A DNA stretch of 64,000 nt from Candidatus Krumholzibacteriota bacterium (GTDB lineage: Bacteria > Krumholzibacteriota > Krumholzibacteriia > Krumholzibacteriales > Krumholzibacteriaceae): assembly GCA_016933255.1 (NCBI GenBank), contig JAFGBF010000018.1, positions 1 through 64,000 on the forward strand, given 5' to 3'. Positions 1 to 64,000 of this stretch are shown piece by piece. Every line of letters begins with the position of its first letter. Within the stretch, counting starts at the first letter, position 1. The translations under genes were made by a program, and so were the position numbers. The notes below the pieces were generated by a model, which saw only the letters and a program-made list of their open reading frames with translations, had not been told where the DNA came from and ran no database searches.

Positions 1-35
1 ATGTTCGATGGCGGGCTTTCAACTTTTTCAAAGGG

Positions 36-395
36 GTGGGCAAGATGGCTACAAAGGCTAAAGCCAAAAAGAAAGCCAAAACCAAAGCGAAGGCTAAGAC
101 CAAAGTCAAGGTCAAGGCCAAAGCCAAAAAGAAGGTAAAAGCCAAGGCCAAAACCAAGGTCAAGGCTAAAGCCAAAAAGAAGGTCAAGGCCAAGGCCAAA
201 ACCAAGGTCAAGGCCAAAGCCAAGAAGAAAGTGAAAGCCAAGGCCAAAACCAAGGCCAAGGCCAAAGCTAAGAAGAAAGTGAAAGCCAGGGCCAAAACCA
301 AGGTCAAGGCTAAAGCCAAGAAAAAGGCAAAAGCCAAGCCTAAGAAGAAGGTCAAGGCCAAAGCCAAGAAGAAGGCAAAGACCAAAAAGAAGTAA
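36..395 (+). CDS. Lys/Ala-rich low-complexity repeat protein (histone H1-like / AlgP-like, putative nucleoid-binding); true start possibly 45
   Basis: Translation is almost only K, A, T, V in a ~16-aa repeat (KKKVKAKAKTKVKAKA); terminator-like hairpin follows at ~439-469. Confidence 0.75.
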   Translation: MGKMATKAKAKKKAKTKAKAKTKVKVKAKAKKKVKAKAKTKVKAKAKKKVKAKAKTKVKAKAKKKVKAKAKTKAKAKAKKKVKARAKTKVKAKAKKKAKAKPKKKVKAKAKKKAKTKKK

Positions 396-438
396 CAGTA
401 ATATCAGAGTCTGATGATATTATTTGCTTGGCATGAAT

Positions 439-469
439 AAGCGGGGAGGGATTTCCTTCCCGCTTTTTC
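439..469 (+). terminator. Rho-independent terminator after the Lys/Ala-rich gene
   Basis: AAGCGGGGAGG-GATT-TCCTTCCCGCTT stem followed by a T-rich tract. Confidence 0.75.
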
Positions 470-522
470 TTCTTGTGATTCGATTTGATCTGAGCTCGTG
501 CGGTGTGTGGTGACGGGAGGTT

Positions 523-2070
523 GTGATGACCACAGAGGTATCTTCAGGTGCGGTAGTGGGGATCGACGGGTATGAGGTGCATGTCGAAGTAGATCTTGTC
601 AGGGGACTCCCCTCTTTTACGATAGTAGGGTTGCCTAACGCTTCGGTCCGCGAAAGCAGGGAGCGTGTATGCGCATCAATAAGAAACTATGGATTCAGGG
701 TTCCTCAGAAAAGGATAACGATAAGTCTGGCTCCTGCTGACGTTCGAAAAATCGGGGCTGCTTTCGATCTGCCTATAGCTATCGCCATCCTTTTGGCCAG
801 TGAACAAACTCGTGGAGATAATATCTTCGATTCCCTTTTCCTCGGAGAACTGACCCTTGATGGAAGACTCAAACCGGTGAGGGGTATCCTTCCTATAGCC
901 TGTCACGCAAAGAAAAAAGGATATAAGTATCTTGTGCTTCCTGATGAAAACGGGAGAGAGGCCTCCTTTGTCAGCGGCATAGATATAGTATGCTGCAGAG
1001 ATCTGGGGGATGTCCTGAAATTTCTTGATGGAACGGCGAAAAGGAAACCGGGAAAAGGTCCGGAAAAAATATGTCTTAAGGATCACCCTCTTGATTTTGA
1101 TCAGGTGACCGGGCAGTCTGTTGCGAAGAGAGCTCTTCAGATTGCTGCCGCGGGTGGACACCACCTCCTCATGATTGGACCGCCCGGATCAGGAAAAACG
1201 ATGCTCATCAAAAGGATCAGCTCAATACTTCCCCCAATGGAAGATGATGAAGCACTGGAGTCGGCTAAAATCCTGAGCGTGATCGAAGGGCCGGGATGCA
1301 GGGCGGTTGATTATGAAAGGCCGTTTCGTGCTCCGCATCATTCGGCGAGCGATGCTGGACTTATCGGAGGGGGAAGAAATGCCTTGCCCGGAGAGATTAC
1401 AAGAGCGCATAACGGCATCCTTTTCCTCGATGAATTGACCGAATTCAGGAGAAACGTCCTGGAGACTCTCAGACAGCCGATCGAAGAAGGGACTGTGCTT
1501 ATTTCCAGAGCAAACGCGGCCCTCAGATACCCTGCCAGGTTTCAACTGATCGCGGCAATGAACCCATGTCCGTGCGGATATTTCGGGAGCGCTGATCACC
1601 GGTGCAGCTGCTCGGAGATCCAGGTCAAAAGGTATCTCTCCAAAATCTCCGGCCCGCTTCTGGACAGAATAGCGATCCATCTGTCCGTTATGGCAGTCCC
1701 TTCCGGGGACCTGTCGGCTGAAGACGGGGAAAAGAATACGGGATCGGGTCAGCTTAAAAAAGGGGTGCTTGCCGCTGTGGAGTTCCAGAGAAACAGATAT
1801 GCCAAAGATGATCATCTGAAAAGAAATGCGGATCTCGAAATCGACGAGGTCAAAAAATACTGCAGGATGGAGGGACCTGCGGAGATCTTCCTTTTCCAGG
1901 CGCAGAAAAAACTTATCTTCAGCATGAGGACAAGGAAGAACATAATCCAGGTGGCGAGGACGATCGCGGACCTGGACCAGGCAGATCTGATCAGGACGCA
2001 TCATATCGCCGAAGCAGTGCAGTACAGGTCTCTTAAGTTTTTCTCAGGCACTTTGACCGGCCGTGCCTGA
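523..2070 (+). CDS. comM: YifB/ComM-family Mg chelatase-like AAA ATPase
   Basis: Walker A GPPGSGKT; FRAPHHSASDAGLIGGG; NPCPCG motif; full-length family architecture. Confidence 0.93.
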   Translation: MMTTEVSSGAVVGIDGYEVHVEVDLVRGLPSFTIVGLPNASVRESRERVCASIRNYGFRVPQKRITISLAPADVRKIGAAFDLPIAIAILLASEQTRGDNIFDSLFLGELTLDGRLKPVRGILPIACHAKKKGYKYLVLPDENGREASFVSGIDIVCCRDLGDVLKFLDGTAKRKPGKGPEKICLKDHPLDFDQVTGQSVAKRALQIAAAGGHHLLMIGPPGSGKTMLIKRISSILPPMEDDEALESAKILSVIEGPGCRAVDYERPFRAPHHSASDAGLIGGGRNALPGEITRAHNGILFLDELTEFRRNVLETLRQPIEEGTVLISRANAALRYPARFQLIAAMNPCPCGYFGSADHRCSCSEIQVKRYLSKISGPLLDRIAIHLSVMAVPSGDLSAEDGEKNTGSGQLKKGVLAAVEFQRNRYAKDDHLKRNADLEIDEVKKYCRMEGPAEIFLFQAQKKLIFSMRTRKNIIQVARTIADLDQADLIRTHHIAEAVQYRSLKFFSGTLTGRA

Positions 2071-2081
2071 AAGCAATATCT

Positions 2082-3233
2082 CTAGAGATCTCTCGCGTGA
2101 AGGACGTCTCGAGCTATGATCATTCTCTGGATCTCACTCGTGCCTTCGAATATCCTGTTGATCCTTGAATCGCGATACAGCCTTTCAATAGGGAACTCGC
2201 AGGTGAATCCATATCCCCCGAATATCTGCATGGCGCGGTCTACTATCTTGTCCAGGGCTTCCGAGCAGTACAGCTTGACGATGGATGATTCCTTTGTGAT
2301 ATTCATTCCCTCGTCGTACATCCATGCCGTTCTGTAGAGAATAGATTCCATATTGTAGATTTCCGTAGCCATATCGGCGAGCATCCACTGGATCCCCTGG
2401 TTCTGCGAGATCTTCTTTCCGAACTGCACTCTCTCTTTGGAGTATGCCGCGCTCAGAGCAAGGGCCTCTTTCGCAGCGCCGAGAGCCGCCGCGCCAAGAC
2501 CGAGGCGTCCCGTGTTCAGGACTTTCATCCCAACGATAAGACCGCGTCCTTCTTTGCCCAGCAGATTTTCCTTGGGGACCTTGACATCTTCGAAGACCAA
2601 CTCGGCCGTCTCTGAACCTCTTATTCCCATTTTTTCTTCTATCTTGCCGATAGTGAATCCCGGAAAATCCTTTTCCAGGATAAGCACGGACATCTTGCCA
2701 TCGTTTGCCCCGCCCACCATTTTTACGAAAGTGGTGAAATAATCTGCGAAACTCCCGTTCGTAATGAATATCTTTCCACCGTTGACGAGATAATGATCCC
2801 CTTTATCCTCGGCTGTCGTTTCCGGTTTGTACGCGTCAGACCCCGCATTCGGTTCTGTAAGCGCATATGCGCCTATCTTCCTGCCTTCTGCAAGCGGTAC
2901 GAGGTATTTCTGTTTCTGCTCCTCGGTGCCGAAGTGATAGATGCCTGATGAACCGATACTTTGATGTGCTCCTATAAATGTAGCGGTCGAAGCACATCCG
3001 CGGCCGATCTCTTCCTGCATGATGCAGTACCCCACCTCACCCATTCCGGAACCTCCGTATTCCGGCGGGAAAGATATGCCGAGGAATCCAAGTTCAGCCA
3101 TCTTGTCGATCAGTTCACGCGGTATTTTTTTCTCCTCGTCGATCTTTGAAGCAAGCGGTTTGAGTTCATTATCGACGAATTTCTTTACCATCTCTTTCAG
3201 CATCTTCTGTTCATCTGTGAAGGTCCAGTCCAT
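2082..3233 (-). CDS. Acyl-CoA dehydrogenase
   Basis: ALTEPNAGSDA, GIRGSETAELVFEDVKVP and IFGGYGF...RDSRINRIFEGTSEIQR motifs. Confidence 0.95.
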   Translation of the reverse strand: MDWTFTDEQKMLKEMVKKFVDNELKPLASKIDEEKKIPRELIDKMAELGFLGISFPPEYGGSGMGEVGYCIMQEEIGRGCASTATFIGAHQSIGSSGIYHFGTEEQKQKYLVPLAEGRKIGAYALTEPNAGSDAYKPETTAEDKGDHYLVNGGKIFITNGSFADYFTTFVKMVGGANDGKMSVLILEKDFPGFTIGKIEEKMGIRGSETAELVFEDVKVPKENLLGKEGRGLIVGMKVLNTGRLGLGAAALGAAKEALALSAAYSKERVQFGKKISQNQGIQWMLADMATEIYNMESILYRTAWMYDEGMNITKESSIVKLYCSEALDKIVDRAMQIFGGYGFTCEFPIERLYRDSRINRIFEGTSEIQRMIIARDVLHARDL

Positions 3234-3550
3234 TGTTGATCCTCCTGAATCCGCCCCGGGCAGTTGGTTAAATATTATTTGTCATTTTTGGCTGATCTTA
3301 CCAGAACGGTTATCATCAGATAATGACAGATTCCATCCGTATACGGCTCTGAAAATGCGTATCAGAAAGCGTAGAATAATCATGCCGTCTCATTGATGTC
3401 AAGGAAAATTCAATTGATTGATCTTCGGATACTGTAGTATATTCTTTATTCCATAGGCAGTTACAGATACAATCCCGGCTTTGCCGGATCCTGTCCCTCC
3501 GGTACGGGGCTGATGTTATTTGTGAAGAGGCAAGGAAGCGAGGCCTGGTT

Positions 3551-4252
3551 TTGGGAGCGAAAGTCAACCCGGAGTGGTTCCCCTACGGTGAGAATAAGGC
3601 GTCGGAGATCCTGCATTCGATAATATCCCCTCTGAAAAAATCCGTAAAAGAGGAAAAAGATCCTTCGGTATCGATCATTGCGAAAGAGACAAGATCGCCT
3701 TTCCGGGTACTTGTTTCTACTGTAATAAGCGCCAGGACCAAAGATGAAGTCACGGGCAGGGCAAGTGCGAATCTCTTCAGGCTTGCCGGCAATCCGGCTG
3801 ATATGGCGCGACTTTCCACGAAAAAGATAGAATCCTCGATCTATCCGGCGGGATTCTACAAAACGAAGGCGGCAGCTATACGGAATCTATCAGCTATGAT
3901 CATTTCCGATTTCGGGGGAAAGGTCCCTGATAATATAGAAGACCTGGTAAAACTACCCGGAGTGGGGAGGAAGACAGCGAATCTCGTGGTGACTCTTGGG
4001 TTCGGTAAACCGGGGATATGCGTCGACACTCATGTCCACAAGGTCTGCAACAGGCTCGGAGTCATAAAAACGAAGAACCCGGAAGAGACGGAATATGCTC
4101 TCAGAAAGGTGCTTGATAAAAGACACTGGATAGAGATCAACGATCTTCTCGTGATGTACGGCAAAAAGATTTGCGCTTCCGTCTCTCCATGGTGTTCCCG
4201 GTGTCCGGTCATAAAAAAATGTGATAGAATAGGGGTAGTGAAGTCGCGATGA
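3551..4252 (+). CDS. nth: Endonuclease III
   Basis: HhH LPGVGRKTAN, VDTHVHKVCNRLG, and a C-x6-C-x2-C-x5-C Fe-S cluster motif at the C-terminus. Confidence 0.95.
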   Translation: MGAKVNPEWFPYGENKASEILHSIISPLKKSVKEEKDPSVSIIAKETRSPFRVLVSTVISARTKDEVTGRASANLFRLAGNPADMARLSTKKIESSIYPAGFYKTKAAAIRNLSAMIISDFGGKVPDNIEDLVKLPGVGRKTANLVVTLGFGKPGICVDTHVHKVCNRLGVIKTKNPEETEYALRKVLDKRHWIEINDLLVMYGKKICASVSPWCSRCPVIKKCDRIGVVKSR

Positions 4253-4303
4253 ACAAAACGATGAATAGATGGAATATGCCTTAATCAAGCGTGATAAAGG
4301 AGA

Positions 4304-5599
4304 GTGATTATGCTGCGGAGCCTTTTTCTTCTGGTCATTATGATCCCCGTTCAATTATCTGCTTCCTCAAAAATCGATTTTGATACGTATTTCAGTAAGG
4401 GGGCGCTCAGAGTAGATCTTTATCATACCGGAGTAAGTGACAATGAGGTCTATGCGGTAGATGAGATCATCAGGGAGCCGTTCTGGGGCGGGAATCCACG
4501 GCACCTCATAGACGATATGAATCTTGGAGGGCATATATTGCGCGTCTATGATCTGAAGACTAACGTTCTGATATATTCGATGGGGTACTGTTCGGTCTTC
4601 GGCGAATGGATCACCGTTGATGAAGCGATCAGCGGGAAGGCAAGGACATTCCATGAATCTCTGATCATGCCGTTTCCCAAAGGCCCGGTCCAGATCAGGA
4701 TCGACCGGAGGGACAGGGCAAATATCTTCAGGACAGTCTATGATCTCGTTGTCGATCCCGAGGACTATAACATAGCGACCGAGACCAGGCATTCCGGTTT
4801 CAAAGTAAGGAAGATCGTCGACAACGGACCTCCCGACAGAAAAGTCGATATTGTGATCCTTGCTGACGGATACAGGCGCGATGAGATCCACAAATTGAGG
4901 GATGACGTAAAGAGATTTGTAGATATTTTCTTCGATGTCGAGCCGTTCAGGAGCCGAAAAAAAGATTTCAACGTAAGGCTTATCGAATCGATATCGGTCC
5001 AGTCAAATGTCGATAACCCGAGAGAAGGCGTTTACAGGGATAATCTCCTCGGACTTTCATTCAACAGTCTCGATCTTGACAGGTATATGCTTTCACTCTC
5101 GAACAAGACTATCCGCGATGTCGCGGCCAAGGTCCCGTACGATCAGATCATCATTCTGGCCAACGAAGAAAAATATGGAGGCGGAGGGATATTCAGGCTC
5201 TACGCGACCTGTATTTCAGACAATGAACACGATGGATATGTCTTCGTCCATGAATTCGGCCACAATTTCACGGGGCTTGCCGATGAATATTTCTCGTCGC
5301 AGGTCAGCTACAATGATTCATATCCAGCCGGTATAGAACCGTGGGAACCTAATATCACGGCTCTGCTTGATCCTGAATCGGTCAAATGGCAGCATCTTAT
5401 CAAGGACGGGACTCCGGTTCCGACTCCTGACGACTCGCTGCACACCGATCTCACAGGAGCTTTCGAGGGGGCGGGATACTCGGCAAAAGGGCTCTATCGT
5501 TCAGCACAAGACTGCATAATGAAATCCAAGGCGCTTAACGGTTTCTGTCCCGTGTGCAGTGAAGCGATAGAGAAGATGATCGATTTTCATACAAGGTGA
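4304..5599 (+). CDS. Secreted M64 (IgA peptidase-like) metallopeptidase
   Basis: N-terminal signal peptide; VDIVILADGYRRDE; HEFGHNFTGLADEY zinc motif. Confidence 0.85.
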   Translation: MIMLRSLFLLVIMIPVQLSASSKIDFDTYFSKGALRVDLYHTGVSDNEVYAVDEIIREPFWGGNPRHLIDDMNLGGHILRVYDLKTNVLIYSMGYCSVFGEWITVDEAISGKARTFHESLIMPFPKGPVQIRIDRRDRANIFRTVYDLVVDPEDYNIATETRHSGFKVRKIVDNGPPDRKVDIVILADGYRRDEIHKLRDDVKRFVDIFFDVEPFRSRKKDFNVRLIESISVQSNVDNPREGVYRDNLLGLSFNSLDLDRYMLSLSNKTIRDVAAKVPYDQIIILANEEKYGGGGIFRLYATCISDNEHDGYVFVHEFGHNFTGLADEYFSSQVSYNDSYPAGIEPWEPNITALLDPESVKWQHLIKDGTPVPTPDDSLHTDLTGAFEGAGYSAKGLYRSAQDCIMKSKALNGFCPVCSEAIEKMIDFHTR

Positions 5600-5682
5600 T
5601 ATCCTGCCGGCCGCATATTCCATCCCTGCGGCGTAATGTCGATATGGCAGCCGGGTCTGAAAAGGCCGGTCCGGGGTGGAGG

Positions 5683-6432
5683 TCAAAGGGTCATTCCGCC
5701 GTCGGCTATTATCGTCTGACCCTGTATCCATGAAGCTTCTTCCGAGAGAAGGAATCCGGCTACTGATGCGATCTCCTCGGGGCGGGCTATTCTTCCCGCG
5801 GGAGACCGGGAGACCCATTCCTCCACAGTCTTCTCCTTGTCAGGAAAGAAGTCCAGCGCCGAGGTTTCAACGGGACCTCCGGAAACGGCATTGACGTTTA
5901 TGCCTCTTGGGGCGAGTTCCCTTGCAAAGTATCTTACCAGCGTTTCGAGAGCTGCTTTACTTGCTCCCACGGCTGCGTACCCGGGCAGGCAGGTGAAATT
6001 TCCCACGGAAGAGATCGCGACGATCTTTCCTCCTGATTCAGGAAAAAGCCTGACAGCCTGCTGGGTAAGAAGCATGAACGATCTGGCGTTAGTGTTTATC
6101 GCTTTGTCCCATCCGAATCTTCCTATCCGCTCGGCCGGTCCAAGCACTCCCGAGACGGCGTTTGAGACGAGGATGTCGAGTGAACCGAACTTATCGCTTA
6201 TCTTCGAAAATATTCCTTTTATCTCCTTCGGTTCCGACAGATCGGCTTTTATTATGATAGATTTCCGGCCCAGGCTTTCGATCTCCGATGCCGTCAAGGC
6301 GGCCGATTTCTCATCTTTGACAAAGTTGATCGCGACGTCTGCTCCCTCTGAGGCGAGCATCAGGGAAATAGCTTTCCCGATTCCTCTGGATCCCCCTGTT
6401 ACGAGGGCCTTTTTACCTTCAAATCGATTCAT
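5683..6432 (-). CDS. fabL: SDR-family enoyl-ACP reductase III-like (FabL-type)
   Basis: TGGSRGIGKAI Rossmann motif; Y-x6-K (YAAVGASK) as in FabL rather than the classical SDR Y-x3-K. Track ORF begins at 6537, but MNRFEGKKALVTGG starts at 6432. Confidence 0.75.
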   Translation of the reverse strand: MNRFEGKKALVTGGSRGIGKAISLMLASEGADVAINFVKDEKSAALTASEIESLGRKSIIIKADLSEPKEIKGIFSKISDKFGSLDILVSNAVSGVLGPAERIGRFGWDKAINTNARSFMLLTQQAVRLFPESGGKIVAISSVGNFTCLPGYAAVGASKAALETLVRYFARELAPRGINVNAVSGGPVETSALDFFPDKEKTVEEWVSRSPAGRIARPEEIASVAGFLLSEEASWIQGQTIIADGGMTL

Positions 6433-6448
6433 CTTTAGCCCCCCATGG

Positions 6449-7366
6449 TTATTCTCCGGTAATAAATCCAAGAGCGTCGATAGCTGCCATGCAGCCCATC
6501 CCCGCCGCTGATATCGCCTGCTTGTAACGGGGATCACCTACGTCGCCGGCGGCGAAGATCCCCGGCAGGGAAGTCCTGGTCTTGTTCTGGACCGCGATAT
6601 AACCTTTTTCGTCGAGGTCGATCTTGCCCTCAAAGACTTTGGTCTGCGGTGTGTGACCGATAGCGAGGAAAACACCCTCGACAGGAAGCTCTTTCGTTTT
6701 GCCGGTCTTCACATTCCTTAGGACGATCGCAGTCACCCTGTCCTGCTCTACATCGAGGATATCTTCCACGACCGAGTCCCACTCGAACGCTATCTTATCG
6801 TTTTCAAACGCCCTGTTCTGCATCGCTTTTGAACCGCGCAGTTCGTCGCGCCTGTGGATTATAGTCACCTTTGATGCAAATCTTGTCAGAAATGTCGCTT
6901 CCTCCAGCGCAGTATCCCCTCCGCCGATCACGGCGATCTCCTTGCCGGTGAAAAAGAAACCGTCGCATGTCGCGCAGGCCGAGACTCCTTTTCCGCGGAG
7001 CTTGACTTCGCTGTCAAGTCCTAGCCATCTTGCTGAAGATCCGGTTGCGATAATAACGGTCTTTGTCTCAATCGAATCCTTGCCGACTGTAAGGGTGAAA
7101 GGGGATCCTGCCCCTTCGATCCCTTGCAGTTCACCATTTTTAAACTCGGCTCCGAACTTTTCAGCCTGTTTGCGCATCGCACCCATGAGCTCGGGGCCCT
7201 GGATCCCTTCAGGGAATCCGGGAAAATTTTCGACCTCTGTCGTGATCATAAGCTGTCCTCCCGGAGCCATACCGTCGATCACCAGCGTCTTGAGGTCTGC
7301 TCTTGTCGAATAGATAGCTGCAGTAAGCCCGGCCGGGCCTGATCCGATTATCGTAACGTCGTACAT
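6449..7366 (-). CDS. trxB: Thioredoxin-disulfide reductase
   Basis: GSGPAGLTAAIYSTRA, CATCDGFF redox motif, GGGDTALEEA, FAAGDV. Confidence 0.96.
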   Translation of the reverse strand: MYDVTIIGSGPAGLTAAIYSTRADLKTLVIDGMAPGGQLMITTEVENFPGFPEGIQGPELMGAMRKQAEKFGAEFKNGELQGIEGAGSPFTLTVGKDSIETKTVIIATGSSARWLGLDSEVKLRGKGVSACATCDGFFFTGKEIAVIGGGDTALEEATFLTRFASKVTIIHRRDELRGSKAMQNRAFENDKIAFEWDSVVEDILDVEQDRVTAIVLRNVKTGKTKELPVEGVFLAIGHTPQTKVFEGKIDLDEKGYIAVQNKTRTSLPGIFAAGDVGDPRYKQAISAAGMGCMAAIDALGFITGE

Positions 7367-7555
7367 CTGAATCCTCCACTCCTGTATTCGTATGTATACG
7401 GCTTATTCCAATATCGATCTCCATACCGATCATATGTCATATGAGATCCCGGACAAGATCAGTGATGGATTATAGTGAAGCCATGAATGAATATCAAGTG
7501 CCCGTATATCGATCATACGCCAAGCCGACCAGGAATCACTGTATCCGGACAGTTT

Positions 7556-8401
7556 TTATTCCCTAAGTCCCCGAAGAATGGCAAGGTTCTCCACATCCTC
7601 TTTCAGGTCTGGTCCCTTCGGAGTCTCGAGGATCATCGGAATATTTTTAAACCTTTTGTCATTTACCAGAAACCTGAACGGCTCGATGCCGATCTCTCCC
7701 CGGCCGATTCCTGCGTGTCTGTCCTTGTGGCTTCCCAGGGTCCCTACCGAATCATTCAGATGGAACGCCCTCAGGTTCCCGAGGCCTATCATCTCGTCAA
7801 ACGACCTGAAGACCGAGTCGTATTTTGATTTTGTCGACAGGTCATAACCGGCAGCGAAGGCGTGGCATGTGTCGAAACAGACCCCTATCCGGCTTTTGTC
7901 CTTAATAAGCCCCATCATCGAGGCAAGCTGTTCGAAACTGCTGCCCAGCGTGTTGCCCTGGCCGGAAGTGTTCTCAAGAAGGACCGCGCTTTTGTATCCC
8001 TTTGTATTCTGGAATATCTGATTAAGGCTTTCCGCGATCGACTTTATCCCCGCCTCTTCTCCGGAACCCCTGTGGCTTCCCGGATGCAGTACGACCCAGG
8101 GGATACCGAGAGCTTCGCTTCTTTCTATCTCTACCTGCAGGGCGGCTCTCGATTTTTTCAGGAGTTCTTCTTCGGGTGAGGCGATATTTATAAGGTAGCT
8201 GGTGTGGGTCATTATATGGCCGGGCTTGAATTCCTTCGAGTTTTCCCTGAATAGCCGGATATCCTCGTCTTCAAGTGCCTTTGCTTTCCACTGGTTGCTG
8301 CTTTTGACGAATAGTTGGACTGCATTGCATCCTATGCTCTTTCCCCTCTCGAGGGAAAGATGGATGCCTCCTGAAATAGACATATGTGCTCCGAGGTTCA
8401 T
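7556..8401 (-). CDS. nfo: Deoxyribonuclease IV (endonuclease IV)
   Basis: MNLGAHMSISGGI start; VLHPGS, LLENTSGQG, CFDTCHAFAAGYD, HLNDS, HAGIGRGEIG motifs. Upstream extension to 8431 probably not translated. Confidence 0.95.
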   Translation of the reverse strand: MNLGAHMSISGGIHLSLERGKSIGCNAVQLFVKSSNQWKAKALEDEDIRLFRENSKEFKPGHIMTHTSYLINIASPEEELLKKSRAALQVEIERSEALGIPWVVLHPGSHRGSGEEAGIKSIAESLNQIFQNTKGYKSAVLLENTSGQGNTLGSSFEQLASMMGLIKDKSRIGVCFDTCHAFAAGYDLSTKSKYDSVFRSFDEMIGLGNLRAFHLNDSVGTLGSHKDRHAGIGRGEIGIEPFRFLVNDKRFKNIPMILETPKGPDLKEDVENLAILRGLRE

Positions 8402-8529
8402 TGTGCTGTCCTTTCGTCCTGCGGCGGGCAATTTTTATTTTTCCAGCGCAGAATCCTGTATCGTTCTTTGAAAAACCGGTTATAATAATAGTATATTAAA
8501 GTATATGGGATCAGAATCGCGAGGTCAAA

Positions 8530-8775
8530 ATGGAATCAAGACCGCCGGATGACGTCAGACTGAAAGAACTTATTTCGGTGCAGGGAGAGATCGAGGCTAA
8601 GATCATCTACGGGATACTTGAATCCGAGGGGATAAGGGTGCTTATAAAATCGAATATGGCAAGCGGTGCTCTTCCCTTTACGGCAGATGGAATGGGAAAT
8701 GTCAAACTCTTCGTCCTCGAAGACGATCTTGAGGCAGCCGAGGAGATCATCAAGGAGTTCAGAAGGAATAACTGA
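8530..8775 (+). CDS. DUF2007-like putative signal-transducing protein
   Basis: ISVQGEIEAKIIYGILESEGIRVLIKSN...LFVLEDDLEAAEEIIKE matches the DUF2007 pattern as I recall it. Confidence 0.7.
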   Translation: MESRPPDDVRLKELISVQGEIEAKIIYGILESEGIRVLIKSNMASGALPFTADGMGNVKLFVLEDDLEAAEEIIKEFRRNN

Positions 8776-8861
8776 CATCACCCCAGCCTCCTCAGCCGGA
8801 TCTTCGAATACCTTGCAACCGGGCATAAAAAGTCTTATAGTATCCGAGGATTATTGCGGGT

Positions 8862-8937
8862 GGGAGCTTAACTCAGTGGTTAGAGTGCTACCTTCACACG
8901 GTAGAAGTCACAGGTTCAAATCCTGTAGTTCCCACCA
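8862..8937 (+). tRNA. tRNA-Val (anticodon CAC), CCA encoded
   Basis: Full cloverleaf: acceptor GGGAGCT/AGTTCCC, anticodon stem-loop CTACC-TTCACAC-GGTAG, T arm ACAGG-TTCAAAT-CCTGT, discriminator A plus CCA. Confidence 0.95.
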
Positions 8938-9074
8938 TTTTCAGCGCTCAAAGCCTGCCCAAAGAGCTCATACAGGACTGTTTCAGAAAGTCCCGTGATG
9001 CTCTGACATATGAGAAAAGGCGTTTCTTCCCCCTGCAGGCCGAAATTGTGACCAGCCGGATTCTGCGTCAGGTA

Positions 9075-10010
9075 TCAGTCCGCACAGTAATGCATTATCA
9101 ATCCGCTGCCGCCGATAGCGAAGACGTCCTTCGATCCGGATCCCCAGACACTTCTGAAATGCAAAATCGTATTGCTCGTCATATACTGCCAGCTGGATCC
9201 GTTCCAGTGCACGATCTTCCCGTCGTTTCCGACAGCGAAGATGTCACTTGCTGAACTGCCCCATATGCCGTAGTAGCGCGTCGGAGAAAGGTCCCAGTAA
9301 GAGGGATCCAGACTGACTCCGCCGGAGTAATGGAATATCTTGGAGAATGCCGAGATGTATATGTTGTCAGCCGAAGTTCCCCATACATCGGTGCATGTGT
9401 TGTCCAGGCCGGTCGGAAGTATCAGATTCCATGTACCTGTATATTTATAGATACGCTCATCGTATCCGACGAGTATTATGTTATTCGAAGCGCTTCCCCA
9501 CATTCCCTGCCAGTAATCACCGGTCGTGCCGACTATTCCCGGCGACCATATCCCGTTGAAATGGGAGACTACGCCCTCGCTGCCGGCAACCCAGACATCT
9601 GTGTCTGAGAATGCAAAGACAGTCCAGAGATCTTTGCCGGTGTTTCCCCTGTATTTTTCCCAGGTCATCCCATTGTAGTGGAAGATCGAATCATTGTATG
9701 TGCAGATCCAGATGCTGTTCTCGTTGAGAGCAAAGATATCGTTTATTCTCGAAGTGCATACCCTTTCCATCGGAGTGATCGACGTTCCATCCCAATGCAG
9801 CAGACGTCCGTTCTCTCCGCCGAAATAGACATTGTCGCTTGAAGTGCCGCTCACTCCGTACAGGATGTCGGTCACATTTGTGACTTCCTGTTTCCAGCTG
9901 TATTCTACTTTGGGACTGGAACTATTGTCGCTGCTGCAGCCATGGATAGCCATCACCAGGAAAATAACCGTGATGACGGTGAGAATACCACGCGTGGATC
10001 CCCTGTGCAT
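9075..10010 (-). CDS. Secreted lipoprotein with ~40-45 aa beta-propeller-like repeats
   Basis: Lipobox-like signal (MAIHGCSS); repeated 'W-G-S-x-x-D/N-I/V-...-G-I-HW/HY-G' units. Confidence 0.7.
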   Translation of the reverse strand: MHRGSTRGILTVITVIFLVMAIHGCSSDNSSSPKVEYSWKQEVTNVTDILYGVSGTSSDNVYFGGENGRLLHWDGTSITPMERVCTSRINDIFALNENSIWICTYNDSIFHYNGMTWEKYRGNTGKDLWTVFAFSDTDVWVAGSEGVVSHFNGIWSPGIVGTTGDYWQGMWGSASNNIILVGYDERIYKYTGTWNLILPTGLDNTCTDVWGTSADNIYISAFSKIFHYSGGVSLDPSYWDLSPTRYYGIWGSSASDIFAVGNDGKIVHWNGSSWQYMTSNTILHFRSVWGSGSKDVFAIGGSGLIMHYCAD

Positions 10011-10344
10011 ATTACTGACCCTCCCAGGCAGTGAACCCTTGTCAGCGCAGGCGAAAAAGCTCGAAGGCGGTCTGCCGACGAGTATAATCCGCTTTTTGAT
10101 TTATTATAAATACCCCTTAAGATGCGCGATTATCATACCGCGGCAGGAAGGCCCGGGTCAAGGATTATTCTCAAGGATACGACCCAGTAAACGGGTTCAT
10201 CGAGAGGTCAGGGCCGAAGGGTCATGAATAATAAGCCACTGTCCCCCTGGTCGATTCCATCAGCCTGAAACCGCCCAACATTCTGTTTTCATATGACTGG
10301 AAATCTGTTACAATCGCAGCCTGGCGAAAGGAGAGTAAAAAATC

Positions 10345-11496
10345 ATGAAAAAAATCATAGTCTTTCTGTTGTCGGTCGTTCTTTTATTCTGTTCGTGCGG
10401 TAAATCTGACAATCCTGCCAGCCCTGATGATGAGACAAGCTACACTTTTGACCAGTACCAGTATATAAACACAGAGGGAGGAGCAGATTTCGAGTTCTTT
10501 GCTCTCGGTGGTGAATCATATCTGGCCGTTGCAAATGCTGTAAAGGAATCGTCAGTGAATATTGAATCGAAGATATACATTTGGGATGGTTCATACTTCG
10601 TTGATTTTCAGTCGATCCTTACAAACAAGGCGTCCGACATGAAATTTTTCTCGATCGGATCGGACCTTTATCTGGTTGTGGCTAACCTGTACAATGGAAG
10701 TACCCGTAATATCGATTCGAAGATATACAGATGGAACGGCTCCTCATTTGTGGAATTCCAGTCTATCCCGACGAGCGGTGCGTACGACTGGGAATACTTT
10801 TCAATCGGGACGGATTCTTACTTAGCGGTTGCAAACAGTGAAAATGACGAAACTTACAATATCGATTCAAAGATATACAAGTGGAATGGCTCTTCTTTTG
10901 TGGAATTCCAGTCTATTCCGACACACTACGCATCTGACTGGGAGTGTTTTTCGATAGGGACTGATTTCTACCTCGCCGTTGCGAATGGATCGGATGGGGT
11001 TAGCGGCAATATCGATTCGGAGATATATAAGTGGAACGGCGCCCTGTTCGAAGAATTCCAGTCGATTCCGACAAACAGTGCTAAAGACTGGGAGGCATTC
11101 GAAATAGGTACAGATATCTATCTTGCAGTAGCCAATTACAGTGATGATGACTCGCAGGAGATCGATTCCAGGATATACAGGTGGAATGGCGCTTTGTTTG
11201 TAGAATTCCAGTCGATCCCGACCGAAGGGGCAGCTGATCTGGAATTCTTTTCCGTCGATACCTTCTCATTTCTGGTTGTGGCAAATTACTCCAGTGAGAT
11301 TTCCCGCATCACTGATTCGAAGATCTATCTATGGGATGGGGCATACTTCTCCGAGCATCAGGCTGTTTTAACGAGTGGGGCTGTAGACTGGGCTTTTTTT
11401 CAGATAGATGGAGATCCGTTTTTGGCTTGCGCTAATCTATACGACGGGTCGACGCACAATCTGAACTCGATAATCCTCAAAGGCAGTGAAGAATGA
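10345..11496 (+). CDS. Lipoprotein with seven EPTP/EAR-type repeats (predicted seven-bladed propeller)
   Basis: Lipobox LLFCSCGKS; seven ~50-aa units of type FQSIPTxxAxDWExFxIGTDxYLAVANxxxxxxxxIDSKIYxWNGxxFxE. Confidence 0.8.
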   Translation: MKKIIVFLLSVVLLFCSCGKSDNPASPDDETSYTFDQYQYINTEGGADFEFFALGGESYLAVANAVKESSVNIESKIYIWDGSYFVDFQSILTNKASDMKFFSIGSDLYLVVANLYNGSTRNIDSKIYRWNGSSFVEFQSIPTSGAYDWEYFSIGTDSYLAVANSENDETYNIDSKIYKWNGSSFVEFQSIPTHYASDWECFSIGTDFYLAVANGSDGVSGNIDSEIYKWNGALFEEFQSIPTNSAKDWEAFEIGTDIYLAVANYSDDDSQEIDSRIYRWNGALFVEFQSIPTEGAADLEFFSVDTFSFLVVANYSSEISRITDSKIYLWDGAYFSEHQAVLTSGAVDWAFFQIDGDPFLACANLYDGSTHNLNSIILKGSEE

Positions 11497-11545
11497 TCGG
11501 ATCCTGAATCAGATCACCGTACAGGATATCTGTCAGGCCGGTCTT

Positions 11546-12253
11546 TCATGCCTGGCCGCCTGCGAAGCGGTATCCGACGCCCCAAACGGTGAGGATGTGC
11601 TCCGGAGACCCCGGATCTTTCTCGATCTTCGATCTGAGCCTGTTTATGTGTGAATTGATCGTGTGCTCGTAGACCTCGGCATCATCATCCCACAAGAGGT
11701 TCAGGATATCTCTTCTTGTGTATGCTCTTCCGGTATGTGATGCGAGGGTGCTGAGTATGTTGAACTCGGTGACGGTAAGTTCGACAGTGCGTCCGTCGAC
11801 AGTGACCTGCCTTTTGAGCGTGTCGATAATGAGATTGTCCGATTCGATGACGAGGTCCCTTGTTCTGTTCATGGCGTTGCGTTCGGCCCGTTTTAACCTT
11901 CTTATGACCATACGGATACGGATTATCAGTTCAGAGGTCTTGAAAGGCGCCGCGATATAGTCGTCGCACCCTATTTCGAGGGCTTCTGCGAGATTGCAAT
12001 CGTTTTTCCTGTCGCAGACCAGTATTATCGGGGTGTTATGATCGATAGACCTGATCCATTTACAGAACCGTATATTGGAACTGCTCCAACGGACCAGGAC
12101 CATTGCATATCGGGTCCTGTTATACGCTTCCCTGGCCGGATCCGGTTCTGATATACCCACGGGGTCGAAACCTGCCCGCCTGAGAGGTTCCATAAATTCA
12201 TCGAGTTTTTCCCTGTCACCGGAGATAACGAGGATCTTGTCATTCTTTTTCAT
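11546..12253 (-). CDS. OmpR/PhoB-like winged-helix response regulator with degenerate receiver domain
   Basis: C-terminal wHTH (LTVTEFNILSTLASHTGRAYTRRDILNLLW...HTINSHINRLRSKIE...VWGVGYRF); N-terminal receiver-like fold with acidic pocket and phospho-Asp positions replaced. Confidence 0.85.
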   Translation of the reverse strand: MKKNDKILVISGDREKLDEFMEPLRRAGFDPVGISEPDPAREAYNRTRYAMVLVRWSSSNIRFCKWIRSIDHNTPIILVCDRKNDCNLAEALEIGCDDYIAAPFKTSELIIRIRMVIRRLKRAERNAMNRTRDLVIESDNLIIDTLKRQVTVDGRTVELTVTEFNILSTLASHTGRAYTRRDILNLLWDDDAEVYEHTINSHINRLRSKIEKDPGSPEHILTVWGVGYRFAGGQA

Positions 12254-12338
12254 CTTTTCCCGCCGTTTAACAGCTATCGGCAGATTTCAAGCGGAATCCG
12301 CCGTACCAGTGCTTCTAGCATATTTTATGACAGGTTGG

Positions 12339-12376
12339 ATAAAAATAATGCGAGGCGGATCGATTTCCGCCTCGCA
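12339..12376 (-). terminator. Rho-independent terminator for the PAD-like gene pair
   Basis: TGCGAGGCGGA...TCCGCCTCGCA stem; U-rich tract (ATTATTTTTAT) on the minus strand. Confidence 0.75.
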
Positions 12377-12407
12377 CAAGCAAATATGCGATAATGGGTC
12401 TGAACGG

Positions 12408-14183
12408 TCACCGAAGTAGAATCATCTTTTTCGATTCTATTCCCGACTCGGTCTTCAACTCGTAGAAATATACCCCCGAGTTCAAAGAGCCGCCGTTTGA
12501 GTCTTTTCCGTTCCATTCGAATACGTGGTCGCCCATCGATGTGACAGCGTCCAACAGACGTGCTACTTCCCTGCCTGATGCGTCGAAGACCCTCAGGGTC
12601 ACATGGCCGTCCGAGGGAAGATAGAAAGTGATCGTCGTCGATGGATTGAACGGGTTGGGATAATTCTGCTTCAGAGAGAAAGCCATGGCAGGCGTCTCGG
12701 ATCCGGTGGTCGTAGAGGATACTCCCGTATTGAAAGAATAGACCACTTCCGGAGCGCCAATAGGCCTTGTAACTGTTCTTCCGCTGTTGTCCTCGGCGTG
12801 AACATAGTACTCTACATCGACTTCATCCGCCTGTTTCGGAATGTCGCCGGTATATGTGTCAGGCTGGGCGCCGGCTACCATCGCTACAGGGTTGAATGGA
12901 GTCTCTCCTGCCAGTCTCCAGTAGAGGACAGGCGAACCGGTCACAAGCCCTGTCTCGCTTCTATCGTCTACAAGAATGGTGACAGCGTAGTCGCCGCTGT
13001 TGTCCTCAAGATCCTGTACAGGATCTGCATCGATAACGAGCATACCGGCGTCATGGATCTCCAGCACACGGCAATGGATCGCGTCATCGGTCAGGAAGGC
13101 TCCCGGAAATCCAAGGACTTCGTATCCCGGCATAGCCGCTGCATAGGAGGCGAGCGCCGCTGCGTCTTCGTCTTCGTCCTTTTCGTACATGGGAACGTAG
13201 ACCTTGTCATTGAGGATAAGGGAGTTGGTGTAGCCGGCAACCGAGTTTTTAATTATCTGTCCGCAGAAGACCCTGACGATGTTGTACGGCCTGCCGTAAC
13301 AGTTCGTGAGGGTTTCGAGAGTAGCTACATTAGCCTCGAGCGATGCATAGTCTTCATGGTCAGGCAATACTTCCTTTACAAGAATCGTTTCTTCGTTCAG
13401 AAGCTTGGCCCAGCAATCGATGTGGTGGATACCTTCCAGCGATATGTCGGGGAGCACATTGTACTGCGTAATTCCAAGATAATCCTCCATCACCTGGCAG
13501 ACGTCCTCATAGGTCAGCGTCGGATTTTCGGTGAGGATCAGATCGGTCGAAAAGGCTATCCCGTGGCCGTCGGACATGAAGTTTCCTCCGGATGCTATCA
13601 GGTCGGTACCATAAACAGGTACTCCCAGTTCTGTACCCACGGTATAGCTTGCAGCATCATCTTCGGGCCTGGGTCTGTTATAAACGTGATCTACCAGTCC
13701 ATACGAGCCGTCCGAAAAAATCGATATCGGGCCGTAATCCCTGGTCCAGACCGAATTGGTCGTGCATAGTATGAACTGGACGTTATCCATGTTGATGCCC
13801 GCTGCGAACATGTAGTCATAGGCGTCTGGCTGTTCGATGGCCGTGCACAGTGTATATATGATGACGTCACCGGACATATCCAGTATCATGCTTGCAGGTA
13901 TTCCGAAATCATATCCGTCGAACCTGATCAGTACGCCGGTAGAGGGTTCCCACTGCGCAGGCTGCCTTACCAGGGCCGAAGGTGCAGGGGTCGCGGTTTC
14001 GATCAATCCGATCTCATTGATTCTAAGGAGTTCCTCCTCTGTCATGTGATGTGGCAGGTTGTTGCCTTCAAGGATCCCATCCTGAGAGTAGGATTCTGCA
14101 GGCAGTGTGGCGAGAAAGAATGTGCTCAAAAGAAGCACAACAGCGAGATAAGATAGGTTAAACCTATCTGCACGAAACGACAC
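12408..14183 (-). CDS. Secreted peptidylarginine deiminase (PAD_porph-like / agmatine deiminase superfamily) with C-terminal sorting-like domain
   Basis: VWTRDYGP, GGNFMSDG, HIDCWAKLL, TNSLILNDKVYVP, AIHCR catalytic signature; C-terminal QNYPNPFNPSTTI...GVYFYELKTESGIESKKMILLR. Confidence 0.88.
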   Translation of the reverse strand: MSFRADRFNLSYLAVVLLLSTFFLATLPAESYSQDGILEGNNLPHHMTEEELLRINEIGLIETATPAPSALVRQPAQWEPSTGVLIRFDGYDFGIPASMILDMSGDVIIYTLCTAIEQPDAYDYMFAAGINMDNVQFILCTTNSVWTRDYGPISIFSDGSYGLVDHVYNRPRPEDDAASYTVGTELGVPVYGTDLIASGGNFMSDGHGIAFSTDLILTENPTLTYEDVCQVMEDYLGITQYNVLPDISLEGIHHIDCWAKLLNEETILVKEVLPDHEDYASLEANVATLETLTNCYGRPYNIVRVFCGQIIKNSVAGYTNSLILNDKVYVPMYEKDEDEDAAALASYAAAMPGYEVLGFPGAFLTDDAIHCRVLEIHDAGMLVIDADPVQDLEDNSGDYAVTILVDDRSETGLVTGSPVLYWRLAGETPFNPVAMVAGAQPDTYTGDIPKQADEVDVEYYVHAEDNSGRTVTRPIGAPEVVYSFNTGVSSTTTGSETPAMAFSLKQNYPNPFNPSTTITFYLPSDGHVTLRVFDASGREVARLLDAVTSMGDHVFEWNGKDSNGGSLNSGVYFYELKTESGIESKKMILLR

Positions 14184-14359
14184 TGGCTTACCTCCGTCGA
14201 AAAAGTAAAAAGAACGCGAAAAGAAACAATTTGGGCTAATAATACCACCAAATAATCACGGAATCATCACGATTACTCTCGAGTATCACACCCATTACTT
14301 TATAATTTACAATCTATTCAACAGATTACATGGTAATCTGAATTAGATAATGGTTGACA

Positions 14360-16105
14360 TTATCTGATTAATATCATTTTACGCGTTTCGTGCAAACTTC
14401 CGGATCTCAGCGAATAGAAATAGATTCCCGATTCCACGCGTCTTCCATTACTGCTGATTCCGATCCATTCCACAGTATGGCTGCCTTTCTCACGGACGCC
14501 GTCAACCAGCCGGGCTACTTCACGGCCGTTCACGTCAAATACGGCCAGGGTCGTCTGGTCCGTTGCGGGAAGAGAGAACCGGATTATCGTGGACGGGTTG
14601 AACGGGTTTGGATAGTTTTGCTCGAGAGCGAAAGTACCCGAGGGAGTCTCGGCGCCGGTGACATTATCCTCCCCGGTATAGAAACTGTAAAATGCGTTCG
14701 GAGAAGATACAGGCCTTGTGCGCCTCCGTCCGCTCATGTCTTTTGCGAGTACGTAATACTCGACATTCGAATCTTCCGGCTGCATCGGGATATAGGCCTC
14801 GAACGAATCAGTGCTCAAAATGGCCTGCAAAGCTACTGCGTTGAAATCTTCCTCGCCGCTGAGCCTCCAGAAGACCAGCAGTGAATCGCCTACGAGCCCA
14901 GCCTCACTCCTGTCGTCGATAAGCGCCGTCACACGGTAGCCGTTCCGGTTGGATTCGAGATCCTGCAGAGGATCAGTATCGACTATGAGCATATGCCTGT
15001 CATGGACCCCCATAGCCCGGCAGTGTATGGCGTCGTCATCGAGCCATGATCCTTCATATCCGAGGACCTCGTACCCGGGCATGGCAGCTCTGTATGCGTC
15101 GAGAGCAGCTTCGTCGGTGCTGATGTCGAAGGTCGGGACGAATACCTTGTCGTTCAGGATGATCGAATTCGTGTACGCGGCAACATCGTCTTTCCTCAAC
15201 TGTCCGCAGAATACCCGGACAACATTGTACGGTCTGCCATAGCAGTTCGTCAGCGTCTCCAGGTAGTCGACATTTGCCTCCAGTGCGTCATAATGCGGAT
15301 GGTCTGAAGCTACTTCCTTGACCATTATTGTCTCTTCATTCAGGAGTTTCGCCCAGCAATCGATGTGGTGGATCCCGTCTGGTGCTATGTCAGGGACGAC
15401 TACATACTCGGTAATGCCAAGATAATCCTCCATATACTGCTCGATCTGTTCATGCGTGAGGGTCAGATTCTCATCCCAGACAAGTTCGGTCGAAAACCCC
15501 TTTCCGTGTCCGTCCGCCATGTAGTTTCCGCCTGTATGAAGAAGATCCGTTCCGTATACATCGGCGCTCCATTCAGTCCCGAGGACCCAGTTTACAAGAT
15601 CGTCATCCGGGCGCGGACGGTTGTATATGTGATCAACGATACCCCAGACCCCGTCGGCGAATATGAACTGCGGCCCGTAGTCGCGGGTCCAGATCGAATT
15701 GGTCGCAGCGAATATGAATTCGACATTCGCCATGTTGACGCCGCCGTTTGACATTGCGTTGTATGCGTTGCTTTCCTGATCTTCAATAAGGACGACATAG
15801 ACTATAAGGTCTTCCGAGTATTCGGCCAGGATCTCGTAGGGGAGGCCGAATCCCATGTCATATCTGACGATTACCCCTGTGACAGGTTCCCACTCGGCGC
15901 ACTGCCTTACAGGAACTGCTGGCGGAGGAGTCAGTATCTGCTCAAGCCCGATCTCGTCGATCCTCGTAAGTTCCTCATCTGTAAGATGGATGGGGAGCCC
16001 TTTCTCCTCAGCCTGATCTGTCTGGGCCTGGATCGCGGGAGCGGTAAGTGATATCAATGTGAATGCGGCGAATAAAAGAAAAAATCCCTCGATATTTCGT
16101 TGCAC
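14360..16105 (-). CDS. Second peptidylarginine-deiminase-like paralogue with C-terminal sorting-like domain
   Basis: Same motifs as the neighbour (IWTRDYGP, GGNYMADG, HIDCWAKLL, AIHCRAMG); C-terminal QNYPNPFNPSTIIRF...GIYFYSLRSGSLHETRKMILIR. Confidence 0.88.
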   Translation of the reverse strand: MQRNIEGFFLLFAAFTLISLTAPAIQAQTDQAEEKGLPIHLTDEELTRIDEIGLEQILTPPPAVPVRQCAEWEPVTGVIVRYDMGFGLPYEILAEYSEDLIVYVVLIEDQESNAYNAMSNGGVNMANVEFIFAATNSIWTRDYGPQFIFADGVWGIVDHIYNRPRPDDDLVNWVLGTEWSADVYGTDLLHTGGNYMADGHGKGFSTELVWDENLTLTHEQIEQYMEDYLGITEYVVVPDIAPDGIHHIDCWAKLLNEETIMVKEVASDHPHYDALEANVDYLETLTNCYGRPYNVVRVFCGQLRKDDVAAYTNSIILNDKVFVPTFDISTDEAALDAYRAAMPGYEVLGYEGSWLDDDAIHCRAMGVHDRHMLIVDTDPLQDLESNRNGYRVTALIDDRSEAGLVGDSLLVFWRLSGEEDFNAVALQAILSTDSFEAYIPMQPEDSNVEYYVLAKDMSGRRRTRPVSSPNAFYSFYTGEDNVTGAETPSGTFALEQNYPNPFNPSTIIRFSLPATDQTTLAVFDVNGREVARLVDGVREKGSHTVEWIGISSNGRRVESGIYFYSLRSGSLHETRKMILIR

Positions 16106-16384
16106 AAGTCACCCTCCAGATGTAATCCGGGATTTCAGAAAAACATTATTTAATGCTTATTATAAGGCTAAAATATCACGAAATTATCACAGGACAGAAA
16201 TTCTGTTCCCAGGGGTTTTTCAGTGCGGTCGATGTCGTGGGAGCAGCGCGGCTTCTTCAAGAGCAGAAGCTCATCCGGGGCTGGATATGGGCGCCGGGCA
16301 GTCAAAGATGAAACTTCACTGTAACTTGTGTGTTCAATAGGCCGACTGTATTATATACTGAGGACAGGTTCAGCATGATTTCAC

Positions 16385-17305
16385 TTGAAGGATATCGTCT
16401 TGCGAGGTAAAAGGTTACAATTGATATCCTTTGCCATTTCGGTAGCAGTACATCTTTTGCTGCTGATCCTGTACAGACCGCTTGCCCTGATCAGCCTTTC
16501 CCCGGACAATGTCGATCCGCCGATCGCCGCCCCCCGGCCGATCGTCTTGCAGCTGATCGAGACGCCTGACGACGCCATCAGGCAAAGGCCCGATGAGGCG
16601 GATCAGTTTTCCGATAAGGACGCTGTCGCAAGGAACGAAAAGCGTCCGGAGGATATTCCCGAGGGAGAAGCATACATTGAGGGATCAAGCGGCCACAAAG
16701 TGTTCAGGGGGGATATCTCTCCATCGTCACCTGCGGATCTTCGCGATGGTCCCGGACAGCCGCAGCGGGCAGATCGGGATGAGGGAAAAGAAGACGATGA
16801 CACGGAGATGGAAAGACCGACCGATATGGTGATAAGGGTGCATCAGGACCTTGACGAGATATTCAGAAAAAGAAGTCTGTCATCCCCTCAGAAAAGCAGC
16901 GGCCGGCGGAGTTCTCAGGGCCCTTCTTTCAGTGACGATGCTGATTTCGATCAGCGCAAAGAGGCGGCCGGTGCGCTGGGCGGAATCACCATGAACACAT
17001 ACGACTGGAACTTCGCATCGTATATCCTGGAGATGAAAAGGAAACTCAGGTCGAACACCCATCCGCCAGGCGCTTTTTCACCACTGGGCCTGATAGAGGG
17101 AAAGACGGTACTCACCTTCAGGGTCATGCCGGACGGAAGGGTGGCAGACCTAAACGTGATCGAGTATACAGGTGACAGAACGCTGATGGAGACGAGTGTC
17201 GATGCGGTGGAGGGGTCTTCTCCCTTCCGTCCCCTTCCTTCCGACTTTCCGATGGATTACCTGGAATTGACCTGGACATTCATATTCTACGTTTACAGGA
17301 GGTAG
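16385..17305 (+). CDS. TonB-family energy transducer
   Basis: N-terminal TM, charged linker, C-terminal TonB-like domain (GKTVLTFRVMPDGRVADLNVIEYTGD...); directly upstream of exbB/exbD-like genes. Confidence 0.75.
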   Translation: MKDIVLRGKRLQLISFAISVAVHLLLLILYRPLALISLSPDNVDPPIAAPRPIVLQLIETPDDAIRQRPDEADQFSDKDAVARNEKRPEDIPEGEAYIEGSSGHKVFRGDISPSSPADLRDGPGQPQRADRDEGKEDDDTEMERPTDMVIRVHQDLDEIFRKRSLSSPQKSSGRRSSQGPSFSDDADFDQRKEAAGALGGITMNTYDWNFASYILEMKRKLRSNTHPPGAFSPLGLIEGKTVLTFRVMPDGRVADLNVIEYTGDRTLMETSVDAVEGSSPFRPLPSDFPMDYLELTWTFIFYVYRR

Positions 17306-17306
17306 C

Positions 17307-17966
17307 ATGGAATTTATCAACGAATTGCAGAACGGCGGGATTATAATGTATCCCCTTCTTCTCGGATCGGTAATTGCCCTGGCGATCGTGATAGAGAGGG
17401 CATTCTGTCTGAGGAAGAAAAATGTGCTTGTGGCGGAGATCGTCACGGCGATCGAAAAGATCGAGAGCGTAGAGGATATCAAGGTCGCAGAGAGGATATG
17501 TGAAGCCAACCCCGGCCCCTTTGCCAACATAGTCCTGGTAGCTCTGAAGAACAGGGACCTTGTAATCGACGAACTCAAGGATGCGATCCTCGACCAGGGG
17601 AGGCAGGAGATAAGGACCCTGGAACGCGGAATCGTAGCTCTTGAGACGATAGCTGCCGTGGCTCCGCTGCTCGGGCTTATGGGTACGGTACTGGGGATGA
17701 TAAAGGTCTTCAACGTGATCTCCGAACAGGGGATAGGGCAGGCCAGCGTTCTCTCGGGGGGGATCTCCGAGGCGCTTATCACAACCGTGACCGGGCTCGC
17801 CGTCGGTATCCCGGCTCTTGTCGCGTACAATTTTCTCGCTAACAAGGCGGAGAGCCTGGTCCTCGATATCGAGAAGTACTCGTCCGGGCTGCTGCGCAAT
17901 ATCAGATTAACAAAGGCGGGAGATGCCGGATCACTTTCTGCCGGCGGAGGGAAGGAGGCGGGCTGA
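17307..17966 (+). CDS. exbB: MotA/TolQ/ExbB proton channel family protein
   Basis: LETIAAVAPLLGLMGTVLGMIKVF...GISEALITTVTGLAVGIPALVAYNF. Confidence 0.92.
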   Translation: MEFINELQNGGIIMYPLLLGSVIALAIVIERAFCLRKKNVLVAEIVTAIEKIESVEDIKVAERICEANPGPFANIVLVALKNRDLVIDELKDAILDQGRQEIRTLERGIVALETIAAVAPLLGLMGTVLGMIKVFNVISEQGIGQASVLSGGISEALITTVTGLAVGIPALVAYNFLANKAESLVLDIEKYSSGLLRNIRLTKAGDAGSLSAGGGKEAG

Positions 17967-18370
17967 TGCAGTTCAGCGAGAAACTCAAAAGGCGCGTGAT
18001 CATAAGTGTGACATCACTCATCGATGTGATGTTCCTTCTGCTGATCTTTTTCATGGTGACATCGACCTTCATTGAACAGCCGGGGATGAAGCTCGATCTT
18101 CCCTCAGCCCAAAACGCAGAGACGACTGTTACTCAAAAAATGGTCTTGTTCATAAATTCCGATAACGATATGATCTTCGGCGGACGCATCGTACCCGCAG
18201 ACAGCCTCGATTCGGTTATGCGAAAAGCTGCCTCAGATTCAAAAGATGGCACTCTCGTGCTCAACGCTGATAAGACGGTTCAGCATGGTACTGTGATCCG
18301 GGTCATGGATGCCGCAAAAAGGTCGGGTATGAAGAGGCTCGTAGTCGGAACAAAGGATGATGGGAAGTGA
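17966..18370 (+). CDS. exbD: ExbD/TolR family protein
   Basis: TSLIDVMFLLLIFFMVTSTF TM with conserved Asp; start overlaps the exbB stop. Confidence 0.92.
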   Translation: MQFSEKLKRRVIISVTSLIDVMFLLLIFFMVTSTFIEQPGMKLDLPSAQNAETTVTQKMVLFINSDNDMIFGGRIVPADSLDSVMRKAASDSKDGTLVLNADKTVQHGTVIRVMDAAKRSGMKRLVVGTKDDGK

Positions 18371-18447
18371 GAAATCCCTGAAAGAGCAGGTCTTGCGGGG
18401 CACGCGGGATCAATTGAAGGAAAGCATCTGCCGGGATCAGCGGTATT

Positions 18448-19827
18448 TCAGGATCCTGTGAAATGGTTTGAGACGATCCATGTGTACGAGTGGATGATAA
18501 ACAGCAGGACGAGTGATACGAGAATCTTCGTTTTTACTTTCATCTTTCCGCCCTTGAGGAGATTGTATCCGGTAAATATCGAAAATGGGATCGAAACATT
18601 TGCGAACATATTCCAGTCATTGTAGACGCCCAGCCTTGCTTCCCAGATAAATATATATCCCATCATGAACACGCACGCGACCGCCATGTAAATATTGAAA
18701 TCGTCCCACTCTATCAGACCGAAGAGAAGCAGGGGGACGACAAGTATCAGGGCCGGGACCAAAAGAAACAGCAGATTGAATATCTTCAGATAATAGCTGA
18801 CTGACGGCCTGGCAAGCATCCGGAGTATATGGCCCCCGTGGCCGAAGGCATGGCTCCGCCAGAAAAGATCGCTTATCGGAAGGTGTTTTAAGTGGAAGAA
18901 CAGCAGGGTAAGGCCGATGATAAGAACAAAGCTCGCAATTCCCGACCAGATCTCCCTGTAGTGCCGCTTTTTTAACTCGAGCCAGTAGAGAAACGCAAGC
19001 GAGGGTAGTAAAAATCCGGCAAGGAGATGGAATGTCATGGCGACCGCCAGTATCGATGATGGAAGTGCTATATGCCGCCTGTCCCTGATATAAGCGAGTG
19101 AAAAACAAAAATACAGAAGGATGAAGATAGCTGTTAAGGTATAATTTTCCACATCGCCGAAAAAGATCTGCATATAACCGCCGCTGATGATAATGAGAAA
19201 CAGCCCCAGGGGGTTTGAAGGCAGGAGTTTTTTGCAGAATCGAAGAAGAAAGAAGATGAATGCGCCGCCCGCGATCGATGACATTACCTGGTATGAAAAG
19301 GTTACGCTCCACCCCCAGAAACGGTTCGTGTAATACCAGAAACGCGAATGCACGTAAAGTTCCCACATCTCATCGTGCGTGACATGGGCTCCTGTCGCCG
19401 CCACATCCCTGTGGAATTTTTCAGCAAAGGCCCGTCCGTCGTAGTTGATGAAATTGTTTCTGAGCAAAAGGAAAAGGATCACGCACAATATTCCGAGGAT
19501 GATTATATGTATTGTCTTTGAGAAAAGCGCTTTCTCGATCTTTTCAGCCAGCGCGTGTATCCGGAGGCTGAACCGACCGTATATCAGAAGAAAAACGACG
19601 AGGAAACACAGGATGATGACCGCATGCCCCGCTTCGAGAGAGCTCAGCTGACTGAATCCGAAGAGGTCATACTGTATCGAATCAAAATGCGGCAGAACGA
19701 AACCGGCTATGACGAGGCACGCGGCATAGGCGAAGATCACGACAGCGCAGAACGCGCTCTTGGTGCCGTCACACCACAGATACCTTGCGGCTCTTTTAAT
19801 AGCTGAAGCTTCTACTTCTGTTTTCAT
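18448..19827 (-). CDS. Polytopic membrane protein (possible glycosyltransferase-C-like)
   Basis: Many hydrophobic TM segments; no catalytic motif I can assign. Confidence 0.6.
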   Translation of the reverse strand: MKTEVEASAIKRAARYLWCDGTKSAFCAVVIFAYAACLVIAGFVLPHFDSIQYDLFGFSQLSSLEAGHAVIILCFLVVFLLIYGRFSLRIHALAEKIEKALFSKTIHIIILGILCVILFLLLRNNFINYDGRAFAEKFHRDVAATGAHVTHDEMWELYVHSRFWYYTNRFWGWSVTFSYQVMSSIAGGAFIFFLLRFCKKLLPSNPLGLFLIIISGGYMQIFFGDVENYTLTAIFILLYFCFSLAYIRDRRHIALPSSILAVAMTFHLLAGFLLPSLAFLYWLELKKRHYREIWSGIASFVLIIGLTLLFFHLKHLPISDLFWRSHAFGHGGHILRMLARPSVSYYLKIFNLLFLLVPALILVVPLLLFGLIEWDDFNIYMAVACVFMMGYIFIWEARLGVYNDWNMFANVSIPFSIFTGYNLLKGGKMKVKTKILVSLVLLFIIHSYTWIVSNHFTGS

Positions 19828-20070
19828 CCCTGTTTTGTCCCCGCATCGGTGGTCTACCGGGCGATTGTACTACTGCCGCGATGATTTTTCAATCTTTAAA
19901 CTGATGGATGATGATTATCAGAAGGATCTGCGGGAATTTGCTGGAAATGTCACTGCGAAGCGGCCCGATCCGGTTGAATCCCGAAACTTATAGAGTCAAC
20001 CGGATCGGACAGCAACATTCTAATCGGTCATAAAAGCCCTTAGTCTCAAGTCAAAACTACCTTACCTGCC

Positions 20071-20505
20071 CTACAGCGGTTCTCCCAGAATGATAAACGA
20101 AAATTCTCCGTCAACGAATACATCGCTCAGGATATTCCAGATACCGATCCGGAATACGATAGTCGTCGTCGACCAGCTTGTGATGTAACTGGCTATACTC
20201 CTCGCTGCGTTGCTGTCCACATTCGAGGTCAACAATATGCCTTCCGTCTCGGGGAAGGTCCCGGTCAACGTTATGTCATAGATTCCGCTTCCCGATATTG
20301 CAATTGTGACATCAGAAGGCCAGGATGAGACAACTGTAGGAGTTGATTCGCAGTTGATCTCTCCCATACAAAGAACCACGCTAGGCCCCGGAGGACCTTC
20401 AGGGCCGACAGCTCCCGCGGGGCCCTCTGCCCCTTCGCACCCCACCATGGCGACAACAAGGAAAAGCAGCGCAAGCAACTGGAAAGTTCTCGCGAACATA
20501 CACAA
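20071..20505 (-). CDS. Small lipoprotein with short collagen-like Gly-X-Y stretch
   Basis: Lipobox VAMVGCEG followed by GAEGPAGAVGPEGPPGP triplets. Confidence 0.7.
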   Translation of the reverse strand: MCMFARTFQLLALLFLVVAMVGCEGAEGPAGAVGPEGPPGPSVVLCMGEINCESTPTVVSSWPSDVTIAISGSGIYDITLTGTFPETEGILLTSNVDSNAARSIASYITSWSTTTIVFRIGIWNILSDVFVDGEFSFIILGEPL

Positions 20506-20738
20506 CCCCCCTGGGTTAAGAGAGTGAAACCGAATGCTGATTTATTTCAACATCAGCCATCCTACAGTCAATAGATGCGAAGGACAACTGAATTTATCAT
20601 TTCCTCTGTGGTTTATTCATCCTGACTCCGTATCTTTTTGAGGCAGAGGAATAACATGAAACAAAGATCCCCCGAACGTGTAGAAGTACTTATGGTTTTA
20701 AGGGACGAACGGCACAATCGAACAGGAGGAGAGGAAAT

Positions 20739-22226
20739 ATGAGAGCATTGGTGAAACTGGCGGTCGTAGTATTGTCGGTTTTGTCAGCTGTGCAGGCATC
20801 CGCCGGGGAATTGCCTGAAACTCAGCCGGGCAGGCGTGCGGGAGAGATGATAGCTTTATTAAACGGCGAGTCATCACTCGATCTCGATGATTATATCAAA
20901 AATCAGTATTCGCCGGGTTTCAGGGACGCGTTTCCCATAGCCTCTCATAAGTCGATGATCCGGTCTACTCAGGCTATGTTCGGCCGGTTGAAGGTCGCGG
21001 ACATATCGGAATCCGGCCCCGATAAAATAAGTGTAGTGCTCAAGGATGGAAATAGAGACGCATGGCTGAATCTGATCATAGAGGTCGAGCCTGAGGAGCC
21101 TTATCGCATCGTTTCGATGGGTTTGATGCCGGGTTCCAGGCCTGATGACTATAAAGAGACTGAAAGTGAGAGAGATCCGCCGGAAGAAAGCGGAAATAAA
21201 GCCGGGGAAAAGCAGGAACGCTCTTCCGGGTTTTCCAATCTGGAAGAGTTGGAGCTATATCTGCGTGAAATGGAAAGGAAGAATGAGTTTTCAGGCACGG
21301 TTTTGATAGCCAGGGACGGTAATCCTCTTTTTCAGCAGGCGTACGGATACGCCTCCAAGAGATTCAAGGTTCCTAACAAGCTGGATACCAAGATAAATCT
21401 TGGATCGTGCAACAAGGTTTTTACCTCTATCGCAATCGTACAATTGATGGAAAAGGGAAAACTTTCCCTGGATGATCCGATCGGAAAGTATCTCGATATC
21501 TTTCCCGAAAAGATCGCTAAAGGAGTGACGATAAGGCACCTGTTGAACATGCGTTCCGGCTGGGGCGACTATTGGTCGAACGATAATTTCATTAACCGCA
21601 TTACGCAGCTGCGGAGCGTCTCTGAATACATGCAATTTATCAAGGATATCCCCCTTGATTTCGAGCCCGGGACCAACTTTCAGCACAGCAATACCGGGTT
21701 CATCGTAGCCGGAGCTATAATCGAGGCTGTAAGCGGAATGGATTATTACGATTATATCAGGAAGAATATTTACGAACCCGCCGGGATGGAGAACTCCGAC
21801 TCTTTCGATAAGGACGGACCGGTCCAAAATCTTGCCATGGGATATACCAATATGAATAGGGCAGATCGTGAGGAAACGGGGTATAGATGGAACAATATGT
21901 ATTCTTTGCCTCCCAGGGGCACACCGACGGGGGGTGGGTATTCGACTGTGGAAGATCTCCTGAAGTTTGACAAGGCTCTGAGGAATTTCAAGCTGTTGAG
22001 CCCCGGATACACGGGATATTTCCTGAATAGATTCGAAGGCACTCCCGGCGATTCCTTCAGCCCGCCGAACCGGCCGTACCGATTCGCCGGTGGAGCACCT
22101 GGAATATCTTCCTTCGTCGCCATGGATTTCGAAAGGTCATATTCAGTGATCGTACTGTCGAATTACGATTTTCCCGTTGGTATCGATGTCGGAAAGGATA
22201 TATTGGAGATGCTCGAGATAAGGTGA
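20739..22226 (+). CDS. Class C beta-lactamase-like serine hydrolase
   Basis: Signal peptide; S-x-x-K (SCNK); GKLSLDDPIGKYLD; IRHLLNMRSGWGDY; PGTNFQHSNTGF at the usual YSN position. Confidence 0.88.
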   Translation: MRALVKLAVVVLSVLSAVQASAGELPETQPGRRAGEMIALLNGESSLDLDDYIKNQYSPGFRDAFPIASHKSMIRSTQAMFGRLKVADISESGPDKISVVLKDGNRDAWLNLIIEVEPEEPYRIVSMGLMPGSRPDDYKETESERDPPEESGNKAGEKQERSSGFSNLEELELYLREMERKNEFSGTVLIARDGNPLFQQAYGYASKRFKVPNKLDTKINLGSCNKVFTSIAIVQLMEKGKLSLDDPIGKYLDIFPEKIAKGVTIRHLLNMRSGWGDYWSNDNFINRITQLRSVSEYMQFIKDIPLDFEPGTNFQHSNTGFIVAGAIIEAVSGMDYYDYIRKNIYEPAGMENSDSFDKDGPVQNLAMGYTNMNRADREETGYRWNNMYSLPPRGTPTGGGYSTVEDLLKFDKALRNFKLLSPGYTGYFLNRFEGTPGDSFSPPNRPYRFAGGAPGISSFVAMDFERSYSVIVLSNYDFPVGIDVGKDILEMLEIR

Positions 22227-22288
22227 AGTCCGGTCTCAGCTGAGGGGACTTCAAAAATCCTTCATCTTCCTTTGCAGACAGAGGAAAA

Positions 22289-22320
22289 CAAGAGAGCAGG
22301 GGGGGACCCTGCTCTCTCTT
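22289..22320 (-). terminator. Hairpin terminator, probably bidirectional, between convergent genes
   Basis: AGAGAGCAGGG...CCCTGCTCTCT stem with pyrimidine tracts on either side. Confidence 0.6.
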
Positions 22321-22349
22321 TAGATCGATAGTATTCTTCACACTTAAGC

Positions 22350-23312
22350 CTAGCGCTTCTTGTACCCCTTCTGCTCGATCTCTTTTTTGAGTTCTTCCTT
22401 GTTGAGTACGCAGAATTCGACGCGCCTGTTTTGAGCCCGGCCCTCTTTAGTGTCGTTGGCAGCTATCGGCTTGGTCTCGCCAAATCCCTTGACCGTCAGA
22501 TTTGCCGTGTCCATCTGCGGATAGGTCGACACGAGGTGCGCCCTTACCGCGGCGGCACGTGTCTCGGAAAGTTTCTGATTATAATCAGCCGAACCCTGCG
22601 AGTCTGTATGTCCTCTGATCTCGATCAGAGCGTCAGGCCAGTTGACGAGTACCGCACCGATTTCGTCGATCACTTTGTACGATTCGGACAGAAGCTCGTT
22701 CTTGTTAGATTCGAAGTTGATCTTTGAAGTAGAGATCACGCCGGTATTTATGAACTGTGTCTCAAACTCGCTTATCGGTACGGGACAGCCCATCTCGTCA
22801 ACGGCGAGATCAGACGGTGTGTCGGGGCATTTATCGATTCCGTCAAAGACTCCGTCGCCATCAGAATCGATCGGGCACCCTTTCTTGTCGACCTTTGCGC
22901 CTTTCGGCGTCTTCGCGCATTTATCGATTCCGTTCAGGACACCGTCGCCGTCGGTATCGGACGGGCACCCCTTGGCGTCTACTTTAGCCCCTTCAGGTGT
23001 CTCGGGGCACTGGTCGATCCCGTCGAATACTCCATCGTTGTCCGAATCCGTAGGGCAGCCGAATTCGTCTACCGCCGCATTCATCGGAGTGCCGAGGCAC
23101 TTGTCGTCGCAGTCGTTTATCCCGTCCATGTCGATATCGTCGCAGACGCGGCATTTAAACCACCACGGTGCGAGGACGCTGCATGGCGAGATATTCAGTT
23201 CAGGGCGGTCTTTCCACTTTCTTTCGCAGCTGCTCACAGCTTCTACAGGTGAAAGGGCCACGACCGTCACAATACCTAGAAGAAGAAAAAACACTGATCT
23301 TCTCACTTTCAA
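22350..23312 (-). CDS. OmpA-family protein with thrombospondin type-3 Ca-binding repeats
   Basis: Repeated DSDGDGVxDGIDxCPxTPxGAxVDxxGCP; C-terminal OmpA motif IEIRGHTDSQGSADYNQKLSETRAAAVRAHLV. Confidence 0.92.
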   Translation of the reverse strand: MKVRRSVFFLLLGIVTVVALSPVEAVSSCERKWKDRPELNISPCSVLAPWWFKCRVCDDIDMDGINDCDDKCLGTPMNAAVDEFGCPTDSDNDGVFDGIDQCPETPEGAKVDAKGCPSDTDGDGVLNGIDKCAKTPKGAKVDKKGCPIDSDGDGVFDGIDKCPDTPSDLAVDEMGCPVPISEFETQFINTGVISTSKINFESNKNELLSESYKVIDEIGAVLVNWPDALIEIRGHTDSQGSADYNQKLSETRAAAVRAHLVSTYPQMDTANLTVKGFGETKPIAANDTKEGRAQNRRVEFCVLNKEELKKEIEQKGYKKR

Positions 23313-23375
23313 CCTCCTTTTTAAGGCCTTACCACAAGCCTTAATCCTCGTCTTTCGATCCTTACCACAGATCTT

Positions 23376-24203
23376 TTACTTCTTTTTAAAGACCCTCTTA
23401 TACCATGGTTCCTTCTTTTCCACGGTCTTTTCCTGAGCCTTTGCCATGCTTCCGCTGTCGACTTCCTTGTAGATGGAAAGGGCGAGATCGTCACCTCTTT
23501 CTCCCGAATCGATCTTTTTGGTCATGAAGGAATCAAGTTTATCGTAATCGACGTTCTTGTCCGCACCGTAGGAGACCGCCCGGGTGACTTTTTCGATATC
23601 ACCGCCGCTCATGCCGCTTTCCATGGCCTTGTTTACAACAGTCTCTGCCCGTTCAACGGGAACACCCTCACCGGCGGCCCCTTCTATCGACCTGACGGCG
23701 CTCTCCTGGTATTCTTTGGTATATCCTTTCCTCTCGCCGGCTCTTGTGCGGATACGCTCCCTTGCAGCATCGAGGTCTTTACCCCATTTTTCTTTTTTCT
23801 TCTCGTTCCAGCCTTCCGATCCAGGGGGATATTTTCTGTTCAGTCCCTTGTTCTGCTTACCGTCCTTCTTCATCTCGCCCGGAGGCGTGCCTGTTCCATC
23901 CCAGCCGGTCTTATTGCCGCTTGACCATCCAGGAGGAGTGCCGCCCTCCCATTCCATCTTTGCATTTTCTTTCAGTTGCTTCGGCTTATAGCCGCCCTTT
24001 TTCTCTTCTGCCTTCAGCTGGTCTCCACTCTCTTTTTTTGTTTCCTTCCCTGCGCTGAGTTTTTCCTCCGTCTTTTTCTCGTTTCCGGATTTATTGCCGC
24101 CTTTTCCCTTCTTCTGCTGGGCATTCAGGTCACTTCCTGAAACGAGGATAAAGAGGGCAGCAAGAGCGAGAACGGCCAGCCTCAGAACGTAGCTTTTCTT
24201 CAT
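23376..24203 (-). CDS. Hypothetical exported, highly charged low-complexity protein
   Basis: N-terminal signal peptide; Lys/Glu/Gly-rich centre; helical C-terminal region. Confidence 0.6.
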   Translation of the reverse strand: MKKSYVLRLAVLALAALFILVSGSDLNAQQKKGKGGNKSGNEKKTEEKLSAGKETKKESGDQLKAEEKKGGYKPKQLKENAKMEWEGGTPPGWSSGNKTGWDGTGTPPGEMKKDGKQNKGLNRKYPPGSEGWNEKKKEKWGKDLDAARERIRTRAGERKGYTKEYQESAVRSIEGAAGEGVPVERAETVVNKAMESGMSGGDIEKVTRAVSYGADKNVDYDKLDSFMTKKIDSGERGDDLALSIYKEVDSGSMAKAQEKTVEKKEPWYKRVFKKK

Positions 24204-24549
24204 AAATAAGCCTCCTTTCCAAAATCGTTATCAATAACAGAAACCGCCGCTGGGTCTTTCCCAACTATCTCAGGTTTTATCGTTGGAAGGACAGCACAGA
24301 AGTGAGGCGTACTCTAAACCGCTTTCCAGACCACTCTATTATATTCAGCGATAAATGCAATATATTTTTTACTCCAGAAGGGAGATAAGAGATTATACGC
24401 AGGCTGGAAAGTAAGCTATGGATACTGATCAATTAAAAACCGTTCTTATCTGCTTGACGGCACACCGGCCGATCTGATAGCCTGAAGCTTCAAGCGTGTC
24501 AATCAGGGATTAGAGCGGTACCGCGCCATTTACAGAATGGGAGTGTCTG

Positions 24550-25851
24550 ATGAACCGTATTATGATTATCCTTGTTTTTTCAGCGATAGCCTTTTTTGGA
24601 TGCAGCGACAATTCGGTCGCGCCGGGAGGCGGCGGTTTTGTGACAGGCGAATATGTCGTATTCGCCTGGAACGACCTCGGCATGCACTGCCTGAACGACT
24701 CATACGACAAAGCGGTGGTCCTGCCTCCCTACAATACATTATGGGCACAGGTCATCAGAAGGGGAGACCCTCCGCAGGTAGTCACTGCCGGGCTGACGGT
24801 AGAATACTCCATCTCTGTCAACACATTCTCGTACGGAAAGAGGAAATACGGCCAGTTCTGGGACAATGCCAGTGAGATCTTCCGCTCCTTCCCGGGTTTT
24901 GTGGCGCCCCCGGTCGACATCGGTATGGCCGGAAAGGGACTTTCCGGTGAGATGGAGGCTGCCGATGGCCATTTCGTAGCTGAAGGGATCCCTCTTACTC
25001 CGGTCTACGATTCAGGTACCTGGGACCCGTATCAGGTGGCGGTAATAACGGTAAAAGACGCACAGGGATCAGTCGTCGCTTCAACAAGAGCGACTGTCCC
25101 GGTCTCTGACGAGATGAACTGTAAGCTCTGCCACGGGACTGGGGCCTGGGACGATGTAATAGCTGACCACGATCGCCTGCATGCGACCGATCTATCTGAT
25201 TCGATCCCTTTTCTGTGCGCGTCATGTCATGGGAGCCCCGCCCTGGGTACTCAGGGGCCGGGTTCGGCCGGGATATACCTTTCCGAGGCTATCCACGGAG
25301 CACATTCAACGCGTGGTGCATCCTGCTACCAATGCCACCCGGGGGAGATCACCAGGTGTATGCGGAGCACAAACCACACTGCTCCGGACGGGAACTGCGA
25401 GACATGCCATGGCACACTTGCCCAGGTTGCAGCGTCGATCGATGCAGGAAGGACCCCCTGGGCAGAAGAACCGGCGTGCGGGGCGTGCCATACAGGTGTG
25501 CCGGGGATGGAGGCGGAGGGGATACTCTTCCGCAACGCCTCGGGGCATGGATCGGTCTATTGCGCGGCGTGTCATAACTCACCGCACGCGATGTACGCTT
25601 CAGAGCTCGTCGCAGATAACTTTCAGCCTCTCCAGTACCAGGGATATACCGGGCTCGTCAAGACTATAGGAAGCTGCGGCGTATGCCACGAGGACTCAAG
25701 AGGAGAACCTGGAGATATGGCAGAATTCGAGGAGAAACACGGAGGGGCAGACCCCGAACGTGCGATCGCGTGCCACACCTGCCATACCGTGGTAAGGAAC
25801 AATACTCCCAAATGGCCGCACGAGTGGAAATGGAACGACAGTCTGGATTGA
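24550..25851 (+). CDS. Octaheme c-type cytochrome lipoprotein
   Basis: Lipobox FFGCSDN; eight CxxCH motifs (CKLCH, CASCH, CYQCH, CETCH, CGACH, CAACH, CGVCH, CHTCH); 'WNDLGMHC' N-domain. Confidence 0.85.
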   Translation: MNRIMIILVFSAIAFFGCSDNSVAPGGGGFVTGEYVVFAWNDLGMHCLNDSYDKAVVLPPYNTLWAQVIRRGDPPQVVTAGLTVEYSISVNTFSYGKRKYGQFWDNASEIFRSFPGFVAPPVDIGMAGKGLSGEMEAADGHFVAEGIPLTPVYDSGTWDPYQVAVITVKDAQGSVVASTRATVPVSDEMNCKLCHGTGAWDDVIADHDRLHATDLSDSIPFLCASCHGSPALGTQGPGSAGIYLSEAIHGAHSTRGASCYQCHPGEITRCMRSTNHTAPDGNCETCHGTLAQVAASIDAGRTPWAEEPACGACHTGVPGMEAEGILFRNASGHGSVYCAACHNSPHAMYASELVADNFQPLQYQGYTGLVKTIGSCGVCHEDSRGEPGDMAEFEEKHGGADPERAIACHTCHTVVRNNTPKWPHEWKWNDSLD

Positions 25852-26078
25852 TATCCATATCGATATCAAAACGTCCACTGTACAGCGATCTTACCGCCGA
25901 ATGCCTCAATAACTGAAAGATAGCCCGACTGTAAAGTTTTAAGGACATAATCTGTGTTTTTGGAATGGATATTGCGATATTTCGGTCTCTGCAGGAGAAC
26001 AGGTCTGCCATATCTGTGCGAGAAGGTGGCACGGGAGATAACCTGTTGTGGGGACTGCTGATCAGGGAAGGTTCTTAA

Positions 26079-26507
26079 ATGAACGCTAAAGGATTTACAC
26101 TTATAGAACTTATGATAGTCATCGTCATAATCGGCATACTCAGTGCTGTTGCCATACCGAATCTGATCAACATGCAGAACAGGGCGAAAGAAGCTACAGT
26201 AAAATCAAGCTGCCATACAGTCCAGCTGGCCTCGGAAGATTTCAGCGTACTGTCAGGGGGGTTGTATCCGAATGATGTGGATACAGATACAACTCCAGGA
26301 GGGGATACCCTGGTAGATATGCTTCCGAACGGACAACTGATGAGCAATCCTTTCACAAGGACCGCTACGGAGCCGATTGATGGCACTGCTTCAACATCAG
26401 GGCAGATCGGATATCTTCCGCATACGGTCAGCGGAATAAGGGTGGGGTACACGATTACAGGATTCGGGTACGAGGCGCTGGTGATCACTCTTGCCGGAGG
26501 GCATTGA
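26079..26507 (+). CDS. Type IV pilin-like / type II pseudopilin-like protein
   Basis: Prepilin signal MNAKG^FTLIELMIVIVIIGILSAVAIPN. Confidence 0.88.
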   Translation: MNAKGFTLIELMIVIVIIGILSAVAIPNLINMQNRAKEATVKSSCHTVQLASEDFSVLSGGLYPNDVDTDTTPGGDTLVDMLPNGQLMSNPFTRTATEPIDGTASTSGQIGYLPHTVSGIRVGYTITGFGYEALVITLAGGH

Positions 26508-26540
26508 TCTCGGGCGCTAGAAGAAATATCCTGTTAAAAA

Positions 26541-26577
26541 AGCAAAAGGAAGCCGGATATCCGGCTTCCTTTTTTAT
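26541..26577 (+). terminator. Rho-independent terminator after pilin gene
   Basis: AAAGGAAGCCGGAT/ATCCGGCTTCCTTT perfect stem then TTTT. Confidence 0.85.
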
Positions 26578-26631
26578 TTTGACCGGCCAGTCGCCCTATC
26601 TGCAACGTCCGGTATTACTCGAGTCTGGACT

Positions 26632-26931
26632 CTAGTAGCCGCCGCCGCGACCGTAGCCGCCTCGACCGCCGCCGCCGCCGCGGTTATCATTGCGCGGACG
26701 CGCCTTGTTAACCTTGAGCGTGCGGCCCATGAACTCTTTGTCGTTCAGGCCGTCGATAGCCGCCTGGGCTTCGGTGTCATCCGTCATTTCGACGAAACCG
26801 AATCCCTTTGAACGGCCGGTGTCCCGATCCGTGATGATGGTTGCGGAATCAACTGATCCGTGTTCCTCGAAAGCTTTCCTGAGATCGCTTTCCCCTGTGT
26901 CAAAGGACATGTTACCAACGTAAATCTTCAT
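26632..26931 (-). CDS. RRM-domain RNA-binding protein with Gly/Arg-rich tail
   Basis: KIYVGNMSFDT (RNP2) and KGFGFVEM (RNP1); GGGGGRGGYGRGGGY tail. Confidence 0.95.
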   Translation of the reverse strand: MKIYVGNMSFDTGESDLRKAFEEHGSVDSATIITDRDTGRSKGFGFVEMTDDTEAQAAIDGLNDKEFMGRTLKVNKARPRNDNRGGGGGRGGYGRGGGY

Positions 26932-27374
26932 TACAGCCTCCTGTAGGCCTCAAACCAAAAATAAAAGTACCGAACAGATATTTTTCCGGAATACCAACAA
27001 GTCCCCAATAGAGAAGATCAACTAGATAGGTATCGTTCATCACCTTTCTCGGTCAACTGAACCAAATCAATCCCGAATCCATCCGTTTCGCCGACAATAT
27101 ACTACAATATTTCCCAAATGCAATACCGAAGTTACGATTTTTCAGATTATTTTCAGGTATGAAGGATACACTTTCTGCAGGAAGAAACGGTTCTTCCTGC
27201 ACAGTTGAGAAGCCGCATTTTATTGACCGCCTCTCTTTGTATCTGATAGAATCCACCCAGTCAGAGGAGATGGCCTGCCTGCCGGGTTTCCCCCGAATCA
27301 GTGTCGTCGAACCATCTCGAAAACCGGTGCTGCACTCCGGTAATGATAATACTTTAAAGGAAGGGGTCTGCAAG

Positions 27375-30300
27375 ATGACTGCAAAAAGAACTCTGTCAGG
27401 GCGGTTTGTCTCTGCGGTAGTTTTTACGGCGATATCAGTGCTTGTTATTCTTATCGCTGCCGAAACGTCTGCCGGTGAAAATAAAAGGCCGCTGATGAGA
27501 TTCCCTGACATTCACGGGGACAGGATCGTATTTGTCTGCGGCGAGGATATATGGATAGCAGGTAGTAGTGGAGGAACGGCGTGCCGGCTCACCGTCGATG
27601 ATGGGACGGAACGTTACCCCAGATTCTCACCGGACGGAAAGATGTTAGCCTTTACCGGACAATATGACGGTAACTCTGATGTTTATGTTATGGATGCAGA
27701 TGGCGGAGGAATCACGAGAGTGACGTGGCATCCCGGTGACGACGAGGTGGTAGGGTGGCACCCGGTATCGGGGAAGATCCTCTTCAGTTCTCAGCGTTCC
27801 GCCTTCAGCAGATTCTCCAGGCTCTATCTCATATCTCCAGACGGGACGGGCCTTGAGGAACTTATTATGCATGAAGCTGTCCAGGGCTCCTTTTCCCCTG
27901 ATGGATCGAAGATAGCTTACAACAGGATCTCCCGGGAGACGAGGACCTGGAAGAGATACCGGGGCGGGACGGCGCAGGAGCTGTTCCTTTTCGACTTTGA
28001 AAAAAACGAAGACAGCAGGCTGACCGATTTTGCGGGTACTGACAGGCTTCCCATGTGGATCGGCGACAAGATCTATTTCAGTTCGGACAGGGACCGTTTC
28101 CTCAATATTTATTCATACGACACGCAGAGCGGAGCGATCGAACAGATCACCCGGCACAAGGATTATGATGTAAGGCGCCCGTCGGAGGGGACCGGAAAGA
28201 TCGTCTATGAACTTGGAGGCGACATCTGGATGCTCGATACGACTACCGGGAAATCAGGGAGGGTGGATATCTCCGTAAAGAGCGATGCTCCGGAAGCGCG
28301 CCCTTACATCAAGGATGTAAGCGGCGACGTGACTTCCATCGCCTGTTCTCCCGCAGGGAAAAGGGCGCTTCTGGTGGCACGCGGCGAGGTCTTTACCGTA
28401 CCTGCTGAACACGGGCCGACGAGAAACCTGTCCGATCATTCCGGGGCGAGGGACAAGGATGCGGTCTGGTCTCCGGACGGGAAAAAAGTAGCCTTTTTCT
28501 CCGACAGAGAGGGAGAGTTCCAGGTCTACCTGACCGACCAGAACGGAAATGGAACTCCGGTTTGCCTGACAAAGTTCAAGGACGGTTACAGGCACACCCT
28601 CAGGTGGTCTCCCGATGGGACCAAACTTGCTTTTGCCGACCAGACGCTTCGCTGCTATTATCTTGATATAGCATCAAGAAGGGTGACAGAGGTAGACAGG
28701 GCCGAGTATGAGAATGTAGATGTCTCGCTCGATCTCAAACCGATCTATGATTTCAGCTGGTCACCCGACAGCAGGTATATTGCCTATTCAAAGATGATTG
28801 ACGAGGGATTGACGCAGATCTACATATACAGTCTGGATACGGGGAAGACTGAAAGTGCGAGCGACGGTATATTCAACGATTTTCATCCGGTCTTCTCCAA
28901 AGACGGCAACTATCTCTTCTTCGTCTCAAACAGAAGATTCACACCGACATTCTGCGATTTCGAATGGGAGATGGTCTTCAAGGATGCAGCCGGGATATAC
29001 TGCCTGAGTCTTAAGAAGGATGGACCGCCCCTGCTTGCTCTTCTGAGCGATGAAGTCAAGATCGAGAAAGAAGATTCAGAAAAGACAGTAAAAGACAAAG
29101 AAAAGAAAAAGGGTAATGATCCCGTGACAATCGATTTTGCGGGGCTTTCCGCGAGGATCGAACACCTTCCGCTGCCTCCCGGCAACTACCGTGAATTATC
29201 TGCCAATGGCGATGGGCTGTTCTATCTCAACAAGGATGATGGAGATTTCAACCGGTTTGAATTCCGGGGGATAGGGCGTCGAGACCTCTTCAGGTTCTCT
29301 TTCGATGCCAGGGAAGAAGAAAATGTCATCTCGGATATTGATGAATATTCCCTTTCACTGGGGGGAGAGAAGGTGATTTACCGCCGGGGCGGCGAGACGG
29401 GGATCATCGATGCATCCTCTTCGGGGTCGAAAGGGAAAAGCATCGATCTAAGCGGGGTCAGGATGCTGCTTGATCCGGCTGCTGAGTGGAAACAGATCTT
29501 CAATGAATCATGGAGGATGGAACGGGACTACTATTATGAACCGAATATGCACGGTGTCGACTGGCCCGCAATGAAAGCCAAATACAGCCCTCTTCTGGAC
29601 AGGGCGGCCTGCCGGCAGGATGTAAGGTTCGTAATCGGTGAGATGATCGGAGAACTCAATACTTCACACACATATGTATATGGCGGGGATTCCAGAAGGA
29701 CCGCTGAGACAGTTAATGTCGGTATGCTGGGGGTCGACTGGAAAGTCGAAAAGGGAAGCCGGTATTACCGTTTCGACAAGGTATATCGAGTCGCCGACTG
29801 GACAAGAGAGATAATACCGCCGTTGTCGGTTCCCGGCTCCCAGGTCGCCGATGGCGAGTATCTGATAGAGGTGGATGGCGGCGAGGTGACGACCGGCACC
29901 AACATCTACAGCCATTTTCAAGGTCTGGCAGGTAAGCAGGTGACTCTTCTTGTCAACGGCAAGCCTTCCCGCAGTGGTGCAAGAGAGATCAAGGTCGTTC
30001 CTCTTCGAGGGGAATATACCGCTCGATATCTCGATTGGGTAGAAAGCAACAGGCAGACAGCAGATAGGGAATCGGGCGGATTGATAGGATATATCCACCT
30101 TCCCGATACTTATACCGGATCGACCAGGGAATTTCCCAAATATTTCTATTCGCAGTCAAGAAAGAAAGGGATCATCGTAGACGGGCGTTTTAACGCCGGC
30201 GGACTCGACCCTGCGATCTTCTATCAGCGCCTTACCAAGAAGGCCCACTCGTACTGGACGAGGAGGTATTCTCACGATCAGACAGATCCTGCCTATGCTC

Positions 30301-30680
30301 AGGACGCTCACCTTGTCTGCCTGACGAACAAGCAGGCAGGTTCGGGTGGAGATATGGTTCCGATGGAGTTCCAGATTATGAGACTGGGGCCGGTCATCGG
30401 AACAAGGACATGGGGCGGACTGGTCGGAGTATCGATGTTTCACAGGCTGATCGATGGCGGGGGACTGACGATTCCTGATTACCGCATATACGACCGTGAG
30501 GGAAAATGGATCGTTGAAAACGAAGGCGTCACCCCTGACATAGAGGTCGACCTGGATCCGGTAGAGGTGTCCGAAGGTCATGACGCTCAATTGATGAAAG
30601 CAATCGATGTCCTTATGAAAATGATCGAGGATGACCCGAGGCCCTGGCCCGAGCATGGTCCGTTCAAGATCGATCAATAA
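27375..30680 (+). CDS. Tricorn protease homologue (S41-like peptidase with WD40/TolB-like propellers and PDZ)
   Basis: Propeller repeats (PRFSPDGKMLAFTG, WSPDGKKVAFFS); catalytic-region QAGSGGDMVPMEF; start chosen at ATG 27375 with RBS, rather than track start 27159. Confidence 0.9.
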   Translation: MTAKRTLSGRFVSAVVFTAISVLVILIAAETSAGENKRPLMRFPDIHGDRIVFVCGEDIWIAGSSGGTACRLTVDDGTERYPRFSPDGKMLAFTGQYDGNSDVYVMDADGGGITRVTWHPGDDEVVGWHPVSGKILFSSQRSAFSRFSRLYLISPDGTGLEELIMHEAVQGSFSPDGSKIAYNRISRETRTWKRYRGGTAQELFLFDFEKNEDSRLTDFAGTDRLPMWIGDKIYFSSDRDRFLNIYSYDTQSGAIEQITRHKDYDVRRPSEGTGKIVYELGGDIWMLDTTTGKSGRVDISVKSDAPEARPYIKDVSGDVTSIACSPAGKRALLVARGEVFTVPAEHGPTRNLSDHSGARDKDAVWSPDGKKVAFFSDREGEFQVYLTDQNGNGTPVCLTKFKDGYRHTLRWSPDGTKLAFADQTLRCYYLDIASRRVTEVDRAEYENVDVSLDLKPIYDFSWSPDSRYIAYSKMIDEGLTQIYIYSLDTGKTESASDGIFNDFHPVFSKDGNYLFFVSNRRFTPTFCDFEWEMVFKDAAGIYCLSLKKDGPPLLALLSDEVKIEKEDSEKTVKDKEKKKGNDPVTIDFAGLSARIEHLPLPPGNYRELSANGDGLFYLNKDDGDFNRFEFRGIGRRDLFRFSFDAREEENVISDIDEYSLSLGGEKVIYRRGGETGIIDASSSGSKGKSIDLSGVRMLLDPAAEWKQIFNESWRMERDYYYEPNMHGVDWPAMKAKYSPLLDRAACRQDVRFVIGEMIGELNTSHTYVYGGDSRRTAETVNVGMLGVDWKVEKGSRYYRFDKVYRVADWTREIIPPLSVPGSQVADGEYLIEVDGGEVTTGTNIYSHFQGLAGKQVTLLVNGKPSRSGAREIKVVPLRGEYTARYLDWVESNRQTADRESGGLIGYIHLPDTYTGSTREFPKYFYSQSRKKGIIVDGRFNAGGLDPAIFYQRLTKKAHSYWTRRYSHDQTDPAYAQDAHLVCLTNKQAGSGGDMVPMEFQIMRLGPVIGTRTWGGLVGVSMFHRLIDGGGLTIPDYRIYDREGKWIVENEGVTPDIEVDLDPVEVSEGHDAQLMKAIDVLMKMIEDDPRPWPEHGPFKIDQ

Positions 30681-30702
30681 GGCAGGGGAATAAAAATACA
30701 GG

Positions 30703-30743
30703 ATAAAAAACGGCTCCCGGCCGATGAAAGGGCCGGGGGCCGC
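30703..30743 (-). terminator. Rho-independent terminator for Nif3-like gene
   Basis: GGCCCCCGGCC...GGCCGGGAGCC stem followed by GTTTTTTAT on the minus strand. Confidence 0.75.
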
Positions 30744-30791
30744 TCGATCTCGTAAATGGAAATGCCTATGTCGAGTCAGCCGGATCGGTTT

Positions 30792-31547
30792 TCAGAGTCC
30801 GGTCGGAATATCCGTGAACCTTGTCCTGAGTCCGAGTTTTTCTTCAAGAAAAGAACCTAATGCTCTCACCCCGGGGGTCTCAGTCGCGTAGTGCCCGGCG
30901 AAAAAAAGATTGATCCTGTTTTCTCTGGCGACATGATACGATGAATGAGATGTTTCCCCTGTAAGAAGGGCGTCGCAGCGAGCCAGTGCCGCAGCCTGCA
31001 GCAGGGAAGCTCCTCCTCCCGATACGATCCCTATTTTCCTGATCTGTTTTTTTCCGAAAAGGAGCGAGTTTACCGGACCGCCGAAGATTCTTCTGATCTT
31101 CGCCGCAAAGGTCTTTGCCGAAACAGACCGTGCCAGAGTTCCGCACCTCCCGATCTCTACACCCGCGTATTCACCGAACGATGATGAGCTTTCCAGGCCA
31201 AGCATAGATGCGATACGTGCGTTATTGCCCAGGGTCGGATGACAATCGAGGGGGAGGTGGGCTGCATAGAGAGATATCCCGTTGAGAAGAAGAAGTCTGA
31301 TACGATTTGCCAGGATTCCCGTAACAGGCTCCATCTTGTTCCAGAAGATTCCGTGGTGGACTATCAGAAGCTGTGATCCCCAGCTTTTAGCTTCTCTGAT
31401 AGCTGCCTCGCAGGCGTCAACGGAGAGCGTGACCTTGTGCACCTCTCCAGACCCTTCTACCTGCAGTCCATTAAGGGATGAGTCTGCTTTGAACGCCTGA
31501 ATATCAAGAGTCTCATCGAGCAGATCTGTTATTTTATTCAATTTCAA
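30792..31547 (-). CDS. Nif3-like dinuclear metal-centre protein
   Basis: LQVEGSGEVHKVTLSVDAC, LIVHHGIFW, ISLYAAHLPLDCHPTLGNNA, LLTGETSHSSYHVARE, GHYATETPGVRAL. Confidence 0.93.
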   Translation of the reverse strand: MKLNKITDLLDETLDIQAFKADSSLNGLQVEGSGEVHKVTLSVDACEAAIREAKSWGSQLLIVHHGIFWNKMEPVTGILANRIRLLLLNGISLYAAHLPLDCHPTLGNNARIASMLGLESSSSFGEYAGVEIGRCGTLARSVSAKTFAAKIRRIFGGPVNSLLFGKKQIRKIGIVSGGGASLLQAAALARCDALLTGETSHSSYHVARENRINLFFAGHYATETPGVRALGSFLEEKLGLRTRFTDIPTGL

Positions 31548-32580
31548 CTGCTTTTTCCCTTCTGTCTTCGATCCCTTTTATTTTAAGTTCATTTCCGTAT
31601 CTTGATTCGAGTTTGAGCAGATCAGCGCGTTCCGGCTGATTTCGCGCCGCTCCGCCCATGTCTGTGGCTTTCAAAAAAAGTCTTCCCTTGAAGAATCTTG
31701 CTTCGATCTCCGTGAACGATATTCTATGTATACCGGTATCTACGATTATTGTCGAACCTGCGTGTTTCTGGTAAGTCCCTTCGTGGCCTCTGCGGCCGTT
31801 TATGACAATATCCATGCCGGGAACATCAGAAGCAAAACTTACGCTTTTCTCCCACCCCAGGTGACTGATCGCAATAATCAGATCGCAGCCTTTTTTCTTA
31901 AGGACCGAGACAGCCTCCAGGGCGGTGATTCTCGGATCTTTGATCTTATAGTTTTTCGAGATGGAACTGTCTATCAATTCAAAGAACGAGGGGTCTGTCA
32001 CACCGAAGATCCCAACCCTGACCCCTTCTCTCATTCCGAAGAGGGTCCTTCTGCCCCCGAGGTATTTTATGATGTACGGTCTCGCGATCAGGCAGTCATC
32101 CCTGCGGTCGACGATATTTGATGAAACAAGTGGAAGACCGCCCTCGTTCGCGGCATTTCGCAACCTGTCTGTTCCGTAAAGAATATCGTTTGGACCGATA
32201 TTTACGGCATCATACCGCATAAGTCTCATCCCCTCGAAAAAATAGCGATAGTCGATCTCGTCCTCCTCCGACGCTTCGGGGCGGAAAAAATCGCCGGTAT
32301 CGAGAAGAAGGACAGGAGTATCAGCCCGCCTGCTGTCGATGAAGGAGGCCCACCTGGCCATCCCTGAAAAAACGTCTCTTCTTCATGTGCATGGTTCCCG
32401 GTATCCGTGAAGTTCGTTTGTAAGATAGATCCTGACGGTCGAACCATCGGGGACGCCCGCTGGATGATCGGAGCTGGCGATATATATCTTCAGGGGGATA
32501 TATATCAGCAGAAGCAGTATGAATACTGACAGGATAAGTTTAATAAACGGGGAAATAGCCGCAGCCGTCTTTCTACTCAT
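31534..32580 (-). CDS. Candidate selenoprotein: membrane-anchored UshA/5'-nucleotidase-like metallophosphatase with in-frame TGA (Sec66); split into two ORFs by the track
   Basis: ORFs 32383..32580 and 31534..32361 are in the same frame. Joined: ...VRIYLTNELHGYREPCT-[TGA]-RRDVFSGMARWASFIDSRR...LLLDTGDFF...; one TGA at 32385-32383 is the only interruption. Confidence 0.75.
32342..32365 (-). promoter_or_regulatory. Putative bacterial SECIS hairpin
   Basis: Minus strand, 17 nt after the TGA: AGGGA-U-GGCC-[AGGUG]-GGCC-UCCUU; single bulged U, GGU in apical loop. Confidence 0.6.
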
Positions 32581-35500
32581 ATTTCTTAAGCCGTGCGTAC
32601 AGTGTCGGTTTTGAGATGCCGAGGAGTTTTGCTGCTTTCTGCTTGTCTCCGGTCTCCTCGACCACTTTTTTAATTATCGAGGCCTCTACTTTTGGAAGTA
32701 ACGGGTCGTCGGTGGAATAATCAATATTTTTCAGAACATAATTGACGACATCATTAACTGAGTTCAGTGCCTGGGTTTCTGCGGCCTCGGTGTGTTCCAG
32801 AACGGGTTCGGGGAGGTCCTCAGGGAGGATAGTATCTTTTTTTGATATTATTATCATTCTCTTGATCATATTCTCGAGTTCCCTTACATTTCCCGGCCAC
32901 TCATAGCCAGTGAGGTAAGTCATCGCCTCAGGGGAGATATTCTTGGTAGGTATATTGTAAAGCCTGCAGAAGTTGGTCAGGAAGTGGTCGCAGAGCAGAG
33001 GGATATCTTCTCTTCTTTCGCAGAGGGGAGGGATCCTGATAGGAAACACATTTATCCTGTAGTAAAGGTCTTCCCGGAAAGCACCCTGATCGACCATCTT
33101 TTTCAGGTTCTTGTTAGTCGCGGTGATTATGCGGACATCAGTCTCGATCTCCCGGTTTCCTCCTACGCGGAAGAAGACCTGTTCCTCAAGGACCCTGAGA
33201 AGTTTGGACTGCAGCTGAAGCGGGATCTCGGCTATCTCATTGAGGTATATGGTGCTCCCTTTCGCTGTCTCAAAGTGGCCGATACTCTGTTTGTGCGCGC
33301 TGGTGAATGAACCGCGCTCATGGCCGAAAAGCTCGCTTTCAAGGAGATCCCTGGGGAAAGCGGCGCAGTTGATATGGTGGAAAGGTCTGGAGCCTCGCGG
33401 TCCCATGCTGTGGATCGCTTTCGCGAAATGATCCTTCCCGGATCCATTTGGTCCTGTCAGCAGAATAGTGGTATCCATATCCTTTATGCTTTCGACCAGT
33501 TCGAAGACCTGTCTGATCGCTGGAGATTTACCTATGATATCTTTGAATGTGACCCTTTTCTTCAGTCCCGGCACGTTGATCACTGAAGCGGAGACCTGTG
33601 TTTTATCCAGTTCAGCCATACGGCTTTCAAGAAATATTCCTTCTATTCCGAGCGCTATCTGCTGACTGAAGGCTACAAGGAAGCTGTGGTCCTTATCACT
33701 CGTTTCTCCCACTTTCTGCCTGGAGTCGAGGTAGAGAAATCCCGTCATCTCATTCTTTATCCATAATGGAGTACAGATTATTCCCGGGTGCTGCTTCAGA
33801 AACTCACTGCTTATTTTCCCTTCGGGTATCTTCGACCGCGAGACATCTATAGGATATCCGAGCTGCCTCGCTATATTGAGGATCGCTATAATATCCTTAT
33901 CGGCAAGGTCATGCCCTCCCTCGAACTCGCCGATCCTGGAGAGAATTCGGAACGAGTTCTGATCTTCATTCTGAAGAATAAGAGCTGCTCTCTCCATGCC
34001 GGTTATATTCCTCGCCGATTCCGTTACGGTAGCGTAGAGTTTTTTCGGGTCCTTGATCGTTCTAATAGAGGATATGATCCTGCAGAGTGCCCAAAAACGT
34101 GAGGAATCAGAGTGCAGTTTCCCCACCTCTTTCTTATTGCATTTTTCCAGATTATTCTGAAGCTGCTCTACCTGTTTAGGCAATTTCTCGTTCTCTCCCA
34201 GAAGCGATATCGATCGCAGGAGATATTCTCTCGCAAGGTTTTCATTCCCTTCATCGAGGTAGAGTTCGCCTATCTCGGCGGTGACAGATGCTGCAGTAGT
34301 CTTCCTGCCTAGCAGTGAAAGTTCGAAAATTGTCCCCTCGAGCTTCATCCGCCCTTTTTCCCGTTTTCCTTCTGCCAACAGGATCCTGCCCTCAAGCAGG
34401 TCGAGCAGTATTGTTTCGAGTCTGGACCCGATCGTGCTGTTCAGGTCTTTTGCCTGCCTCAGGAGTTCGGTCGCTTCCGACAGTTTCCCCTCAGCCAGGC
34501 TGAGTTCTCCGAGCCTGCGGAATACAATAGCTTTTTCCCTTATCGACTTTGTATTCTGGCAAATGGCAAGGTCTTTGAAATAATTCTCTCTGGCGGAGTT
34601 TCTGTCACCTTTTAGGAAAGAGATCTCGCCGATCGTGCCGAATATCTCCGCAAGGAGCTGCTGATTTCCGAGTTCAGCCGCGAGCCCTCTGGCAAGTCTG
34701 CAGTTCTTTTCCGCCTTCCCGATCTCTTCAAGATCCATATAGGCCAGAGCCAGATTAAGGTGTGCGACTGCAAGTCCGGGAAGGTTGTTGCTTTTCTGTT
34801 TGATCTCCATAGACCTGGTAAAATTATCAAGCGCGTCCTTTATCCTTCCCATCGATCTATACACCAGGGCCAGGTTGTTATATGTCGCACCTACGCCCTG
34901 TTCGTCGTTACATTCTTCGCGGATGACAAAGCATCTTTTGTGGCAGTCGAGAGCATCGTCATACCTGCTTCTGTTCCAGTTGATCGCGCCCATCAGGCTC
35001 AGTGATTCAGAGAGTTCCCTAGGATTCTGCTTTTTATCTACGATCTTATGGACTATCAGACAGTTTTCCCATGATTCGTCAAGCTGCCCGAGGCGGTAGT
35101 GTACCCATGCAAGATCGTTGTAAAGTTTTGCCCTCTCACTTGCAAGAATATACTCTCCATGCTTGTCGAGAGCCCTTTTCAGCAAACCTTCAGCTTTTTT
35201 GAACTCGCCTCTTTTTTCAAGTATATCGCACTCTCTTCTTACTGCTTTTGTCGCCAGGGAGCGGAGTTTATACAGTTCGTCGTTTTTTGCCGTTTCTTCC
35301 CTGCATTTTCTGTACAGACGCAGAGCCTTTTCAGCCTGTCCTATAAGAGAAAAGTAATCACCCAGTTCGAGATAGAATTTGAAATACATCTCCGGCGGAA
35401 GGCGGTGGGCAAGTTTTTTGTGCATAAAATATTCATTGAAGCTGTTAACGGCATTTATGCTTTTTCTTTCGAGAAGATCATGGAATATTTCCATTCCCTT

Positions 35501-37219
35501 AAAGGCGGCCTCTGTATCCTCGCAGCAGGAGACCAGATGGTAGAATGTGTAGGCGAGGGGAGTCTCCCTGTTTTCCCTGAGAATGTGGATGATATTATGG
35601 TGAAGTTCTTTTTTCCTTCTTGCCGGGATCGAAGCGAGTATAAGATTCGCCGAGCTTCTCGTCCTGATGCTGAAACACAGGCTGAGTCTTCGGTCGAAAA
35701 GGACGGAACGTTCCGCCGCTATATTCAAGAATCCCAGTGAAAATAAACGTTGGACAGTCGAGTAGAATATCTTTTCTTCCGTGGAATAGATCGATTTAAG
35801 GACTGAGAGAGGGACACTGAATCTGAACGCCGCGATAAAATCGATAACCGATCGCTCTTCTTCCGCCAGGATATCCAGGAGCGATTTCGATATATTATCT
35901 TTTGTATCACAAGATATTCCCGCTGCCATGAACCTGCATAATTCCCCGTAGTATGACAGCGATCTCCCGGCAGGAGCTTCCTTTTTGAACTTCTCTTTTA
36001 ACAGCTTGGGGAGAGACCTGGAGATGATCTTTTTCTTGTTGTTGTCATCAAGAGACGGCAATTCGATGAAGTTTGTCGCGAAATCATGTGATTTGCCCTC
36101 ATCCTGAAGGCTCTTCACGAAAGAATCTTCTGTGTCATCTCCAATAGCTGCTATTGCCATAAGGTGGCTGTCAAGTTCGACGGAGAGGCTTTTCAGTATC
36201 TGGCTGTAAAATATAGGTTCCTGGATATTTGTATCGATGATCATGCAGCTGGGGCCGTCCTTTTCCTCTTCAGGAGGAACGTCGCTGCATATATCCTGAT
36301 CTGTCAGGATTTTTCCGCTGCTGAACCCCCAGGAGCCTTTCATTTTGCATAAGGCTTCTTCGAGAAAAGATGTTTTCCCTTCACCGTCAGTCCCGGTGAT
36401 CAGTACGAATTGCTTTTTCCCTTCTTTCGCCATTAGAGCGAGCTGGTTCAGCCTCCTGATCTGGGAATGGTACGGCGTCTCAAGGTGCTTATTCAGGTAG
36501 AATGGGGGTATATACCGTTCGTCAAGCTCAAAAAGGGAGGTAAGCTCCTCCATCAGGGAATAATATTCTTTCGGTCCTGTCTGATAAGAAAGCGAGTACA
36601 GCCGTTTTGCAACTTCTCCGCACCGATCAGAACTTTCCCCGGCTAGAAAGCTGCTGAAAAAATGAAGTATCTTTCCTGCCGCCTGAAGGTCTCTGAAAAG
36701 AGGTTCACAGTCATCGACCTGCGGTGAGAACGATTTGTCGGCAAGGATCTCTCCAGGAACAAGGAAGGCCACGGGAAGGATCACGGGAGAATCATCGATG
36801 AAAATAACCGATTCAGCCGACAGATTATTGAAAAAGAGGCCGGATGAGATGATCTTCAGAATCTCGGAAATAAGCATTTTCAGAGTAGAAAACGATTTTT
36901 CCGGGCCGATCCGGGAAAGCTGGTCCGCCGGAGAAGTGATCCTGGTATATGAGAGAAGGAAAAAAATGCTATTGGTGTTTTCCTGCAGAGAGAGGATAGA
37001 GGGGATCGATCGAGACGCTTCCGAGAATAAAAAGTCCCGCATCTTCAGGTCATCCAGGGCGAGCCTGGCATTTTTTGCGACCCGCAGGTCAAATAACAGG
37101 TAGTCTTTTCCACTGAGAGAATCTGTAACTTCGAACCCGTTCCATAACGGCAGATCGTCGAGGGGGTTCCTGACCGTATAACGGGAAATGAAGTCCTGTT
37201 TTCCGTTTTTTCTGTTCAC
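32573..37219 (-). CDS. 1548-aa multidomain regulator: degenerate kinase-like N-domain, STAND-type ATPase, TPR, GAF, sigma54-activator-like AAA+, Fis-type HTH
   Basis: GTDGEGKTSFLEEA P-loop; TPR repeats (ATYNNLALVYRSMGRIKDALDNF); GAF-like segment; GPNGSGKD, ELFGHERGSFTSA, YRINVFPIRIPPL, WPGNVRELENM; C-terminal KQKAAKLLGISKPTLYARLKKY. Confidence 0.85.
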   Translation of the reverse strand: MNRKNGKQDFISRYTVRNPLDDLPLWNGFEVTDSLSGKDYLLFDLRVAKNARLALDDLKMRDFLFSEASRSIPSILSLQENTNSIFFLLSYTRITSPADQLSRIGPEKSFSTLKMLISEILKIISSGLFFNNLSAESVIFIDDSPVILPVAFLVPGEILADKSFSPQVDDCEPLFRDLQAAGKILHFFSSFLAGESSDRCGEVAKRLYSLSYQTGPKEYYSLMEELTSLFELDERYIPPFYLNKHLETPYHSQIRRLNQLALMAKEGKKQFVLITGTDGEGKTSFLEEALCKMKGSWGFSSGKILTDQDICSDVPPEEEKDGPSCMIIDTNIQEPIFYSQILKSLSVELDSHLMAIAAIGDDTEDSFVKSLQDEGKSHDFATNFIELPSLDDNNKKKIISRSLPKLLKEKFKKEAPAGRSLSYYGELCRFMAAGISCDTKDNISKSLLDILAEEERSVIDFIAAFRFSVPLSVLKSIYSTEEKIFYSTVQRLFSLGFLNIAAERSVLFDRRLSLCFSIRTRSSANLILASIPARRKKELHHNIIHILRENRETPLAYTFYHLVSCCEDTEAAFKGMEIFHDLLERKSINAVNSFNEYFMHKKLAHRLPPEMYFKFYLELGDYFSLIGQAEKALRLYRKCREETAKNDELYKLRSLATKAVRRECDILEKRGEFKKAEGLLKRALDKHGEYILASERAKLYNDLAWVHYRLGQLDESWENCLIVHKIVDKKQNPRELSESLSLMGAINWNRSRYDDALDCHKRCFVIREECNDEQGVGATYNNLALVYRSMGRIKDALDNFTRSMEIKQKSNNLPGLAVAHLNLALAYMDLEEIGKAEKNCRLARGLAAELGNQQLLAEIFGTIGEISFLKGDRNSARENYFKDLAICQNTKSIREKAIVFRRLGELSLAEGKLSEATELLRQAKDLNSTIGSRLETILLDLLEGRILLAEGKREKGRMKLEGTIFELSLLGRKTTAASVTAEIGELYLDEGNENLAREYLLRSISLLGENEKLPKQVEQLQNNLEKCNKKEVGKLHSDSSRFWALCRIISSIRTIKDPKKLYATVTESARNITGMERAALILQNEDQNSFRILSRIGEFEGGHDLADKDIIAILNIARQLGYPIDVSRSKIPEGKISSEFLKQHPGIICTPLWIKNEMTGFLYLDSRQKVGETSDKDHSFLVAFSQQIALGIEGIFLESRMAELDKTQVSASVINVPGLKKRVTFKDIIGKSPAIRQVFELVESIKDMDTTILLTGPNGSGKDHFAKAIHSMGPRGSRPFHHINCAAFPRDLLESELFGHERGSFTSAHKQSIGHFETAKGSTIYLNEIAEIPLQLQSKLLRVLEEQVFFRVGGNREIETDVRIITATNKNLKKMVDQGAFREDLYYRINVFPIRIPPLCERREDIPLLCDHFLTNFCRLYNIPTKNISPEAMTYLTGYEWPGNVRELENMIKRMIIISKKDTILPEDLPEPVLEHTEAAETQALNSVNDVVNYVLKNIDYSTDDPLLPKVEASIIKKVVEETGDKQKAAKLLGISKPTLYARLKKYE

Positions 37220-37364
37220 GATCCGACCTGTTTGGTAAAAATATTTGACCAGTTAAGATACTTTACCTCAAATCTGGAAATAATTCAAGCAGAAGATCGG
37301 ATCTGATAAAAATTAACTGAAATTCAGGTGCGATCTGGTAAGTTGCGCCAGGATAATGAGATCC

Positions 37365-37709
37365 TCAGGGAATATAAAGAAGGCGGCCGCAGTTTTCACA
37401 GGTCAGGAGTTCGTGGCTGTATGCGGAAGAGAAAAAAGAGGTCGGGAGCTTTACAAAGCAGCCGAGACACATATTCCCCGGGACGGGGAGTATCGCGACG
37501 GTGAAATGGTCGGCCAGCTTTTCATATCTATTCAGCAGAGAAGGAGGGATCTTATCAGCGATCTTTTTTCTCGCCTTCTGCAGCTCTTCAAGGCCGGTAA
37601 GCTGAAACCCCATCTCTTGCAGTTCCTTGGAGGTAGACTTGTCCTTCGCTTCCTTTATCATCACGTCGATATCCTGAAGGCCGATCAACAGTCTGAATTC
37701 TTCTCTCAT
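37365..37709 (-). CDS. C4-type zinc-ribbon protein (CdsZ/DUF164-like, truncated)
   Basis: GNMCLGCFVKLP...LLTCENCGRLLYIP zinc-ribbon with preceding coiled-coil. Confidence 0.7.
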   Translation of the reverse strand: MREEFRLLIGLQDIDVMIKEAKDKSTSKELQEMGFQLTGLEELQKARKKIADKIPPSLLNRYEKLADHFTVAILPVPGNMCLGCFVKLPTSFFSSAYSHELLTCENCGRLLYIP

Positions 37710-38188
37710 TCTTTACCATCCAGGATTTCGGTAAGAGATTTGAAATCTCTCACCTTCATCAGTTTATTCAGTTTGTCAGGTTTTTGGATCACACCGATCA
37801 ATTCGCTGAGCAGGGCAAGATATGTCTCAGCCCCCTTGTCAGAAGGGGCGAGTATCAGAAAAAAGATATTTACAGGCTTACCGTCAAGAGCTCCAAAATC
37901 GATTCCAGAAGAAGAATACCCGAAGAGGACAGTCAGTTTCTGTATAGCCAGGGATCTGCCGTGAGGAAAAGCTACACCCATCCCGAGCCCTGTACTTCCA
38001 AGGCTTTCACGGTTTTTTAGCATTTCCATGATGAACTGTTCGTCGGAGATCCTGCCAGTCTTGTTCAGATGGCGGACCATCTCCTGAAGAACCGAGTTCT
38101 TCTTTCTGGAGCGTAAGCTGAATAAACAAAGATCTTCTTCGAAAAACGAAGCGAGCTTCCCAGATTCCATTTTGTCTCTTGCCTTCAA
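37706..38188 (-). CDS. ptsN: PTS EIIA (fructose/nitrogen, PtsN-like) domain protein
   Basis: LGSTGLGMGVAFPHGRS phospho-His motif; EIIA-Ntr-like length. Confidence 0.85.
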   Translation of the reverse strand: MKARDKMESGKLASFFEEDLCLFSLRSRKKNSVLQEMVRHLNKTGRISDEQFIMEMLKNRESLGSTGLGMGVAFPHGRSLAIQKLTVLFGYSSSGIDFGALDGKPVNIFFLILAPSDKGAETYLALLSELIGVIQKPDKLNKLMKVRDFKSLTEILDGKE

Positions 38189-38285
38189 ACTCTTACCTTC
38201 AACACCTCTAAGTAATTACTTGTATAACAATTTACGCTTTAGATTACAATAGTTTTTTGTTATATTCGACGAATAAAACCGTTTT

Positions 38286-39269
38286 TTGCAGGAGATTTGT
38301 ATTTTAATCGAACGGATCGGTACCGATCAGGGGGGTTTTTTGCCGAAAGGTTTCGTTATAAGGATCAAGGGAGCCGACTATTATGTCAGCTCGGGGGATC
38401 ATGAAGTGAGGTGTTCGGTCAGGGGGCGTTTCCGGACGGGAGGGAACCCGGAAGAGATCCTTCCTGTGGCCGGAGATAATGTCATATTCAGGGAAGAAGC
38501 GGTTTCGGGCATGAAAATCCCTACAGGTGTCATCACCTCCGTGGAGAAAAGAAAATCGGTTTTTGCCAGGGGTGATTCTTCCGGAAGAAAAAAAATCAAG
38601 GTGCTCGGAGCGAATATCGACAGCGTTTTTCTGATCCACTCCGTCATGAAACCTGAGCTTAACCTGAGGCTTCTGGACAGGATGCTCGTGGCCGCCGAAT
38701 GTGACAATATTCCTCCAGTGATCTGCATCAACAAGACCGATCTCCTTGAAAATGAAGATATGATCATGGAAAGGATGCGGCGATACGGCGAAATGGGTTA
38801 TGAAGTTATATACTGCAGCGCTGTCGAGGGCCGGGGGATTGAAAGACTCCGTCTATTGATGACCGGTGCGCGGTCGATTATGGCAGGGCCTTCAGGATCG
38901 GGTAAGACATCACTGCTCTCAGCTCTTGAACCGGGACTTGATATCAGGATCGGGGTTGTAAGCGAAAAAACCGGCAAGGGAAAGCACACTACCACGCATT
39001 TCGAATTTCACCGGATCGCCGGAGGAGGATACATTGGTGATACCCCGGGGATAAGGGAATTTGGGATATGGGGGTTGTCGAAACAGACGCTTATAACGTG
39101 TTTCAGAGATCTGAGAGAATTCAACCCTGAATGCAGATTTGCATCCTGTACTCACAGCCATGAACCTGGATGCGGAGTCAAGAATGCGGTGGAAAAAGGA
39201 ATCGTCTCGAAGGAACGGTTCGAAAGCTATCTGAAGATCCTGGAAGAACTGCCAGACAGGATCCAGTGA
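38286..39269 (+). CDS. rsgA: Ribosome small-subunit-dependent GTPase A; true start possibly TTG at 38340
   Basis: Circularly permuted GTPase: NKTDLL (G4) before GPSGSGKTSLL (G1), GDTPGIREFG (G3); C-terminal zinc motif CRFASCTHSHEPGC. Confidence 0.93.
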   Translation: MQEICILIERIGTDQGGFLPKGFVIRIKGADYYVSSGDHEVRCSVRGRFRTGGNPEEILPVAGDNVIFREEAVSGMKIPTGVITSVEKRKSVFARGDSSGRKKIKVLGANIDSVFLIHSVMKPELNLRLLDRMLVAAECDNIPPVICINKTDLLENEDMIMERMRRYGEMGYEVIYCSAVEGRGIERLRLLMTGARSIMAGPSGSGKTSLLSALEPGLDIRIGVVSEKTGKGKHTTTHFEFHRIAGGGYIGDTPGIREFGIWGLSKQTLITCFRDLREFNPECRFASCTHSHEPGCGVKNAVEKGIVSKERFESYLKILEELPDRIQ

Positions 39270-39396
39270 AAGAAGGAGCGGCCGCGGGACCGCTCCAGTG
39301 GTAAGGAGAGATTGAAGGTGGTGGGGTTTTGTTCTGCTCTCTGTCTAGTAGTACGCTTAAAGTACGATTTGGTTCCAGAAAATCTATGATACGGAT

Positions 39397-40527
39397 ATGA
39401 TAAAAAAAACTGAAAGACGACTGAAGATCATCCTGGCCAGGGTTTTTTCCTTTTTTTTCCGCTCCGGCAGGATCTCTCCCGAAGAATTCAAAAGGAAAAA
39501 AATATCAAAACTTCTTGTTATCAGGCAGCATGATCAGATGGGTGATATGCTTCTTGCCGTTCCCGCCCTCAGGGGATTGAGAAAGCGATATCCTGACGCT
39601 TTGATATCTCTCGTGGCTTCGGCGGTTAACTCTCGGGCAATGAAAAATAATCCGTATATCGACGAGTTGATCGTATGGCCTGAAAGCAGATTCCTGTCTG
39701 CTTCTGCCGCGATTCCAAGGCTTATCGCCAGGCTGCGAAGTTCCGGGTTTGACGCTGCGATAGTACTGAATACCGTGTCGTTTTCTGTGACAAGCATGCT
39801 TATCGCGGCAGTGAGCGGTGCGGAGATAAAAGCGGGCTGTTCGAGTGAAAAGTTCGGGCATGATCTGACTGCATTATACTACGACCTCGAGCTTCCCCTT
39901 CCATCCGATAAGGAACTTGGAAGGATGCATGAAACGGAGCACAACCTGTACCCTCTGCGGTCGATCGGTATTGAAGAGGATGACCTGACTTCCATAATCG
40001 TGCCTTCCTGCCAGGAGAAGAAAGAAGCGGAAAAGATCATAGAAGTAATAGATCCGGGAGGACGCGGATATGCCGTCATTCATCCCGGAGCGGGAAAGAA
40101 GGGAAACAGATGGCCGGCAGGTAAGTTCGCACGCGTAGGCAGGGATCTATATGAAAAATACCATATCCCCACGATCGCTGTCAGAGGACCTGCTGATCTT
40201 GAGGCGGCCGGGGGTATGCTTGCCGAATATCCGGGAATAGAACTGCTGCTCTCCTCTCCCGACGTGGGGATCCTCTCGGAGCTGATGAGAAGATCTGCTG
40301 TTACAATATGCAACGATACGGGTGTCATGCATATAGCCGGAGCGTCGGGTGCCAGGGCAGTGGCAGTCTTCGGCCCTACCGACAAGTCGCGATGGAAACC
40401 GGTCAACAGTTCTGTAATTGCGGTCTTTTCCGAAGACGGCGATATCTCTTCGGTCGAGGCGGACGAGGTCTTCCGGGCGGTAGAGTCGATTATTTCCGGG
40501 GTCAGAGCGCGATCAGATCTATCTTGA
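39397..40527 (+). CDS. Glycosyltransferase family 9 (heptosyltransferase-like)
   Basis: VIRQHDQMGDMLLAVPALRGLRKRYP; AVIHPGAGKKGNRWP; ICNDTGVMHIAGASGARAVAVFGPTD. Confidence 0.92.
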   Translation: MIKKTERRLKIILARVFSFFFRSGRISPEEFKRKKISKLLVIRQHDQMGDMLLAVPALRGLRKRYPDALISLVASAVNSRAMKNNPYIDELIVWPESRFLSASAAIPRLIARLRSSGFDAAIVLNTVSFSVTSMLIAAVSGAEIKAGCSSEKFGHDLTALYYDLELPLPSDKELGRMHETEHNLYPLRSIGIEEDDLTSIIVPSCQEKKEAEKIIEVIDPGGRGYAVIHPGAGKKGNRWPAGKFARVGRDLYEKYHIPTIAVRGPADLEAAGGMLAEYPGIELLLSSPDVGILSELMRRSAVTICNDTGVMHIAGASGARAVAVFGPTDKSRWKPVNSSVIAVFSEDGDISSVEADEVFRAVESIISGVRARSDLS

Positions 40528-42256
40528 TAGTCACGGTCTCTTCTGCCGGGATAAATATCTCATTCGACCAGTCCTTGTACCCTGACTTTTTAAGATCGAT
40601 AAGATGTTTCCCTGTTGGGAGAGGTATCTTTCCCGAGAGCGGGGTAATTCCCCTGAATTGTCCATTTATGAAGATCCTGATTCCCGGTGAAATGGAGAAG
40701 ACAAGATCTCCTTTCAACATGTCAAGACAGATTCTTCGGCGAGATAATTCACCTTTTGTTATGACGATCGTCTCAAAATATTCCACGAAATCTTTCTGCC
40801 TGCAGCTGACAGAGTGGGCACCCGCTTCGATCTCGACAGGCCCGTACCTGTTGCCTGAAAGCCTGAATACTCCGTCGATCGTTATCTCGGCTTCCGGCTC
40901 TACACTGATATCGATAAATCCGGTAGTTATCTTTGGTTCCTCCCTCTCGGACGTCTCTTCGGGCCGGGGAGTTTCCGGCTGACCCGTACTTGTTTCAGAA
41001 GGAGGCTGCTTGGCCTTTTCCTCAACGAGTATCGAAGCGGAATCCTCCGGAGCCTCTGCGACCGGAGCCGAAGGCACAGGGACCTCTATATACACGGTGT
41101 CAGTTCTGGATCTTTCGGCAGGTGTTTCTATTCGGCTTGTATCGATTTCCGCTGTAAGATAATCTGCGATCCCGGCTCCTGTGTGCTCTGCGGAAAGGAC
41201 CGTCTTTTCCACCCTGTTCTCTTTGAAACGGTTCAGAAGTCCGTTGACAAATTCTCCGGCTCTCGAGATCTGACCGGGATGGTAATAGAGATGCAGTCCG
41301 CTGATCGAGATGACGGCGGCAAGGGAGATATAGGAAAGAGTCTTTTTCAGGCTCCGCCCGGCCGTGTGTTTTTCCTTCACTATCTCCGGTGTCCTTTTGT
41401 CTCCAGCGACAAGGTCTTTCAGGATACTTTTCGTCTGCACGACCTTTTCCTGCCCCAGGAGAGATTCGATCTCCCGGGCCATATCCAGCGCTGTAGCGAA
41501 CCTTTTTTCAGGTTCCCTGCTGAGAGCCTTCATCACGACCGATTCGGCCGCTGAACCGACTGACCGGCATACTTTTGATGGCAGAGGGATCGATCCGTTT
41601 ATGATATTCTGTATGACGGCGGCGTAATTTGTTCCTGAGAAAGGCTGGCGCCCGGTTGCCATTTCGTAGCATATCGACCCGAGAGAGAAGATGTCGCTTC
41701 TTCCATCGACGCATTCACCGACCGCCTGCTCGGGAGACATATACAGAGGAGTCCCGAGAAGCGTATCCGCTACCGTCTGTTCGAGATGAGACTGGCTCAG
41801 TTTGGCCAGCCCGAAATCCGTGATCTTTACCTGCCCCTTATTCGTGATCATGATGTTCGCCGGTTTGATGTCCCGGTGGATGATACCTCTTTTATGAGCG
41901 TGATCGAGGCCGAGACAGATCTCCCTCGCGATAAGCAGCGTCAATTCATCACCGAGAGCACCGTTCCTATCAAGGATATCCTTGAGGGTCAATCCTTCTA
42001 TATATTCCATTACAATGTAATAGTTGTTGTTCGTTTTTCCTGTGTCGATGATCCTTACGATATTCTCGTGGTTGAGGCTGGCCGCAGCCCTCGCTTCGAG
42101 CTCGAATCTGCCGGTAAAGTTCTTGTCGGATGTCAGGTGTGAGTGGAGTTTTTTAATCACGACATTTCTGTCGAGAGATTTCTGGATCGCCTTGTACAGG
42201 ACTGAAGTGCCGCCTGTCGCGAGCGTGTTCAGTATTTGATAGTTTCTGTTTTCCAT
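40502..42256 (-). CDS. Serine/threonine protein kinase with single TM and C-terminal PEGA-type domains
   Basis: VVIKKL, HRDIKPANIMIT, DFGLAKLS, GTPLYMSPEQ; C-terminal GFIDISVEPEAEITIDG / GDLVFSISPGIRIFINGQFRGITPL PEGA-like. Confidence 0.95.
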   Translation of the reverse strand: MENRNYQILNTLATGGTSVLYKAIQKSLDRNVVIKKLHSHLTSDKNFTGRFELEARAAASLNHENIVRIIDTGKTNNNYYIVMEYIEGLTLKDILDRNGALGDELTLLIAREICLGLDHAHKRGIIHRDIKPANIMITNKGQVKITDFGLAKLSQSHLEQTVADTLLGTPLYMSPEQAVGECVDGRSDIFSLGSICYEMATGRQPFSGTNYAAVIQNIINGSIPLPSKVCRSVGSAAESVVMKALSREPEKRFATALDMAREIESLLGQEKVVQTKSILKDLVAGDKRTPEIVKEKHTAGRSLKKTLSYISLAAVISISGLHLYYHPGQISRAGEFVNGLLNRFKENRVEKTVLSAEHTGAGIADYLTAEIDTSRIETPAERSRTDTVYIEVPVPSAPVAEAPEDSASILVEEKAKQPPSETSTGQPETPRPEETSEREEPKITTGFIDISVEPEAEITIDGVFRLSGNRYGPVEIEAGAHSVSCRQKDFVEYFETIVITKGELSRRRICLDMLKGDLVFSISPGIRIFINGQFRGITPLSGKIPLPTGKHLIDLKKSGYKDWSNEIFIPAEETVTIKIDLIAL

Positions 42257-42261
42257 AACCG

Positions 42262-42990
42262 TTACCTGGCAGTAGCCAGCCTCGACGCAAGCGATTCCGG
42301 AAGCCCTTTGCTCCGTATCCTGCTCTGAGCGAGGAGAATGTCATAGGCTACTCTGTGCATTAGGATCCTGTTATCGTCGAGGTCCAGAGATGTATAACTT
42401 GCTTCGCTTTTTCCGTCGCGGGGCTGTCCCACGCTTCCGGGGTTGATAAGGTATCTTTTGCCCGGCAGGATATCTATCGACCTTCCTGTTTCGACCATTG
42501 CCCCGTCCTTTTCGTCGAAACTTATGACGCCCGGTATGTGAGTATGGCCGACGAAGATAAATCTGCTGCTGAATTCATTGAAGATCATCTCCGCCTGGCC
42601 AATTGTGTATACATATTCCCAGTCGAGAGGGGATGAGGGAGAAGCATGCGTGAAAAGACAGTCCTCGTATATCTGCAGCGGATTGTATTCTTTCAGCATC
42701 GATTTCTGACGATCGTCTAAAGTGTTTCTGGTCCACTCGATCGAAAGGGCAGCTGTCAGATTGAATCGTTCCCCGCCTTTTTCTTCCGAGGCGGCAAGGT
42801 CATGATTGCCGATTATCCTGATATCAGAGAATTCGTCTACAAGTTCCAGGCATCTTCCCGGATCAGCGCCGTATCCGACGACATCTCCGAGAGAGACGAT
42901 GAGATCCGGGCTCTGATCCTTCAGATCAGCGATTACTTTCCCGAACGCCTCGGCATTTGCGTGGATATCAGAGTATACGACTATTTTCAT
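42262..42990 (-). CDS. Metallophosphoesterase (YfcE/MJ0936-like calcineurin fold)
   Basis: YSDIHANAEAF, GDVVGYGADP, GNHDLA, FVGHTHIPG. Confidence 0.92.
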   Translation of the reverse strand: MKIVVYSDIHANAEAFGKVIADLKDQSPDLIVSLGDVVGYGADPGRCLELVDEFSDIRIIGNHDLAASEEKGGERFNLTAALSIEWTRNTLDDRQKSMLKEYNPLQIYEDCLFTHASPSSPLDWEYVYTIGQAEMIFNEFSSRFIFVGHTHIPGVISFDEKDGAMVETGRSIDILPGKRYLINPGSVGQPRDGKSEASYTSLDLDDNRILMHRVAYDILLAQSRIRSKGLPESLASRLATAR

Positions 42991-42995
42991 AGTGA

Positions 42996-44396
42996 TTACC
43001 GTTTGAATACGAATTCTTCCGATCCGATCAGGATAAGGTCTTCTTCCTCGAGGATCTTTTCGGTCATTCGTTCTCCGTTTATCGATATATCTTTGCGCCC
43101 GGAAGTCTTCCGGATTATAAAATCAGATTCGCACTTTTTGATCTCTGCCGTGACCCTCGGCGAAAAAATTCCGCTCAGCCTGATATTCGAGTCGCTGCCT
43201 TTTCCAATAACTGTCCTGTCTGAGTCAAGGGTGAACTCCTCCTGGTCCGATCTTCTGAACAGCTTGGGAGGCGATTCCTCTCTTGCCTGTGATATTTCTG
43301 TGCCGTTACTCTGGCCGGATGAATGAAACCCCGGTATTATCATCGTCTGATCAAGGTTATCGTTCTGTATCTCATCACTTGCCGGGATCTGGAAATGTAT
43401 CTGGTATTTTCCGATAGTAATCATATCGCCTGTATTAAGCTCCCCGCTGTCTACTTTCTGTCCGTTCAGATATGTGTGATTCTTGCTGTCAAGGTCTTTG
43501 ATATGGTATCCCGACTTCCAGGCGTGGATCACGGCATGTTTTCGGGAGACACTGAGATTATCGATCACAATATCGTTATCGGGGAGTCTCCCGATCGTAA
43601 GTTGCTTCCCCGTGAATGTGTATGTCTTTAACGGCCTGTTTTTCAGTCTGACGATCAGTTTCGGAGGATTGCTCATGAAGTATGATTCAAGAGAACCACA
43701 GTAATCCTGCGGAAGATGTCTTGCGTCCTCGGAATGAGTGACTACGAGATTCGTAAAAAGGTTGATCTCGAAGACCGAGTGGGCTGTCATCGTGTATATT
43801 TTGACAAGAAATTCCTCGCGTTTATCCAGGTTTCCTTTTGTACGGTTTGTCATTCCGTGGTAGCAGGAGACGGCGTGATCGTCTTTATATCTGAGCATAA
43901 TGAGGTTTCTCGGCTGAAATGCTGTTATCAGCGAATTGCTGTGTTCCTTTTCAGACCTTTCGAGCAGCTCGTCGAGGTTAACCAGGTTTGAACTGACCTT
44001 CAGGTCGGGTTTGTTCTGCAGGAATACGAGCAGAGAGTGATAGAGCAGGAGATTGATCTCGTACGCTATGAATTTCGGAAACTGTGTGCGCCGAAGGCGG
44101 GAAAAGAATTCCCTGATACTGATGCAGTCGAAGCCCCCTGGACTCCGTACTCCGGCCCAGTAGAACTGTCCATCGTTCATGAATAGAAGATACTGTATAT
44201 AATCGTTGAACAACTCGACGACGACCGGTGTCCTGCAGCTTGCCTCAAGCAATTGTTTTACTTTTAAATCAAAAGCCTGAGCTTCAAAATCGGTCGGGTT
44301 GATAAGCACCCTGTCGTATGGTATCTGCAATCGAGACATGCAATATCCTTGATAAAGTGTTACACCTGTCATCTTTCGCAAGAAAAGTGCCAACAC
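42996..44396 (-). CDS. Protein with two FHA domains
   Basis: LTIGRLPDNDIVIDNLSVSRKHAVIH...LDSKNHTYLNGQKV; second FHA-like TVIGKGSDSNIRLSGIFSPRVTAEI...DISINGERM. Confidence 0.88.
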   Translation of the reverse strand: MLALFLRKMTGVTLYQGYCMSRLQIPYDRVLINPTDFEAQAFDLKVKQLLEASCRTPVVVELFNDYIQYLLFMNDGQFYWAGVRSPGGFDCISIREFFSRLRRTQFPKFIAYEINLLLYHSLLVFLQNKPDLKVSSNLVNLDELLERSEKEHSNSLITAFQPRNLIMLRYKDDHAVSCYHGMTNRTKGNLDKREEFLVKIYTMTAHSVFEINLFTNLVVTHSEDARHLPQDYCGSLESYFMSNPPKLIVRLKNRPLKTYTFTGKQLTIGRLPDNDIVIDNLSVSRKHAVIHAWKSGYHIKDLDSKNHTYLNGQKVDSGELNTGDMITIGKYQIHFQIPASDEIQNDNLDQTMIIPGFHSSGQSNGTEISQAREESPPKLFRRSDQEEFTLDSDRTVIGKGSDSNIRLSGIFSPRVTAEIKKCESDFIIRKTSGRKDISINGERMTEKILEEEDLILIGSEEFVFKR

Positions 44397-44683
44397 CTGA
44401 ATATGTAACGAATTGCAATATATGGCCGTTATCTGTTTCGCCAGCAGGTATGCTCCTTTATTTCCGTGATTTCATGCAATATTGGAGAAGAGATCTATAT
44501 TGGCACTCCCAGAACCATATTCAGGTTGAAATCTTTTAACTTCTATGTTAGCATCTCCCGGTCGTTCTTTGATTTACAGTTAGGACGCCCGGTGGGTGCT
44601 TTTGCCTGCTTCCACAGGTTGCGGTCTTTCAGGATTTTTAAGGCGGCGAAATCCCTAATCTTTGTCGATGAAGGAGGTAATAG

Positions 44684-44899
44684 GTGGCAGAGACAGGTAA
44701 GATCAAGTGGTTCAATGAAAACAAGGGATATGGTTTTATTCTTCAGGAATCGGATGGAAAAGATATTTTTGTTCATTATTCAGATATAGATGGAGACGGG
44801 TTCAGGACTCTTAGTGAAGGAGAAGCGGTAGAATATGAGTTGATCGAGGGTCCAAAAGGGTATCACGCGAAGAATGTGAAGAAGGTCGGGGGAGAATAA
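44684..44899 (+). CDS. Cold-shock domain protein (GTG start)
   Basis: GKIKWFNENKGYGFILQESDGKDIFVHYSDI. Confidence 0.96.
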   Translation: MAETGKIKWFNENKGYGFILQESDGKDIFVHYSDIDGDGFRTLSEGEAVEYELIEGPKGYHAKNVKKVGGE

Positions 44900-44923
44900 C
44901 CCCCTGTATTGGCCGGAGTATAG

Positions 44924-44954
44924 AAAATGGAGGTGGGGTCCCACCTCCATTTTT
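44924..44954 (+). terminator. Rho-independent terminator, probably bidirectional
   Basis: AAAATGGAGGTGGG-GT-CCCACCTCCATTTTT. Confidence 0.85.
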
Positions 44955-44979
44955 GTAGTTTCCCGGTCTGCTCTTTTAA

Positions 44980-46254
44980 CTATTCATTGACCTCTGCATG
45001 AAAACGTTTCAGGTTGCGTTTTGCTTTTTCATTTGCCGGATCTATCTCCAAAGCTTTGTGCCACGCATCAAGCGCCTCGTCTGTCCGATCGAGCTTATAG
45101 AACGCATTGCCGAGGTTTGTCCAGGCAGAGCTGTTATCCTTGCTTCTTCCGATCGCTTCGTTGTACATCTCTACAGCCTCGACATATGATCCGGTTCTGT
45201 AAAAGACATAACCGAGGTTGTTGTATGTCGCGCCGAGTTCCGGATCGAGTTCGATAGCTTTTTTGAAACTTTCGGTAGCCTTCTCTTCCTGATTCATCTC
45301 CGTGTAGGTCAGTCCGAGGTTGTTATGTGCTTCTGTAAACGAGTCATCAATGGCAACGGCTTCCTTGAATAGTTCAAGAGCGTGTTCGTACTGGCCGTTA
45401 TGATAATTCATTACACCGGCGTTGTTGAGTTTCTTTGCTTCCGCTGCCTGGCGTCTTTTTTCTTCCTGACCCAGGGTGACCTTCTGGTTCTCGATCACTT
45501 TGAGGATCTCGGTGTTGTTGTTTGTTACTTCTCCTACCAGTTTTTTGTTTTCATCAAGGGTTTTCTCAAGTGAACTCATGTTCTTGGTGATATCTTCCTT
45601 CCAGCTTGAGACTTCCTCCTTGAAACTCGATAAGCTGCTGTCACTTGACCTCAGCGTATCTTCTATTTCCCCCGTCTTTTCAGCGAGAGTATCCGCGATG
45701 CTCTCTATGATGACCTTGTTCTCTTCGTTGACTTCGGAGATCATCGATTTTATCTCGTCCAGTCTCTCGTTGAAAGTATCGCCCAGATCGTTTCGGATCT
45801 GGTTTGTCTTTTCTTCGAGATCCTTGAATAACGAGAGTATATCCGCCGTACTCTTCTGCTGAAAGTCCCAGGATCTCTCGACATCAGAGCTTATCGATTC
45901 AAAATGTTCGGACAGGTGGTCATCTTCTCCGCCTGAGCTGAGCAGCATTTCGAATCTGCACTCGTTTTTCTCGTCATCATGGAATCTGCAGATCTCTCCA
46001 AGGCACTTTACTTCTCCCCTGTACGACTTGGCCAGGAATCGGACCGGTTTTTCTTCCGATTCAGGCCCTGAGTCCCCGTTTTCGGATATTTCCTTCTGGG
46101 AGTCGGGGTTCATAAAGATATCTTCTTCCTTTTCTTCGGATTTTGTTTCTTTGACATCTCCGGAGATGTCACTGTCGTCAGCTTCTCTTATCAGAAGTTC
46201 TTTATCAGATCCTTCCAGGATCGATGCCTGGGTTACAAGAGGACAAATTTTCAT
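44980..46254 (-). CDS. Coiled-coil plus TPR-repeat protein
   Basis: AHNNLGLTYTEMNQEEKATESFKKAIELDPELGATYNNLGYVFYRTGSYVEAVEMYNEAI; long acidic/helical N-terminal region. Confidence 0.85.
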   Translation of the reverse strand: MKICPLVTQASILEGSDKELLIREADDSDISGDVKETKSEEKEEDIFMNPDSQKEISENGDSGPESEEKPVRFLAKSYRGEVKCLGEICRFHDDEKNECRFEMLLSSGGEDDHLSEHFESISSDVERSWDFQQKSTADILSLFKDLEEKTNQIRNDLGDTFNERLDEIKSMISEVNEENKVIIESIADTLAEKTGEIEDTLRSSDSSLSSFKEEVSSWKEDITKNMSSLEKTLDENKKLVGEVTNNNTEILKVIENQKVTLGQEEKRRQAAEAKKLNNAGVMNYHNGQYEHALELFKEAVAIDDSFTEAHNNLGLTYTEMNQEEKATESFKKAIELDPELGATYNNLGYVFYRTGSYVEAVEMYNEAIGRSKDNSSAWTNLGNAFYKLDRTDEALDAWHKALEIDPANEKAKRNLKRFHAEVNE

Positions 46255-49200
46255 GATGAGTTCCTTTCGGTTCTGTCTGACTCAAGGTCGCCCGTTTTTA
46301 CAAGAATTTTCAGATTGTTTTCAAATTCTGATTCCAGAAATCTCGTGTAATTTATTTCTGCCCGTTTATCGCAATCGGAAGATCCAGCACGCTTTCCGAC
46401 AAGTCTCGAAAATGCTGCGGCAGCTCTTCCGTAGTCTCCAAGCCGTTCACTGGCGATACCCTCTATTAACAGAAGGTCCAGGGAAGTGTCTGTTGGATCT
46501 GTCTTTGATTTTTCAATCGATCCTGCAAGAGCCAGAGCAAGCAAGGGCCTGCCCATATACAGGTATGTCCTGGCGTTGATCAGCGCTCTCTCGGGATCGG
46601 GGATTCCCGGGGTCTTTGCAAATTTCAGGGCGGTCTCGAATTCCCCCAGGTCAAGAGCTGTTCCGGCCAGTTTTACCGATAGTTCCGGGTCGAGGGTTCC
46701 ATCTTCAAGCTTCGTCATACCGATCGATATTTCTTTACGGGCTGATTCGGATGAGATCTGTTCGATCCGTCCCAGTATCGCCGACTTGTCGCTGGATTCC
46801 TCGAGTATTTCCTTATAGATCCTTGCCGCTTCACTCGGCCTGTCTGATCCTTCAAGGGCATCAGCCAGACCTATCTTAAGGTCGATGCCTGTTTTTTCGT
46901 CAAACCTGCCGTATCCATCACGGATCAGTTCCTCCGCTCCGTCTGCATCTCCCGTTTCGACGAGGAGGCGGCTTCCAAAAATATAATATTCAGGCCTCTG
47001 ATCCTGTTTCAGGATCATTGTCATACTTTCAATCATTTTCGGTAATATCTTATTGCTCCGGTCTGATATCTCCTTCAGCATGGCAAATGCTTCATCTGCC
47101 TTTTCCCCTTCGAGATAACAGTCGACTTTGAGTATAGAAACGGCAGCGGCTGTCTCCTCCGGCCACTTTGTGTCTCCCAGAGCGGAGAGGATATCCTGCC
47201 ACCGGGACCGGTCGATCTCCAGAGCGCGTCTGAATCCTGACAGAGCCTGTGTGTGTTTTTTCAGGGAGCTTTTAAGCTCGGAATAGGGGATGATGAACTT
47301 GACGTTCTCTTCCAGAAGTGGAAGAAACTCCCTGACGGCCTTATCAATCTCCTTGAGCCCCATTTTTTTATTTTTTAATATTTGAACGGCGGGTTCCAGG
47401 ATCTTATCGCCTTCGCCTGCACTGGAAAAGATCCTTGCTGAGAGCCGGTTCGCGTGGAATTCGGAGGGATCCTTGTCAAGCGTCTCCATGAGTATATCCA
47501 TGATCCTGCCTGATGTCCCCGGGTCTTCGGTCAGGAGTTGATACAGAAGTTCCGCCGCCTCGTCATATTTCCCCTGCAGGGAGAGGGAACGTCCGGAGAT
47601 AAGTGTCAGCTGTCTGTCATCGGGATGGTCTTTTCTTATGCTTTCCAGAATATCGTCGAGTGATTCCAAAAACTCCACCGGCCCGTTCTGAACCGCGTTG
47701 AAATATCGGTAGGCATCCTCCAGGCGGTCCTCTTTCCAGGCTATTGTCCCCAGAAGTTTAGAGATAAGCCATGGTTTAATACTTATGGGAAGCAGTTCTT
47801 CAAGTCTTGATCCTACTTTCCAGGAATATTCCCAGGAGAGTGATAGGCATTTTTCAAGTTCTTTTATCGCTTCATCCTCATTGCCCAGCCTGATGAATGC
47901 GTCTCCGATAAGATATCTGGCTTCGGGATTATTGGGTTCCCTGTTGATAGTCTGGCTCAGTTCCTCCAGAATCGCTCTGAGATCTGCATCCTTCGCAGTG
48001 AGAGCTTTCGAGATGCAGAGGAGCGAATCGGCGATGTCTCCCTTTGACGCAGAGATCCGGGCTCCATAGATGTGAAGAGGAGCTGAGTCATCTTTCGGCA
48101 GCTCGGTGAAAGCTCTTCCAAGGATTTCCCCGGCCAGGTCGATATGGCCCACTTTAAGAGCCGATTTGAGAAGTTCTTCCCATATCTTCCTGTTTCCAGC
48201 GTCTTTTTTTACAAGGTCGTTGAATCTCGATATTACGTCTCTGATCTGCTGCGGATCGGATTCGAGGGATTTACAAAGATAGCGTGCCGCCGCTGCATAC
48301 TGTCTGTCGTCAAGATAAAGCTGATAAAGCGCCAGATTGAGGGTCGTATTATCGGAGTGTTTTACCGCTGCCCTCTCATATTCTTCGATCAGGTCGAGCC
48401 CGAGCGAATTATCGAACATCATCAGCTGATCGAATTCAAAGACCGCTTTCTCGATCCTTCCCGTTCTTATATCAGCTTTTGCCCTAAGAAGCCTGAATGA
48501 TCTGGAAAGATCCTCTTTTTTCGAGATCGCTTCAATAAGGCTTACGATCTTTTCCCATTTACTTTGATCATCTGAGAGAAGTTCCTCGATCCTTATGCTC
48601 AGCTCGCCATGTTCTTCGGTGTTTTCCCTGTAAAATTCAAGAAAATACGGTAACGTTTCGGTTATATCATCGTTCCGCATATCCATTTCGATAAGCGAAA
48701 CGACCCTGTCGAGGTTGATTCCGGATTTCTCTATGATCCTGCCCGTGAGCCTGAAGAGGTCGTGGTTGCTTATATCGTCTTTATCTTCCAGTGTCCCGAT
48801 GATCTGTTCGGCTTTTTCCGAGTTCCCGTTCAAGGTGTGCAGTTCGGCCTGTGCCGAAAGCAGCCTTGTATCGTTTCCCTGTGCAGAGGCGATTCCTTCT
48901 TCTATTGTCTTAAGAATCGAGTTTATCAGCCCCGGATTTATCTCAGCCGCGAGGATCGCTGCTGTCGAAGCCCTGGAATAATCTTCAAGATCGATATATA
49001 TACGGGAAAGAAGCTTTTGCGCGAGTGCGTTCTTTTTCAGGCTGTCTTTTTCCTCGATCCACGAAGCGATATCTTTGCAGTATTTTCTTTCTTTTTCAAA
49101 AAGTGATTCGAGTTTTTCGACAAGCTCCTTACTGCGGTCGATCTCTTCTGCGAGTTCGCAAAACAGAAAAACGATTTTTTTGCTGCACTGAAATCGTTCG

Positions 49201-50198
49201 GGCAGCCTGGAAAGCCTGTCAAATACGAAGATCTTGCCATCGACCTTGTCTGGAAACAGCTGTTTTATGTTATCTCCAAACGATTCGTTTTTCCAATTTG
49301 CCCGGTTTGATTCAAGATATTCCCTTATAAGCTTTTCGCCCTCGTCTTCCCTTCCGGACCTTATAAGGATCTCTCCGGTAAGGAGCAGGTGTTTCTCTGA
49401 CCGGGATTCCGCCGATTCCAGGATAAGGAGAAGTTCATCCAGAGGGGGCGAATCGAGCTGAATAGCCTGGAAGAATCGTACCTCGGCCTTTTCGGGGTGG
49501 GAAAGAAGAAGTGATATCCTGCCGAGGTCGAATTTGACCCCCGAATGCTCGGGAAGTTCTCTTTCGAGCTCGATGAACAACCTTCCGAACAACTTGATAT
49601 CCTCAGGGGAGTTGTCGAAGGCCCGTTCAAAAGGCTGAACCGCCTTTTCCGATCTGCCCGATGCCATATAGAGCAGCCCCAGGAGGAGTTCGTTATCAGT
49701 AAACTGTGAATTTTTAGTGCCAGGATTATCGAGAAACCCCTTTGATCTGGTACTGGACCTTTTGATAAGGCTGTCGATAAATTCGTTCGAGAAATATCCG
49801 AACATATGCCGGATATCATCGATATTTCTGCTTCTCAGGAGTATTTCCAGGATAAAACTTGCGAGAAAAGGGCTGAAATTCTGCTGAAGGGTCTCCCTTG
49901 CCATACCCATGATCTGGCTGCGTTTCTTGGGATTACGCCTGATAGCGTCTTTCATGAGGGTGACTGACTGTTTGTAGTCCGATCTTTCAAATGACAGCTG
50001 TATAGCTTCGAGCGTAAGCCCGAAGTCGTCAGGCCATTTTGCGTGAGCATCCAGAGCCCTCTGAAGGGCCTGTTTCAGGTCTCCCTTAAGGCGGTCCTGT
50101 TGAATTTTTTTTAGGACTTTTTCCTGAGTCAGAAACAATCTTATTCTCCCCGGTTTAAATGGGATATTTGTCAAGATACCTATTATATGATGACTCAA
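46251..50198 (-). CDS. Large (1315 aa) TPR-like solenoid protein
   Basis: Repeated helical-pair units throughout (GRSEKAVQPFERAFDNSPEDI; GNEDEAIKELEKCLSLS); overlaps start of the next TPR gene. Confidence 0.8.
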   Translation of the reverse strand: MSHHIIGILTNIPFKPGRIRLFLTQEKVLKKIQQDRLKGDLKQALQRALDAHAKWPDDFGLTLEAIQLSFERSDYKQSVTLMKDAIRRNPKKRSQIMGMARETLQQNFSPFLASFILEILLRSRNIDDIRHMFGYFSNEFIDSLIKRSSTRSKGFLDNPGTKNSQFTDNELLLGLLYMASGRSEKAVQPFERAFDNSPEDIKLFGRLFIELERELPEHSGVKFDLGRISLLLSHPEKAEVRFFQAIQLDSPPLDELLLILESAESRSEKHLLLTGEILIRSGREDEGEKLIREYLESNRANWKNESFGDNIKQLFPDKVDGKIFVFDRLSRLPERFQCSKKIVFLFCELAEEIDRSKELVEKLESLFEKERKYCKDIASWIEEKDSLKKNALAQKLLSRIYIDLEDYSRASTAAILAAEINPGLINSILKTIEEGIASAQGNDTRLLSAQAELHTLNGNSEKAEQIIGTLEDKDDISNHDLFRLTGRIIEKSGINLDRVVSLIEMDMRNDDITETLPYFLEFYRENTEEHGELSIRIEELLSDDQSKWEKIVSLIEAISKKEDLSRSFRLLRAKADIRTGRIEKAVFEFDQLMMFDNSLGLDLIEEYERAAVKHSDNTTLNLALYQLYLDDRQYAAAARYLCKSLESDPQQIRDVISRFNDLVKKDAGNRKIWEELLKSALKVGHIDLAGEILGRAFTELPKDDSAPLHIYGARISASKGDIADSLLCISKALTAKDADLRAILEELSQTINREPNNPEARYLIGDAFIRLGNEDEAIKELEKCLSLSWEYSWKVGSRLEELLPISIKPWLISKLLGTIAWKEDRLEDAYRYFNAVQNGPVEFLESLDDILESIRKDHPDDRQLTLISGRSLSLQGKYDEAAELLYQLLTEDPGTSGRIMDILMETLDKDPSEFHANRLSARIFSSAGEGDKILEPAVQILKNKKMGLKEIDKAVREFLPLLEENVKFIIPYSELKSSLKKHTQALSGFRRALEIDRSRWQDILSALGDTKWPEETAAAVSILKVDCYLEGEKADEAFAMLKEISDRSNKILPKMIESMTMILKQDQRPEYYIFGSRLLVETGDADGAEELIRDGYGRFDEKTGIDLKIGLADALEGSDRPSEAARIYKEILEESSDKSAILGRIEQISSESARKEISIGMTKLEDGTLDPELSVKLAGTALDLGEFETALKFAKTPGIPDPERALINARTYLYMGRPLLALALAGSIEKSKTDPTDTSLDLLLIEGIASERLGDYGRAAAAFSRLVGKRAGSSDCDKRAEINYTRFLESEFENNLKILVKTGDLESDRTERNSS

Positions 50199-50373
50199 AG
50201 GCTTTGAAGCGAAATGCGTACCATATAACGAAAATTTTGAATTCTGCTTTAATTATTGATATGCGCCCGGTTTAGATGTAGATTATCAGGGTCGGCGGGC
50301 GGCCTTGGCGGGGACCTTTTTGCTTCAACGCAACTGGTTCATGTTAAACAGGTTGCCTGTTATCTGAAAGGTT

Positions 50374-50766
50374 GTGGTGATATATATGGGGTCTGTTTAT
50401 ACGATATCGACCGAGGTTCATTTTTGTTCGTCACACGCGCTATCCGGGTATGACGGGGACTGTTCAAGGATGCATGGGCATAACTGGGTACTCCGTGCAT
50501 ATTACGAATTTGGCAGAACGGATGATAGAGGCCTTACTGTCGATTATCTCGAACTTAAGTCGGGTATGGAGAAGGTCATACTTCCGCGGTTCGACCACCG
50601 CGACCTCAACAAGGTCGAGCCTTTTGACAGGGTGAACCCTACTTCGGAGAACATAGCGGCGGAGATATTCAGGTCGCTCCAAGAAGGGTTGAAGATCGCC
50701 GGCGGGAGGCTTGTCGAAGTGGAACTCTGGGAGACACAATCCGATATGGTGCGTTACCGTGAGTGA
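50374..50766 (+). CDS. queD: 6-carboxy-tetrahydropterin synthase (QueD)
   Basis: VHFCSSHALSGYDGDCSRMHGHNWVLRAYYE; LDHRDLN-like FDHRDLNKVEPFDRVNPTSENIAAEIF. Confidence 0.94.
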   Translation: MVIYMGSVYTISTEVHFCSSHALSGYDGDCSRMHGHNWVLRAYYEFGRTDDRGLTVDYLELKSGMEKVILPRFDHRDLNKVEPFDRVNPTSENIAAEIFRSLQEGLKIAGGRLVEVELWETQSDMVRYRE

Positions 50767-51487
50767 TGGCACAGGTAAAAGAGAAGCAGGTACCGGCCGC
50801 CAGGAAGGGAGATCTGCTGTTGTCCTTCTCTCCGGCGGACTCGATTCTACTGTTTCACTTGCTATTTCAGCAGAAGAAGGTATTCCGTCCCTGGCTCTCT
50901 TTTTCGACTACAACCAGAAAGCTCTTGCAAGAGAAGAGAGAGCTGCTGTCTCTATCGCCGGATATTACGGCCTTGAGATCAGGAAGGTGGAGCTTCCGTG
51001 GCTCGGTGAAATATCCTCATCAGCTATTATAAGCAGAACAAAAGAGATACCGGACTATTCCGGCTCAGGAGCAGAAGGCCGGGAGGATGCCTCGAGGTCT
51101 GTCTGGGTAGAGAACAGGAATGGGATATTTATCAATGCCGCTGCTGCATTTGCCGCTGCCTGGTCGTGCGAAATGATAGTGACCGGGTTCAACAGGGAGG
51201 AGGCTTCCGCTTTTCCCGACAACAGCTTCGAGTACCTCGAGGCTGCTAACAAGGCGCTTCGGTTAAGCGTGGGATCTCCGGTAAGGGTCGCCGCTCCGAC
51301 GATCTCCATGGGAAAGAAGGAGATCGTATCGCGGGGGATCGATCTGGATATCCCGTGGGAATTGATATGGAGCTGTTACGGAGACGGAGAACTTATGTGC
51401 GGGATCTGCGAATCGTGCGTCAGATTTCAAAACGCTGTCGCAGGAAGTTCTGCCGAAAAAAGAGTTCGTTTTTCAAAGGGGGGCTGA
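50759..51487 (+). CDS. queC: 7-cyano-7-deazaguanine synthase (QueC); GTG start overlapping queD stop
   Basis: VVLLSGGLDSTVSLAIS; FFDYNQKALAREERAA; zinc site CYGDGELMCGICESC. Confidence 0.94.
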   Translation: MSDGTGKREAGTGRQEGRSAVVLLSGGLDSTVSLAISAEEGIPSLALFFDYNQKALAREERAAVSIAGYYGLEIRKVELPWLGEISSSAIISRTKEIPDYSGSGAEGREDASRSVWVENRNGIFINAAAAFAAAWSCEMIVTGFNREEASAFPDNSFEYLEAANKALRLSVGSPVRVAAPTISMGKKEIVSRGIDLDIPWELIWSCYGDGELMCGICESCVRFQNAVAGSSAEKRVRFSKGG

Positions 51488-51488
51488 G

Positions 51489-52067
51489 TTGAAAAAGAGG
51501 ACATACGAGATGATCTCGACATCTCTGATAGAAAAACCTATCAATTATGACGGAACCCAGCTGCGCAGCCATTTCATAAGAGAAACGACAGGAATTGCCG
51601 GCGACGGGATAATGGCTTTTGCCGGTACATGTTATGTCATGGGGGAAAACCTCGTCGATCTCGAGGACGCTGAGACGTCCGATTCGATAGTAGCTCAGGA
51701 GATGCTCCATTTTATCTGCGAGCATTTTCAGATCCCGCTGAGAGAGATGAATTACAGGTTGAGGCTTTTTATGGCTATCATGAGAGACGCCATTTCTGAG
51801 CTGGCCCCTCAATGGACGATTACAAGAGACGGGGATGACCTTTTTGAGAGCGGCAGGAAGATATCGGTGGGAATAGCTACGGTCAGCGCGACTTCCGCTC
51901 TCTTTCACTGCGGTATAAATATCGATCCGGAGGGAGCTCCCGTTCCCGCGGTCGGACTCGATGAGTTCAGGGTAAGGCCCGCGCAGCTGGCGCGAAGAGT
52001 GCTCGATGCTTACCGGGCAGAGTGCGAATCTATCGAACTTGCCGTTCGAAAGGTAAGAGGGGTATGA
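51489..52067 (+). CDS. DUF366-like protein in queuosine operon
   Basis: INYDGTQLRSHFIRETTGIAGDGIMAFAGTCYV...NLVDLEDAETSDSIVAQEMLHFICEHF resembles DUF366 from memory; sits between queC and queE. Confidence 0.7.
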   Translation: MKKRTYEMISTSLIEKPINYDGTQLRSHFIRETTGIAGDGIMAFAGTCYVMGENLVDLEDAETSDSIVAQEMLHFICEHFQIPLREMNYRLRLFMAIMRDAISELAPQWTITRDGDDLFESGRKISVGIATVSATSALFHCGINIDPEGAPVPAVGLDEFRVRPAQLARRVLDAYRAECESIELAVRKVRGV

Positions 52068-52816
52068 ACGCAGAACGAAAGAACGGAGATCTGTCGGAAC
52101 TCTTCTGTTCCATCCAGGGGGAGGGGATATATGTAGGTGTCATGCAGATATTCCTCCGTCTTGCAGGCTGCAGCCTTGGCTGCTGCTATTGCGACACTCC
52201 GGCACCGCAGGGTGAACCTTCCTGTTGCGTGATATACGATGGAGAATCTGTTGAAAAGATCTCCAATCCCGTTTCTCCCGAGAGGGGATCTGAAGCTGTC
52301 GCCGCTCTCGCTCGAAGGCATCCTGGTGTCCATTCTTTAAGTATTACAGGCGGAGAACCGCTTGAGCAGCCGGATTTTTTGATCAGTTTTCTTGAAATAT
52401 TCAGAAAAGAGGGGATCCCTGTCTATCTGGAGACGAACGGTCTCGAAGAAGAAGCGATGCGTCTCGTGGCTCCCCTGACAGATATCATTTCTTTGGATAT
52501 CAAACTTCCCTCGCTCTGTGGAGGAGGCGATTTTTTTGAGATCTACAAGAGAGTCCTGCCTCTCCTGGCAGGCAGGGAGTTCTTCTGCAAGATAGTGGTC
52601 GCCGACCTTGCTGATAAAAGCGAATTTGCAGCGGCGGTCAGGCTTCTTTCCAGTCATGACAGGAGCACGAGGCTCGTCATACAGCCTGCCACTCCAGTAA
52701 CCGGCTGCCGGGGAGCAGATCCAGCTCTGCTTTTGGACTGTTACAGGAAAGCTTCGCGTGAACTCGATGATGTAAGGGTGATTCCGCAGTGTCATCGCAT
52801 TATGGGGCTTCGCTGA
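52064..52816 (+). CDS. queE: 7-carboxy-7-deazaguanine synthase (QueE), radical SAM
   Basis: ELFCSIQGEGIYVGVMQIFLRLAGCSLGCCYCDTP; SITGGEPLEQPD; start MNAERKNG at 52064. Confidence 0.93.
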   Translation: MNAERKNGDLSELFCSIQGEGIYVGVMQIFLRLAGCSLGCCYCDTPAPQGEPSCCVIYDGESVEKISNPVSPERGSEAVAALARRHPGVHSLSITGGEPLEQPDFLISFLEIFRKEGIPVYLETNGLEEEAMRLVAPLTDIISLDIKLPSLCGGGDFFEIYKRVLPLLAGREFFCKIVVADLADKSEFAAAVRLLSSHDRSTRLVIQPATPVTGCRGADPALLLDCYRKASRELDDVRVIPQCHRIMGLR

Positions 52817-53277
52817 ACGGTGGATGAAAAAGCCGCGAGATGATACGATGCAGGGTCGGGTTCGTGAGGCGGCGACCACCTCGCAGCGTTAAGAAATATC
52901 AGCAAAGTGCATACCAGATAATCATCATAATTATCCAGAACAGCGATAACCCCTGTCAGCAAAAGGATTCAGGATTTTTTATGAGGATTTTTACTCTCTT
53001 CCGAAAGATCCCTATAATTCCTCATTGTTACCAGAGGCTCTTTGCGGCACGATCCTCTCTTTCTTCCTTTTTGCAACCTGAAATTGCGTAACTGCAATTT
53101 ATCGATAGGGGGAAGCATTCAGTTAAAAAAGCCATGAACCTCATCATGAGAAATAATATTACTTGACATAAACGGGCTATTCGTTGTTAAGTAACGCTTT
53201 AGGCTTGTGCTGATACTCACACCCTTTTAGTGCGGAGGGGAATTACGATCCCTCTTGGAACAAGGAGGAGGGCGCAG

Positions 53278-53556
53278 ATGACTAAAGCGGAAATCGTGGA
53301 GAACATTTCCAGCAGGACGGGGCTGACGAAAAAAGAAGTCGCAGAAGCGGTCGATTGTTTTCTTTCCTGTATTTCCAAAGGTCTTGTAGAAGGAAAGCAT
53401 TACGAGATTCGCGGATTCGGGACTTTCAAAGTCAAAGACCGTAAAGCAAGGATGGCGAGAAATCCCAGAACAGGTGAGCCTGTTCCAGTTCCGGACCGCA
53501 AGGTCCCCGTATTCAAAGTTTCACGTGAGCTGAAGGATATGGTGGCTCAGTCCTGA
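53278..53556 (+). CDS. HU/IHF family DNA-binding protein
   Basis: MTKAEIVENISSRTGLTKKEVAEAVDCF...GFGTFKVKDRKARMARNPRTGEPVPVPDRKVPVFKVSRELK; RBS AAGGAGGAGGG before ATG 53278. Confidence 0.95.
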   Translation: MTKAEIVENISSRTGLTKKEVAEAVDCFLSCISKGLVEGKHYEIRGFGTFKVKDRKARMARNPRTGEPVPVPDRKVPVFKVSRELKDMVAQS

Positions 53557-53659
53557 TCCTGAGTCGCCGGTCAAGTCAGCGGCACATGCTTCCTGGCCGT
53601 TTCGACGGCGAAGGTGAAGCCCGTTCTGCATTCAAGGGATTATCCCAGGCAGGTGAATA

Positions 53660-54688
53660 ATGTCCGGTCGTATTGTCGATCTCAGGAGCGATACTGTGAC
53701 AAGGCCTTCCGCAGATATGAGGAAGGCGATGTCACAGGCGCAGGTAGGTGACGATGTACTAGGGGATGACCCTACAGTGATCAGCCTTGAAGAAAGGATG
53801 GCCGCTCTTCTCGGCAAGGAGAGTGCGGTGTATGTTCCCAGCGGGACGATGGCAAATCTTCTCGGACTTCTTTCCCAGACCAGACCCGGAGATGAAGTGA
53901 TCCTCGACGGGAATTGCCACATCTTCAATTATGAAGCCGGGGGAGCTTCGGTCATAGGGGGCCTGCAGCTGCATCCGATGAATGGTCCGGACGGTTTTCT
54001 TCCTCTTGAGGAACTTCCCCGGGCGGTAAGGCCCGATAACATCCATCATCCGCATACATCTCTTATTTCGGTCGAAAATACGCATAACAGGGGCGGAGGA
54101 AGAATATATCCTTTCGAACAGCTTGAAGAAGTATACCGATTTGCCAAAGATAAAAATCTGAGGGTCCATATGGATGGGGCGCGTCTTGCCAATGCGGTAG
54201 TCGCCACAGGGATCCCCTTTAAAAAATACGGAGCTCTTGCCGATTCGATCAATATCTGTTTTTCCAAGGGGATGGGCGCTCCGGTCGGATCGGTTATGAT
54301 TTCAGACAGGGAGACGGTGAAGCGGGCGAGGTATTGGCGCAAGAGACTCGGAGGGGGGATGAGGCAGTCGGGGATCCTCGCTCAGGCTTGCCACTATGCT
54401 CTGGATAACAATATCGAACGGCTGGCAGAAGATCATCTGCTTGCGTCAAGGGTCGGAGCTGCGATAGAGAAAAAACCGGGGCTGACCCTTTCCTTCCCGG
54501 TCGAAACGAATATCGTGATTTTCAGGGTCGGAGATGAGTCGATCGATTTCGAAAAATTTACGAAAGATCTGGAAAATGCCGGGATCCGCGTCCTTGCGTT
54601 CGGAAACAGATCTGTCCGGATAGTCACTCACCTTGATGTCTCGCCGGCAGATATAGATTATTTTGAAAGTGTAATGTCAGGGTTATAG
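53660..54688 (+). CDS. Low-specificity L-threonine aldolase family (PLP)
   Basis: IVDLRSDTVTRPSADMRKAM; VYVPSGTMANLL; MDGARLANAVVATG; CFSKGMGAPVGS PLP-Lys motif. Confidence 0.95.
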   Translation: MSGRIVDLRSDTVTRPSADMRKAMSQAQVGDDVLGDDPTVISLEERMAALLGKESAVYVPSGTMANLLGLLSQTRPGDEVILDGNCHIFNYEAGGASVIGGLQLHPMNGPDGFLPLEELPRAVRPDNIHHPHTSLISVENTHNRGGGRIYPFEQLEEVYRFAKDKNLRVHMDGARLANAVVATGIPFKKYGALADSINICFSKGMGAPVGSVMISDRETVKRARYWRKRLGGGMRQSGILAQACHYALDNNIERLAEDHLLASRVGAAIEKKPGLTLSFPVETNIVIFRVGDESIDFEKFTKDLENAGIRVLAFGNRSVRIVTHLDVSPADIDYFESVMSGL

Positions 54689-54749
54689 GGAAACGCTTCA
54701 ATAATCAGGTCAATTCGATATATGATCGCAAAACTCTCCCGCCGGATCC

Positions 54750-55487
54750 ATGGTGAGACGGATGATGATGAGGAAATACCAGTTTTACTTTATTGGGACT
54801 CCGATAGGAAATCTTGGTGACTTATCCTCAAGAGCTGTGGATCTTATAGGGTCGGTAGATCTTTTGCTTGCCGAAGATACTAGAAAGACCATGACCCTTC
54901 TGAAAAAAAATCAACTCGGGGTCACTGTCCGTTCCTACCACGATCATAACAAGGAAAAAGTCACGCCTTCGATAATCAAAAAGCTCAAAGAGGGGGCGAC
55001 GGCAGCTCTTGTCTCCGATGCTGGAATGCCCGGCATATCTGATCCGGGGTATCATCTTGTCAGGAAACTGATCGAAGAAGATATAGAATATACAGTGATA
55101 CCAGGACCGAGTGCCGTAACGACAGCTCTTCTTCTTTCCGGTTTTCCGCCGGACAGGTTTTCTTTTTACGGGTATCTTCCCCGGAAAAAAGGTGCCAGGG
55201 AAAAGATCATAAAGGAAGCAGGAGAGAACCAGGGCACATCGATTTTTTTTGAGTCTCCCTACAGGATAATCAAGGCTCTGCAGGCAGTGGCTTCACAACT
55301 CGGGGAGAGGGAAGTCGCCGTGGCGAGAGAGATGACGAAATTGCACGAAGAGGTGCTGAGGGGAAGTGCATCGGATATAATCAGCCTGATAGGCGACAGA
55401 AAGCTTAAAGGGGAAATCACACTTGTTCTCCGGGGGAGGGGCAGAAGCGGCAGGACCGCAAAAACCGATTCTGTCGACAGGGAATGA
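54750..55487 (+). CDS. rsmI: 16S rRNA (cytidine 1402-2'-O)-methyltransferase
   Basis: FIGTPIGNLGDLSSRA; LLAEDTRKT; VSDAGMPGISDPGYHLV; PGPSAVTTALLLSGFPPDRFSFYGYLPRK. Confidence 0.95.
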   Translation: MVRRMMMRKYQFYFIGTPIGNLGDLSSRAVDLIGSVDLLLAEDTRKTMTLLKKNQLGVTVRSYHDHNKEKVTPSIIKKLKEGATAALVSDAGMPGISDPGYHLVRKLIEEDIEYTVIPGPSAVTTALLLSGFPPDRFSFYGYLPRKKGAREKIIKEAGENQGTSIFFESPYRIIKALQAVASQLGEREVAVAREMTKLHEEVLRGSASDIISLIGDRKLKGEITLVLRGRGRSGRTAKTDSVDRE

Positions 55488-55595
55488 AGGGTCGGCGCAA
55501 GTGTAATTTCTTGACAGGAAAAGGGCGGGGATTCATACTGTGGCCTTTGGATCAAGAGATTGCCACGGGGGAGACTTAATTACAGGAAGTAAAGT

Positions 55596-56210
55596 TTGTC
55601 AGGAAAAACGGATATAAAGGAAAGACTGAGGGGGCTTCTGTCTCCCGTTATAGCGCTGTGCGTCTATGCCGGAATAACTCCTATGGGTATTACTCTTTTC
55701 GGCGTATTTCTCAGTCTGGTCGGGGGCTGGGTCGTCGGTATGGGCAGGCTTGGGACCGGTGCCGTCATTCTGATAATCTCCGGTTTAAGCGATGCGATCG
55801 ATGGTTCACTCGCCCGCAGCCAGGGGAAATCGACCACTCTTGGCGCTTTTATCGATTCGACAGGTGACAGGGTAAGCGAACTGGTCTATTTTATCGGCCT
55901 TGTATTCTATTTTATGGGTAAGACACCTGTCCATAATCTTATGATCTTCTTTTCGATGGTTGCTCTTGCCGGTTCATTTCTTACAAGTTATGCAAGAGCA
56001 AGAGCTGAAGGACTTGGACTCGATTGCTCTGTTGGGGTGCTGGAACGTCCGGAGAGAGTCGCTCTTCTGGTATTTGGACTTGTCTTCGGCGGGATCGTCC
56101 TGGAAGTGGTTATCGTCGTCATCGCTGTATTAAGCGTTCTGACTTTCATACAGAGAGTCAAGCATGTCTGGAATCTGACCGCCCCGGGTGAAAACGGTGG
56201 AGACTGTTGA
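55596..56210 (+). CDS. CDP-alcohol phosphatidyltransferase
   Basis: SDAIDGSLARSQGKSTTLGAFIDSTGDRVSE (DG-x2-AR-x8-G-x3-D-x3-D). Confidence 0.93.
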   Translation: MSGKTDIKERLRGLLSPVIALCVYAGITPMGITLFGVFLSLVGGWVVGMGRLGTGAVILIISGLSDAIDGSLARSQGKSTTLGAFIDSTGDRVSELVYFIGLVFYFMGKTPVHNLMIFFSMVALAGSFLTSYARARAEGLGLDCSVGVLERPERVALLVFGLVFGGIVLEVVIVVIAVLSVLTFIQRVKHVWNLTAPGENGGDC

Positions 56211-56317
56211 CGCAGGATGAATCGGTTTTTCCGATACCCGTACCTGTTTTGCCGATAGTGTATATGAACCGATCGATAAAATGCTTAAAGGCTACAGGCC
56301 GGTAAGGCAGCAGATAT

Positions 56318-57724
56318 ATGAATTCCAGATTCTGGCCGGTTCTCAAGACATCTGTCCCTATCCTCAAGACATCCGTTCCCATTCTTGTTGATTTTGGCGC
56401 TCAGGTCCTGATGTGGACGATAGAGCCCATGCTTGTAGGTCACCTTGCCCTGCGGTCAATGCAGCGGTTCTATCCCGGGCTGGGAGCTTCCGGCGTCGAT
56501 GCCCTTACAGCAGTCGGCGGGGTCGTACAGGTCATACTATTCACCTGTACGATCCTCCTTACATTCGTCTTCGGCGCAACGATGCTGATCAACAAACTCC
56601 TTGGCGCCGGAAAAAGGGAAGAAGCTGACCATTTCCTGGGACAGACACTCTTTACCGCGATGTTTCCAGCGATCGGTATCGCCCTGATCTGGTATTTCCT
56701 TTCCCCTGTGATATTCAGGACGCTTCTCGGCGCTTCTCCCGCGGTCGCCGCGATCAGCGTAGACTATATGAGAGTGATAGCCTGGTTTGCCCCCTTTATC
56801 CTTATGAATTTTGTCGCGATCGGGATCGTTCGGGGAGCTGGAGACACGCATCTTTCCATGATAGTCGGGCTTTTGGTAAATGGTATCCACCTCGTCCTTG
56901 CAGTCTGTCTTGTCTACGGGATGTGGTTCTTTCCCGAAATGGGGGTCAGGGGAGCCGCCTATGCCGCAGCTATAGGTCATACGATAGGGTTTTTCTTTAC
57001 CTACAGTGTGATACTGCGGGGCAAAAGCGTCCTTACATTCAAATCGTATGATTTCAGAAGCATAAAGCGCAGTAGTATCTGGAGGATCATAAAGACCGGG
57101 ACGCCGTGTACTCTGGAGCAACTGGCGTGGATGACAGGAATAACAATAGTGATCGGATTCAGCAACCGTCTCGGTTCGACCGAAGCGGCGGCTCATATCG
57201 TCGCTCTTACATTCCACAGGCTTTTTGCCGTGATGTACCTTGCCTTCGGGATGGGGGCCCTTACTCTTGTCGGGCAGAGGTATGGGGCAAAGGAGTATAT
57301 CCGAGCGAGGCATTTATCTTATATGTTTATCTGGCTCATATTCGGGGTGGTCACTTTTCTTGCTGCCGTAATTTTCTTCAGAGCGAAATACTTTGTAATA
57401 CTATTTACTACTGATCCGGACGTTATGCCCCTTTGTATCGAGATACTCAAGATCATAGCCTTCGTCCAGATCCCCAAAGCGATGTCGTACATTCTTTCTT
57501 TCAGCCTCAGAGGTGTGGGAGAAAACCGTTATCCGATGTATCTTGCATTTGCCGGAGTCTTTGTCATCGAGGTCTTTCTCGGATTCAACCTGGCTTTCGT
57601 CTTCGGGTTGTCGCTTGCGGGATTATGGATCGCCGCGATAATCGACGAAGTCCTCAAGGTGCTGCTTGGGGCCAGGCGCTTCCGCAGGCGCATTAAGGCT
57701 CTTGTAGCAGGTATTCCGGATTGA
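56318..57724 (+). CDS. MATE-family efflux transporter
   Basis: ~12 TM; two homologous halves; LGAGKREEADHFLGQTLF and GQRYGAKEYIRARHLSY motifs typical of MATE. Confidence 0.92.
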   Translation: MNSRFWPVLKTSVPILKTSVPILVDFGAQVLMWTIEPMLVGHLALRSMQRFYPGLGASGVDALTAVGGVVQVILFTCTILLTFVFGATMLINKLLGAGKREEADHFLGQTLFTAMFPAIGIALIWYFLSPVIFRTLLGASPAVAAISVDYMRVIAWFAPFILMNFVAIGIVRGAGDTHLSMIVGLLVNGIHLVLAVCLVYGMWFFPEMGVRGAAYAAAIGHTIGFFFTYSVILRGKSVLTFKSYDFRSIKRSSIWRIIKTGTPCTLEQLAWMTGITIVIGFSNRLGSTEAAAHIVALTFHRLFAVMYLAFGMGALTLVGQRYGAKEYIRARHLSYMFIWLIFGVVTFLAAVIFFRAKYFVILFTTDPDVMPLCIEILKIIAFVQIPKAMSYILSFSLRGVGENRYPMYLAFAGVFVIEVFLGFNLAFVFGLSLAGLWIAAIIDEVLKVLLGARRFRRRIKALVAGIPD

Positions 57725-57763
57725 ACAGGGCTTCACTTGAGAGTTTAATATGGAGAGAAGGAA

Positions 57764-58420
57764 ATGAGAGGTTTCTTCATAACATTCGAAGGGATAGAGG
57801 GTTCTGGAAAATCCACCGTCGCCCGGAGGATCGACAGGCTCTTACGCGATGAAGGGGTCGATCCCCTGCTGACAAGGGAACCGGGGGGGACAGTTATCTC
57901 AGAGGATATAAGAGGCATCCTCCTCGACCCCGACCGAGTCGAGATCTCGGCAAAGACAGAGCTTCTCCTCTACCTCGCCAGCCGGGCGCAGCTTGTCGCG
58001 GAGGTTATACTGCCGGCGGTAAATAACGGGCGTATCGTCCTGTGCGACAGGTATATGGATGCCACGATGGCATATCAGGGGTGGGCCAGAGGGCTGGGGG
58101 AGGACCTTGTCAGGGACTTTAACAGTTTTGCGGTCGGTCCAGCCCTTCCCGACCTTACCTTCCTTTTTGATCTGAGTGTCAGCGAAGGATTCAGGCGCGG
58201 GCCTGACAAACGTGAATCGAGCGGTATTCAGTCAAGGGACAGGCTTGAAAGCGAGGATATTTTCTTCCACGAAAAGGTCAGGGAAGGATACCTGAGAATC
58301 GCCGAAACGGAAAAAAAGAGAGTAATGACCATTGATGCTTCCCTTCCGCTGGATTCGGTCGTTGAGACTATTTTTCGGAACATCAAGTCGCGTATCGACG
58401 TACAATCTTACAGAGGTTAA
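57764..58420 (+). CDS. tmk: Thymidylate kinase
   Basis: FITFEGIEGSGKSTVARRI; LTREPGGT; LLLYLASRAQLV; DRYMDATMAYQG. Confidence 0.96.
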   Translation: MRGFFITFEGIEGSGKSTVARRIDRLLRDEGVDPLLTREPGGTVISEDIRGILLDPDRVEISAKTELLLYLASRAQLVAEVILPAVNNGRIVLCDRYMDATMAYQGWARGLGEDLVRDFNSFAVGPALPDLTFLFDLSVSEGFRRGPDKRESSGIQSRDRLESEDIFFHEKVREGYLRIAETEKKRVMTIDASLPLDSVVETIFRNIKSRIDVQSYRG

Positions 58421-58644
58421 AAAACATTATGCCTTGAAATACCGCTGCGGCAGATGGACAGTGGTCCGGAATGACCTTGCGAGGCGGGGATCCGTCCGCG
58501 AAGAGGGACTGAAAGTATTTGTCCGGTATGCTGACAGGGTATATATTCCATTGGCCGGCCCGGCCTGAACCGGGTCATCGACAGGTGATCGGATAGAAAA
58601 AGATAATTATAAAAAAGTGATGCTGAAATTCTCATCAGGATATA

Positions 58645-60225
58645 ATGGAGGTCTCTGTTTTGAAGATGGATAAAAGGGTCGTCATAGCGGTCGTATTTCT
58701 TGTCGTCATAGCGGCGGGCACATTTTTTGTGTTGGCGGCTGATCAGCGGGAAAAAAACGAGGAACTCGACTACGAACATCTCAACCGTTTCCGTGATGTG
58801 ATGGTCAGGATACTCGACTACTATGTCGAAGAAAAACAGTTCGACGAACTGATAGACGCGGCAATAGCCGGAATGCTCAAGGAGCTCGATCCCCACTCTG
58901 TCTATCTCGACGAGCAGCAGTACGAGAACCTGATGATCGATACCGAGGGGGAGTTCGGAGGGCTTGGTATCCAGATCGTGGTACGGGATGATTACCCGAC
59001 GGTGATATCTCCCATAGACGACACTCCCGCGATGAGACTCGGTATTCAGGGAGGAGACCAGATCGTAGAGATAGAAGGGAAATCGACGAAAGGGTGGAGT
59101 TCCGACGAGGCTGTGAAACAGCTGAGGGGACAGCCCGGCACGCAGGTAAACATAAAGATCGGCCGCGTAGGGCTCAAAAAGTCTATTCCCTTTACGATCA
59201 CAAGAGAGATAATCAAGGTACCCAGCATTACCTATTCTACAATAATGGACGATGTCGGATATATAAGGGTCGCCCGGTTTGCTAAAAAGACGGCCGTAGA
59301 ACTAAGTGAAATACTCAGGGATTTTGAGAGCCGGAATATCCATGGTGTCATACTTGATCTTCGCGGCAACCCGGGTGGGCTTCTTTCTTCCGCTTTCGAG
59401 GTCTCAGATCTCTTTCTCGATAAGAATAAACTGATCGTATATACGGAGGGAAGGATCCCGAAAAGCAGCCAGAAGTTTCATTCCCACGCTGGAAATCTTC
59501 ATGGTAATTATCCGGTAGTGATACTGATCAATGGAGGCAGCGCATCGGCATCGGAGATAGTTGCCGGAGCTCTGCAGGATTGGGACAGGGCCGTGGTCGT
59601 CGGACAGACTTCCTTCGGAAAGGGATCGGTCCAGACTGTTTTCAGGGTCGGCCAGAACGACGCGCTGAAACTGACCACGCAGAAATATTTTACTCCGACG
59701 GGAAGATGTATTCATAAGGATTATGATGAAAACGGAGATGTAGTGGTATCCGAAGACTCTGAAAAAGAATATTTTACGGCTTCCGGCAGGGTAGTATATG
59801 GAGGGGGAGGAATAACTCCGGACTGGAAGATCGAACTTCCCAAATTCACCGATTTCCAGAGAGAACTCGAGATAAGCTCGGTATTCTTTTCATTCGCGGT
59901 AGATTATACCGCGTTTAATGATGTAAGCGAAGATTTTCAGGTCGATGACAGGGTCATGGAAGAGTTCAAAAAACACCTGGTTGAAAAAGAGGTCGAAAAC
60001 TCCCCCGAAGACTGGTCCGATGAAAATGTCGATTATGTCAAAAGGGCGGTCAAGAGGGAGATCTTCCGCAAGTTGTACGGCACAAAGGGAGCCTATATTG
60101 CGACCCTTGATAAAGATGAGGAGGTCGTGAAAGTCCTTGAGATGTTCCACAACGCGCAGACTCTCGACGAGATGTTCTCATATGTCGCCAGGCAGCCTAA
60201 AGTCGAAGCTGTGGAGGAAGAGTGA
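58645..60225 (+). CDS. S41 C-terminal processing peptidase (CtpA-like) with PDZ
   Basis: GLGIQIVVRDDYPTVISPIDDTPA PDZ; LRGNPGGLLSSA; NGGSASASEIVAGALQD catalytic Ser; SFGKGSVQTVF Lys. Confidence 0.95.
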   Translation: MEVSVLKMDKRVVIAVVFLVVIAAGTFFVLAADQREKNEELDYEHLNRFRDVMVRILDYYVEEKQFDELIDAAIAGMLKELDPHSVYLDEQQYENLMIDTEGEFGGLGIQIVVRDDYPTVISPIDDTPAMRLGIQGGDQIVEIEGKSTKGWSSDEAVKQLRGQPGTQVNIKIGRVGLKKSIPFTITREIIKVPSITYSTIMDDVGYIRVARFAKKTAVELSEILRDFESRNIHGVILDLRGNPGGLLSSAFEVSDLFLDKNKLIVYTEGRIPKSSQKFHSHAGNLHGNYPVVILINGGSASASEIVAGALQDWDRAVVVGQTSFGKGSVQTVFRVGQNDALKLTTQKYFTPTGRCIHKDYDENGDVVVSEDSEKEYFTASGRVVYGGGGITPDWKIELPKFTDFQRELEISSVFFSFAVDYTAFNDVSEDFQVDDRVMEEFKKHLVEKEVENSPEDWSDENVDYVKRAVKREIFRKLYGTKGAYIATLDKDEEVVKVLEMFHNAQTLDEMFSYVARQPKVEAVEEE

Positions 60226-60893
60226 ACGGAGAAAAGGCGATAATCTGTGATTTTGACGGCACGATAGCGGTCCGTGACATAGGACACAATTTTTTCGAAA
60301 GCCTGGTAAGCGACATCTCTCTCTGGGAAGAGCTTCTGGAAAAATGGAAGATAGGGCTCATCTCGTCAAAAGAGTGTCTGATGCGGGAACTTTCGATGAT
60401 AGATGCCTGCAGGGAGGATCTCGACAGATTTATAGAGAACGAAAAGCTTGATCCATACTTCAAGGATTTTGTCGATTTCTGCGAGAAGAGAAAATACGAA
60501 TTTGTCATCCTCAGCGACGGGCTGGACTATTATATCGATTCTATGCTTATGAATAATGGGCTCGGCTACCTTGATTTCAAAGCAAATCACCTTGTCTTTG
60601 AGATGGAAAGGATCTCAGGAATAGAGTTCCCATGGTTCGACAGGATCGATTGCACCCTCTGCGGTAACTGCAAGAGGTATCATATCGAGGAGCTTAAAAA
60701 AAGAGGATTTACCTCGATATATATCGGGAACGGATACAGCGACAGGTGTCCCGCGGAATACGCCGATATCATCTTTGCCAAGTCGGACCTCCTGGTCCAT
60801 TGCAGGCAAAAGGGACTTGATCATATCGAATTCGAGAACTTCAGGGACGTGGAAAGGGAGTTGACGGAACTCCTCTACCGTGAACAGGGATGA
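60222..60893 (+). CDS. HAD-family phosphatase (MtnX-like)
   Basis: ICDFDGTIAVRDIG; FVILSDGLDYYID; GNGYSDRCPAEYADIIFAK; CGNCKR motif as in MtnX-type proteins. Confidence 0.88.
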   Translation: MNGEKAIICDFDGTIAVRDIGHNFFESLVSDISLWEELLEKWKIGLISSKECLMRELSMIDACREDLDRFIENEKLDPYFKDFVDFCEKRKYEFVILSDGLDYYIDSMLMNNGLGYLDFKANHLVFEMERISGIEFPWFDRIDCTLCGNCKRYHIEELKKRGFTSIYIGNGYSDRCPAEYADIIFAKSDLLVHCRQKGLDHIEFENFRDVERELTELLYREQG

Positions 60894-60906
60894 AGATTCT
60901 TTTCTT

Positions 60907-61290
60907 CTATTCGGTTTCCGGCTTCTCCATCGTTTCCTCGTGATACTTCCGGATCTCGTCTGTATAGAGTCTGCTGATATATCCTATAAGTTCGAATATC
61001 TCGCTGTCGCTTATCTCGCCGTCTGAACCGAGTCTTTTCATTCTTTCCATCACATCGGTCAGATCTTTCTGCGAGACGATGCCGCTCTCATAACAGCTCC
61101 AGAACTTGTCAAGAGTGTATCTGAGATCTTCCCTGTACTTTTCCTCGATCTTTGGGGCAAGGGAAGAAGTTATCCTCCGGCCCTGCCCATAATAGAGCTG
61201 TTTGGGGATATTCCCTTTTATGACGAAAAGAGCGGCTGAAGCAGCTACCACCAGAATGACGATCACAATGACAGTTCTGCGAGTCGGCAT
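60907..61290 (-). CDS. Hypothetical single-TM protein
   Basis: N-terminal TM (TVIVIVILVVAASAALFVI) followed by helical domain. Confidence 0.65.
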   Translation of the reverse strand: MPTRRTVIVIVILVVAASAALFVIKGNIPKQLYYGQGRRITSSLAPKIEEKYREDLRYTLDKFWSCYESGIVSQKDLTDVMERMKRLGSDGEISDSEIFELIGYISRLYTDEIRKYHEETMEKPETE

Positions 61291-61311
61291 ATTCTTTCCT
61301 CCTGAGCCTTA

Positions 61312-62175
61312 TTATACTGTTTTCCTGAACCAGTCTATTGTATGAGTAAGGGCTTCATTCAGCCCCTTTGTCACCGGAGGGCCGGAACCGTCGCGGACTC
61401 CGAATGTGTGCCCGCACCCTTCAATGATCTCCATCTTTATCCTGCCCGGCCGAGGGTCTCCGATTAATTTCTTCGCTTCAGGGAGCGTCACCGCCGCGTC
61501 CTGCCTGCCGTGGATTATAAGATAAGGGATCTTCAGTTCCGAGGCCCTTCCCGGGATATCATACTGCTCCCCGTGTTTTAATATATCTTCATAATATGAA
61601 TAGTCCAGCCATAGTTCGCCATCTGCTCTTGTTTCGTTGAATCTGAGCCGGCCGGTCCGTTTCCATTCACTTTTCCTCCTCGCCGAGTACCGGTCAAGGT
61701 TGGATGGGGATGACCATGTGACGAGAGACCTGATCTCTGAAAACATCGGGCTGACAAGCAGTGATACCGCGCCTCCCCTGCTGTGCCCAAGCAGGCCGAT
61801 CCGGCCTGCTTCTGTTTCGAAAGGCAGCCTGCCTGAAACAGCGAATCTGCAGACCGCTTCAAGGTCGGCTTTTTCCATGGAAACCGTGTTAGTAGCGAAT
61901 TCTTCCTTCCGTGTGATCATTCCTGTCGCAGCGTCTGTTCCGTTATGAGAAAAATCGAATGTTAAAACATGGAATCCGCTGATCGCGATACGGGAGGATA
62001 CATAAGGGAAGAAACCCCATCTCCTGTACCCGAGAAACCCGTGTGATACGATAACAAGCGGAAGCGGATCATGCGGGGCGCAGCTTCTTAGATCGGCAGT
62101 TATAGTCCCTCCCCCGGAGGCCGGGATCCTGACCTCTTCAGATATGTCATTATTCTTCTTAAATTGTCTTTCCAA
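61312..62175 (-). CDS. Alpha/beta hydrolase (dienelactone hydrolase/peptidase-like)
   Basis: VIVSHGFLGYRR; LLGHSRGGAVSLL nucleophile elbow; GCGHTFG. Confidence 0.9.
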   Translation of the reverse strand: MERQFKKNNDISEEVRIPASGGGTITADLRSCAPHDPLPLVIVSHGFLGYRRWGFFPYVSSRIAISGFHVLTFDFSHNGTDAATGMITRKEEFATNTVSMEKADLEAVCRFAVSGRLPFETEAGRIGLLGHSRGGAVSLLVSPMFSEIRSLVTWSSPSNLDRYSARRKSEWKRTGRLRFNETRADGELWLDYSYYEDILKHGEQYDIPGRASELKIPYLIIHGRQDAAVTLPEAKKLIGDPRPGRIKMEIIEGCGHTFGVRDGSGPPVTKGLNEALTHTIDWFRKTV

Positions 62176-62192
62176 CCCCTGATCTCCTTCTA

Positions 62193-63134
62193 ATGGATCT
62201 TTCTACAGGGATTATACTGTATCGGGATCTGAAATGCCATCCTTGCAAAGAGCGTCAGCGTAAAGTATTATCTCTACATCCTTACACCGGAGGTCAGTTT
62301 GTGTCAAAAAGAGTAATTACGGGAATACTGCTCACCGTTCTCCTGCTTGCCCTGGCAAGGAGGATGTCGATGAACCGCCCTGAAGAGGCGGAGATATCCG
62401 GCGGCGGAATAGTACTGAGGCATACGACAGTGTTCGAACAGGTCGGAGACGGATCTCCCGTCCTGATCCTTGATATATCCTCTGAAGCTGAAGATATCGC
62501 TGCAGCTGAACTTGTCTGTTTTGAACCGGGCCGGGAAACGGAAAAACGCGGGAAGATGGTTGAGACAGAGCCCGGCAGATGGAAGGGGAATCTTCCCGGG
62601 ATGGATAAAGGAAGCAGGCTCCGATATTATTTCGAGGTCGAGACCGGTTCGGGAAGATCGCTCAGAATGCCGGGGGAAGGGAAGAACGGCTTTCTCGTCA
62701 AATATAAAGGGGAAGTCTCCGGATCTGTACTCCTGTTCCACATAATATTCATGTTCGGTGCGTTTTTCTTCATGATAGAAGCGGCGTTGTGCGCCCTGCG
62801 GATATTATCCGGTGAGGCGGATAAGAGGATGACGATATTGATGGTGCGGTGGCTGGTATTTTTCACCTTTATCGGAGGATGGCCGCTCGGATTTATACTC
62901 AACAGACAGAGGTTCGGCCCGGTCTGGGAAGGTTTTCCTTTCGGATATGATATAACAGATAACAAGACGCAACTGATGTTCATATTCTGGCTGATAACGA
63001 TAATCCTTTCCTGGAGCAGTTTCATCGGAAAAGATGAAAAAGCCGACCGGGTCGGAAGGAAAGGTTTCGCGATAGCGGTCCTGACAAGTTTTATCATCAG
63101 CCTTGCGATCTTTTTGATCCCGCACAGTCTTTGA
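62193..63134 (+). CDS. Hypothetical membrane protein, periplasmic domain plus 3-4 TM; true start possibly GTG ~62301
   Basis: N-terminal TM (VITGILLTVLLLALA), beta-rich region, C-terminal TM segments. Confidence 0.65.
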   Translation: MDLSTGIILYRDLKCHPCKERQRKVLSLHPYTGGQFVSKRVITGILLTVLLLALARRMSMNRPEEAEISGGGIVLRHTTVFEQVGDGSPVLILDISSEAEDIAAAELVCFEPGRETEKRGKMVETEPGRWKGNLPGMDKGSRLRYYFEVETGSGRSLRMPGEGKNGFLVKYKGEVSGSVLLFHIIFMFGAFFFMIEAALCALRILSGEADKRMTILMVRWLVFFTFIGGWPLGFILNRQRFGPVWEGFPFGYDITDNKTQLMFIFWLITIILSWSSFIGKDEKADRVGRKGFAIAVLTSFIISLAIFLIPHSL

Positions 63135-63150
63135 TCCGGGGGTAGAACAG

Positions 63151-64000
63151 TTGGATTCAGGAAGCACAGGGAAAGTACCCGGTCTGTTTGATGCGAGCCG
63201 TGTCTGCCTTGCCCCGATGGCGGGATATTCGGACGCTCCCTTCAGGTCGATCTGCGGGGAGATAGGCGCTGATTTCTGCGTGACCGAGATGGTCAGTTCC
63301 GACGGGCTCGTTAGGGGCGGAGATAAAACAGAAAGGATAATGGATAAGATCGATGGAGAGGGTCCTCTGGGAATTCAGATCTTCGGTTCGAAACCCCTGA
63401 TCTTCGTTGAGGCGGCAAAGATCGCAGCCAGGAGAGATTTTGATTTTATCGACCTTAATTTTGGATGTCCGGTCAAGAAAGTAATAAAAAAAAACGGCGG
63501 TTCGGCGATAATGCGTGATCTTGGTCTGATGGAAAGGATCTGCGGCAGCGTGGTCGAGGCTGTGGATCTGCCGGTAACGGTCAAGATTCGGAGCGGCTGG
63601 AACAGCAAAGAGGAAAATTATATTGAAGCGGGAAAGATAGCCGAGGCTTCGGGGGCAGTGGCGATCGTGATGCACCCGAGGTACCGTTCCCAGGGGTTTT
63701 CGGGGAAGGCGGACTGGGATCATATAGCAAGGTTGAAAGATGCCGTCTCAATACCAGTAATAGCGAATGGTGATGTGAAAAGCGTCGATGATTATCTTGA
63801 AATCGTGGACAGGACAGGGTGTGATCTTGTTATGATAGGAAGAGGTGCTCTGGCATCACCCTGGATATTCAGGGATATAAAGGACTTTCTGCAGGGAAAA
63901 GAACCTGGGAAAATCTATATTTCGGACAAGATCGACCTGCTTGAACGATTATTCAGGATGGAGATAGCCTGGAAAGGGGAACGTCTCGGGCTCCTTGAGA
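63151..64000 (+). CDS. dus: tRNA-dihydrouridine synthase, truncated by window end (TTG start)
   Basis: Translated by eye: LAPMAGYSDAPFRSICGEIGADFCVTEMVSSDGL...QIFGSKP...IDLNFGCPVKKVIKKNGGSAIM...VKIRSGW...IANGDVKS...MIGRGAL. Confidence 0.93.
   Translation, partial: MDSGSTGKVPGLFDASRVCLAPMAGYSDAPFRSICGEIGADFCVTEMVSSDGLVRGGDKTERIMDKIDGEGPLGIQIFGSKPLIFVEAAKIAARRDFDFIDLNFGCPVKKVIKKNGGSAIMRDLGLMERICGSVVEAVDLPVTVKIRSGWNSKEENYIEAGKIAEASGAVAIVMHPRYRSQGFSGKADWDHIARLKDAVSIPVIANGDVKSVDDYLEIVDRTGCDLVMIGRGALASPWIFRDIKDFLQGKEPGKIYISDKIDLLERLFRMEIAWKGERLGLLE

Follow-up and report, generated by a model that had tools for sequence, protein, structure and literature searches.

Within the window, by which is meant the whole stretch of 64,000 nucleotides that was analyzed, three minus-strand genes overlap end to end. 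A sigma-54 activator, in which Pfam recognizes TPR, GAF and Fis HTH domains (32573..37219), lies upstream, a gene for a short, putative UshA-like selenoprotein of 348 aa follows (31534..32580, from the ATG at 32580 to a TAA stop at 31536-31534), and a DUF34/NIF3 gene (30792..31547; Pfam PF01784) lies downstream. The stop of the activator overlaps the start of the selenoprotein gene by 8 nt and the NIF3 gene overlaps its stop by 14 nt; given these start-stop overlaps, the three genes are probably translationally coupled. When gene order was compared as far as the contigs reach, the activator adjoined the selenoprotein gene in all orthologous loci tested for synteny and NIF3 was a neighbor in most of them, the pair not being found side by side in genomes G002, G013 and G018. 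The conserved order is PtsN-like, zinc-ribbon, sigma-54 regulator, selenoprotein and NIF3, with RsgA before it and an S41 peptidase-like gene after it. The activator is 1548 aa long and also contains an AAA domain; its N-terminal part resembles, by eye, a degenerate protein kinase. Elsewhere in the window (24550-25851, plus strand), a gene encodes a protein of 433 aa that resembles a multiheme c-type cytochrome and contains numerous CxxCH motifs.

The sequence-only reading had joined two separately listed open reading frames, the one downstream of the TGA being listed as 31534-32361 (-), into a single 348-aa minus-strand frame interrupted by one TGA. Upon re-reading of the frame, both the coordinates and the sequence proved correct. 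The lone TGA (32385-32383, minus strand) occupies codon 66 of 348, in the context ...TNELHGYREPCT[U]RRDVFSGMARWAS..., where it sits in YREPC-T-U. Together with the TGC codon of Cys64 (32389..32391, minus strand), a UGA read as selenocysteine (Sec) would form a C-x-U motif. Two further features of the protein are a predicted N-terminal membrane helix of residues 10-37 (32470..32553, minus strand), which is helical in the AlphaFold2 model and corresponds to a hydrophobic N terminus in the orthologues, and Cys232 (31885..31887, minus strand), a possible third thiol.

Close orthologues were found in 17 of the 118 genomes searched, a set that includes the window protein itself; its identity to the other 16 is 38-64%. 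All carriers belong to one family-level lineage, probably within Krumholzibacteriota, and make up 17 of its 20 genomes, the three non-carriers having a completeness of merely 67-82%. Whether relatives hold TGA or a cysteine codon (TGC/TGT) at this place had been put forward as a check on the selenoprotein proposal. The codon in the residue-66 column is TGA in all 17, with Cys in none, and the surrounding motif is Y-[R/W]-x-P-C-[G/S/T]-U. C64, Sec66 and C232 are invariant throughout the set. The frame is open on either side of the TGA in 17/17 orthologues, which is far beyond chance. G013 and G018 each have one more TGA in frame, and G006 has a TAG; these codons were considered as extra Sec codons and rejected, since they lie near the C terminus and look like normal stops.

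The earlier proposal that the UGA falls on the second Cys of a CxC motif held up, as a Cys paralogue in the host genome (C15:208270) reads SCGC there. The related expectation that homologues carry Cys at residue 66 was borne out by this paralogue and by none of the 17 orthologues. Genomes G020 and G021, from the sister family, carry orthologues (L037:1501-2331 and L039:630-1415, both on the minus strand) between the same regulator and NIF3. In these, C-x-U has lost its Cys as well as its Sec, with no Cys replacement; selA is still present in the two genomes.

The best-matching family is NCBIfam NF041198 (UshA_like_PCGU), 'UshA-like (seleno)protein', with an E value of 7.5e-31. The window protein scores 107.3 bits and one orthologue (L022) 108.9 bits, both short of the family cut-off of 275 bits; the C-x-[U/C] that follows the first strand in this family is present in the window protein. 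Profile matches to YfkN, CpdB and a Thermus 5'-nucleotidase were also obtained. A Pfam scan of the window protein gave no match, Metallophos (PF00149) included, and PADLOC gave none either. The AlphaFold2 model, built from 4 alignment rows, has a pLDDT of 79.7, with the motif loop (residues 56-71) below 50 and thus of low confidence. Foldseek matched this model to 5'-nucleotidases (TMq ~0.66), so that sequence profiles and model both point to the nucleotidase-family fold.

The sequence-only reading was wrong in taking this to be a family without known selenoproteins. The GOS survey of 2008 (PMC2398784) counted 76 sequences under 'COG0737, UshA-like, CxU', and UshA-like selenoproteins are listed in two reviews (PMC9312934 and PMC13188914) and described by NCBIfam models. 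That marine survey set UshA-like, SelD and FdhA apart as abundant families without a conserved Cys-based redox motif (PMC2398784). In the open-access papers, no mention was found of the short clade or of selenoproteins of Krumholzibacteriota, and they yielded no description of UshA-like selenoprotein chemistry.

With the NF041198 family the window protein shares the UshA-type fold, the C-x-U at the same place (EPCGU there) and the G-x-A-R that follows. In contrast to the long relatives, it has no C-terminal cytochrome c554-like CxxCH domain. Its clade is also short, has an N-terminal membrane helix, shows more eroded phosphatase ligands and stands separately: maximum-likelihood analysis places the 17 short selenoproteins together with the orthologues from the sister family on the same side of a branch that has a support of 100/100. 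The long relatives, which occur across the class, carry EPCGU or PAGU and a C-terminal CxxCH region, and Cytochrome_C554 was matched in both of those scanned (L053 and L045). The selenoprotein family itself has been known since 2008; the heme-free clade is a new branch of it. The host genome has a second UshA-like selenoprotein of the long type with cytochrome c554-like CxxCH motifs (L053:1681-3183, plus strand; G000:C25 ~153200-154700). Its motif is PAGU, in which the first Cys of C-x-U is gone and the Sec retained; the same is seen in G001 and G008, and G020 has AFGU.

Two other groups are more distant. NF049981, UshA-like (seleno)protein family 2, shares the UshA-like fold and a Sec near the first strand but is listed as CxxU rather than CxU (PMC13188914), and its match is weaker (E 1.7e-9; 37.5 bits against 140). 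The SoxB thiosulfohydrolase (TIGR04486; PDB 2wdc and 4uwq) belongs to the same superfamily, acts on sulfur chemistry and was found both as a weak profile match (E 1.1e-10) and by Foldseek; the window protein, however, reaches 40 bits against a TIGR04486 cut-off of 550 bits.

The naming of the protein as a metallophosphatase stands as regards its UshA/5'-nucleotidase fold; a function of that kind is doubtful, since the clade conserves neither the canonical metal ligands nor the catalytic His. The ligands of UshA, which lie in DxH, GD, GNHE, SH and GHxH, and the catalytic His were placed by alignment to solved relatives at residues 56, 58, 97, 130, 240, 263 and 265 and at residue 131, respectively. 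All seven ligand positions vary among the 17 orthologues. Position 58 holds eight different residues, position 97 D, N or G, and position 263 R, H, K or P; His is found at position 240 in 12/17. No orthologue has Asn at position 130, which corresponds to the Asn of GNHE, or His at the catalytic position 131 (0/17 each). In contrast, the 5'-nucleotidases and 2',3'-cyclic phosphodiesterases of the YfkN/CpdB/UshA type (PDB 3gve, 3jyf, 1ush and 2z1a) share the fold and possess the di-metal ligands in full, along with the GNHE catalytic motif. We infer that the conserved working part is the C-x-U rather than the di-metal center.

These positions also bear on whether the same selenoprotein could still be an active metallophosphatase or nucleotidase, with the C-x-U as an additional metal ligand or as a redox switch at the di-metal site. 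Such an enzyme would fit the best structural matches, which are 5'-nucleotidases and cyclic phosphodiesterases, and H58, D97 and H240 of the window protein remain residues of ligand type. Against this stands the variation of every ligand position and of the catalytic His across the clade, and we regard an active phosphatase as unlikely, if still worth serious consideration.

The host genome (2.58 Mb in 31 contigs) was searched for selA, selB, selC and selD, as had been suggested, and all four are present. The match to selA has 477 bits, above the cut-off, and that to selB 371 bits; there are two selD genes. The tRNA-Sec gene (selC) was matched by Rfam with 52 bits, the gathering score being 47, even though it is cut by the contig end, and its anticodon loop CTTCAAA corresponds to a UCA anticodon. 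ARAGORN did not report a tRNA-Sec in this genome, because the contig stops inside the gene. Across the class, selA was found in 76 of 78 genomes. The selD loci, L016 (G000:C25:225943-226863, minus strand) and L015 (G000:C25:219031-219957, plus strand), are ~7 kb apart; one of the two genes has an in-frame TGA and is likely a Sec-SelD, and the other lies inside a 762-aa open frame, a possible fusion.

Were the TGA a real stop, the products would be an anchor peptide of 65 aa and a protein of 275 aa with a start of its own (ATG 32361, Met74). Met74 is present in 16/17 orthologues, which makes an internal start formally possible. However, the column holds TGA alone, with no other stop and no sense codon in any of the 17; residues are conserved across it, with YREPC before and mostly K/R directly after; a product of the internal open reading frame would lack the fold's first strand; and the host has the full Sec machinery. 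Termination at this codon is thus very improbable.

A lone nonsense codon in a metagenome-assembled genome could also be a sequencing error or the mark of a decaying pseudogene, either of which would have undone the selenoprotein proposal. Neither was borne out. The same TGA is shared by 17 independent assemblies from 11 genera, the operon is conserved, and dN/dS is far under 1 both before and after the UGA, with values of 0.09-0.26 past it in five pairs of near relatives. The shared TGA and the low dN/dS therefore exclude error and decay for practical purposes. Reassignment of UGA in the lineage, for example to Trp, has the in-frame TGA itself in its favor and nothing more; TGA closes 28 of 44 mechanically chosen long open reading frames in the window, as the sequence-only reading had expected of an ordinary stop, so UGA is not reassigned, and motif-bearing homologues without UGA have Cys, not Trp, at the aligned position, which leaves this explanation with a negligible probability.

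Shortly past the UGA lies a SECIS-like hairpin of the form GGGA-(U)-GGCC-AGGUG-GGCC-UCCU (32343..32364, minus strand), with a bulged U at 32360 and an apical loop at 32355-32351. The GGU of its loop is 28 nt past the UGA, and the hairpin overlaps the codons for GMARWAS. A stem-loop at this place with a G in the apical loop matches the consensus form of such elements. The bulged U and the GGU loop resemble the SECIS of E. coli fdhF, and the spacing is within the range of bSECIS models. The form GGGA-(U)-GGCC-[A/C]GGUG-GGCY-UCCY or a near variant occurs in 16/17 orthologues; the same hairpin was not found in the remaining one (L035). Synonymous codons within it are frozen: Ser is TCC in 14/14, Ala GCC in 16/17 and Gly GGG in 15/17, and the Arg codons are only AGG or CGG in 17/17. 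For codon homogeneity, five hairpin codons show an excess of 0.44, compared with one of 0.05 for 82 conserved codons elsewhere (p = 4.5e-4). In place, 94% of the hairpin cells are paired, compared with at most 81% when the hairpin is slid. The mean fold energy is -12.9 kcal/mol versus -9.4 +/- 0.66 kcal/mol for synonymous shuffles, a difference whose significance is overstated because the sequences were treated as independent. A search for covariation across the orthologues found no compensatory changes, the pairs varying on one side or breaking, and an Rfam search of the locus at lax thresholds gave no match. The case for the RNA therefore comes from the frozen synonymous codons, the loop position and the energy, and since the hairpin coincides with the codons of a conserved motif in the protein, constraint on RNA structure and on protein is partly confounded. 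Just outside the hairpin, the two Lys codons after the UGA (window 32377-32382) are AAG in 14/14 and 13/14 of the Lys-bearing sequences, a second frozen synonymous stretch.

Taken together, the gene very probably encodes a selenoprotein, as the member of a short heme-free clade of the UshA-like family. The UGA at 32385-32383 would be decoded as selenocysteine by the SelA, SelB, SelC and SelD of the host, with the hairpin downstream as the putative SECIS element directing insertion. The gene product would cross the membrane once and so anchor a domain of the UshA/5'-nucleotidase (calcineurin-like) fold, and it would come from an operon shared with the sigma-54 regulator and NIF3. In the clade, the phosphatase metal center appears eroded and Cys64-x-Sec66 is kept invariant, which suggests that the working part is the C-x-U, as a selenenylsulfide/thiol or soft-metal site on the outer side of the cytoplasmic membrane. 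Most likely, the protein would then be a redox or thiol protein that is tethered to the membrane and carries C-x-Sec on the worn-out scaffold of a phosphatase. That redox or metal chemistry takes place at the C-x-U has about an even chance of being right. The stronger proposal, that a scaffold without its di-metal center was reused as a membrane-tethered, heme-free and obligatory Cys-x-Sec catalyst or soft-metal carrier with a function unlike that of any nucleotidase, we hold to be equally balanced.

With this clade, the UshA-like selenoproteins gain a clearly supported subgroup that escapes current annotation models, and ordinary pipelines will therefore split the gene at the UGA. Retention of C-x-U while the phosphatase ligands vary shows which part of the protein matters, and the clade offers a small heme-free protein for testing UshA-like selenoprotein chemistry.
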